Shown here one piece after another: positions 1 through 64,000 of a stretch of 64,000 bases of DNA. Below the pieces are notes generated by a model. That model ran no database searches. It was not told the origin of the DNA and saw only the letters and a program-made list of their open reading frames with translations. Source of the stretch: Paramacrobiotus metropolitanus (Eukaryota > Tardigrada > Eutardigrada > Parachela > Macrobiotidae); NCBI RefSeq assembly GCF_019649055.1, contig NW_026570245.1, positions 992,001-1,056,000 of the forward strand, given 5' to 3'. Both the position numbers and the translations under genes were made by a program. Position 1 is the first letter of the stretch; every line of letters starts with the position of its first letter.

Positions 1-1319
1 TCTCCCTGGCCTACATGGCCATCTCCCTGGATCTCACCGGACTGCTGCAGGCGGCCGCGTTTTGGATCGCTAACAACGGCGGTCGCCAGGGCATCCGGCT
101 GTACACATCATTTTACCTCTTCTCCACACTGCTCAGTATTATTCTGGGCAATGATCCGGTTATTCTCTCGGGAACGGCGTTTCTGGTGTACTACACCAAG
201 ATCGCTGAATTGGATCCGTCGGCATGGTTATTCGCCGAATTTGCCAGTTGTAATATCGGGAGTATGGTGCTGTTTGTGGGGAATCCCACCAATTTGGTAT
301 TGTGTGAGGGATTTCAGCTGCAGTATTTAACCTACACGGCGTATACAGCACTGCCGTTTCTCGGCTGTATTGTCGCCGCATATATCGCGCTGCTGGTGCA
401 GTTTTGGAAAAGAATCCCCAAACAAATCGTCGCACCGGAACTGGACGCTCGGTCCGTACTTTTGGATCCGATCAGTGCGGCTGTCGGATCCGGGATCCTG
501 TTGTCCTGTTTAATTGTGATTATCGGAGTCAGCTTCGGGGGCGTGGATGTGTGGGAAATTGCGCTGCCGTTTGCCATTGGTAAATTTCTTTTCGATGTTG
601 TGTGGGAGGGATTCATCAAGAAACGACCGCGCAACACGTCGGAGAAATTTGAGATGCGGGAACGAGCATCGTTGCAGAATTTCCCGGTGGAGGGCGAGGG
701 CGTGGTCATCCGGACATTCTCCCAAAAATGGTTCATGACGCGTTTTAGTGGAGTTATTCGTAGCAAGAATTTTCTTAAGAAGCGTTTTCCTACCGCGTAT
801 ACTTCGCTAAAACGTTTGCCGATCGGTTTACTACCGTTTGCGTTATCCCAGTTTGTCCTAGTCGAAGCGTTGGTGTACCACAAGTGGATCGACATTTTTG
901 CCGGTTGGATGGCGCATTTGACCACTTCCTTACCGGCAACAGTTTTTTCTGTGGGATTGCTGTCGGTCTTGTTGTGTAATTTAGCCGGGACGAATATTCT
1001 GGCCACGATACTGTTAACTAAGATTCTCCGAAAGATTCCACTGGATGACATAAACTTACGCGCGAGTTCCATTGCGTTGGCCGTGGGAAGTAACATTGGA
1101 GCAGTGTCTTTTACATTTTGTGCTTCGCTGGCTGGGCTTTTATGGCGGAATATACTGCGGCAAAAAGGCATTCGTGTACGGGCGGTGGAATTTTTTAAAT
1201 TTAACCTCTTTCCAATTATTTTGACCAGTGCTGCTGGCTTCGGCATCGTGTATGCGGAGATGATTGTGTGTAGGCATATTAAATGTGAAACGATCAACCC
1301 GAATCAAACCGCTGTATAA
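1..1319 (+). CDS. ArsB/NhaD-superfamily permease, 3' part (5' end outside window)
   Basis: The reading frame is already open at base 1 and runs to TAA at 1317-1319, so this is the last exon(s) of a gene that starts upstream. The 430-odd residues visible are dominated by hydrophobic segments of a multi-pass membrane protein. Near residue 90 there is a GNPTNLVL motif preceded by CNIGSMVLFV, the type of re-entrant Asn/Gly-rich motif seen in the ArsB/NhaD ion-transporter superfamily (arsenite, Na+/H+ and dicarboxylate carriers). A second Asn-Gly-Thr-rich segment (NLAGTNILATILLTK) lies in the second half, as expected for the inverted-repeat fold. A charged cytoplasmic loop with many Lys/Arg lies between the halves. 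The substrate cannot be inferred. The nearest relatives could be fungal or protist-like rather than the animal P protein (OCA2), but I cannot test that here. Confidence 0.7.
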   Translation, partial: SLAYMAISLDLTGLLQAAAFWIANNGGRQGIRLYTSFYLFSTLLSIILGNDPVILSGTAFLVYYTKIAELDPSAWLFAEFASCNIGSMVLFVGNPTNLVLCEGFQLQYLTYTAYTALPFLGCIVAAYIALLVQFWKRIPKQIVAPELDARSVLLDPISAAVGSGILLSCLIVIIGVSFGGVDVWEIALPFAIGKFLFDVVWEGFIKKRPRNTSEKFEMRERASLQNFPVEGEGVVIRTFSQKWFMTRFSGVIRSKNFLKKRFPTAYTSLKRLPIGLLPFALSQFVLVEALVYHKWIDIFAGWMAHLTTSLPATVFSVGLLSVLLCNLAGTNILATILLTKILRKIPLDDINLRASSIALAVGSNIGAVSFTFCASLAGLLWRNILRQKGIRVRAVEFFKFNLFPIILTSAAGFGIVYAEMIVCRHIKCETINPNQTAV

Positions 1320-1802
1320 TAACGCATGTGGAAACACAATTTAAGTAAAGTGCGACGCCACGGTTTAAATTTGTCGTTTTGTGCAGTCTTATGATCATAC
1401 TAACAAAATATGATACCGACTAGTGCGTAACAATCCACAGACGTAAGTACTTTGTGTTTGTACTTTTAATTTCCGTTTTACCAATTCGAAGCGTAACAAA
1501 ACCAAATCCAGTAAAATATACATTTCGTAAGTTTAAAAACGTAAACATAAAGACTGTAAAAAGGGTTAAAATTTAAATCGCGCATTAAAATTCTTCCAGT
1601 AAGAAACTAAATTTCTGCTAATAAGACTCTGATCAAGTTATTAACCAAACCAACTTGAAGAATCCTTACGTACAACAGATAACTTCGATAACCTTAATAC
1701 AAACATAAAAAGTGAAATCGTATTCAACCTTGAGTGCAAATAACAAAGCAATCACAACGCAATGAACGCATAGTACAAAAGTGTGCACCCCAGTTTCCCC
1801 AT
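1320..1802. other. convergent 3' intergenic stretch
   Basis: AT-rich sequence between the convergent ends of the permease and the DUF2828 gene, probably the two 3' UTRs. I see no coding signal and no clear AATAAA on either strand. Confidence 0.5.
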
Positions 1803-4800
1803 TCAACGACGTCGGCGTCGTCCAGATTTCTTGCCCTTCGGCACCAATTCTTCCACAATTTTCTCCACCTCCGGCAGGCTCTCCGTCCATGGTTTGTTAT
1901 TGGGAAAAGGTGTCCGCTCCTCTTCGGCCACCCGAGCCCCGTCATACTTACTCAACACATCCTCCATAATCGCTTTCGGATCGAATTTGTCTTCCTTGGC
2001 CTCCAGGAAGGCCTTCATCAGTTGCGCTGAAAAGCCGCTGACCAGCGCTGTGCCCACCTGCATCTTTTCAACCGGGAATGACTTGTGCGTATCGCGTAGA
2101 TTCCAGAAAATGATCTTCGGGACGGCGAAGCCATGTTGTTTGTACAGCTTTTCAATAGCTTCATACACCGTGGTCCATGTACCACTGCCACGGGCCTGAT
2201 CAAACTGCATGTCACTGAAAATGAACAACTTCTCCACCATCTGGGCGCCGGGATTCTTAACCGCTTCCTTCACTAAAATCTAACAACAGAACACAGTCAA
2301 CATACCGTTTGCAATCACAGAATCGCAATACATACATAATTTAAATACTTAACAATTTCAATAATTTCCAGGAGATCAAATTTTTTACCTCGAACACTGC
2401 GAACAGATCGGTATTGCCGCCCCATTCCATCCGCATAACATCCCGCACCCTCTCACCGAGTGTATCTCCTTTGACCGCATGGAATGTTGGCTTCTCGTGG
2501 AAAGTGATCAGTTTATTCTTGAACGGTTCCTCCGTCAGCTCCGTCACAACCTACATAATTATTTCGTATAACATTAACAAAAAGTTTACAAAAACAAAAA
2601 ATAAAACTTTCAGAAACTTTCGAAAGCTAAAGATTATTCGGCTTACCAATCCCAATGCAATGGCGACTTGCATAGGAGTTCCGCTCATACTGCCACTAAC
2701 ATCCACAACCGCCTGCACAAAATAAGAAATATTTGAATACACTCGTATTTCACGGTCGAACACGCCTACATGATGAGCTTGCACAGAAACTAGGAAGCAA
2801 CTTCTTAGTAGCAAACAATGCACAAAACTTAATGATGCTAACTGTACCTGGCAGTGACGGAAATTTCCGGCCTCGGCTAACTTCGCGATCAAATCCTTCC
2901 ACTGCCCTTCCAGAGTCAAATCTTTCTCACCATGACTGTCCATAAAGGGCTTCACCAACTCATGCGGCTGTGTGCCGGTTGACTTAATGGTTTCTTTCCC
3001 CGACTGCAACCCCTCCAGATATTCCGCATATCTGAAATGCACATAATAATGTCAAACACAATTCGGGAATATCTTAATAAAGTCTCAAGACACTTTCGAT
3101 CAAACTCTATCTGATCAACTGATGGTGAATGCAACCGCTTCACGTAGCCGATTCGCTAAACTGTGACTCACCGGGCTGCCAGCTGCTTACGTTCATCAGA
3201 CTCTTTTTTCTGGGCATTACAGTCGCGCTGGAATGATTTTCGGTAGATACGATGGGCCTTGGCCGGAAGTGATGAAAACACAATCTGATCCCACTGGTTA
3301 TTGCACATCATCTTTTCAAGGACACGCAGATGACCTCGCAATTTGGTCAACTGCAGCCGGTAATCCTTCTTAGTCACCCCCAGTGTTTTACTAATGTGAC
3401 GCGAAAAATGCAGCGGTTTCTTGTTGAAGCGAGTGTTGTCCGATGGAGCCCACTTCGCACACAGACTAATACCGGCTTTGGCGTTCTTCTTCAGATCTTC
3501 GTCATCCTTGCGCAGCTGACAGGCCATCACCTAAAGAATTTCGTCGACGCTGTTATACAAATCATTAAACAATTTCGAGTATAAAGTACATATACTAGTA
3601 ACATCTGGATTTCAGATTCTGAATAAAACAGGACTGTATTGATTATTGAACTATCCATTATGTTCTACTACACGCTATTTTTAATTTCGGATCTTCCAAA
3701 ATTTCAGTTTCTGTTTTCAATTCATATTGATCCTTTTATGGATACGGATACCATTTTATGGATACTTTTATGGATTAATCACAGACGCAGTTCACAATAG
3801 TAACAAAACATATCAGATTGACTTGTCAAAACAAAGACCCAAGAATAGTAAAGAATACTAAATACGCTTATAATACGAAATGTTTTGCTGATACTCTGGT
3901 ACTGCGGTACGCAATAATATTACCTACTAAAAATATTACCCTAGTGTTATGACAGTTATGTATAGCGGCATATACAATAATTTATACCGCTGTACATTGC
4001 AGTGATAAAACTAAATGTGCCAACTGGTTTTATTAGTACCAAGAACTTACTATAGGTAGAGGACTGGGAAGCGACTCTGCAACGGTCGACTACGTCATCA
4101 CTGTCGCATACAGAATGCACTGCTGTGCTATTGTTTTCCATAGGCCCACAGATTTTATTGTCCCTTTTTAAAGATATTCTCAGTTTCTTTCTCCTCTAAA
4201 GCTTTCTGATATTTTAACAGATCATATTGAATTTAGAAACCCAAACATGAGGGGCTAGAAATAGAAGAGAAAAGAAATATGCTGAGAAAACTGACAAAAA
4301 CCGTAAAAAACGCGCATCTGTCACCATGGCAGCCGCCCTCCCGTGTATGCGAGAGTGATGACGTCAAACGGTAGGTTACCAGTCCTCCTCACACTATAGT
4401 ACTTGTTAGTACCGATAAAATAATTTTAAAGCATTATTAAATTTGTAACACCATAGTTTTCTTTGCTGAATTGTATTACAATTATTTCATCTTTCAACTT
4501 TACCTTTAATTCGATTTCGCTGTTCTGCAGCGCAGGAATCCGGCTGAAATAGCGCACTTCCGCCAAGCGCACCGCAAATTCGGCGATAATCAGCAGATCC
4601 TTGTAACAACCCAGATCCAGGAAGTATTTCAAGTTAGCCAGATAGGTCAGTGGTTTCCAGCAGGACAACACATACAGCAGAACCAGCGGCAGCTTCTTCT
4701 CGCCCTTTCCTCCACGGACATCTCGGAGATTCATCAGCAAGCGCAGAGCTTTATCGGGATCTTCATTCCACGCTTCCACAAAATCGTCAATAATCGTGGA

Positions 4801-5037
4801 AACCGATGTGCTGCGCACCACACTGGCGAAGAAATCCAGACATTTGTCGCCAGTGGTGTGGAACGCCCCTGCCATATTCTCAGTGAAGACACGATTCCCT
4901 GTCGCCTCCAGGGAGAGAGAATTCAGGAGATCCAGGAGTTCGGGATACGCTGTCAGTAAGCTGTAATCTTTTGGTTCTTTCTTCGCGGCTACGGTCGTAT
5001 CGACATCCATCGCGGTAGGCTGTTTATCCCCATCCAT
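1803..5037 (-). CDS. DUF2828 protein with C-terminal von Willebrand A-like domain (TROVE/Ro60-like architecture)
   Basis: Six exons join in phase: 4504-5037, 3172-3530, 2848-3031, 2647-2712, 2389-2550, 1803-2279, giving about 593 residues. The N-terminal half has the family signature around MNLRDVRGGKGEKK, followed by Leu-rich helices (LDLGCYKDLL). The C-terminal half contains a metal-ion-dependent adhesion site, DVSGS (residues 363-367), then IFSDMQFDQA, the second vWA strand typical of DUF2828 proteins. The tail KGKKSGRRRRR looks like a nuclear or nucleic-acid-binding basic patch. The start is the ATG at 5037 before MDGDKQP; upstream ATG 5181 would add a non-homologous hydrophobic leader. 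DUF2828 resembles the TROVE RNA-binding plus vWA arrangement of Ro60, but a role in RNA quality control is only inference. The family is best known from fungi, plants, amoebae and giant viruses, so its presence here is notable. Confidence 0.8.
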
Positions 5038-6028
5038 GATCGGAAGTTGACAAGATACACACTGCCAGTAAAAATAACGGTAGTAAAATCTAAAAAGGTC
5101 AGCCAAACCCGAACTCAAAAAATAAGAAACGTAAAATAGCTGCCTGCTGCGCGATTTTATATCCAGCCAGGCGGCGTTCACTGCAAGAAGTGGTCATGAA
5201 AACAGAAGCCTGGATTGCAGAATGCAACAGCTGCAGCCGGCGTGATACAGCTGATATCATAACAATGATGTCATTGATTTGTACGCCGGCTCAGAAGAGC
5301 GCGCCGAGGGTCTTGCAAGTTGCAAGTTACCGGAGCAGCAAGAAACGTACTGTGTTAAATTTTTTTCTTTATCCAACTGCACTGAAATTTATACAATCTG
5401 AGTTTTTTATAGAATCAAATTTTAAAAAACTTCTATAGTTATGACAAATAATAAACAATGATATCCCACAATCAAAATAAAATTGACCAAAGATAATCGA
5501 TTGCAGATTCCGATTGGGACCGCCTTCCTCAAATGGATTGGGACCGCCTTCCTCAAATGGCTGTGTTGCGTTATTTTGCAGCTTGCTCTGCTCTCTGTTT
5601 CTCCGCGCATCACGTTTACCGTACATTTGACAGCAATTTGACGTTTATTTGACTCCTTACCAGATTTCACAAATGCTTCGTTATAGTACTGTTGTTTCTG
5701 GTTTGTTACGTATGTAGCTGTATAAAGGTTTTGTTTTGGCAGTTCATTCTTACAGGAGCGGTGACTGATGAACCAGCTACTATGCAAACATGGATAGATC
5801 AGCGAAATGGCTGGAGCATGCCTTCCTCACTGAACCGCACTATGTTGAATTGTTATTTGCTGGTCATTTGGATTAATGATGTTGAATGATTATGAAGTTG
5901 CAGCTGTTGCTCATGCAGCACCGAAGTGAGATTAACTGTGCTGAACCAGGGATTAATCCACACTTGTCTTAAATTCCATGGGTTGAACTGTGGAATACAG
6001 ACGTCTTGCGTGAAACGCGTTCCTCAGC
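5038..6028. other. divergent intergenic region between DUF2828 and MPPE1-like genes
   Basis: Likely holds the two promoters. No convincing exon; short open frames here have no recognisable content. It contains a perfect 24-bp direct repeat at 5512-5559. Confidence 0.5.
5512..5559. repeat. two tandem copies of a 24-bp unit
   Basis: The unit beginning GATTGGGACCGCCTTCCTCA occurs at 5512-5535 and again at 5536-5559 without a mismatch. It lies in the DUF2828/MPPE1 intergenic region and has no evident function. Confidence 0.9.
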
Positions 6029-9000
6029 ATGAAGTTGTCCGTGAAGACACGATTTGACGTCGGGCGGAATGGCGTGAAAGCATTGAAAGTAATCCTCATT
6101 CTTCTGGGATGCCTTATTATCTATTTCGAATGGATTTCGTACCATCTTCTTCCCTTGTCGTGGCCGTCCACGTCGATGCTGGAAACCCTGTATCCCGCGC
6201 TGCGAGTGCACACCGACCGCGCGTCCAAAGAGCAGAAAGTGCTGAGGATTCTGCTGGTGGCGGATCCGCAGATTCAAGGCTTCCGCGATGAACCTCCGGG
6301 CGTTCTGGGTGTCATCACGCGCTGGGACGCCGACAGGTGCGAAGAAATAGTTTTTATTCAATTTTCTTCGTATGTCAGATTGCTGTTTACAGCTCACCAG
6401 ATTTTACAGAATTATTCAGCGCATTTAATTAAGCATAAGGCAATGAAGCGGCGTTTGTCGGTGTACTCGTGTTCAGTTTTGTAATTTGCCTGTTTAATAA
6501 TAGTGTTTATTGCCCGTACAAGGTAAAACTTATCACAATTAAGCTTTATGAATTCGAGGTTTTATAAAAGCTTGTTACAGTAGAACAGTGCAGAAATTTA
6601 TGGCCCTCTGTTATAAATGGTTGCTCGATATCTTTACGTAAAAACTGCAGTGTACGCAAGTTTTATTACAGTGGAAAATTTGGATAAGCCTTCGATTGTG
6701 AATTTGTGTTAATAAAATAACCGTTTGTTTTAAAAAATTTAAATAAGGATTTTGGTTTGTTTGAATAAAATTTGAATAGGTTTCGGTTTGTTTTTCGTTT
6801 AATTGCTTCGAGTACGAATGCTGGCAGTCAGCTAACAATAAGTAACATATGCAATGATTGTAGATTGCATAATTTTTACTCGTGTTAAAAATAGATATAT
6901 TCTGTTATAGATAATATATGATTGTATTATACCGGTGCATATGCCAGTGTACTGGCAGATAAGAATAGCTTAAGTACTAGTATTAAAATATTGTAGGCTG
7001 AAATTTTTGTTTTAAGTTTTACTTTGCGCCTTGCAGTGAAAAATTTGAATATTTTTCAACTACTGCTTATTACGTTCATGTATCACTATTTGCTGATAAA
7101 AAACATTGTTTTACGTCTTTCGTGTTCGGGTCGAGCGTTAATTTGTGATGTTTGGGGGGTTGATGTTAATGATGATGGAAGTCGGAAAGTGTCTGAATTA
7201 TACATTGCAGTTATAGATAGATGATTAAGGGTTTGTCGTTGTTAGTTGCGGGTATTCTATTTTTACAAATGTTAATGACAGTGATGCGCCGCGTTCGTTT
7301 TTTTTAGCTTTATGGATCGGTGCCCTTACCAGATCGATCTTTGTCATGCTGTAGGTACCTATCAAAAACATATTCCTTGATTTACCAACACATCGATCCT
7401 CATTTGGTGATATTCTTGGGCGACCTCCTGGATGAAGGCTCCACTGCATCTGAGCGTGACTATGAAGTGTATGCTGATCGATTCCGAAGACTATTCCCTC
7501 TACATGGATCAAAAGTAAGACAAGGAAAATCGATAAGTAGCTTAAATTGGATTATTAGGCACTTCAAATCAAATTTGAAGTATTTGGCCTTGTAGAGAGA
7601 ATCCTGTAAATACATTCTTAAAAGGCTGTAAATTGTTTACTTTAACATTGCAAAAGAACAAGAGCGACGCTGGACTACGGAAGTTTGAGATGCAGTGCAA
7701 AACTTTTTGACACTGGCAATTGCTGATAAAATGTAGTTTTGAAATTTTGTTTTTGCTGTGACTGGTACTTTTGTTCGAACTGGTACTTTAGTTTTGAACT
7801 TTTGATGCTTACAATTAGTTTGCACTTGTGCCGTGATACTTAGTAAAGGTAACTTTCTGTATTACTTTCTTCTGAGATTGGAAAACTCTCATTTCTGCAA
7901 CGTTTTTGTTTCTGAGTAACTCTCCTTTTAAGAACTTAGTGGCGGCGAAAAACAACTTTAACATTATTGGTGATTGGTAATTTAATAGGTATTATACGTT
8001 GCCGGTGATAACGATATTGGCGGTGAAGGTGCCGAGGTTGTGACGAGCACCAACATCGATCGATTCCGTAAAAATTTTCCCACTGCTGTTGATGGATTTT
8101 GGAATACATCTCTTCATTTATTCGAGGTTTGTTTATTTACAGACTGTACGAGTAGTATTGCACGGCGATATGTTTTTCATGGTTGCTTTTGCAGGTGAAT
8201 ACATTGACTAATGCCGTTTCTAACTCAATTGATGTGACAAGCACCCCTGATCATAAATTACCTCGGATGCTCTTTTCTCATATGCCGCTGCTTCGTGGCT
8301 ACCCTGATCCTTTTGTTGAGAAAGTAAGTAATGTCATTTGTCACTTGATCCGATTAGTTGGTACTCTAGCGTATTTACGCATATTTTTTGGGAAATGATC
8401 TGTTGAAAAAGTTGCAGTGCGAAGGCATCTGTGAAGTTGTGTAAAATTGTTTTATTGGTCTGCAACGTCATGCTCCATATGATTATAATATTTTATTTAT
8501 TTTTCGGTTAGATAAGAGGGAATGGTTTTTTTAGGGAATTTATTGCAAATTTTTCTGTATGTGATGCCCGACTATGTCTCTGGTTATCGCGTTTTATTGA
8601 TTTCTTCCATCCTGTAATTGCATCCCATGAAGTATCAGGATCTTTTTTGTTACTGCGGCATTTAACCAGCTGCAAGTATTTGCTTAAAATTAAGCAGCGG
8701 TTTTTGTACATTGGAATTGTTAACAGGTCCTAAACGATTTCCAGCCGGCTTTAATCATCTCCGCTCACACACACAAGGTAAGGCCCATTGTTTGTGTAGT
8801 GTAATGGTTCAAGGATTTTCACGGGCCAATTTGTCAATATTTTTTCTTTCCATCAAACAAGGCCTCCATGTCACAGCGCTCATTAAGCAGCACGGCCTAC
8901 GCGCAGGTCACAGCGGGACATCGATCCGATTTCGCTGTCTTCCAGCTGAATCCCAATCCAGTTAATGTACAGGAAATTGTTGTGCCGACATGCAGCTATC

Positions 9001-9673
9001 GTATGGGTGTTGCGGAGATCGGCTACGGTGTGGCTATCATCGGTAGGTCATGTTTTCCGGAATAATACGAGCTTCGTCGATATAGCCCGGTACATCCATT
9101 TCCCCATGTAATAAATTTCGCAGCTCAAGTTACTTGTAAACTCTTACTGTATTTCGAGTTTCACCTCTTATTCGGATCTAAATGTCAGCATTTGCACTGC
9201 ACGAAAATGTTTCTGGCATATCAGAATTAAGTGTAAAAATGTACATCCGTTCAGTGTAGTTGAATAATTTTTCCTTATTCCTTTTATTTCATTTACAAAG
9301 CAAATTTAAAAGAAACGTTTCTAAAAGAAACTCTTTAGAAACTCTAAAAAAGAAGAAAAAGAAACTCAAAAAAGAAACTCTTTAATTTCAGTTGACGGGT
9401 TAATTTAAATCCTCACCGAAAGACATTCACAAAAATCTAACTGAACAGGATAAATTTCAAACAAAAGGGGATCAGTTCAAAATAGAATTCTGTTTTGTTG
9501 CAGATTTAACGGCGTACCGCTTATTCTATTCTGTTTTCTGGACGCCATCCCGATACGGTCAGCTGGCCTGCGAGCTGTGGGCGCTGTGCGCTGTTGCCGG
9601 ATTTGTGCTCATTTTTGTCGTGAAACAAAATTATAAACTGGTTTACTGGAAAGCGACAAAGATGTTTAGATGA
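6029..9673 (+). CDS. MPPE1: MPPE1/PGAP5-like metallophosphoesterase (Cdc1/Ted1 family)
   Basis: Seven exons (6029-6336, 7355-7514, 7989-8126, 8195-8323, 8727-8777, 8862-9042, 9504-9673) give 378 residues, the usual size for the family. Calcineurin-like phosphoesterase blocks appear in order: ADPQ (metal site I), GDLLDEG (site II), GDNDIGGE (where most relatives read GNHD), SHMPLLR, and SAHTHK (last site). A membrane segment near residue 22 (VILILLGCLIIYFEW) and another near the C-terminus (CAVAGFVLIFVV) match the two-anchor topology of MPPE1/PGAP5, which removes ethanolamine phosphate from GPI anchors in the ER to allow export of GPI proteins. The C-terminal tail is basic (KATKMFR). The GDND variant may simply be the invertebrate form. 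The gene is transcribed away from the DUF2828 gene. Confidence 0.85.
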
Positions 9674-10154
9674 GAAATATATTACGGTTTCGGCTTTTCC
9701 CGGTTTAACGTTGCTGATTTCAAAGATCTCGCATTTATAGTTTTGTATAGGAAGCGTTTTTTTATCATAGTGTTTTTAATGTGTAAGCATTTTCTTGTAT
9801 CTGTGACTTGTGTCGCTAATTGGCCAGTTTAGCCTGTAAACCGGTTGCCTTGATTTAATGGTGTAATTAAAACTTTTCGATTAATCATCTAAAGATTCGA
9901 TTGCATGTCGGTATCGAGTGCTGATGCGCTTTCACAGAATATGCCTAGAATTATTATAAAATGGTGGTTAAACGTACCCTCGAGCTGTACGATAAACAAG
10001 TTTGCGTATGGACTGCGCTAAATCGGTGGGATATTTAAACGCCGATAATGACTGCAGTGGATGTGCCAGTCGAAACTTTCGCCCGAATAATTCGGTTCCG
10101 TGTTCAGTGACAGTTTGCACCTCTGCGATACGAATTCTCGAGATCTTTTCCATC
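9674..10154. other. intergenic, MPPE1-like to CAP gene
   Basis: Short spacer holding the MPPE1-like 3' UTR and the CAP gene promoter. I see no exon and no clear motif. Confidence 0.4.
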
Positions 10155-11768
10155 ATGGATGCTCACTGGATATGCATTGTTAGCCTACTATATGTGATGA
10201 ATGCCATTGCGCAAGGTGAGAAAACTAGTACGAGTAAGAAGAAAATAAAATTTTTTGAAACTCATTTGTCTATTAGACACTCCTCCAAAAAATCAAGCAA
10301 CAAGCGAGCCGGCCACCCAAGAATATATTACGAATAAACTCAACACTTACCGGCGCGAAGTCGGCGGGAGCAATATGCAGTTATTAACGTGGGATCCGGA
10401 AGTGCAGGCCATCGCGCAGAAATTTGCTGACAAATGCAGTCCTACTTTTCCTACCAACGACGCACTAAGACGAGCCTATCTCAGCACACCTAGTACGTTT
10501 ATTTATCTTAAGTCCAGTAATTTTTGTTGTAATAAGGTTGTTTTATTTGATTATTTTATGAACATTTGCAAAACCGTTGCATTTTAGGCGGCCGGTAATG
10601 TCTGTAGTAGAAGCACGTCGACCGCTATAAAACGTTAATGTACGAGTACTATGTACTGTAATTATTAGCCGATCTCATTATTATTCGTTGTAGTAAATTA
10701 GGTTGCTTCTCAGTAGTATTGCTGCATCAGCAGAGAAGTATCCCGAGAAATAGCACGTGCTTCTCGCGTGAATATGCCAGAGATCACTCTTTATGTATGC
10801 TCAATGCTAATGTTCTTGTTCTCAGAATACAAATGCGGTGCAAATGTTGGACGCGGAACTGAATTGATTGACTGGGGCGACATTTTGCAAATGTGGTACA
10901 ACACCAGCGTTAATTTTGAGTACGGATCGACGACAGAGAAAGAAGGCGTCTCCAGTGGATTTTATACAGCGGTACGTAAGTTCGTTAAAAAAATACGTGT
11001 ACAGATATACCGACGGAAAACTGACGTGAGTGTTATACGTTTGCCAGTCATTCTTTAGATGATATGGGCAAAATCCTTCGGGGTGGGTTGCGGATTTAAC
11101 AAATGCGAAATCAATGGGAAAAAGAATGGATTATTCGTCTGCAATTTTTGCCCAGCGTAAGTCGGCTTCATTGCTATCGTATAGGGAAATTAGCGAATTA
11201 TTTTTGCAAATACTGTAGTAACTGTACTTCTACTGTTAGACTTGATCACCTAATTGTAAGGACAGAAAAGATGCATTTCTGTCCGGTACTTGATTACGCT
11301 ACCGGTTTCACATTTTGACCAGTGTTTATTAGCAACTATACAAATTTATTTTTTTTTTTAAAGATTCATTTGTTTTGTACAGTGGCAATCTCGTCACATC
11401 CAAATCTGAACCGTATGAAAAAGGCGAGCCATGCGGCAAATGTCCGAACGCTTGTGATGAAGGACTGTGCAGTAAGTGTCCATTCTTTGGGCCGTGTGTG
11501 CTGACCTCACGCTGCATTGCAAAAATATTTTAAAATTTCTCAACGCCGTTCTTCGTTTTCGTGCCCACCAATAGCGGTGCTGATGATCATTACTTAATTC
11601 TGATTTTTTGTAGCAAATCCGTGTCCTTACACGAATCAGTATGGCAACTGTGATAAACTGTTTCCCAAGAAATGTGCGGTTACCGTGAAAGAAGTCCCGC
11701 AACTCAAAGACGTTGTTAGCAAATGCCCAGCCACATGTAAATGCCGCGATAATGGATTACTGTATTAG
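10155..11768 (+). CDS. secreted CAP/CRISP-like protein with Cys-rich C-terminus
   Basis: Six exons (10155-10215, 10277-10492, 10826-10971, 11059-11156, 11383-11471, 11614-11768) give 254 residues; the first intron is only 61 bp. Residues 1-19 form a signal peptide (WICIVSLLYVMNAIAQ). The CAP domain follows: NTYRREV, the core LLTWDPEVQAIAQKFADKC, then MIWAKSFGVGCG. After residue 165 a Cys-rich tail has about 16 cysteines, as in CRISP-type proteins. The two histidines of the usual CAP His-Glu-Glu-His cavity are absent: the HN of the first helix reads LN, and the HYTQ motif reads FYTA. CAP proteins are secreted and serve in defence, reproduction or lipid/sterol binding; which applies here is unknown. 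Confidence 0.85.
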
Positions 11769-11992
11769 CAGTATAGTTTATCCAGATTACAAATGTTAAC
11801 TTGTGAGCATTTCTTAGTGTGATATCTTCTGACGAAGCAGTGATGGGATTTTTGTTTAAGTTTAATGCACAAATTTCGTGAGTTAAAAATATCTGGCGTT
11901 CGGGAAAACATGCACCAGCGATTTAAAAAAGCAAAGCAGAATTTTCAGCGTTGATAATAAATCTGGCCGGTCAGAAAAAAGCACTTCGTCCC

Positions 11993-14900
11993 TTAATCAA
12001 TCTTAACAGCTGCATAAATCTTTCGTATGAAAAAGTAGGCGGCATAGAAGCCGATTGTGCCGGTGAGAATCCATACTGTCATCACCATCAACGCTGTGTA
12101 GCCAAAATACAGCAGCGTCGGAATGAAACCACTGATCTCCAGTTTGGTGACAAAGTAGAATATCGAATAGAACAAAACATACAACGCCACACCGCCGCTG
12201 ACCAGGAGACTTCGCCACCACCAATGGTAATTCTGGAAACAACAAGAAGTTGTGATTGATAACAATAGCACATATGTATTAAAAAAACGAAAACTTTCCG
12301 ATTAAACCGAAGCATTTTCTTAAAAATATAAAATACCATACAAACACTAGAGTAAGCATTAACAACTGTAAACCTAAATACCACATAAAAATCTGCCAAT
12401 AGAATCTTATCATACCTCGCCGCATAACTGGAAGTACACCATAACGACGCTGATGATGGAAACCGAAATTATCAAAATGAGGAACACCAGGAACAGGAAT
12501 CCGAAGAGATAATAGAACTGCTTCAGCCAGATCGCGTTCATCAGGAAGAATAACTCCACAAACAACGCACCAAATGGTAAAATTCCAGCCATCAGAGTAG
12601 AGACAAAAGGGTGTAGATACCACACTTGGTCAGGCATCTGACGGGGAATTTGGTTGGTTCGCACCGGATTTTCATATGGCTACAATAAAACACATGAATG
12701 AGGTTAATTCCAACACCATCAAAACTAACCGACACAGTATTGACTGCCGTTGAATTGTAATCCGCTAAAACGTGATAGTTAAGTTCAAACATCAATTCAA
12801 ACATAAATCTAAAAATTATTTCACGAAATGAAGTATTAAAACAAATTGGTTGCCATTCAAACCTTATTGCAAATACTATTAACAGAGCACAATGTAGAAA
12901 AAAAAATCGTGTTACGTAAACTTTGCACCATCCTACGACTCAAAAATCACCTGCTTCCTGTATCCGAAATAGTATCCCAAAAACACCAACGGCAACGACA
13001 CCAAGAACCATAAACTCAACAGCTGAAGCATGGTCGTAAAGGGAACCTAGAAAACAGTCCATGCAGTGAGTCAACGACATTTTACTGCCTCTGTAAAATT
13101 ACAACCATTCTCTTACCGCTCCACTGCTGTGTTTGCCCCAAATAAAGAAATTAAGGAAAAAGCACGTCCCAAAGACAATCCCAGGATACAGTGTAGCCGT
13201 AATGAACGCAGCGCGTTTCCATTCGATTCCTTTCAGCGTCTTATACAACCGTCCACCGTAGTAACCACCAACTAGCCCCGAGAAAACGTACAGCAGGATG
13301 GCCGCTTGCATTAGAGCGCCACGTGACGCCGGAGACAACATGCCCAACATGGCCAAAACTAAGGTGGGAAAAATCATTAGTCCAAATGATCTTTACAAGT
13401 TTCCAGATCGAACTGGTTTTTCTGTAATGAATAATATTACGCACAGATTGTGACAAATGTCATGCACAGGAGCTGGACACCGGTGGCAATGAAAGTAACA
13501 AAGTACTTGGAATACGGAGGTGAACGGAAAACATCACCGTGCACCAATTTCCATCCGGTTTCCTCCATTGCTTCGTCCTGGTGGTAAACGCCAAATGACT
13601 TAAATAATTACATCTAATCCTCTAAGGTAATAAAGAGAAAACAAAAATACAAAAATTTCGCTATGCTGCGCAAAAACGCTGAGGCAGTAAATTCTGAATA
13701 TCAGAGATAAATTTTAGTATTCGAAGACAATTCCTTTTGTATCATCCGTCGCTTACAGATTCAGTGTCATCGCGATTGTAATTGGCAATATCCCGCCGCA
13801 GCGTCCGGACGATAATCATGGAAAGGATGCCCGCCAGGAACAACACAACCACTAATGAATTGACGATGCTGAACCAATGGATCTGCACGTCGCGATGCTT
13901 CAAATACATGTCCCATCGGGAAGCCCATTTCACATCACTCGTTTGCCACTCCACGGCATAGGAGAAAATCACTTTGGTCTCGCCTGAAAATTCAATTTAA
14001 CAAATTATCCATCATAAGTATCAAATATCAGTGAAGGCAAATGCTTTCGCAAACTCTTTTAAAGTTTTGGAGGAAAATCATATACGTATGACACTGCAAC
14101 CAATTTTTTAGCTTTTCACAGAAAGAGTTTAAGCGTCCACCGACAGCATCCACTGACCTATCTCCTAATATAACAGAAACAAAATATATGATTTGTTTCG
14201 TTTTGTCACGACTTCTCACCATTTTCGTTAATGAGTAGCCGATCCTTATTTTCTGGTAGACTGCTGCATTTGCCAGCTTTAGTGTCCACGAATGAATAGT
14301 CGCCTAACGCATAACTATGCGCTTCCACTTCACAACTGACAACGCGACGTTCGGCATGATTATCGTCCACTTCGTGGTATTTCAACAGGAGCCGTAGGTG
14401 ATTGTTCAGGTACACTTTTCCGTCTTTACCAACTTCACCCAACCGGTACCCGGCTTCGTACTGCGGTTCAGCATTGTCCACCATAAGGAATTTCGTAGCG
14501 CACGGGAGATTGTCCACCAATCTACAAATGTCGAACAATAAAAACGCTTTTTCTATGTCAACAATTACTTATTTTAAAAAAAATAATGCTACAATAAGAA
14601 CTGCTTTCCGAACCAAAATGAGTACTTAATCATAAAACGTCTCACTTCAAGGCTTTACTGATGTGAATAAAAGCATTATTACTGAACAATTCCATCACTT
14701 TAAGGTTATCAAATCGGAAGTTTTCAAAGCAAACCGCTCCAACAAAGCGAGCGAAAGTTTTAGGAAAACCCACTCTGCCTTTCCAACTTACAAGTGCACA
14801 AAATAATCCTCACGAATCCGTTCCGCCATGTTTTTTCCGTCCTCAGCCGTTAATGTAAGGCTAATCGGTTTATCCTTGTCACTTTTCTCGTCCTGGCAAA

Positions 14901-17549
14901 GCACTCTGCACGGTTCAGCGTGGCCCATTTTAACATCATACATTGTGTTGACCACACGATCTCCGCGCAGTGTTTCACCTGAAAACATTAGCAGTTTCAC
15001 TCTTATTGACATGTATCTGTGTGATCGAAATCCTTTTGGCGTTTTGCGATAAAATTAAAAACCACATTATAAAAACATTCAATGGCTTTTGCCATAAATT
15101 TGCAGCACTATTATCTGCAACATTTAAAAAAACCGTCTGCTGCATTACTATTTGCAAAACGATCGAGGCGACTTTCAGAAAACAAGAAACTCTAAATCCA
15201 GTTCATTATTATAGTATATATAAACTCGAACCTTGATAGCAATTAGCAAGCATTTCGATGACTGACGGATTCAATTTATCTGTCAGTTTGGTTTACTGTA
15301 TCCATTCAAATGCGAATGTTTGGGCGAAAAATTCATTAATCGAAAACACAAATAATAATTCTATCATTAAAATTTTAAATTTTTAGTTCACTTATGAATC
15401 TACATTTTTATGAGTAATAAAAGAGGTATTTTCTTCAAGCTTCACTTACCAAAATTTTCAGTGCTGTAGACAATCTCGGCTGGTCTGCAAATTGGTAGGT
15501 AATAATATTCGTAAGGCAGTTGTGTGATTTCGCTGGTCATCTTCACAGCCTAAAATCGTACAAACTTCTCAAATCTGTTCCCATTACAATTGTTAAAACG
15601 TAGAGAAAGGTCCACGTGCCGAGGTATAAAGCAAAGTTAGCCAACCAATAAGCCAACCAATAAACAGTCGTTGTCTCTTATTTCAAACTACAGACATCGC
15701 CAGCAGTATCCGAGCAATTTCGCGAATTTCCGACCTTACGAACTTCTACTGACACTGCAACCAATTTTTTAGCTTTTCACAGAAAGAGTTTAAGCGTCCA
15801 CCGACAGCATCCACTGACCTATCTCCTAATATAACAGAAACAAAATATATGATTTGTTTCGTTTTGTCACGACTTCTCACCATTTTCGTTAATGAGTAGC
15901 CGATCCTTATTTTCTGGTAGACTGCTGCATTTGCCAGCTTTAGTGTCCACGAATGAATAGTCGCCTAACGCATAACTATGCGCTTCCACTTCACAACTGA
16001 CAACGCGACGTTCGGCATGATTATCGTCCACTTCGTGGTATTTCAACAGGAGCCGTAGGTGATTGTTCAGGTACACTTTTCCGTCTTTACCAACTTCACC
16101 CAACCGGTACCCGGCTTCGTACTGCGGTTCAGCATTGTCCACCATAAGGAATTTCGTAGCGCACGGGAGATTGTCCACCAATCTACAAATGTCGAACAAT
16201 AAAAACGCTTTTTCTATGTCAACAATTACTTATTTTAAAAAAATAATGCTACAATAAGAACTGCTTTCCGAACCAAAATGAGTACTTAATCATAAAACGT
16301 CTCACTTCAAGGCTTTACTGATGTGAATAAAAGCATTATTACTGAACAATTCCATCACTTTAAGGTTATCAAATCGGAAGTTTTCAAAGCAAACCGCTCC
16401 AACAAAGCGAGCGAAAGTTTTAGGAAAACCCACTCTGCCTTTCCAACTTACAAGTGCACAAAATAATCCTCACGAATCCGTTCCGCCATGTTTTTTCCGT
16501 CCTCAGCCGTTAATGTAAGGCTAATCGGTTTATCCTTGTCACTTTTCTCGTCCTGGCAAAGCACTCTGCACGGTTCAGCGTGGCCCATTTTAACATCATA
16601 CATTGTGTTGACCACACGATCTCCGCGCAGTGTTTCACCTGAAAACATTAGCAGTTTCACTCTTATTGACATGTATCTGTGTGATCGAAATCCTTTTGGC
16701 GTTTTGCGATAAAATTAAAAACCACATTATAAAAACATTCAATGGCTTTTGCCATAAATTTGCAGCACTATTATCTGCAACATTTAAAAAAACCGTCTGC
16801 TGCATTACTATTTGCAAAACGATCGAGGCGACTTTCAGAAAACAAGAAACTCTAAATCCAGTTCATTATTATAGTATATATAAACTCGAACCTTGATAGC
16901 AATTAGCAAGCATTTCGATGACTGACGGATTCAATTTATCTGTCAGTTTGGTTTACTGTATCCATTCAAATGCGAATGTTTGGGCGAAAAATTCATTAAT
17001 CGAAAACACAAATAATAATTCTATCATTAAAATTTTAAATTTTTTAGTTCACTTATGAATCTACATTTTTATGAGTAATAAAAAAGAGGTATTTTCTTCA
17101 AGCTTCACTTACCAAAATTTTCAGTGCTGTAGACAATCTCGGCTGGTCTGCAAATTGGTAGGTAATAATATTCGTAAGGCAGTTGTGTGATTTCGCTGGT
17201 CATCTTCACAGCCTAAAATCGTACAAACTTCTCAAATCTGTTCCCATTACAATTGTTAAAACGTAGAGAAAGGTCCACGTGCCGAGGTATAAAGCAAAGT
17301 TAGCCAACCAATAAGCCAACCAATAAACAGTCGTTGTCTCTTATTTCAAACTACAGACATCGCCAGCAGTATCCGAGCAATTTCGCGAATTTCCGACCTT
17401 ACCCGAACTTCTACTTTATCTCCATCACGGTACTCCACAGGCGCCACACCGGGCATCACAAACCCCTGAGCCAGATTCGAGGACAGCAGAAGCATTAAGA
17501 GAATCCGGCCAATATCGTCCACGCCAAGCAACATCCGCCGATGTGCCAT
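11993..17549 (-). CDS. TM9SF4: TM9SF4-like nonaspanin, with duplicated exons 2-4
   Basis: Ten exons give a 645-residue protein when one copy of the duplicated block is used: exon 1 17403-17549; exons 2-4 at 17113-17212, 16452-16638, 15881-16182 or at 15450-15549, 14792-14978, 14220-14521; then 13757-13983, 13445-13577, 13117-13358, 12951-13046, 12416-12679, 11993-12232. Exon 1 carries the signal peptide; exons 2-4 the luminal domain ([25 protein letters not shown]); exon 5 the first membrane span ([12 protein letters not shown]); later exons the eight other spans with [13 protein letters not shown] and the C-terminal IYAAVKID, whose Lys-based end is a Golgi retention signal in the family. The match is closest to TM9SF4, which in flies and mammals acts in phagocytosis and membrane-protein sorting. 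Exon 4 ends in phase 1 whereas exon 2 begins in phase 0, so both copies cannot be spliced in series without a frameshift. Confidence 0.9.
14089..15749. repeat. tandem duplication inside TM9SF4, copy 1
   Basis: 1,661 bp covering exons 2-4 and flanking introns plus the last bases of exon 1. It is followed directly by copy 2. By eye the two copies differ only by four small indels, three of them in A/T homopolymers, and no substitution was seen. Confidence 0.9.
15750..17414. repeat. tandem duplication inside TM9SF4, copy 2
   Basis: 1,665 bp, adjacent to exon 1 and thus the copy reached first by splicing from exon 1. Breakpoints lie within the last nucleotides of exon 1 and within intron 4. Confidence 0.9.
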
Positions 17550-20386
17550 GGCTTTCACAACACTGACAGCAACAACGACCCAGATTTGTGTGTCAGAGTC
17601 CTTTGTATCGCGCCAGAATACCAACAGCAAATGCCACCTGCTGATACTCAAATATGCGTCGGATCTTGAAGATTTCAAACGGGGGAATATGGGAGAACAC
17701 GGGATACTACGTGCAGTTGCAGGACTAGCAGGTGTACTGGCGATGCGCCACGCGGACAACAATAATAATCCGATTACGAATCCATCGATGATTCAGATTA
17801 GCACATCTGGGAGAGACAATATGCAGGACACGCTCAAGCGGGATGTTCCTTCTGGAATTCAGTCGTGTACAAAGGACCGAAGCGGTGAGAGTTGTTTAAA
17901 TCTCCATTAAGATCTAAGATTGCCTGAATATTGACTGAATGATAATAAAGTGAAGAAATTATAATAATTTTCTTGTACGTGGAGCAGTGTGCGATGTCAT
18001 CAAAGTTGCAGCGCATCATTTGAACTTGAAAACTGACAAGTACAGTATTGGATCAATACGTCAGTGTGCAACAACAGGGAAACAATGGCCGCGCCAAATT
18101 ATTAGCTTTTGTGTGCGCAGTTTTTCTGTCTTGCGCGAAAATGTTTGTGGTGATTCTGCTGCTGGTAGATTACTGAAGTGGGAGAAAAGAAACGCCAGGA
18201 CACCGGCGAAAAGCGAGCCACGGAATATCTTCGCCAACGGATCATGATCAGCATCGAAATCCAACGAGGAAATGCGGCATCCATCATGGGGACAGCTAGC
18301 GCCGATGGGATTAAATTTTCACTGTGTTTATAACTTACAAGTAGGCCGCCTGTTTCAGTCGATGGTTAATAAGTGCCCTAAATTGCTGTGAAATTTTTGG
18401 TGAAGAGATAATTATTCGCGCGGACTTATGGTTAACTTATGAAAGTGATAAAGAGTATGCTCGCTTAGTTTTAGTTGAAAATTAGCGTCCGTAGCGATGT
18501 AAAGCCGGTATCCTTATGAAGCTGATAATAAAAATATAAGATAGGGATATCGTTTTTCTAAATTGTAAATTATGGAAATAGGTAGCACTGCATGAGATTC
18601 TTAATACCGCAGTCGTAATCTAAACACACAAGTCATTCGTAGTACTCATACGAAGTGCCGGCAGGTACACTGTACATGCTATCATACTGATCAGATCTAC
18701 CTTAATCATTTTTATTTATTTCAAACCATTACTATACATGTGTTTAAACGAAATTAGGAGAACCAAAGATCATTAAACATTTCACATTTCTCCACAGTGC
18801 CCATGACAGAGCCCATCTACCTTAATTAAACTGTTATATATGAAGCTCGTATTGACCCTACCGTTTGAAGTAAAATTCAAAATCTTCCTCTAGCTCATCC
18901 AACTTTTATATCTTACACATTTATCATGTGATTAAAACTTTTATAACGGAACTTCTCCGCACTTTTGTTAGGGTAGTAGGATAAGTATATAAATACAATA
19001 CAGAGCTAGAATTACCTAAAATACTAATTATGCTATTATTATAGGCCGAGACCGCCGAGTTTGGACTTGTACTCGAGATCAGGTCTTTGTACTTATCCAG
19101 ACACAGCTGCCGTACATGCTCATGCTACGAAACTTCTCTTAAATCAAAATTAATAGGAGTACTTCAAGTAGTGGTTTCTCGCTCTACAGTGGTAAGCAAC
19201 AAATTTTATTGCACTAACAATAATTACGATTGCAGTGCTTACTCTGCAAGATAAATATTTATGCGCAATAAAAGTATGCTCGTACTCTTACAACGTATCT
19301 ACCTCTGAACGGATTTTTCCTGGCATCGCCATCAGACTTCACCGGAAGTTACTTTCAAAGCGTGCGGTTTATTGACAGCTCTTGTGATACCGTAGAATTG
19401 TTTACTTCGAATATTTACGCTCGATGTGAATTGTGTGTGCGGATATCCTTGTTCAAAGCAAAACTAATCCCATTACTATCACCTATACTTGTACTGAGCT
19501 TTTTTGGGTGCTGTTGGACGACTACGATCTGAAATTCCCTGTAATTGCATATCTATCATCCGGTATTAATTCGAACTACCCTAGCTAGTCCTCATAGCCA
19601 AAATGTAAGTTCGTACGAGTGCTTTAAGATTAGTGGAACATGACATGCTGTTTTGCAGGCACCAGAGGAAACTTCGTCCTTTTGTTTTGCTGCTCAGTGG
19701 AACACTAGGAAATCTGAGTTTTTAATTACATATTCTGCCTTTCCTGTTCTTGAAATTTTGGGTACTGTTACATCCATCACTTCAAACTTACATCCTAAAT
19801 GCTGTATAGATATGGATAATATGAAAATTACAAAATGGAGACACTAACAATAACACCGCGCGCAATAAATTTTCCAGTACTTGCGTCTATGGCCAATGCC
19901 TGAATTTATCTCACTAATTGTATTGTGTTCCAAGAAAGTGTTGCTTGTAGTTGCGGTTACTACCTTACTATGCAATGCATACAGTTTGGCACAAAACCTT
20001 TCTGTGCTGCAAAAAGATACCGGTATATCGTAATCATCCGCGGTAACTGGAGATTATTTGACGCATTGTTGGATTACAATTTCGTGAAACTTCCGCCAAG
20101 GTCAGATGTATCTTTGCTTCTACATCGAATAATTATTACTGATAATCCACAATAAAATCCTTATCAAACTCTGAATCAAAGCTATTGTGTGCAGCAAAAC
20201 GCGGCATACGTTTGCGTTTGTATATGCGTATGACTAGCACTATAAATACAGCTACGAAATGATTTTGTAGTTGCTCACTGCTAAAATTTTCGGCATAATT
20301 CAGTCAGCTATATTTTACCACATTCACTCCGCAAGATTTTTAGATTCGCTGTTGCACGGAAATACGTCTATTAATTGTGGCTGGAA
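17550..20386. other. 2.8-kb gene-poor stretch
   Basis: No exon with recognisable content on either strand; the short open frames lack splice context and homology. The first part should contain the TM9SF4 promoter, the last part that of the PGRP gene. A donor-like GTAAGT just after 19600 and an acceptor-like TTTTGCAG before 19660 could mark an untranslated exon pair, which I cannot confirm. Confidence 0.4.
20241..20248 (+). promoter_or_regulatory. candidate TATA box of the PGRP gene
   Basis: TATAAATA lies 139 bp before the PGRP start codon, on the right strand. Confidence 0.45.
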
Positions 20387-21795
20387 ATGCATTTCGCTGT
20401 GATTGGAATATGTTGGGCTGTTATGCTGTTTGATGCCGGATTAGCAGTGCCTCTGGCTCGCACTAACAAAGCTGTCGCAATCGTCTCGCGGGGTGGGTTT
20501 CTCATTAGAATTTAGAATACGATGTAAAGTTTAAATACTGTACGATGGTTTATATTATTAGTGTAAAATACCGATCAAATTATTGCTGTACTTTATGTAT
20601 GCAGCGGAATGGGGAGCGCGTGCAGCAAAAAACCCAGTAACTCTATCAAAACCGGTGACCTATGCCTTTATTCACCATACCGCCGGCGCAGCGTCCAGTG
20701 ATCTTGCATCTGGAAAACGTGTGGTGAAAAACATTCAGAATTACCATATGGATTCCAATAAGTGGGACGATATTGGCTACAGGTGGAAAGAAAAACCTAA
20801 TCGCACAAGACTTTTTGCCTCAGACTCTCAGTTCAGATACTTAATTTTGCATAGAGTAAATTTTGCATAGCACCGACATACAAGAGATTTCTTACCTGCA
20901 TTATTTATCATTATCGTATCGTATAATATACAGCAAAAATTTTCTCCTTTTCATTCTGGCTACAACGTAAATTACTTAAATGAGCGCCTCACCAGATTAT
21001 TCTGTTAAACATCATTGAGTATGTACTAAAAACATTTATTATTGTTCCCAATCTATGCTTGCTTTCTAAGTTGATCTTTTGCAGTTTTTTAATTGGCGGT
21101 GATGGAACAATCTTCGAAGGTCGCGGGTGGAACCGCGTTGGTGCACACACCCAGGGTTACAATTCTAACGGATACGGTATCGCCTTTCTGGGGACATTCA
21201 CGTGTAAGATAAACAAACCAAAAATAAGGATGGTGTATTATCCACGACAAGCATTTGTATTAAAACAGTTAAAAGTTTTATCAAAGAGATAGAAAACGAG
21301 CGTACTGCTTAACTTTAAACTGTCGATAAGTGTTGGCTTGTGAGTAGTGAATATAATAATTATGTACTTCTACCACTACTAAACCGATCTATCTATTTTA
21401 CCTACAGATATAATATCTACCTCGTTTGCACACCCTTTAACTGCTGTCGAGGTTTATCTCGATCGGTTATCTGTGGATTATTTATGCGCACCATTAACGC
21501 CAAGTCGTTAACAGAATGATTGGGACAAAAAAAATCTGAAATTTAGTTGAATTAGTTCTTATAATGTTATTCTATTGTACAATTAAATGTGGCATTTATT
21601 GTGCGTATGTTCGCAGCTCAATTACCAACTGCAAGGGCCATCAGTTCCGCCAAAGCCTTGATTGCTGACGCCGTATCAAGAGGCTTCTTGAAGCAAAACT
21701 ACATCCTTAAAGGTCATCGCCAAATGGGCAACACCGAATGCCCGGGAAGCAAGCTGTATCAAGAAATTCAAAAGTGGGCAAACTGGAAGGCATAG
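20387..21795 (+). CDS. secreted peptidoglycan recognition protein, amidase type
   Basis: Four exons (20387-20492, 20605-20782, 21085-21203, 21617-21795) give 193 residues. Residues 1-20 are a signal peptide. The PGRP/type-2 amidase domain follows in order: SRAEWGARAA, FIHHTAG (first zinc His), NYHMDSNKWDDIGYSFLIGG, EGRGWNRVGAHTQGYNS, IAFLGTF, KGHRQMGNTECPG. The HHT histidine, the GHR histidine and the TECPG cysteine match the three zinc ligands of catalytic N-acetylmuramoyl-L-alanine amidase PGRPs, and the DIGY tyrosine is present, so it should cleave peptidoglycan. Unusually, the two cysteines that follow HHTAG in most animal PGRPs are missing (here AASSDLASG), leaving one cysteine in the mature protein. 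It probably acts extracellularly in antibacterial defence or gut tolerance. Confidence 0.9.
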
Positions 21796-22238
21796 TTGTA
21801 TGATACCAAAATTAAAGAATGCTTTTTACCACATACCCTTACAAATTTGCGATCTTTAAAAGTCTATTTGCAAATCGCCTTTAAAGATACCTACTATCAC
21901 AAATTAAAGTTTGTCATCTGTTGTGCAGCATGCTGAACAGTGTACACACAGAAAAATTCTTTGACTTCATAATTATGCCTAATGGAATAAAAAATTCATT
22001 TACTTACAACGTACATTAAACGTACATACATTAAAGCGAAAAAAGCAGACATTAGCTGCCAATCAGAAACTGCCGCATCAGGCAGGCTCATCTTCTCACA
22101 ATTGTTATCGCACTCCATAAATCTGCAATCTGCAATTCTATTTCAAAGACACATGACTTTATTAACTTTAACTATGTAGATAAACAAAACCGCACCAAAA
22201 ACGACCTCATGATGACCATAATATTTATCACAATATTA
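21796..22238. other. convergent 3' intergenic stretch
   Basis: Between the PGRP and LTA4H-like genes, which end towards each other. AATAAA at 21986-21991 is a plausible PGRP polyadenylation signal. Nothing else is seen. Confidence 0.5.
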
Positions 22239-25200
22239 TTAGGCTTTTTCAACCAAATTCAAATCTTTCGCTAACTGGTTAGCGGTTATAAATGCCATCG
22301 TATGCTGGTATTTCTTGTATGTTGCCACTGCAATATCTTTAGATTTATCCCAGGCATATAAATCCCTGAAATAATTTTCAGTATTATTCACCATCAGACG
22401 CTGCTAACACGGTTACTATTAAGGTAAGTGCAACAAAAGCCCACCTGAAAATGGGGCGGCAAAACTTCATCCGCTGATATTCCACCGCAAAGGCCAACGC
22501 CTGGGGAATCATATCCTCCCACTGTCCACGTATGCATAACCTCAGCCAGCTGTACTCATATCAAAAACATTGAATGAGTGCAAAAGAAAATCCAACTAAA
22601 CACTCATAATTACCGGAATGCAATTTATTAAGAACGCGAAATGCGCTGTGCCGGCTGTGTGCATTCAACAAAGAAAAGCAATCTACGAGTACCTAAACAG
22701 CTATCAAGTGTGAAGTACATGTATTACATACCGGAATTTAATTTCCGCATTCTGCGTAGCGGAGAAATCATAGATTTTGTCCAATGCTCGAAGAGTCTCT
22801 ACCGACAACGGCGGCTGCAAAATCCAACAAGTAAACATTTGCACAAATTTCACATCTCAGTTTCGCTATTCACCTCCAAAAGCAGCTGTGCAAGGAACTC
22901 CATTTTCTGAGCCGGAGAAAATTCCGCAACATCTTTATTCGAAAACTTCGAATAATCACTGCCACAACTGGTCCATCTTTCCCGCAATGCAGTACATTCT
23001 TTCCCTAACGATTCATCGTAATGCAAGTCGACCGGAGGGAATCCTGGCTTGTGAAACCATGCTTCCCAGTCAACACTGTTCAGCACATCCGGCGCCAGTG
23101 TTTTGCCAAAATAATCCACAAAAAACTTCTGGAAATCGAAGCTCGTTGCCGTCTTGTATTGGTACTTCTCGATCCATGCTTTCAGACATGGATTGAACTT
23201 TTCTGCAAATTAAAAAATATGTTTATGACAGGAAACCAGTTGTAAATCAGCGAGATAAACCATACCTGCGCCACCAACAAGCGTTTCGAGATAATACAGT
23301 AAACTATGGCCTTTTTCGTAGGGCACCGTTCCAAAAGCGTCATCCGGATCGGCATTTTTCAGGTTTGGTATCAGCTTAGTAAAATCATGTTCTACGCCTC
23401 TTGTCATAATCTGAAACACCAGAATTATTTGTATCCAATTTCCCGCCTCCACTTTCTGACCGCCCAGTTCAGTTCACGTGACGTCAGTTTACAAAATCGG
23501 CAAGACCAAATTTCGTACCTCCTGCTGTAAACCTTTCAAGCCTTCAATAGCTGCAAACTGGCGATGCTCTTCGCCCAACATTTTGCCCTTAATTTTTCTC
23601 TCAAGGAATGTAGTGAAGCCTTCATTCAACCTACAATCAAAATAAATGATACTGTACATTGCTGCGTTTCAGTGCAAGTCAGCCACAACATACCAGAAAT
23701 GCTCCCAGTTCAAGTTGGTGACCAAATTTCCTGTCCAACTATGGGCAATTTCATGAGCCACCACGTTGGCTAGGGAACGATCACCGGCCTAACAAAATAC
23801 CGTAATTGCAAGAAAGCCCATGAAAGCAATCGTCCAGATTCTAACAAGTGAGGTGTTTTCAAAAAGTATACAAGTGCATACCAATAGCGTTGGTGTCAAG
23901 AATGTAAGACAAGGATTTTCCATGCCGCCAAAAGGGAAAGACGGTGGTAAAACAAGAATATCATAAACACCCCAAACATACGGTCCAGCCAAAGATTCCG
24001 CTGTGGCCAGCATTTCTTCAGTCTGCAAATTAACACACATTCATCTGCTCTAACATAATGCATGCGTCAAATATTATGTATGGCCTTACTTCCGCAAATT
24101 CGAAAGCTGCCCGGTCAACCAGCGACGGCTCCGACCAGACATGACTTCGGGGACCGATTTTGCGGCTATCCAGTTTGCCCACAGCAATCGCCACCTACAA
24201 AGAACAGGAACCAAAGTGGATTAAAGAACCTTTACTGTGGTAAAAAAACTTTCCTTACCAAGTAAGAAGGGATAGGAACCTTCTGTTTGAAACGATATGT
24301 GGTCTGGCCGGCAACACTGGGCTCCTTACCACCGCCTACAGCGCTCATAAGGACAGTCAGCCCTTCTGGCACAGTGACCTGATAAAAGAAAAAGGTACGG
24401 AGTTGGGCTTGCGTTGTGCGGTTGAAGGGCAAACAACCTAATACTTAGTCGAAACCAAGATCAATCAATATGCAGTGGAAGCAATTCTTCCTAATTTAGA
24501 TTATTTTTTACCTCTGCGGTATACGTTGCTTTGACAGACGGCGTATCCTGGCATGGGAAGATGCTGCGCGCATGAATGGCCTGCAAAGATTTAAAACCGA
24601 AAAAGCTAGATCAAAAACATCCAGATTTAAAAAAGTAAAAATAAAACGTTTCATACTTCGCTGTGGCTGTATAAGTATGGATCAGTGCGTCCAGCTGTCT
24701 GCTCTGGCTTTAACCATACGAGACCGGTTGAATTTGGGCTCGTGCTGTAGTAAACGCAAACTATCGCACTGAAAAGCAAAAACACTCGTAATTGCAACCT
24801 CCAATAATTAAAGGGATAAAAGAACAAAAGCACCTATCCATGGCAGGAGCTTTCTTAATAGGCATCACGATTTCCAGCCGCGCTCCCATAAAGTCGGCCT
24901 TTTTTCCCATGATAAATGGTAAATCTTGCTCGTGGTTACCATCTAGAAGAGTAACTCTATCCACGGTAATATCTCGGGAATCCAACACCTGAAACAAGCA
25001 GGAAGAATAAAAATTCGTGCATGGCTTGGAAACTGCAGTATATTAATCAATAATTATCAACAATCACGAAACTGAGCCAAGGTCTGCAATAACGCTGCAG
25101 TTCAAGCCCACAAATCTTTATAAGTAACATATTTAAAATTTATCAATTTCGACTACGTCTCGAAGTTAAGTTAACTGATAAAATAATAATGCAAGTAGTT

Positions 25201-25905
25201 TAAACTTTAAACTGAAAATTTTGCTGAGAAAAACCATTGCTGTGTTACGCCAATACGCACTGCGCTGCCAGTAGTCGTAACTGAAAACTGTCGTACTACT
25301 GTAAAATAAAATTTTCGTATCATGTCGGATGTCGAGCATTATTCAGTAGCCGAGTAAATTTCAAAAACAGGGCAAAAATTCCCTACCAGATTGGCATCTT
25401 CCGATGTCTGCTTGACCACAGTCAATTCAACGAATCCCTTCAGCACACTGTTAGTAAAATCCACTTCCAGCTTGAAGTGGATATGCTTCGTCGACCACCA
25501 ATCTGGTCGCGACAGCGTACTGCAGTCATCCGCAAAGCCCGCATCATTCCCGGTCAGCTCCTGGTTCGCCATGTCGTCTTCACCTTCACTGTCGTTCGTC
25601 CACGGTGCAACACTACCGCCTTCGTCGTCGGAATGCAGATCCGTAAGATACTTCGCTGCAGGATTACCTTCAGCGTGCCCACTGGCAGTCATATGTGCAG
25701 GCTGTGCAACTTGGCAGTCCGGTGGAGGCGCCTGATTAGATATTCCGTTACGGTTAGGCTGATAACATTGCGATCCAGCTGGTACCTGCCGCGCTGATGA
25801 GATAAATACACATGCAAGAAAATAGATAATGCTAATTAACAGCACGGAAAGTAATCTGGAAATGACTAATCCATCGGTTTTATATACTGCGTCTCCTTGC
25901 TGCAT
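22239..25905 (-). CDS. LTA4H: leukotriene A4 hydrolase-like M1 aminopeptidase with N-terminal membrane anchor
   Basis: Fourteen exons: 25387-25905, 24834-24988, 24657-24768, 24512-24580, 24259-24378, 24090-24194, 23882-24022, 23694-23788, 23519-23630, 23266-23410, 22874-23202, 22732-22814, 22445-22549, 22239-22365, giving 738 residues (human enzyme 611). The exopeptidase motif [10 protein letters not shown], zinc site HEIAHSW with downstream WLNEG, the Asp of [15 protein letters not shown], and [10 protein letters not shown] (Arg/Lys for the substrate carboxylate) are all present. The residue equal to human Tyr378 is Phe; Tyr383 is kept. The first exon adds about 125 residues: a hydrophobic stretch ([17 protein letters not shown]) near residue 20, then an acidic Ser/Asp/Glu-rich linker, so this may be a type II membrane form. 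An in-frame stop lies eight codons before the chosen ATG, but an acceptor-like CAG precedes it directly, so an upstream exon or a start at a later Met is possible. Confidence 0.9.
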
Positions 25906-26470
25906 CTGGACAGTACAGTAGAACGCAAATTATGGGAAGAAAAAGAATGCTCAACAAAATTTCACCCCGCTTCAAGCTGAACGTGAGCCAATACAATTGT
26001 GGATCAGTGGTATGACGTCTACAGTCAACATGACGTCAAAGAGTTTCGCATGCTCGCAAGTTGTTGATAAATGTTGTACATTTTGTACTATTTCTTTTGA
26101 AAGTTACATTAGATATTTATGTATAGCATAATAGGATCAGTAGCGGTGAATTAGTGAAGTCTTTGAGAGTCAATGTATTCGACGATGACGGAGTGAAACA
26201 TAAATGTTTATCAGTGGTTGTGATAAATGTCCGCACTCTGCAGTACGACTGCGTCCGCCCATTAACCTTGAAATTAAAAAACGCTGCGTCACACCAAAAA
26301 CTTTAAAATCAGCTGTTCGGTTACGTACTAGTACGTCGTACGGCTCTGCTTTTTCTTGAGTGACCGGTTTTCATAACTTTGCAATAGTTTCTTTAAAGTG
26401 CGTACATTTTTGAAAAGCGTCTTTTGGGACTTGTCTATCGGATTTCGGATTTTCTTACGGCAGTGGCACG
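25906..26470. other. divergent promoter region, LTA4H-like / P450 A
   Basis: Shared 565-bp upstream region of two divergently transcribed genes. No distinct motif is recognised. Confidence 0.4.
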
Positions 26471-29247
26471 ATGCTGCTGTATTTGGGAATCATCGCTGCT
26501 GGTCTTCTCGCCTACCTGTTGCGCAAGTGGTTCTACTGCATCTGGGCGCGCTATGTTGTTAAATCGATCCCCGGTGGTCCCTTTCCCTTGCCCATTGTGG
26601 GAAATATTCTCGAGATCGACGGCAAAGCACCGTTCGAGTCCATGGAAAAATGGGCCCATCAGTACGGGAAACTTTTCACGATGATGATGGGCAGCGAGGT
26701 GGTTTTGGCCATTGCGGATTTGGATCTGCTGAAGAAGGCTTTCAAGGATGATCGCTTTTCCGGCAGGCCGGAGAATTTCTTTTTTGATATCTGGAGAAGC
26801 ATGGGGTATCCCTTAGGTGAAACTTCCAGAGTATCCTGATTTCTGAAATATCATTTTCCATCAAAAATCTATCAGTCGGCTGTTGTAGGCTTCGCGGGGT
26901 TGGATGGCGATGTCTGGAAGGAACATCGTCGATTTTCCATCCATGCTCTAAAAGATTTTGGTTGGTGTTACTGTCAGATGTCTCTATCGTTGCTTATCCA
27001 CCTTTCTTTTTCCGGTTGCAAAATCATTATGTTTCCGTGTCTTTAAATTTTCTATTGATCTTTTACACTTTTTTCTATTCTTGCCGATTTGCTATTTGGG
27101 TGTTTGCTTTTGAGCAAAAGTATTTTTCAGGATTTGGAAAATCTGCAGCGGAAGAGCAGATCCAAAAGGAGGCTGGCGAACTATTGAAAACACTCTTGGA
27201 CAGCGGTGGGCAGCCGATGGATAATCATATACCCTTTTCAACAGCGAGTAAGCATAGACCATATTTTTCAGCTGTCAATAATCACTGTAAGAGTACACTG
27301 AGTAGTTGCGTACTATGATTCCAAAAAAAAGTTTATGATTGTATAATAACAGTTTGCAGGTTTTGTTTTTTACCTTTGCAATTTTGCACTGTGCAATTTT
27401 GCACGTGCAGATAATTTCAGTTTAACTGCACAGTTTAAATGGAAATTAACATTTTTATGGTCAATTATGGATGAATCATTTAGCCGTACCGTTTATATTG
27501 TGAATTGTAATGTATCATATAATTCTGACCACACGTACAAGTGTCGTTTCCTAGCCTCCAATGTGACAGCTATTATGATGTTCGGCACTTCCTTCAGTTC
27601 TCAAGACAGCCGCTTCAACTACTTCATCGAAGCGGAATCGCAAAACTTTAAAGACTTCGCCAATATGTCGGTACTGGACATGATCCCCTGGGCTGTTCAC
27701 ATTCCGCCCTTTCGCAGCTGGGTTAAGAATTTACGGAAACGCATCGAAAAACAGCTGGAACTGTTGCATGAACTAATATCCGAGCACAAGCAATATTTTG
27801 ACCCACAGAATCCTCGTGATTACATTGATGCATTCTTCAACGAAAAGGACAAATCTGCAACATTTACCGGTAATTACAATCGACACAATGCATTTAGTAG
27901 ATATTTATTGATTTGCGAATGAATTTTGCTGGGAATGAGGTGTGATTAATTTATTTTGCAGATGGTCAACTTTTAAGCAACGTACAAGATTTATTTTCTG
28001 GTAAGGCCAACATTTCCTTATGATTGTGTGAAGTGCTCATTGTATCGTTCGTTATCTTGTAGTATCGTGCTTCATCTGGCTTCTCTCATATTTTTTCTTG
28101 TCCGTTTGTGAATTTTCTGCAAATTTGAATAACACTCCAAGTTCCCAACCTAACTTGAATGCTTTTCAGCGTCGTTTGAAACTACTGCTACATTTCTGCG
28201 TTGGGCCATGCTGCTGATGATCCATCATCCAGAGGCGCAAAGAAAGGTCCAGGAGGAAATCGATCGGGTTATTGGACGCTCCGGCTTGATTAAATCAAAT
28301 GACCGCTCCCGGTTGCCGTATACAGAAGCCACTATATTAGAGATATTTCGGTTTGCCAATTACATCCCATTTCTTCTGCCTCATAAAACGTTGGAGGATG
28401 TGCAGTTTGAAGGCTATACAATCAGAAAAGGTTAGCTATGGACGTTACACTTCTAGTTTGATGGGTAATCGGCTACTCTGGAGATGTACGTAAACTTTAA
28501 ATGTTTCAGGTTGTGTTGTTTTGTTGTTCATTGTTTTCGGTACTTAATTTTTTGCTGGTGTAGTCTGCACATAATCTGTTGGGTACTTATGCGCTCAATG
28601 GTTATTCTGTCATAGACACTACCATAATGGGACTCGGCTGGGTCATTAATCGCGATCCCGCCTTGTGGAAAAATCCGGAGGCGTTCATTCCAGAGCGGTT
28701 TCTGGATGACAAGGGAAATGTCAACCAGTCTACGGCATCGAACGTGATGATCTTTTCTACCGGTAGGAGGAGTTGTGTCCTGTCGGCTGTCCGCACAATA
28801 ACAGAGATCACCTAACTGATTCTGAAGATTTGGTGCTGTTTTGATGTCTGAACTCGCATTCATGTGTAGCTGGGCGTTGGAGACATATTATTATGTATAG
28901 AAGCACAAAGAAATGAATGTTAGCAACAAGGTTTTAATACAATGGACAATGTATTTGTGTTGTTTCAGGGAAACGCGTGTGTCCAGGCGAACCGCTAGCT
29001 CGCATTGAAACACTGTTATTCTTCGGATCCATCTTGCAGAAATTCAACATTACCGGAGAAGGCAGTGCTAAACCGTCTTTGAGTCGCGTTGATGGCTTAA
29101 GTAAGTGCTTCGGTTCTAGTTGATCAGCTACCGTTCCTAAGTTTTGCCAGTACATATAAAAAATCGGAATACATTTAGACTGTAATCGTTATCGTTTTAG
29201 CTTTGACTCCGGAACCATACCTGATGCGAGCCATTCCACGAAAATAA
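26471..29247 (+). CDS. cytochrome P450 A, clan 2 (CYP2-like)
   Basis: Nine exons (26471-26816, 26889-26960, 27131-27247, 27555-27869, 27962-28000, 28170-28430, 28616-28762, 28969-29100, 29201-29247) give 491 residues; all eight introns are in phase 1. An N-terminal signal anchor (YLGIIAAGLLAYLLRKWFY) is followed by the proline hinge PGGPFPLPIVGN, the C-helix WKEHRRFS, the I-helix ASFETTATFLRW (Gly of the usual AGxET replaced by Ser), the K-helix EIFR (ExxR) and the haem loop FSTGKRVCPGE with the ligand Cys. It should be an ER monooxygenase; the substrate is unknown. It is paralogous to P450 B at 42.5 kb. Confidence 0.92.
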
Positions 29248-29970
29248 TTATGGTCAGTTTACAGAAACAGCGAAACCATAGTTTTTACCGGTTTTTTTAT
29301 TTATACCATTGCGCTTATCGAAAATTGACAAAGTGGAGTTGGTTTTGTCGTTTGTGATTGCGACGACCCGGTGCTGCTGATTTTTGGAATGTCAGAATGT
29401 TTTTCGTGAGCTCATCTTTCAGATATTTTTTTATTCCTAGACTTGATTGGAAGTTGAATAGTTTTTGTTATCGGCTTCTTTCAGCCTGTTCAAATACAAC
29501 AGAGTGCAAACGCGGGCAACACCACTAAACTACCATCGGCACTTAAACTTTCTAAGTAATTCTTTATCCTATTTTGGTCTTTGTCCCGAGAGCGGGTACT
29601 TAAAAATGTTTGTTATCCACAAATATACCTAATTCTGACCTTAACGGAATGAAAGACACACTGACACGTGTACCGGAAGATGCTGATAGAGTGCCAATGT
29701 GGGGAGTGCATAAGTGCCAAATATGCGAATCGGTTAACGAATACTATCGTAAATATTATTACTTATATATTAATCACTCTAGTTCTATTTAATCGCGTAA
29801 AATGCCAACAATCTCCGGCGCTATTCACAACTTTTACCAATAACAGGGCGAAATAAAAAAAAACAATCTCCAAGTGTGCAGTTTATTATTGCCGGTTTCG
29901 AAGATCACCAGTGAAGAATGATAGCATGCAGCACCGGACCAAATTACACACGGTATGAAAATACACTGGT
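29248..29970. other. convergent 3' intergenic stretch
   Basis: Between P450 A and SGK3. On the minus strand AATAAA (29882-29887 as tttatt on +) lies 84 bp past the SGK3 stop. The plus-strand open frames in 29.6-29.8 kb show no recognisable content. Confidence 0.5.
29882..29887 (-). terminator. candidate polyadenylation signal of SGK3
   Basis: AATAAA on the minus strand, 84 bp after the stop codon. Confidence 0.5.
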
Positions 29971-34001
<4,031 letters not shown>

Positions 34002-36384
34002 CGTGTCCAAGTGAGCAGACTTTTATGCCTTCAACGGAAAAGAAGACGGATAAATTAACATAAATCTGTATTTTAGTTTAGACGTATCTTACTGCATAAA
34101 CAAAGCGTTTTTTTCAGTGAGCAAATCACGTATGTCATGCGAATACCGTAATTAATATTAAATCGTTTTTAAACATCTAACAAATTTGGATTACACAAGC
34201 TGAAAAAACGCAGTAAACCTTTTAGAGAAAAACTAAATTCATCATTTAGCAGCAGCCAGTTAGCTGCTGTCCGTCAGCATTCACTTTTTATGACAAAAGC
34301 CGTAAAACATAAGTTTGAACCATAAAAACTTACTCTTTCCGGAGTTGCAATAGTCCCCTATATTATATATAGAATATACGTCTTACTGACGGCAGTTTCC
34401 AAAGCGAGACCAATGTCCAAATGCTATGCAAAACGCAGTTCTCTCCTTATCAGTTCTTCGGCAGCGGAAGGCACTCACAGTCACAACCGTAATTCTAAAC
34501 TTTGTGGAAGAGAAATCGTTAACTTCAGCACAATGAAACTGACGTAAGGAAAACAACACGCGTCTGCCATCATTTGGCCACTGGGTCGCGACTGCTGATG
34601 ACAACAAGGCAATCGCCGATAATCATGTTACATAAAATCAGCTGCCAGCTGCTGTAACGCGGCAGATATCGCGCCGTAGATAACCTGTGGTTAGTTACAT
34701 ATTTCGCGCAGATAGCCAATTGATAGAGGCATTCAATTTCATAATTAGCTTCAAGAAAAACTGATTATCAGGTAATTCACCTCAAAATCCAAAAGTACCA
34801 GTCGACAGATTAGCGAACTACGATAGTTTTCGGTATCAGTTCAACAGCGCGCCGAACCATTTGCCAAGTGCTGTTCTCTTCCGCTGTCCGAAGGTGCGCC
34901 GGTTGGGTGGATAAATCATCATAATAATAAACCTGACAAAGTGACCAGACTGACATTGAGTTCAGGAACAACCGGGTCACGTTACAGAAAAAATAATTCT
35001 TGTTACAGGTTGCAGAAATAATTCTATTTTTAGTCTATGAAGTGGTCATTACCAAACGAAATAATAATATTATTCTGCATTCCCGACTTTTACTTGTGTA
35101 CTTACTTATTTTACGGCGCAAATCGTACTTATTGCTACAATATTTCTGCTTTAAATGATTGTAAGATGTCACAATTGACAATTATTTCATTCGTAGAAAT
35201 ATTAAAAATATATTAGAAATGCTGGACGTTGTCGTTGTCAGTGTGTCACGTTGATCGTTTGCAGTTTCCTGATTTTTGACGTAATCATAAATTACGCACA
35301 AATTACGTTGAGCACCAAAGAACTATGCAGCGGTAGTGGGCATGTTGGCCGGACAGCTCAATCTTCGGAAGTGCCAACCGGCGCCGATCTTTCCCGTTCA
35401 CCCGTCCACGTTCCCCACGACCAAAAAAGTCCCGACAAATTTGAAAAAACTTTAAATAATGTTTGCTAGCAGAATTTTTGCACCAAAAGTTTTGAACTTT
35501 TTACTGCTTATTAATTGTAGTGCATTGTTCGGTAACTACTAACTACTTCGGTTGTTCCCAGGCCCTTCGCGAGACCCCTGTGCAATCCCTGTGCAATTTT
35601 TAAAAAAAAAACTTGTTTCCTAACCAAGAAACAAGTTGAACTGCAGATTTAAAAAATTCGCTGTATTTTTCGCGAATTTTTGTTTTGGTTTTAAGCTATT
35701 TTTTACCGAACTTCCGTGTCATCTCGCCCAAAGACGGGAACGAGACTTTCCCGACATTTGCGAAGGTTCCGTTCCTGACGATTCCCGCCCAACAGCGAGC
35801 TTTTCTGAGTCCTGATTATGTCGGGAGTCGGGACCACAATGTCATGCATAATGCAGTTGACCGTGAACGACAGCCACGGGAAACATACCCTACTGAGGCC
35901 TACTCGGGCAATATAAATTTTATAAAATAATAGTGCTGTATTTACCTGCTGGCTGCTTATACAGTGTGTACATAGTACATACCATACGGAAATCTTTCTC
36001 AACTACTCGTACGTTTGTTTGCAGCTGTGCAAAATATTGATAGTAGACTGTTGTTGAGAAATAATTACATTTATTGTTATTTTATGTTTAATGCTCTCCC
36101 TCGGAAACGATTTTACACCGTACAAAACCAATGCATTCGTCAGCCAGTATTTAATTCAATTTGATCGTAAGCTCACTCTTTGCTGCTGAGTGCCGATTTC
36201 TAATTTAACAAGACAGCAAAAACAAATGCAATTTTAAGTTCTGTACATTCCAAATTTCTCACTGACAGTGACAGGCGAACAATGATAACACGTTCACTAT
36301 AAGCAAAACAAGTACTTCGTAACAATTCAAACCAGCAGTAAAGCTCAACGGAAGATTGAGAAATTCGAGATTCAGATCAGAGTT
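34002..36384. other. 2.4-kb intergenic region, SGK3 to H2B
   Basis: Mostly AT-rich. Two GC-richer islands (about 35320-35430 and 35700-35900) contain short open frames without recognisable domains; they may be exons of an undetected gene or decayed mobile DNA. On the minus strand AATAAA at 36070-36075 may serve H2B. Confidence 0.35.
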
Positions 36385-36928
<544 letters not shown>

Positions 36929-37425
36929 TGTGATGGCGATTTACTAACCAGATTCAATCAAACACACAATCAAAAGCGAGCGAAAACAATGAATTACTTA
37001 TTAGAACTTTGCGTCGGTTTGACCAAAGTTAGAAAATGCTGTCTCCGAAATTCTCAACTGAAGATGTGGCGCACTAGCGGGAAGCCTTTATACCAAGGCC
37101 ATTACAATCACCAAACTGATAGCCACGCCTTTTAATCCTTGCGCAAATAGCCTTGGTTAGAAGTTCTTTGGCGTGGGCCAATCACTGCGTTCCCCGATCT
37201 CGTGACGTCACAGAGATATTCCGAAGTTAACGTCGCGTTTATTGGTCGGTTTTATCGAAAAGGCGGACTCACATTTTGGCGAACGGCTATAAAAACTTTA
37301 CCAACGCATCGTCGACTAGTTCATAAATTTCGTATTCGAACTTTACGTTGTTTCCAACTTTCCAAGTGCTAAGTGTTTGATACTTTTATCAGTTTTGTGA
37401 GTTATTTATCAGTGTTTAGTTCATC
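36929..37425. promoter_or_regulatory. shared divergent promoter of H2B and H2A.X
   Basis: TATA-like elements face both ways: TATAAA on the minus strand at 37087-37092 (H2B) and TATAAAA on the plus strand at 37288-37294 (H2A.X). CCAAT-like boxes occur near 37177 and, on the opposite strand, near 37240. This layout is typical of histone gene pairs. Confidence 0.65.
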
Positions 37426-38124
37426 ATGACTGGACGTGGTAAAGGAGGCAAAGTCAAGGGAAAGGCCAAGTCCCGATCCAGCCGCGCTGGACTGCAGTTC
37501 CCCGTGGGCCGTATCCATCGTATGTTGCGCAAGGGCAACTACGGCGAGCGCATCGGCGCTGGTGCTCCCGTTTACCTGGCCGCTGTCCTGGAGTATCTGG
37601 CTGCCGAAGTTCTGGAGTTGGCAGGCAATGCCGCGCGTGACAACAAGAAGACTCGCATCATTCCGCGTCATCTCCAGCTCGCCATCCGCAACGACGAAGA
37701 GGTAAAACCGTAAAAGCAACGCTTAGTTTTTGCTTTGCACTTTGCAGCTATGAAGATTGTTAAAGCTTCTTGATTTTAAAAATATTTTTCATTGTTTATA
37801 GCCGAAGCCATAGTAATTAACTCTAAATTAAGTATTAATATGTAACCGAATATTAAATATGAAAGTGAAAATGAATTTTCCAATTGTTTCATTCGTTTGG
37901 GCTTTGCTTTGTTTAAAGGTCTGTTTTTAACATTGCAGTTGAACAAGTTGCTGTCCGGAGTGACCATCGCCCAGGGAGGTGTCTTGCCCAACATCGCTCC
38001 GACGCTTTTGCCGAAGAAGACTGCTGGTGGTCCGCAGGAGACGCAGGCGGAAGCCAAGCCCAGACCAGCTGGAGGCAAGGCCAAGAAGCCAGTCGCTGCC
38101 GAAGGAGTCTCCCAGGAGGTTTGA
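37426..38124 (+). CDS. H2A.X: histone H2A.X-type with one intron
   Basis: Exons 37426-37701 and 37939-38124 give 153 residues. The fold is canonical H2A ([19 protein letters not shown], then [19 protein letters not shown] across the intron, LLPKK). The C-terminal tail is extended by about 25 residues rich in Ala/Lys/Gly and ends in SQEV, a match to the SQ(E/D)-hydrophobic motif of H2A.X, whose serine is phosphorylated by ATM/ATR-family kinases at DNA breaks. No separate H2A is present in the cluster, so this variant may double as a main H2A here. No histone 3' stem-loop is seen after the stop codon. Confidence 0.93.
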
Positions 38125-39508
38125 ATTTCATAACCGGAAGTTGTTAGTCGATCGATTGTTGTTTTCCGTTGAATGAATTATTGGCTTTGTTGATGTGCAT
38201 TGTACATACTAAATACGAATCTTGAGTGTAGAACTTCATTGTTTTTTTTGTGCGCTTCGGCGTCACAGTGTTCATTGTCAGCACTAACAGTTTTCAGTTT
38301 ACGGAGTTTGAATGTAAAACGCAATGAAATACCGCGGGAATGTGATATGCATTGGTTTATTGGTTCGCCGTAGGCCCGTAGTCCACCTGCAAGCCAAGAA
38401 AGCCGTAGAAAATGCAGTTTACGGCTTTATTTAACGCTAAACTTAGAAACTGAAATCGAATTAAATTTTAAAATTTAGGACAGTCATCTGAGTCATGAGT
38501 CATTCAGTCCACAATCAACGACATACCAAGACTAACCAGGTAACTTGTAGGTCAAAACAGTAAAACTAAACAGTACTACTAAAAGTAAACACTACCCCAA
38601 AGAACAGAAAACTGAGAAAAGATCGAAGAATTTTCATGAAAGCTTATTACAACTGAACGTTTTTACGTGCTTTACCGTTTAAATACTGCACAATGCACAT
38701 TTCTCTGCTGTTGTTGATAGCTGATACTGCTGCAAATATTCCGGTGGTACGTTTGCCATACTCTGCACTCTGTACAGGCATTATATTCTTCGGTTTATCC
38801 CTGGCGGAAGCCGGCATACCTGAGCTGGACTGAATCAACGCCCGGCGGAATGGACATTTAGGCCTTTTAGGGACACCCGTGTGATTGTTCATTCAAGAAG
38901 CTCATAGCGACCTTATTGCTGCAGAAAAAACATTTTGTGTTTGTCAGCACATCAAAAGGATACTGGAAGATACGTAACGACTATGTATGTCAACTAGAAA
39001 CAATTTTAAAATTGTAGGCTTCCGCTTATCTGTTATCACACCACATAACAGAAAGTTCAAAACCGATTCATCGATTTTCAGTGTTGAGACTGTTGACAGA
39101 TAACCACTCTTCCGGAAAATCTGCTTAGTGGTAAATTGGTAATTATTAAATTTGTGGCTTTATGGCTTGCCGGATGTGAACACCTGACAACTAGTAATTG
39201 TGAGCTGTTGCTTTTTTGTTTGCTAACAAGTTGAGAAATAAGGAGTACCGTACACTTACAGGTGATAAAACACCATTTCAATTTTTTTCCCTTTTATTGA
39301 TTCCACACATTTCACGGTTTAACTGATTTTGCTTCCATTCATCTTGCAAAAATTCAACGACAATAAACAATACACTAAATGATAACATTACGATCGACCG
39401 CAATCATAGGTGGGTAACTTGATCTGTACAAACTGCAAATACTACTGCACGTAAGACAATCAACAACTGCTGTGCAAATACAGTACAAATAAAGATCTAA
39501 GTATCTTA
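38125..39508. other. H2A.X to H4 intergenic region
   Basis: Convergent 3' ends of H2A.X and H4. AATAAA on the minus strand (39293-39298) may serve H4. One weak open frame is listed separately. Confidence 0.4.
38647..38892 (-). CDS. hypothetical 81-residue open frame
   Basis: An ATG-to-stop frame with a basic, Pro/Lys-containing start (GVPKRPKCPFRRAL). A donor-like CAG/GTATGCC and an acceptor-like TTTGCAG lie inside it, so a two-exon reading is also possible. I recognise no domain. It may be spurious. Confidence 0.2.
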   Translation of the reverse strand: MNNHTGVPKRPKCPFRRALIQSSSGMPASARDKPKNIMPVQSAEYGKRTTGIFAAVSAINNSREMCIVQYLNGKARKNVQL

Positions 39509-41886
<2,378 letters not shown>

Positions 41887-42521
41887 ACGGTTAAATGACG
41901 ATCGGTTGAAATTCCGCAATGTGTTGGCTTTAATCTTAGAAGTTGCTTGTACAGTTGTACTTACCGGAGCGCACTTGTAACAGATTCTAAGCTTCTAATG
42001 TTTTTGCCATGTCGTTTCTTTTTTGTGTGAATAGTAGCGTGTCTGACTGCAATCTTTATTATCGCTTTATCTTCTACAATAATTACGACCACTGGAAATA
42101 TTGTAAAACATGTCCCGTTGTTAATAAATGCATGGTTATCACTTATCAGACGGTCACTATGCAGTATGCACTGAAGATCAAACAAAACAGTACAGCTGAG
42201 ATAAAGAACCAAGTTTTGCATCTTACAGGGCGAATTTTGTGAAATTATTCTTGTGAACAGAAAAAACTATGTAACCTTGTTAAAACTGTTTATTAAAAAA
42301 AATTGAACAAAACGTTAGGTGATGACTGCCGCCGAGTCAGATTAACATGGTGATGTCGCCGCTCGCCCGCACCAGGGGCAGACAAGAAGGTTAGCCTTGA
42401 CTTAGCAAACTAGCAGCGATTAAAAGTCCAATTTTAAAAATAAGTTTAACAGATTCAACTTATGGCTTGGCACTTTAACAGTCGAGTGTTCTTATTGTGC
42501 GATCTTTTGAATTGCTAGGAC
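41887..42521. other. H3 to P450 B intergenic region
   Basis: H3 3' UTR with AATAAA at 42123, then the P450 B promoter. A GC-richer segment around 42320-42390 has no recognised content. Confidence 0.4.
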
Positions 42522-45125
42522 ATGGTGTTAGTGTTGATTGTTGCGCTGTGCGCCCTGTACCTCCTGCTTCGCACGTGGCTGTATGTCCTGTGGAGTCGTG
42601 GAGTGGGAGAACTTCCCAAAGGGCCCTGGCCAGTTCCCTTTCTCGGTGACGGCTTGAAGATCGACGGTGCAGCACCATTCCGCACGATGGAAAAATGGGT
42701 TAAAGAATATGGCAAAGTGTACACCTTGTTATTTGGCCACAAGCTTATTCTGGTCATAGCGGATATAAATGTATTGAAGAAAGCTTTTCGCGACGATAAG
42801 TTTGCTGGGAGACCACGTGATACCTGGGCGCTGGTTTGGGACGCTACCAAGCTGCCTTTAGGTGACTTACCTTAACGATGCTGTGCAAGTCTGGGATGGT
42901 TCTTATTACTGTTTGCGTTCAGGGCTTGCGGAGTCCGAGGGATCGGTATGGAAGGAGCATCGACGTTTCTCGTTGCATGCTTTACGTGATTTTGGTAAGA
43001 CCGTAAGACCACCTGTTGCGTTCTGCTCTACTGCTCCGCGGTTGTAATTCTCGTACTAAAAATCATAAAATAATTTCTCTATGTTAATTTTATTATTTTT
43101 ATGTTATTACCAGTTCTTATGCGCGTTATAGAATTGATTAATTCAACATTCTGACTGTTTGCAGGAATTAGAGAAAATTTGTAAGATTTAACTTAAAAAC
43201 GAAAAGTGAAAGTGTTAGAATTTGTTTGGAACGTCTCTGAAGCATCCGCATGTATCACAATGGCATTTTACAGGTTTTGGCAAAGAAAGTGGCGAGTTGT
43301 ACATACGACAGGAGACCACAAAAATGTTGAAAATTCTCGAATCAAGCAATGGGCAGCCTATGGATAACAGTCTACTTTTTGCAACCGCTGGTAATAACTG
43401 TTCGCAGATTTTCGCGCTTGAGTGCAGCGGTTGAATGCTTCTTATGCAGTATGCTCCTGTACGGATTATGGTAATATCGATCAGTATAGGCCTATAGGGA
43501 TTTGTTTATCATTTGGCATTTGTATTCGACAGCATCCAATGTAGCAGCCTACATGATGTTCAGCGACACTTTCAACTCGGAAGATCCGCGCTTCATCCAT
43601 TATCTGCAAGATGTGGCACGTAATTTCCGAGAAATGCCCAACGCGGGAATTTTGGAGATCTTTCCATCGTTGAAATTCGTGCCGCCGTTTTCCTTTACAA
43701 TTTCCAAATTTCAAGCTCGTGTCAAGCAGCAAGTCACAGTATTACAAGATCTTGTTGAGGAACATAAAAAATCTTTCGATCCGGACCATCTTCGCGATTA
43801 TATTGACGCTTTTCTCGCTCTACAACAGAAAAATTCACCGACATTCACGGGTTTGTGAGATCTCCGGTTAAACTGTACTTAAACTGTTGCGAAGATCATT
43901 TTTCGCTTTGCAGATGGTCAGTTGATTGCTGATTTGACAGATCTTTTTGCCGGTAAATGTTAGCTAAGCGAACAGCTATACTGGTTATGTTTAAAGAAGT
44001 GCTAAAATCGCCTTCACCGCATCTCTTACTGCAGCTTCTATCGAGACAACCGCTACATATCTACGTTGGGCGATTCTGTTTGTCATTGCGTATCCTGGAG
44101 TTCAACGGAAAATTCAAGCGGAAATTGATGATGCTGTCGGACGTTCCAAACAGATTGTGTACGCTGATCGCACTCGTCTCCCGTTTACGGAAGCCACTCT
44201 TCTCGAAGTATTTCGCTTTTCTAATTTCGGGCCGTTCCTGTTACCACACAGAGCGTTAGAAGATGCACAATTTGAAGGCTATGAAATTCCTAAAGGTGAA
44301 ATTGCAAGCATACCGTAGAATTGTTGAGCCTACTATATTCTAAAGATAACGTCAACGTTCTGCAGAACATGTGACAGATCGTAATTAAATTACTTTTCTA
44401 TATACAGGAACAACCGTGTTGGGACTTGTGTGGGCAATTAACCGTGACCCCGATTTATGGGGAAATCCGAGTGAATTCCAGCCTGAAAGATTTCTTGATG
44501 ATTCTGGCCAAATCGATCAGCAAGCAACCGGAAATGTTCTTGCATTTTCTGTTGGTTAGTGCATTACGTTTAGCCAAATCGGCAGCTAAACTATTTTCCG
44601 AATTTTGAGTTATTTTGCATAAGGGCCATAAGGCGATTCTTGTAATATTGATTATGGGATCGTTGGTTTTGATTACACATGAGTTCTGCATTCGAATTTT
44701 AGGAAAAAGATCTTGTCCTGGTGAGCCCTTAGCCAAAATGGATTTGCTGATCTTTTTCGCCTCGCTTCTGCAACATTTCACAATCCGAAATGAAACGGAC
44801 GAAGTGCCTTCGCTGGAACCAGTTAATGGTTTAGGTCAGTGCCGAACAGTTTATCGAAAATAATTGTGGAATCTGCCACCATTATCACATAAGGAAACTG
44901 GTGATTGTCACCGATGTTTGGTTACCTAGAGTAATCGCATTATACATATATTCTTCAGGTAAATGTAGAATATGTACACAGTACAGATAACTGGAAAGTT
45001 TTTTTTCGTGTTTACGGAATATCGATGCGCTTTGTAATATGTTAGTTAACCGAAAGTTGCTTTTAACTTTTTTTACAGTGTTGACGCCTCCACCATATCA
45101 GATGAGAGTATTCCTCCGGAAGTAA
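42522..45125 (+). CDS. cytochrome P450 B, clan 2 (paralogue of P450 A)
   Basis: Nine exons (42522-42861, 42923-42994, 43274-43390, 43533-43850, 43914-43952, 44035-44295, 44408-44554, 44703-44834, 45079-45125) give 490 residues. All introns are in phase 1, and exons 2, 3 and 5-9 have exactly the lengths found in P450 A. Features: signal anchor ([20 protein letters not shown]), [11 protein letters not shown] hinge, WKEHRRFS, I-helix [12 protein letters not shown], ExxR in LLEVFRFS, haem loop [12 protein letters not shown]. The two P450s are separated by SGK3 and the histone cluster. Substrate unknown. Confidence 0.92.
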
Positions 45126-45865
45126 GGACAGGAAAACACCGTTTGTGAAACTTGGTACTTTAGCCATCCCAGGTCTTTTCGCTGATCTGTATTATAATGC
45201 AGCTAACGCAATGTTTTTGTGACCAAATGGACATTCGAGCAATGTAGTGACTGCTCTATGACCAAATCGTACAGACTTAACCGAATGTTTAATTATTTAA
45301 TAGCGCTCTCAAAAGCAGTGTTTCACGTACGTTCCCTGTGTATGTTCGCACGAAAGTTTTCGTTGTACCTGAAATGTGATAATCTCTTGCCGGTGCTAAA
45401 TTGTATTAAAGGTTGAGGGTTATGATAGTGATAAGAGCACATAATTTAGGGCTTACTTAGGTTAATGGTTTCTGGATATGACTTTTCAAATTGCCACAAT
45501 TTTTTTCGAGCGATATCTGATAAGTATTGCATTAATTACACGATAATCATAGCCAAAATTTTTGTTTTTTTTATTACGGTGATACTTACTCGGTATACAA
45601 ACACGAGCAAGTACGACTAGGGTAGTACAAGTTCACGTGGTTTCCATGGAAGTACTTACTACAGAGGCGCATAACAATCTATGTATTGTTATGCACTGGA
45701 TGTCAGTGGAGAAAATTATGAACTACCAGTTTTTAACCTTGAAATACTAACTAAATAGATTAAAGGATAACTCAGTATAGCTCTGCAGGGTACATTAATG
45801 TAGCACCCGGAGCCCCAATAGAAAACCGCCAAAAATATAAACGCTGTACTAATTCCTACTCGAGT
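45126..45865. other. intergenic, P450 B to WIPI
   Basis: Same-strand spacer. The short open frames within it have no recognised content. It should hold the WIPI promoter. Confidence 0.4.
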
Positions 45866-47305
45866 ATGGATCGGGGCGTGGCAGGAGGAGCCGCTTCCGC
45901 AGTCGGAGATCTGGACCGCGCTCAACATCCGCAGATCATCAGTTGTCGTTTTAGCCCAACCGGGTCATCATTATTGGCCACCACCCCGACGGGATTCATT
46001 ATCTACAATATTGACAAGGATGGAATCGCCACTTTGCACCATGAGTACGATGTGGGAACGCCGATCCGATTTGCCGAACGTCTCTACGCCACCAACCTCG
46101 TCGCGTATGCCACCGTGAAAAATCCCGATGTGTTTGTGGTATTCCATTGCAAAAAGCGGAAGATTATCTGCGACTTCCGCTACCCCAGCGATATCAATAT
46201 TATCCGTTTCAACCGGCAGCGAGTTGTTATTGCCATAAAAGACGTGGTAATTTGATCTGTGTTGCTTTTCTGGTTATTGCGCATGGAATTTACTTATCAG
46301 TAATAGTATATCTTTATACTTAGTTCGTGATATATAGAAATAGTGAAATAGGTAATTTGTTTTGTATAGAAATCGCAATACTTCTAAAATTTTTTCGGTT
46401 TTGGATTTTTGCTCACTGAAGCAGTTTTATTCGCTGTTTTTTTTCGGCAGATTTACATCCACAATGTCCGCAACATGCAGATCGTCCACTTGATTAAAGA
46501 TGCACCGGAGAATCCCCGCAACCTAATGGAATTAGCTGTCTCGGAAAACTGCGGCTACCTGGCATTTCCCGGCAAAATCGACAACGGCTCCCTACGCATC
46601 TTCGACGTCTTCCAGCTGCAGGACGTGACCTCCATCCAGGCCAGCACCACGCCGCTGACCAGCATCCGCTTCGATCCCACCGGCGCCCGCATCGCCACCG
46701 CCTCCATCAAAGGCACCTGCATCCGCGTGTACGACAGCCAGGCCGGGAATAAACTGTATGAATTCCGCCGCGGGATGCGGGAAGTGCGCATCGTCTCGTT
46801 GTCCTTCAGTTTAGACAGCCGTTTTCTCAGCGCCACCAGTGGATCGGAAACGGTGCATATTTTTAAACTGGCCGACCATGATGCGGCCGCATCCGAAGGC
46901 GGGGGATTTTTTGCCGCGGTGCGGGAGACGCTGGCGAGTGCCGCCGGGGGATTGTTGAGTTTAGAAGAACGGGCGGTGACCACCATACAGAATCCGCTGC
47001 ACGGACACAATGCGCAGGGATTTCTGGGGTCACTGGCACCGGGATGCACGCATTTTCTGTTGATGACGCCGACTGGACTGATGCATGTGTATGTTCTGCT
47101 GGAAAACACGGAGAGTGGTGCGACTGTGCTGTTGAAGCCCATTAAGCAGCAGAATTTGCGGGAAGTCAGGAAAGTTAACGGGAAGCCTTCCATTCTTAGC
47201 CAGGATTCGTCGGTGATTATGACCGGCGAACATTCGGGATGCGAGAATGAAAAGGCGGAGAAATCGCTGAACGCTTCTGTACGTAGTGTTAGTGAAGCGA
47301 GGTGA
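45866..47305 (+). CDS. WIPI2: WIPI/Atg18-family PROPPIN, WIPI2-like
   Basis: Two exons (45866-46246, 46451-47305) give 411 residues. The protein is a seven-bladed WD40-type propeller. The PI3P-binding motif FRRG lies at residues 232-235, preceded by CIRVYDSQAGNKLYE and followed by SLSFSLDSRFLSATSGSETVHIF. FRRG binds PI3P and PI(3,5)P2 on the phagophore; WIPI2 recruits ATG16L1 in autophagosome formation. An insert after blade 5-6 (EGGGFFAAVRETLASAAGG) corresponds to the membrane-inserting loop. The acidic-basic C-tail is not conserved. It is convergent with CYP51, 325 bp away. Confidence 0.92.
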
Positions 47306-47630
47306 TGCGATTATTCTAGCATGGGTTAAAACAACGAAATTAAAAGGCTAGAAAATGTGTAAACTAAACGGGTTCTCAACCCCAATCAAAAGAGTATGAA
47401 ATGCAGGAACTAAATTGTATCATTTCATTCATGTACTACGTCGAACGCGTATCAGACATTTCGCGGTACAAAGGGTAATTTCTTGTAAAACAATACAATT
47501 TGTAGCGAATGATAAGCAAAAGCAAGAAGTGCAACCAAAAGATAACAAATTTAAATAAAAAAAGGACATTTTGTGAGACATTCATAAACATTCATTCACA
47601 TTCATAAAACATTCATAAATGCATTTTTCT
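47306..47630. other. convergent WIPI/CYP51 3' region with ACATTCATA microsatellite
   Basis: AT-rich spacer. At about 47575-47622 an imperfect ACATTCATA-type repeat occurs just before the CYP51 stop codon, in its probable 3' UTR. Confidence 0.5.
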
Positions 47631-50332
47631 TTACTGCTCCAGTCTTGGTTTATAAGAAATAATAGGATTCTTCGGAGTATGTATCATTGTCGAGTAGTTA
47701 ATTGCGGGGAAATGCCCGTTCACGAGATCAAATTCGTACTTCCTTAACAATGTCGCCCAAATCGTCTTGATCTGAACGTAAGCAAACTGTTCTCCAATAC
47801 AACGATGCCGGCCGGCGCCGAACGGAACATAAGAAAACTTCGTATCCCCCGTTAGGTCCGGATTCAAATACCTAATAAATGTCTTATAAGCAAAGCGAAC
47901 CTCCCAATCATATAAAAATACAGTAAAATCTTTCACACCTATCTGGATCGAAGGCATCTGGATTTTCCCATGCATCTTTGATCCGCTGGTTAACCGGTGG
48001 TGATACACAGATCTGGTGTCCGGCAGGTATCGTATATTCTTTCACGAACTGTCAAAATAAAGCGATGACATTTCTATCAATAATAGTACAACAGCCATTC
48101 CAACAATCCAAACGCTGTACACATTCACTTCCGCTGATTTTGGAATACCTGGTCAGTTTTGACCATTCGCATCATAGTCATGATAGGTGGACGCAACCGC
48201 AGCGTTTCTTTCACGCATCGATCCAAAATGTCCATATCGCGGATGTGCTCGTATGTCAGCGGTGTATGCAGATCACCACAAACCCGTTTCTGCTCTTCCA
48301 CGATAGCGTCCTGCCAAAACATGCTTATTCGTATAAAACCGAAATGTTCATTTCAGTTAGATTTCACTGTCAGTGTCATATGCGTTTTCACATGCATTTT
48401 CAAACGCATTTCAAGCTAAAATATAATATCAGCTGTGCATTTAAGATGGCCACTTGGCCGGTGCAGTGGAATTACGAATACAGTAATTAATATTGTACCT
48501 GTTGCATCTCCGCTGATAAAATTAATGAGTCACCTACCTGGGTTGCACAACACCTTTTCCAAAAGTCATAAGTCAGCGTAACTCCACTCAAATATTACGC
48601 ACATTCCATTGTCAATCGTAAAAGTTTTAAGTGTTGTTCGCACCTGCAATCGTTTATCTCGTGATATGTAGAACCCAAGCCAAGCACCAGTGGTCGAGGA
48701 CGTATGCTGCCCGGCCATCAGCAACCCGATGAGCATACCGGCAATTTCATCATCGCTGAGCTGCCTGCCATCTCTAACAAAACAGTGAAAATTGAAATCC
48801 CAATAAATACGTCAGATATACTTAATCTATTTTCGACGCATGCGTTATCGAGCTGTACTTGTAAGCAGAATCAATCAGCGTCTGCAGCATATCGTCTGGT
48901 TTCTCTGGGGCCATGCGGCGTTTGGCAATGGCCTGATAGAAAATCTGTTTCATTTTCTTATGCGCGATATCCCGCCGCCGGAAGCTGGGCAGGGGCAGCC
49001 AGGATGGTAGTAACCAGGCTTCGTGCGAAAAGCCTCCATCTAAATCAGCGTACAGCTGTGCGACTTCTTCATTCAGCACAGAACGGATCTCCTGGCCATG
49101 CAGACAGCGACTGGCAGTCAGCACGATCAATTCCGCCATGGCTTCGAAGAGATTGCGGACACCACGATCGCCCCAACGCGCAAAATAGTCCTCCGTTTCC
49201 TCAACGAGCAGCGGGACGTGAGTGCGGAATTGTGCGATGTTCAAGCCGGTTTTGAACATCTTTTTCTGTTCCAGAAACACCTAAAGCATAACCAAGTAGC
49301 AATTAGCAAACCTAACAAAAACTACCGCACATTTCGAAGAACAATTATTAATACACAACGAAACCATGTTTTAGACTTTTAGGTACACAGTAAAATTCCA
49401 AGACTTATTTATACAGTGCAGTTTTTATTTTCTGATGCGCATATTCGGCAAATTAATACAAATGAGAAAATATTTTATCAGTAATCAAGCCAATAACGCC
49501 ATTTTAAAACACTAAAACGATCACACACGAACGGAACAAAATTATGATTGTACAGTAAAGCAATTTCCGAAATTTTGTAAAACAAAGCAAATTATGTACA
49601 ACAAACAATTATGTACAACATACAACTTGTTTGTTGTACATAATTTGCGGTACATAGTTATTGCTTAGTCGTACATAACCTGTCGTACACAATTTCGGAC
49701 AAACAGTTTGTCCGACACGTTTTAAAATTTTTTTTTGTTTTTTGAGCTTACACTATTGGGGCAATCATAGGCTACTCCCTGACCAAACACGGGTGTCACT
49801 AGCTTGCTGTACACTTCTTCGGCGTTGAGATCTTCGTTCTTGCTGTTAAAGAACACAGCACTGGCCTCCGATCCGATAACATAAGTAAACGTACTGCCCA
49901 TCATCCGCAAACTGAACACGGGTCCGTACTAAAAAACGTAACAACGCAGATGCAGCAGCCGTACGCATCATTCAGCATCTAAACTTTCCATAGTATTGCA
50001 TTTCGTTCCGAAAATACGATTACTTTGTAATAAGCATCTTCCAGGAATTTGATGGGATTCATGCCAAACTGCAATGCACTGCCAACGAAAGGAATGGAGG
50101 AGGGAATCATCGGCGGCGGGTTCTACATCCCCAAAGAATGCGGAGTTGTGATACATCTGCTCCCAGTTCTGTAGAATACATGGGAATTTTCAAATACCTT
50201 CACCGACGATCTCCATCGCATACGAAGGAAGTACGCGATTGTCAGAAAAGCAATGGAAAGATAGGTGAGTGTGTATTTGCGATTGCAGCATGAGAATGCA
50301 TCGCCAAATCGCTCCCAGAACAAATCAATCAT
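47631..50332 (-). CDS. CYP51: sterol 14-alpha-demethylase (CYP51)
   Basis: Eight exons: 50198-50332, 50024-50122, 49752-49928, 48859-49280, 48644-48773, 48149-48310, 47939-48048, 47631-47871; 491 residues (human 503). The N-terminus has a membrane span ([13 protein letters not shown]). The CYP51-specific SRS1 segment ([20 protein letters not shown]), [18 protein letters not shown]-helix [20 protein letters not shown], and the haem loop [17 protein letters not shown] are nearly as in the human enzyme. CYP51 oxidises the 14-alpha methyl of lanosterol or a similar sterol in the ER. The gene is head-to-head with an oxidosqualene cyclase whose product would be its substrate. Insects and nematodes lack this enzyme. 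The fold and substrate-site conservation make other P450 families very unlikely. Confidence 0.96.
49587..49648. repeat. perfect 22-bp inverted repeat in a CYP51 intron
   Basis: Arms 49587-49608 and 49627-49648 are exact reverse complements around an 18-bp spacer, within the 471-bp intron before exon 4. A transcript could form a strong hairpin. ATTATGTACAAC recurs in the left arm and loop. Confidence 0.85.
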
Positions 50333-52823
50333 CTTGTAAGCTCCTGTTCCCCTGCTCTAAACAGCACAACAAATATAAAAAAATAGATTGACAAAGTAGG
50401 CAAAAGTTGAAAGCCGATATATGATGCAGTATGCGAATGTTTCGCAAAGAAACTCAGCGAATTCAAAGTCCAGACAAAGTCGCAAACAGCTGATCTGAAT
50501 CCTATTCTATGCGTCCAATCAAACGAGCATCGATTATCATCGCAGTATTAGAGTACCAGTGGCTATGTTCTATGGCTATGTTCTGTTGAATCAAGTTGAG
50601 GGTATGCCAGAGTAGTACATATCCAGTATTTGTTTGATTTGTTTTAGTTTATCACGTAACAAAGTTAAGAACATTTTCAAAAATTAATTAATGCAGTTAA
50701 GTCTTTCCTCACGCGAAGTGCACGACCGTTTATTCAACTTGGTAATCGCCAGACTCGGCCAGAGTCACCGGAAGTGGCAGCAGACCGCTCGGCACTGGCG
50801 CCGCTTCTTGTGATTGCCCTACTAAACGTTTTAGTTTTATTAAATACGAGTAGTATTTAATAAATATTATATTTTTATCCAGGCTTAGGCAGGTCTTGGC
50901 ATACAGTTCGAGCGGTACGACTATTATCATATTATTATACGAGGTACCTTCATCATTCAGGGCCAATCTCTCTTTTATTTTTCGAAAATTAAACCGACGG
51001 TTGTAACTTGTAAGTGTTCCAGCATATAATTATAGTTCTATTGCAAACGAAGCCTGATAATGATTCGCGATAAAAACAATGCATTAAGCACATTCTGTTA
51101 AGATTCTTATTAGTTTGCAATATTGCCAGTTTGGCAGTGTACAGACGATCGTAATTCTTTGTTTCGACTTTTTGTTCATTTTTTATTGTTTCTTCTTTTG
51201 TCAACGGAAGACTCAGATATGCCGGTGAATTGTCGTTCGTACAATACTCACGGCGATATTCTGTTGAATTCATAAGCACAAAAGAAAGATGCTCTCGATA
51301 ACGAAAAAAGAGTCCATGGAACTTTGTACATGCTCAATGCAATAATATATAATGTCACTCAGCTAGATTAATATTTATTAATCCACAAAATTAATATTTT
51401 ACCACCGAAAATACAGCAAATTTAAGAGACAAACTACTTCCTGACCGCACACTTCTACATATATGCGCGCTCCATGTACGTTGACATTGCACTTGAATGA
51501 GGGTCTTATCACTCTTATGCGATAAAATTTTCTAACCACAAGATATACCGAAATTACAGAAAACGCTGCATGCAATATGAACATCCAGCTACAAACACAA
51601 ATAAAATTCTAAATATACAATACTCTTTAAGACACGGGTTTAATTGTAGCCGGCTTGCCCAGTTTTAGCCGTATTAACCGAGAGACTGCGGTACAAGGTT
51701 CGCACGGGGTTGAACAGCAGTAGTCGGTTTTGACCAGATGCCCTTTGAGGGTCAACATTAATCATGTCGTCTTTCGATCGAGCGTCAACGGCTTCGTCCC
51801 TGGATGTGGCCTTATCGGGGCTGCAGTAGTAGAGTTGAATTTAGTTTGTGGTACACCAAAATTGAGCTAGATAACGTCATGTCAATATCGATTACTAATT
51901 ATATTATTTAATAAGCAGATGTAGAAAGTGTACATACGCGTAGACAACCAGTACATACGCGTAACTGAATTCCCATATTGTTCGCAGCACGTAATTGTAG
52001 AACAATATCATAACAATGCCGGAAAGGTACAAACACCAATCCATCAACGCATAGGCAATGTGAAAACCATAGCCAAATTTTTGTATTCGCTCCACCGATT
52101 CGGAGGATATCCAAGGCCGCGGAGAACGCGAATGGAGAAACCGCTTTGGGAATACAGAGGTCATCATTTTAAACAGAGAGCTATGAAATATTTCGGTAGA
52201 AAAATTAGATTATTTTAATTAGTATTAAGACTTTGGTAGAACTAGTATTAAGACTTTAGTAAAACTGTTGTACTGTAATTGCTAGTACTTCTGTTCAGCC
52301 AGTTGCAAATAACATGCTCAACCGCTCACCCTTAAACCACGAATAACCAATTAAAGACACTACAGTGTCCATTTATATATTATACGAGTATACAGATATA
52401 ATATATTGTATATTCTTTTACATAGGTGTAAGAAGTCTTCATTTGTAGACCAGACGGTTTTCTGGCAGTACTATGTTATCAGCAGCGATTGGTTAATAGG
52501 CATATTCGTACAATACCGCCATCGTGTAGCACCGGCGTGAAGTCCATCAACTGGTGTTCCGCTATTCCTATATATACAATACGTAGGTCACCAACACACC
52601 TTTGGACGATGGCGTGAGTAGGGCTGGTCATGAATTCTGGTGCAAAGGTCAACCTGTACAATTAATTGCAGCTCTTGCGGTGACATGGAATAGCTACGAT
52701 AACGTTTATTTGAAGGCTGCAAGAGATACGGTTTGTGTCACTTCGTAATCAGTTTCTGCAACCTTTTTGGAATTTTTCATTGAGAAGCTTCTACGGTTGT
52801 AAATTTTAGTATCTTTTGTGAAG
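50333..52823. promoter_or_regulatory. 2.5-kb divergent interval between CYP51 and OSC1
   Basis: Contains the promoters of CYP51 (-) and OSC1 (+). Coding-like minus-strand exons inside it are listed separately. I looked for a sterol-regulatory element (TCACNCCAC) and saw no good match. Confidence 0.45.
50730..52167 (-). CDS. possible small membrane-protein gene(s), exon structure unresolved
   Basis: Three minus-strand segments look coding. (1) From ATG 52167 to about 51950: about 70 residues, with HIAYALMDWCLYLSGIVMIL as a likely membrane span after an Arg/Ser/Pro-rich start. (2) 51640-51820, after an acceptor TACTGCAG: about 60 residues, hydrophilic (DEAVDARSKDDMINVDPQ), ending in GQAGYN-stop. 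(3) 50730-50818, after an acceptor GTTTAGTAG: QEAAPVPSGLLPLPVTLAES, ending in YQVE-stop. A hydrophobic segment WMFILHAAFSVIS near 51560 may be another exon. The phases of (1) and (2) do not join simply, so one or two genes may be present. No family is recognised. The position between CYP51 and OSC1 makes it worth resolving. Confidence 0.35.
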
Positions 52824-55800
52824 ATGAGTAATACGTTTACTTATCAAAATAGTTTGCCTCGTAATCGTGGTGGACCGTACAAAACAACACCTGCGACGGA
52901 TCTCAGCCGCTGGCGTTTGACGAATGTCGGTGGACGGCAGACGTGGAGATATTACGAAGAGAACGAGGAATTACCACGAGAGCAGACGTTTTTGGAGAAG
53001 CATTCACTAGGGCTGATGGTACGGGACAAGCGCATGCTTAATCCAATTTCCTAAATAATATTACACGTCAATACCTACATACGTCTAAGTGACCGGTCTA
53101 ACATCTATTTAGAAAGTTGGACCAAATGTAATTTATATAGCGAAAGTACACGGCACTGTAATCGGTACACGCTATTATTACGAGTAGTAAAGATAAAAAA
53201 ATTAATCTTGGTCTTTACGACTAGAGCGCAGCCGGTGCTTTTTTGGAACAAACATATTGTGATGCAGTACTGTAATTAATTATATAGTTCCCGCCTTCGG
53301 CAGCTTGTTGTGTACTTTTAAGTAATAACCGTACCAATCTGGCTTTGTTATCGATTTTAAGGATGATGAAGAATTTGTGGACACTCCAGAAAACATTTAC
53401 GATGCACTGCAAAAAGGGATGGAATTCTACGCTCAGTTGCAAGCGGAAGACGGACACTGGGCCGGTGATTACGGTGGACCGTTGTTTCTGCTACCGGGAT
53501 TAGTTATTGTGTGCTACATAACCGGCACACCGTTCTCGGAAGCACAGAAAAAGGAGATTATCCGCTACCTGCGCTCTGTGCAGTGCCCAGGTGGAGGATG
53601 GGGGTACGTAATCTAACTGCAGCCTACAAAACAGGACACCAGCTGAAGGATTACAATCTTTAAAAACGGCGTAATAAAATAATTTATTCCACGACGGTTT
53701 CTTTATATTTTAAAAGTGCACCAGGTATTGTTGTGAGAGTCTTTCTGCTGGTTGAATGTAGCGGCGCGTCTATTGTTTAACTGATATATGATTTGATTGC
53801 ACTGCGCGTACAGGTAAGTATTTAAAAAAATTTAACTAATCCCTTTACTTTTGTTCAGGCTGCATGTGGAAGGACCACCCACCGTATTCGGCTGCGCTCT
53901 GAACTACTGCACAATGCGCATTTTGGGAGTTGCTGCGGATGACCCGGATGTTACGCATGCCCGAAAACTTTTGCATACATTGGGTAATAATCACAGTGCA
54001 ACGCAGTAAATCTGTTTTTCAAACACTTCTATTGGTAGCATTTGGATGTTACTGCACTGATGCTCTTAAAGCTGGTATTACTATGGTCAAATGACGGTTA
54101 ATCTGTTCGTAATTTTTCTCAACATTAGGAGCACTGGCCATTCCATCGTGGGGAAAATTCTGGCTGTCGGTGTTGAATGTATACGACTACGACGGGATGC
54201 ACAGCATATTCCCGGAGATGTGGCTGCTTCCGGAATGGGTACCCATTCACCCATCGAAGTTGTGGTGTCACTGCCGACAAGTGTACCTTCCGATGGGATA
54301 CTGCTACGGACGCCGGTTGAAGGCAGCGGAAACGGATTTGGTGCGACAGCTGCGGCAAGAGCTGTACGTGGAGGATTATTCCACCATTCAGTGGAAAGCG
54401 CATCGGGATAATATATCGCCGGCTGACCTTTATACGCCACACAGTTGGCTTCTCAAGATTGGTTACGGTAGGTGTTGCATCGTAGACGGCAATTTTGTAT
54501 AAACTTTTGTTTAGGTGCACAGCGTCCGGACTATTTGGTACACTCGTTGAATGTTTTCGGTTATTTTAGTTGTTCTGGATTTTTGTGAGAAGTGGCATAT
54601 ACCAACCTTTCGGAAGAAAGCTCTGGATAAATGTTATGATCACGTGTGCGCAGATGATGTATTCACAAAGTGTATCAGCATTGGACCGGTATGCCACTGT
54701 CCTGCACTATATGAATGCATTTCGCATAGACGTTAAAGTTTGCTGCATCTCGATAGTTAAATAATATATTTTACAGATTTCAAAGGTGATCAACATGTTA
54801 ATCCGATGGTCAGTGGACGGTCCAAGCCATCCGGCATTTAAAATGCACCAGGATCGAGTGCAAGATTATTTGTGGCTGGGCCTGGATGGGATGAAAATGA
54901 GCGGGACGAACGGCTCACAATTGTGGGACACCGCGTTTGTTGTACAAGCTTTTTTGGAGGTACTTCATTTCTGTTTTTTCTTTATCGCCGGTAGATTTCG
55001 ATATTACTCTCTTTACAAATTTTTCAATTATGTAAGAATTTGTCGTCTCAAATTTTTCAATTATGTAAGAATTTGTCGTCTGTCTTATTGCTGCAATTTT
55101 AAACCGATTACAGGCTCGAGCTGCGGAAAATCCGGCACTCGTACCGAATCTCGTTCGCGCCTACGAGTTCATCGACTTTTCTCAAATTCCCGAAAGCCCT
55201 GCAGATTGCGTTGCGTTCTACCGACATCCTAACAAAGTATGCAACCCTAAGATCGACAAACATAACAACATCCAGTTGTGAATTACTGTAATTAACACAT
55301 CTGTGACTCAGTTATACGAGAAGCAGAAACCTTTTCATGACTAGAGTAATCGCTAACCATAGTGCTTTATATACGCAGTTATTTAATTATGCTATTGTAA
55401 TAATAAAATGATTTTGAAGGGTGGTTGGCCATTTTCCACACTGGATTGTGGATGGATTGTAGCAGACTGCACAGCGGAAGGTTTGAAAGGTATCCTATAT
55501 TTGGAGAAGGAGGCCAGTTTAAAAAAGTCCATCTCCACTTTCTCTTCTGAAAGGTTACGAAATGCCGTGGATGCGGTTAGTTGAAATGTCGTCTGCTCGT
55601 TGAATATTACTTATAAGACACAAATCTCGCTAACAATTGATCTGTTTTAGCTTATATCGTTTACAAATGAGGATGGCGGATTCGCGACATATGAAACCAA
55701 ACGCGGTGGCCACTTACTGGAACTGCTAAATCCATCGGAAGTCTTCGGGGATATCATGATCGACTACACTTACACGGAATGTACATCGGCAGTTATGCAG

Positions 55801-56969
55801 GCACTCATCGCGTATCGCAAGAGAGATCCAGAGTATCGTGCAGAAGAAATCAGGCAATTAAAACACAGTAGTTCATATAATTATGTGATCGTAATTATAA
55901 TTTTGTATTGCGTAAGGTCAATCTGATTTCGAAAGAACTAGTCGAATAAAACAATCGCCAAGTACGGCTGTTTTTTTACCGTATTATCATAAACTTTGTT
56001 ACTGACTTCCCGACGACCAACACACCTGTAAGTCACTGAGTGATGTTCATGACCTTTGCGCTATTGCAGATTGATTCTCAGTAACGGTTTGGAATACATC
56101 CAGCGGAAACAACTACCGGACGGATCGTGGGAGGGCAGTTGGGGCGTGTGTTTCACCTATGGCGCATGGTTCGCCCTCGAGGCCTTTGCTAGCATGGATT
56201 ACTTGTACAAAATTCAATCCAGTGATGGGTACGGATGCTTATACCGCTTTACATCAACGCGATTATCGCTTGGTTGTTAGAATTTTTACGGCTTTCCCGG
56301 GACAAATACCGGTCACTTATAATATCAGCGAAAACTGCGCAATGCGAAAACAGTTTGAGTTCAGCAAGAGTACAAGAGTACTGGTTTTGCAGAGGCCAAA
56401 ACGAAGCCGTTCTAAAGGGCTGTATTTTCCTGAAACAGTACCAGAACGACGACGGGGGATGGGGCGAAGATTTCGAGTCCTGTGAACAGCGACGATACGT
56501 TCCTAGCGCAGCATCGCAGGTGGTCAACACTTGCTGGGCATTATTGGGACTAATGGCTGTACAGTAAGTCACTATGAAATTATATCAATCCCTAACTATA
56601 CGCAGCACAGATACACATAATTATGTGCGTGAGAAATTTATCATTGAAATACCATGCGTGTATTTGTACGTTATATTATATATTACACGCAAAACTAAGG
56701 AACTTCTTATAAAAAAAACAGTTAATTAATTAAGTACGATAATGGTAAATACTAATTGCACTAATTACAGATATTCGGACAGATCAGTCGTGGAGAAGGG
56801 TATCAAGTTTATATTGAGTCGACAACGGAAGAATGGTGACTGGCCGCAGGAAAACATTAGCGGTGTATTCAACAAATCTTGTGCGATTAGTTACACTAGC
56901 TACCGCAACGTGTTTCCCATATGGACTTTAGGTCGCTTTGCGTACCATTACCATCCATCTGCGCAGTGA
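52824..56969 (+). CDS. LSS: oxidosqualene cyclase 1, lanosterol synthase type
   Basis: Twelve exons: 52824-53018, 53362-53603, 53859-53983, 54129-54467, 54570-54688, 54777-54959, 55114-55236, 55420-55575, 55651-55853, 56070-56228, 56393-56563, 56771-56969; 737 residues (human LSS 732). QW repeats such as [39 protein letters not shown] and KNGDWPQEN are present. The acid motif DCTAE has its catalytic Asp at residue 458; LWCHCRQ holds the His near the active site; ECTSAVMQA supplies the Cys that hydrogen-bonds the Asp. The residues that set product specificity (Thr in GTNGSQLWD; Cys and Val in [13 protein letters not shown]) match animal and fungal lanosterol synthases. It cyclises 2,3-oxidosqualene to lanosterol on the ER. 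Intron 9 starts with GC (CAG/GCAATT) instead of GT. Confidence 0.95.
54165..54412 (+). repeat. exon-4 tract identical between OSC1 and OSC2 (OSC1 copy)
   Basis: 248 bp with no difference by eye to 59078-59325 in OSC2, including third codon positions. Flanking exon sequence differs. Confidence 0.9.
55016..55081. repeat. 33-bp tandem duplication in OSC1 intron 6
   Basis: Two perfect adjacent copies, 55016-55048 and 55049-55081, starting CAAATTTTTCAATTATGTAA. Without coding effect. Confidence 0.9.
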
Positions 56970-57850
56970 CAATGAATTTAATTTCTTGTAAATTTTCCTG
57001 TTGTTTGGTTTTGTTTCGTTATCAAGATTCTCACCGGTCGCTTCATGTAGCTCAAGCATAATATCGCGAACCAATTAAATGATCATTTGCGCCAGAATGT
57101 CGTTAAGGGAAAACATATTCTGTGCTACAGTAGCACTTATTGGGTATATGAAAAATTTTCATTCCATCGCGTGACATAATATGCACAATTTTCTTGTATA
57201 TCAAATATCTTGAACTGTAATTCATTTCATTTCAAATACATATTTGAATATTTGAATATTTATTTGAATGCATATTTGAATATTCATACTGACAAATCAC
57301 ATGCACACTTGCGCAAACGGTAGTGCTTGCTATTGTCCTTGCAATTTTAATTGCTGTTTTGCAGGTAAGAAAATACAAGTTTACCGTTAGGTCAAGTTTC
57401 AAAATTATATATCGGATTTTGTAGTACACCAGACGGGCTTATCACTTACTACGTGTTCTGCGGCGCATAACTATCGAGGAGATAGGAGTACAGAGTAGAA
57501 AGCTGTCCAACTGGTAGCAAAAGATCCGACTAAATTTACTTTCTATTCCCCGAAGCTAAATCAGAATGTTTGTCCCTTTCGTTGTCACTCATGCTTTGCT
57601 ACTCATTTCTTAAAATTGTTAGCCCGTTGCAATGGCGAGTCTGGATCTTGTAAATAATATTGAACATCGTGACAGTATCTTAATTTTATTGCTATTTTGC
57701 ACGCTGCCCGCTTATCATTAGACCATTCGGATTTTACGACAAATTTGTAAATTGTTGTGAATAGCGTGGCACCATTATTATTACCTAACCTTGTGAATAT
57801 TTATAACAAATCGAAATCCCAAGTTTTCTGAATTTTATCATTTATGTATT
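56970..57850. other. intergenic, OSC1 to OSC2
   Basis: AT-rich. Around 57236-57284 the word ATTTGAATATT is repeated imperfectly. Should hold the OSC2 promoter. No exon seen. Confidence 0.45.
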
Positions 57851-60800
57851 ATGGATGGGTTTTCTGGTCAAAACAATCTCCGTAATTGTGGCGGAAACAA
57901 CAGCGCACCGGCTTCAACCGATCCCAGACGCTGGCGTTTGATCTGCGACTCCGGACGACATACATGGAGATATTATGAACAACTTGAGAAGCTGCCTAGG
58001 GAGCAAAATTTTTTGGAACAACATGCGCTGGGACTGACTATAACTGTAGGTATCGGAGTTATTCCTGATTTCTAGCCGGGCTGTAACATCCTGAAAATGC
58101 GGTATACATATATGACTGGCCGCCGTTAGCATATAAATGATTCAGTTACCCTCTAGCTTTCTTGAAATAAAATTCATCGGCAGTATAATCTGAAACTCTT
58201 TATTCCATTATTATCTTTGGACGTTGGTGCGTATGTAAATTGCCATTTAAACGATTATGACAGTTACCAGTTAGAAATACACTGAAGATAAAATAAGTAA
58301 CGAAACATATAACAAAGATGTGTGCGAAATTGCTTATGTCGATTAAATATTATAGTGTGTAATTCAACGTATCTGTGATGATTGTCGTCTACAGAAAGAT
58401 GCTGATGAGAAATGTAATGGCAGAGCGAATACTGCTGAAAATGCCCTTCAAAGAGGAATGACGTTTTACGCAAATCTACAAGCGGAAGATGGACATTGGC
58501 CGAGTGATTACAGCGGGCCTCTTTTTCTTATTCCGGTGCTGCTTATTGCTTGTTATGTAACAAATACCTCCATTTCCGATGCTCAAAGGAAAGAGATGGT
58601 TCGGTATTTGCGTTCCGCGCAACGTGTGGATGGTGGATGGGGGTAATCATATTCAAGCTAAGGCGTTCGAATGCGCGCCACTGCAGTTTTGGCGACAGGC
58701 AAGCATACGTTAGACTATCCCGTTTTCTTATCAGGCTTTACATCGAAGGACCGGGAACAGTATTCGGAACCACCTTTAATTACTGTGCTATGCGCATTTT
58801 GGGCATTGGTGGTAATGATCCTGATTTGGTTCGGGCCAGGAAATATTTGCACCGGTTAGGTAGGGTGGAAAATCGACTTTGTGTGTTTACGTTATAATAT
58901 ACGAGTAAATCTTAACGAAGCATGGATTGCAAGTACGGGAAAAAATTATTAATGACATATATGGATATACTGTGTTAAAATGTTTAGCATGCTAGACATT
59001 TAAATTTTTTAACAGACTGCGCAGTCTTTGATTTTTAGGAGGAGCATTGACCATTCCATCGTGGGGCAAGTTCTGGTTGTCGGTGTTGAATGTATACGAC
59101 TACGACGGGATGCACAGCATATTCCCGGAGATGTGGCTGCTTCCGGAATGGGTACCCATTCACCCATCGAAGTTGTGGTGTCACTGCCGACAAGTGTACC
59201 TTCCGATGGGATACTGCTACGGACGCCGGTTGAAGGCAGCGGAAACGGATTTGGTGCGACAGCTGCGGCAAGAGCTGTACGTGGAGGATTATTCCACCAT
59301 TCAGTGGAAAGCGCATCGGGATAATGTATCGCCAGCGGACCTTTACACACCCCACAGCTGGCTTCTAAAACTGGCATACGGTACAATGTACATACATTCA
59401 CGCATACTATTACGACCACGAAGAATTGTTTTATTTCAAGAACAGTGAATTCTTTATCAGTTCATACAGGAAGGTATATGCAGTGTTGTATGGATGAATA
59501 TGCACTATTGTATGTTTAGTTATCTATGATTATACGCGCTGTTGTACGTTTAGTTTTCTTGGACTATTACGAAAAGTGGCACATACCGTTTATCCGAGAA
59601 AAAGCTTTGGGAAGGTGCTACGACAACATTTGCGCCGATGACGAGTTCACTAACTTCATCAATATTGGCGCGGTACATCGTTCTAAGAAGGATGAAAATT
59701 TTATGAAACTTTCCTCGATAAATTCAAACACATATAAAATGCTTTTAACGAATATCTTATAGGTCACCAAAGGCCTGAATATGCTTGTGCGATGGTCAGT
59801 TGATGGCCCCCAGCACCCGGCTTTCCAAATGCACCAGGAACGCATTAGCGATTACCTGTGGCTTGGTTCGAATGGGATGAGAGTCAATGGAACCGATGGC
59901 TCACAGCTTTGGGATACCGTCTTCTCAGTTCAGGCATTCCTGGAAGTGGGTAGCTATAGCAGCAACTAAAACGCTGGTGCTGGAAAACTGCATATCACCC
60001 TGTATCATATGTACATTTTTTTATCTGCCAGGCTGGAGCCGCCAAAGACACAGCTTTTCTTCCTGTACTTCGTCGCGCCTACGAATTTATAAAATCTTCC
60101 CAAATACGCGAAGATCCTCCAAACTACACGGTATATTATCGTCAGTCTTGTAAAGTAAGTACTTCGTATACAGATCTGTACTTGCTCATCATAATGCAAC
60201 AGTTGCCGCTGTCAGGCATAATGTGGCTATCGATAATATGTTGAATACCTACAGTTTAATAACTTTGTGAAAAATAATTTATAATTAAAAAAATCAAATG
60301 AACTTATGGCATTCTAAGCAGTAGAAAGGAATACGCTACTACTTCCAAAGGAACGAGAATTCGAGAAGATAACTCTTTAGGTAATTAAGATATTTTTTGT
60401 AGCCGTTTATTTTAAGCAATCATAACGAATCACGTTTTACTGCGCAGAAATTAATTAATAAAAAAGAATGCAGCATATACTAATACTTACGAAGTAGTTC
60501 AGTTAGTTTTCTGCAGTATGGCTGGACATTTACGACACGGGATGGCGGTTGGATGACCCCTGACTGCACAGCAGAAGCCGTAAAAAGCCTCCTGTGTCTA
60601 GAACACGGTCCGGAAAGCATTGAACCAATTCCCGTGGAAAGGTTACATGGTTCCGTCAATTTGGTGCGTTGGCATTGCACCGATGTGCCGCACCGTGCAT
60701 AAAAAATACACTTAATTAAGCTCCACCACGAATATATCTGAAGTATTTCCGATTTTATCTCCCATAGATTTTGTCAGGAGGTACAGACTGTAGCAGTTGT

Positions 60801-62080
60801 ATTTTTGTTTCAGCTTATATCGCTGCAAAACAAGAGTGGAGGATTCTCCAGTTATGAAAAGCAGCGCGGAGGTCACCTTTTGGAGTTGCTGAATCCGTCG
60901 GAAATCTTTGGCGATATTATGATTGATTATTCGTACATAGAATGTACGTCTGCAGTTTTACAAGCAGTCAACTTGTACCAGAAAACTTATCCTACTTACC
61001 GAGCAAGTGAAATTCGGTATGAACTATGCTTTATAATTATGAACTTTTATAAAAGTACTCTGTATGTATTGACCATTCGTCTAGTGTTACGAGCCGAGCA
61101 TGCGTGTTTTGTAAGCGATCGTTTTTATTTCATGGAAAAAAATGAAACTTTTAACAGTCTAAACAACAATTTTGTATTCGCATGCGCTGCTCTGTGTTAG
61201 AGTAGTGCATACAGATCTGATTGTGGAAATTATACGTTGGACCAAACAGCTTTACTAAAGGTTCAATATCTATATATAAAAATGCGTCACGCGCTGGTCG
61301 TTCAAATTCTAACTGTTCTAAGTGCTTGGTTGTTTTAGTGAAATTATGCATCGCGGATTAAATTTCATAAGAAGAGAACAACGTGAAGACGGATCCTGGG
61401 AAGGTCGTTGGGGCGTGTGTTTTACATACGGCACGTGGTGGGCGCTGGAAGCTTTGGCTTGTATGGGATACCACTATAATACGGTCAAGTACGATGGCGA
61501 AAATTGTAGACAATATAAATTTTAGCTATTATTAATTACACTATGTCTCTGCATTTTCCAGTCAAAGTGAATCAGTGCGCAAAGCTTGTAGCTTCCTTAA
61601 AAATTACCAAAACGACGATGGCGGTTGGGGTGAAGACTTTGAATCCTGCAAACAGCGGAGATACATCCGTAGTCCAACATCGCATGTAATCAGTACATGT
61701 TGGGCATTATTGGGTTTAATGGCTGTCCAGTACGTTCGACTGATTTGTTTAATAATTAACTGGTGCTTTGTCACTAACACACTATCGGGTGTGCTTATAT
61801 ACACTAACGGTACCTTTATATACAGTACCCTGCCACAAGCGTTTTTCATCTCAACAATACCTTGGATTGCAGGTACCCGGAAGTGTCCATCGTGGAAAAA
61901 GGAATAAGGTTTATTGTCAGTCGCCAGTTAGAAAATGGCGACTGGCCACAGGAAGCAGTTAGCGGTGTGTTTAATAAGTCTTGTGCCATTAACTACGCCA
62001 ATTACCGGAATATTTTTCCAATTTGGACACTCGGTCGTTTTATTGCGCGCTATGGTCAGAATTTTCTTTATTATACATAA
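57851..62080 (+). CDS. oxidosqualene cyclase 2, divergent tandem paralogue
   Basis: Twelve exons in the same positions and phases as OSC1: 57851-58045, 58395-58642, 58735-58859, 59039-59380, 59554-59672, 59763-59945, 60032-60154, 60517-60663, 60814-61016, 61339-61488, 61562-61729, 61873-62080; 736 residues. All open, with canonical GT-AG splice sites. The catalytic DCTAE Asp is residue 461; [15 protein letters not shown] and the QW repeats are kept, so it should be an active cyclase. The segment before the acid is changed: [13 protein letters not shown], against [13 protein letters not shown] in OSC1. Thus Cys to Gly and Val to Thr at two specificity positions, and Pro next to the catalytic Asp. 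The Thr of GTDGSQLWD is kept. The C-terminus is different and longer ([11 protein letters not shown]). It may form a product other than lanosterol. Confidence 0.93.
59078..59325 (+). repeat. exon-4 tract identical between OSC1 and OSC2 (OSC2 copy)
   Basis: Partner of 54165-54412; encodes the segment from [10 protein letters not shown] through [13 protein letters not shown] to WKAHRDN. Confidence 0.9.
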
Positions 62081-62885
62081 AGTAATAGCAAAACTGTTGA
62101 TTATTGGTTATTTTTTATTGTTAAATATTTTCGGATTGCGATATTTGTAGTGTTTTGCAATTTAATTGTAAAACGATTCCACACTGTACTACAAAGCGGC
62201 TCTAGTCCGAATCCTGGAGCCTTTAAAACACTTTAAAACTCTTAAATCTAACCCTCGACCCGAAACGCATTCGGTCCAAGACCATACGGAAACTTAGTGC
62301 ATTGCAAAATCTGCACGCGACTTCGATACGCACAGACATTTTTTACTGATTATGGTACGAGTACAATACAGTCATACGCACTTTGTACGCATCATGCAGC
62401 TTTATGACATTTGAATTCAACAAATGATGCAAGTTCAGTGAAATGCTTAAAATCTAGTAAATCGGAATACGAACGTTAATACTGTATATCTGTAATGGCA
62501 GAAGTATTGCACGCTAATAAAAGAATTTTGCCAGAAGCGACAAACTAAACAACCTCTTTTCGTCGGTTTTCGATCGGTTTCTTCAAGTAGTTTGCAAAGT
62601 GCATTTCGGTCACAGATCATATGAGCAGCATACCGATTTACTCTCTGAAACGGATTTTCTCGAACTATACTACGGTGGCATTTTGTATGTTGTGTATATA
62701 AATATTTACACGCACATCCGGGAAGGTTCTCCTTTAGTTCTCCTATACATTTGATAGCAGCTGACGCCTTTCCAGAACATCAGCATATCAATTAGTGAAC
62801 CGGCTAATTTATTCATCCGTTGGCATTACTGACCACAATTTATTCAGTTTAGTTATCGCTGTTCTGCTTGCCTGTGGATTAATTT
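62081..62885. other. intergenic, OSC2 to last gene
   Basis: AT-rich spacer. A short hairpin (GGCTC...GAGCC near 62190-62222) is not a tRNA. A TATA-like TATATAAATA at 62695-62704 lies 182 bp before the next start codon. Confidence 0.45.
62695..62704 (+). promoter_or_regulatory. candidate TATA box of the 62.9-kb gene
   Basis: TATATAAATA on the plus strand upstream of the single-exon frame. Confidence 0.4.
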
Positions 62886-63329
62886 ATGGCCATGTCGAAA
62901 GCAAAAGTCGATGACGCTCCTCGTCGCTTCCTGGGCATCCCAATGCTGAAAGGTCACTCTCTCTTCCGCAGTCGCAGTCAGGAATCTTTCAATGAGACCA
63001 TTGAGTTCAATGATATCCCTAAAAGAACGGATTCCAGTGGTAATGTGACGGCAGCCAACAGAGAAAAGCCGTTCGCCGAAGGAATGGAAACATTCTCCAT
63101 GAGCTCCAGTTCCAAGGAAGATTTGTCAAAGATTGCCGAGAAACCACACAGTAAAGGCGTTACAAAGCCGAAACCATCACCGCGCCTAAACCGGCGCGAA
63201 ATGATGCAGGCACCGTTTCGCATGATGACGTACGACGATGTGGTGCCAGTATACGATTATTCCCTAAACGCTCCGCCGCCTGCCGGTGGTCCACCTATCC
63301 CGGGAGTTGGTGGAGGAGGACCGAATTAA
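62886..63329 (+). CDS. unrecognised 147-residue protein, single exon
   Basis: An uninterrupted ATG-to-TAA frame with coding-like composition. The N-terminus is basic (KAKVDDAPRRF), then Ser-rich stretches with RSRSQES (a possible basophilic-kinase or 14-3-3 site) and SMSSSSKEDLSK, a Lys/Pro-rich part (TKPKPSPRLNRREMM), and a Pro/Gly-rich tail (APPPAGGPPIPGVGGGG). Predicted to be largely disordered, soluble, without signal peptide or membrane span. No family is recognised. AATAAA at 63561-63566 may be its polyadenylation signal. A second Met follows two codons after the first. Confidence 0.6.
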   Translation: MAMSKAKVDDAPRRFLGIPMLKGHSLFRSRSQESFNETIEFNDIPKRTDSSGNVTAANREKPFAEGMETFSMSSSSKEDLSKIAEKPHSKGVTKPKPSPRLNRREMMQAPFRMMTYDDVVPVYDYSLNAPPPAGGPPIPGVGGGGPN

Positions 63330-63839
63330 TCTTGCACCATTAACATTAAGTACATTGTTCTCGTATTTCTCATTTTACCAAATAGCTTTACTAATGAGAG
63401 ACATTTTTTTAAAATAATCGCTGTCCAAATTGCTGACGCCAATATTACTCAGTGTACGTACGTACCTGCACGGGCTCCGTGTGCGCGTGGTATTATTAAT
63501 CTCCTGTTTTACAATGAAATACAGTACTATGTCAGTGTTATTTTTGTTCTTGGTTTCACAAATAAAGTTAACCATAACCACAGTTGCGATGCAAATACGC
63601 ATTTATTAATTTATTATTACCAAGCACACTTTAAAATCAGTGTGCGTTATTCAGTTTGTAACCGTGCTTGTAAGTACTTAATTCTGGCATGTATTTTATA
63701 GAGATAGCGGAAGTTTTTTAGCACTGACACGAACAGCGTTTGGTCTGTATTATATAATTAATCTTAACTATCTATAGACTACAATTAATGACTTCTTGCA
63801 AAAAAAGTTAAATATTTCCTCCGGCCTTCACAGTCAATG
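63330..63839. other. 3' region of the last gene
   Basis: AT-rich. AATAAA at 63561. Nothing else is supported. Confidence 0.4.
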
Positions 63840-64000
63840 CTAACGTTGTCTGTGCTTGGAACTCATTTTCCGGCATCGTTCCTGGCACATAGTGCTGGTT
63901 GCCGGTAATGGCTCATCGGAAGTATCATCTCCTCCACCCATTGACCAGCTTCTTTGCACGCGACATTTGCATCCAGTCGAAATTCCCGCAGTATCGTCAG
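63840..64000 (-). CDS. possible last exon of a minus-strand gene, cut by window end
   Basis: On the minus strand one frame is open from the window end to TAG at 63840-63842. It encodes about 52 residues with spaced cysteines (GCKCRVQR, MCQERCRKM) and an acidic GGGDDTSDEPLP stretch, and its GC content is higher than the flank. No family recognised; it could be chance. Confidence 0.3.
   Translation of the reverse strand, partial: DDTAGISTGCKCRVQRSWSMGGGDDTSDEPLPATSTMCQERCRKMSSKHRQR

Follow-up and report, generated by a model that had tools for sequence, protein, structure and literature searches.

Does a CYP51 gene that stands beside two oxidosqualene cyclase (OSC) genes in a tardigrade reflect retained sterol synthesis, a specialised triterpene pathway, or mere coincidence of position? 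To our knowledge, insects and nematodes, the best-known Ecdysozoa, are unable to make sterols, and because tardigrades sit inside this same group, their sterol genes help date the losses of sterol synthesis in Ecdysozoa. We analysed such a locus in the eutardigrade Paramacrobiotus metropolitanus, within a 64,000-base stretch (the window, positions 992001-1056000) of a 1.33 Mb contig (C25).

Gene models of CYP51 and the two oxidosqualene cyclases

The gene models bore out the original prediction of a full-length, intact CYP51 and two adjacent OSCs: each model was identical to a public protein or contained one whole, and none had an internal stop (Table 1). The predicted outer coordinates (47631 and 62080) were correct, the start codons of CYP51 and OSC-A faced opposite ways in the head-to-head order proposed, and the two cyclases lay adjacent on one strand, as claimed for a tandem duplication. 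The introns of the three genes were GT-AG, with a GC donor after OSC-A exon 9 as the sole exception; after OSC-B exon 10, the public model and ours agreed on a GT donor at 61489. We extended OSC-B at its N-terminus by 86 residues, covering exon 1 and 21 residues at the start of exon 2, on the basis of homology to OSC-A, which exon 1 matched at 58% over 57860-58036; the public model starts inside exon 2.

Table 1. Features of the CYP51-OSC locus (window coordinates)
Feature	Coordinates	Strand	Description
CYP51 (lanosterol 14-alpha demethylase)	47631..50332	minus	8 exons, 491 aa; model identical to public protein P0121
CYP51 exons	50332-50198, 50122-50024, 49928-49752, 49280-48859, 48773-48644, 48310-48149, 48048-47939, 47871-47631	minus	
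Stretch between divergent CYP51 and OSC-A start codons	50333..52823	.	2,491 bases, from gene models
OSC-A (lanosterol synthase-like oxidosqualene cyclase)	52824..56969	plus	12 exons, 737 aa; identical to public protein P0001
Conversion tract, OSC-A exon 4	54127..54426	plus	97% over 300 bases; 54165-54412 identical to OSC-B
OSC-B (diverged tandem copy)	57851..62080	plus	12 exons, 736 aa; contains public model P0051 (650 aa) whole
Conversion tract, OSC-B exon 4	59040..59339	plus	97% over 300 bases; 59078-59325 identical to OSC-A

CYP51 carried the Pfam p450 domain, and every top PDB match was a lanosterol or sterol 14-alpha demethylase by name, including 8YQO (727 bits over residues 44-486, obtained with an earlier model that departed from the final one in a few residues around one splice junction), which places it at full length in the CYP51 family. 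Among the matches listed, protein matches were likewise named lanosterol 14-alpha demethylase, and the closest named relative outside the species by identity was Hypsibius CYP51 (74%). Judged by its sequence, CYP51 looks like an ordinary sterol demethylase.

OSC-A showed the OSC family fold and the DCTAE catalytic motif, with H232, D455, C456 and Y503 retained. The N and C domains of SQHop_cyclase (Pfam) were present in OSC-A and, as found on P0051, in OSC-B. Both copies matched the lanosterol synthase structure 1W6K, OSC-A at 1042 bits and OSC-B at 984 bits (the latter with an earlier model, a few residues different at one splice junction). The closest named relative of OSC-A outside the species by identity was the Ramazzottius OSC (69%, among the matches listed). 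When the 169.8 Mb assembly was searched for the N-terminal OSC domain, 6 candidates were scored and 2 matched, both inside the window. A fish record (P0003, Pangasianodon gigas, 825 aa) matched OSC-A with 1202 bits (61% over 78%), above the expectation from identity, and among the OSC-B matches it outscored Ramazzottius in bits (57% over 78% of the query, against 59% over 99%); this record is possibly a mis-joined model.

The stretch between the divergent start codons is a possible shared promoter region of CYP51 and OSC-A. SREBP-like sites (TCACNCCAC, at most 1 mismatch) were dropped as a sign of co-regulation, since their count over the whole window was no better than chance (33 observed, 33.7 expected), and an Rfam scan of the window gave no match. 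OSC-A intron 6 held a 33-base tandem repeat in two exact copies (55016-55081). On the plus strand upstream lay two P450 genes (26471-29108 and 42522-44860; mutually about 40-62% per exon), which we take to be CYP2-like from their motifs; the first exon of the second matched Pfam p450. A PROPPIN (WIPI-like) beta-propeller gene (45764-47305, plus; Pfam match on 46388-47305) was situated between this second P450 gene and CYP51, and a histone H3-like gene with one intron was read by eye at about 41240-41890 (plus).

Divergence and gene conversion of OSC-B

Comparison of the two cyclases revealed a difference-free run of 248 bases in exon 4, whereas coding identity outside the tract was 64.8% of bases over 630 codons; exon 4 of the two copies has therefore been recently homogenised by gene conversion, in either direction. 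The intron just upstream was unrelated between the copies, and because the introns flanking the tract are unrelated, the tract is not a duplicated stretch of the assembly. Outside the tract, third codon positions differed in 57% of codons and second positions in 19%, indicating that OSC-B is under purifying selection; a dS estimate for the same region failed, as expected at saturation.

In a tree of 19 rows built with the converted tract removed, OSC-A, OSC-B and the Ramazzottius OSC formed a clade with 99/99 support, in which the branch of OSC-B was long (1.05, compared with 0.41 for OSC-A). On the age of the duplication, the grouping of OSC-A with Ramazzottius received just 57/22 support, and a constraint joining OSC-A and OSC-B was not rejected (p-AU 0.48). 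Of 227 alignment columns without variation among 28 other lanosterol synthases (LSSs) of animals, OSC-B broke 31, OSC-A 9 and Ramazzottius 3, the leave-one-out values for the 28 enzymes being 0 to 8.

OSC-B was the same as the reference at 24 of the 29 positions checked, including H232, F444, D455, C456 and Y503. It was changed at 337, 338, 339, 453 and 502, of which 338 and 502 vary in other LSSs too. Because the checked catalytic residues are kept, OSC-B has probably remained active as an oxidosqualene cyclase. Around presumed active-site positions, its changes were enriched within 1 residue (11/29 changed versus 32/162 unchanged columns, p 0.05), a weak and distance-dependent signal (p 1.0, 0.08 and 0.15 within 0, 2 and 3 residues). 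Thr at human position 453 occurred in 1 of the 132 listed OSC matches with an exact DCTAE motif, namely OSC-B alone (2 of 134 matches, without the exact motif, were left out). We took human 453 to be plant position 481, counting from the catalytic Asp in the plant motif. According to PMC6423090, I481V separates lanosterol from cycloartenol in plant OSCs, and Thr453, counted as plant 481, is thus an argument for a changed product of OSC-B. Position F444, decisive in sea cucumber OSCs according to passages of PMC9236903, is unchanged, which argues instead that OSC-B still makes lanosterol. An altered product is one plausible outcome for OSC-B.

We regard it as possible, though somewhat doubtful, that OSC-B is a second LSS with an unchanged product, either redundant or in slow decay. 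The retention of H232, D455, C456, Y503 and F444 is consistent with such a gene, and gene conversion with OSC-A, in whichever direction, would fit a shared function. Against decay, at a coding identity of about 65% the sequence has acquired neither a stop nor a frameshift, and its codon positions bear the pattern of purifying selection. The fast evolution of OSC-B, its Thr453 and the recent conversion of exon 4 are what is new here, and the diverged copy bears on whether animals outside echinoderms evolved new triterpenes.

The sterol pathway and probable LSS-CYP51 linkage across animals

Retained sterol synthesis, one of the two readings first proposed for the locus, was supported by further genes of the pathway found in the assembly. 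Pfam searches followed by reading of the frames by eye, with presumptive subfamily labels assigned on motifs, found genes for squalene epoxidase, a C14-reductase of the LBR/TM7SF2 type, EBP, and DHCR7-like, MSMO1-like, SC5D-like and NSDHL-like proteins. With LSS and CYP51 included, genes for 10 of the 12 steps that begin with squalene synthase were recognisable; HSD17B7 lay outside the search, and DHCR24 was not recognised, its expected motifs occurring in none of the 8 loci read among 24 FAD_binding_4 matches in the assembly. A search of the assembly for sterol C24-methyltransferase, run without a positive control, gave no Sterol_MT_C match. Two different squalene synthase-like frames were seen on separate contigs (L024 on C48, L025 on C33). 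At the squalene epoxidase locus (contig C100), one exon was present in a second copy 55 kb away (L004 and L005) with an identical 97-residue open frame; the gene has thus undergone a recent partial duplication. Our literature search on tardigrade sterol biosynthesis returned no title about tardigrade sterol genes. Retention of these genes is already in print, PMC9451535 stating, with reference to Zhang et al. 2019, that tardigrades keep the sterol gene set.

The linkage was compared by eye in species named in both match lists (the best 120 of thousands of matches, one representative per cluster, and so a partial sample), with equal contig size read as a shared contig. Among the matches listed, LSS and CYP51 were on equal-sized contigs in four of six invertebrates besides the window: Lingula anatina (both 271,973 bases), Lineus longissimus (both 16,534,156 bases), and Ptychodera flava (both 45,584,913 bases) and Glandiceps talaboti (both 29,028,597 bases), two hemichordates that are not independent of each other. 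In Aplysia californica and Biomphalaria glabrata the contigs were not equal-sized. One of the 12 vertebrates listed, Electrophorus electricus, had equal-sized contigs, and 11 did not (Polyodon, Rhinoderma, Xenopus laevis, Pleurodeles, Festucalex, Anolis, Vicugna, Hyperolius, Betta, Eublepharis and Sarcophilus). Neither a Hypsibius OSC nor a Ramazzottius CYP51 was among the 120 matches listed. A thin literature search on animal OSC-CYP51 clustering or synteny gave, by title, only plant papers, and the original prediction knew of no linkage in animals. That view gives way to the shared contigs of Lingula, Lineus, Ptychodera and Glandiceps and to PMC9236903, whose text and a figure legend place CYP51 close to the OSC genes in echinoderm genomes.

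It is rather unlikely, in our estimation, that the adjacency arose by chance in a compact genome and that coincidence at chromosome level accounts for the contigs shared in other animals. Of the four such contigs, three are of whole-chromosome size, and Electrophorus shares a contig too, as chance would allow; the Lingula contig, which alone bounds the LSS-CYP51 distance tightly, is merely 272 kb, and the echinoderm adjacency in the figure legend also speaks against coincidence. Furthermore, the other pathway genes located in the assembly sit on contigs other than C25, so a neighbourhood of pathway genes is not general. LSS-CYP51 linkage is therefore probably an old, ancestral bilaterian arrangement, and probably not unique to Paramacrobiotus. 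If conserved, it would be a rare lasting linkage of two same-pathway enzymes in animals. Much of the surprise of the locus is gone, because sterol genes had been reported from tardigrades before and the closeness of LSS and CYP51 probably dates far back in animals; its remaining interest lies in the likely ancestral linkage and in a second OSC that is diverging and converting.

Interpretation of the locus and comparison with known systems

We consider it probable that the locus combines an old animal LSS-CYP51 neighbourhood with a tandem LSS duplication, whose product OSC-B evolves fast under purifying selection, has been converted and is probably active. On homology and conserved residues, OSC-A would turn 2,3-oxidosqualene into lanosterol, from which CYP51 would strip the 14-alpha-methyl group, the two serving housekeeping sterol synthesis as neighbouring steps of the cholesterol pathway with their genes side by side. 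A tandem duplication of LSS in the tardigrade line would have given rise to OSC-B, which has since evolved fast under purifying selection and was recently homogenised with OSC-A in part of exon 4.

A specialised triterpene cluster, with OSC-B producing a triterpene alcohol other than lanosterol for oxidation by CYP51 or by the pair of CYP2-like P450s nearby, appears unlikely. The long branch of OSC-B, its 31 broken invariant columns, Thr453 and the two P450 genes upstream are in its favour. It is opposed by the unchanged F444 and the 24 unchanged positions, the weak enrichment beside the active site, and a CYP51 resembling an ordinary sterol demethylase; the same linkage also occurs in animals for which we know of no triterpene production. 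Of the observations, the divergence of OSC-B alone points towards a plant-like cluster for the triterpene pathway originally suggested. We hold improbable, too, a mixed history in which the LSS-CYP51 pair was kept since early bilaterians and OSC-B, with Thr453, became a new non-lanosterol triterpene alcohol cyclase in the Paramacrobiotus line, independently of sea cucumbers, its exon 4 kept alike by conversion. The predicted animal origin of the genes holds: contamination, which would have undone the prediction, is excluded, and an assembly artefact is highly improbable. For the P. metropolitanus assembly, PMC11191345 gives a BUSCO completeness of 72.9% and notes uneven coverage on some scaffolds, but the genes have introns and lie on a contig of more than a megabase, the closest other named relatives of OSC-A and CYP51 by identity among the matches listed are tardigrade, the tardigrade OSC clade is firmly supported, and the unrelated introns around the conversion tract speak against an artefact.

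Returning to the preferred reading of an old neighbourhood with a duplicated LSS, OSC-A resembles animal lanosterol synthase (LSS/ERG7), being 61-67% identical to many of the matches listed with the checked catalytic residues kept, whereas OSC-B differs from it by tandem origin, long branch and Thr at 453. Plant OSC-P450 triterpene clusters, such as that for avenacin, share with the locus an OSC adjoining a CYP51-family gene. These plant clusters use a recruited CYP51 paralogue, whereas the Paramacrobiotus CYP51 would be the sterol demethylase itself, and tailoring genes were not shown. Another parallel is the sea cucumber tandem OSC pair, described in passages of PMC9236903 as parkeol and lanostadienol synthases: there, as here, an animal LSS was duplicated in tandem and one or both copies diverged. 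According to the same passages, sea cucumbers lost LSS function and CYP51 and changed position 444, whereas Paramacrobiotus keeps an LSS-like copy, CYP51 and F444.
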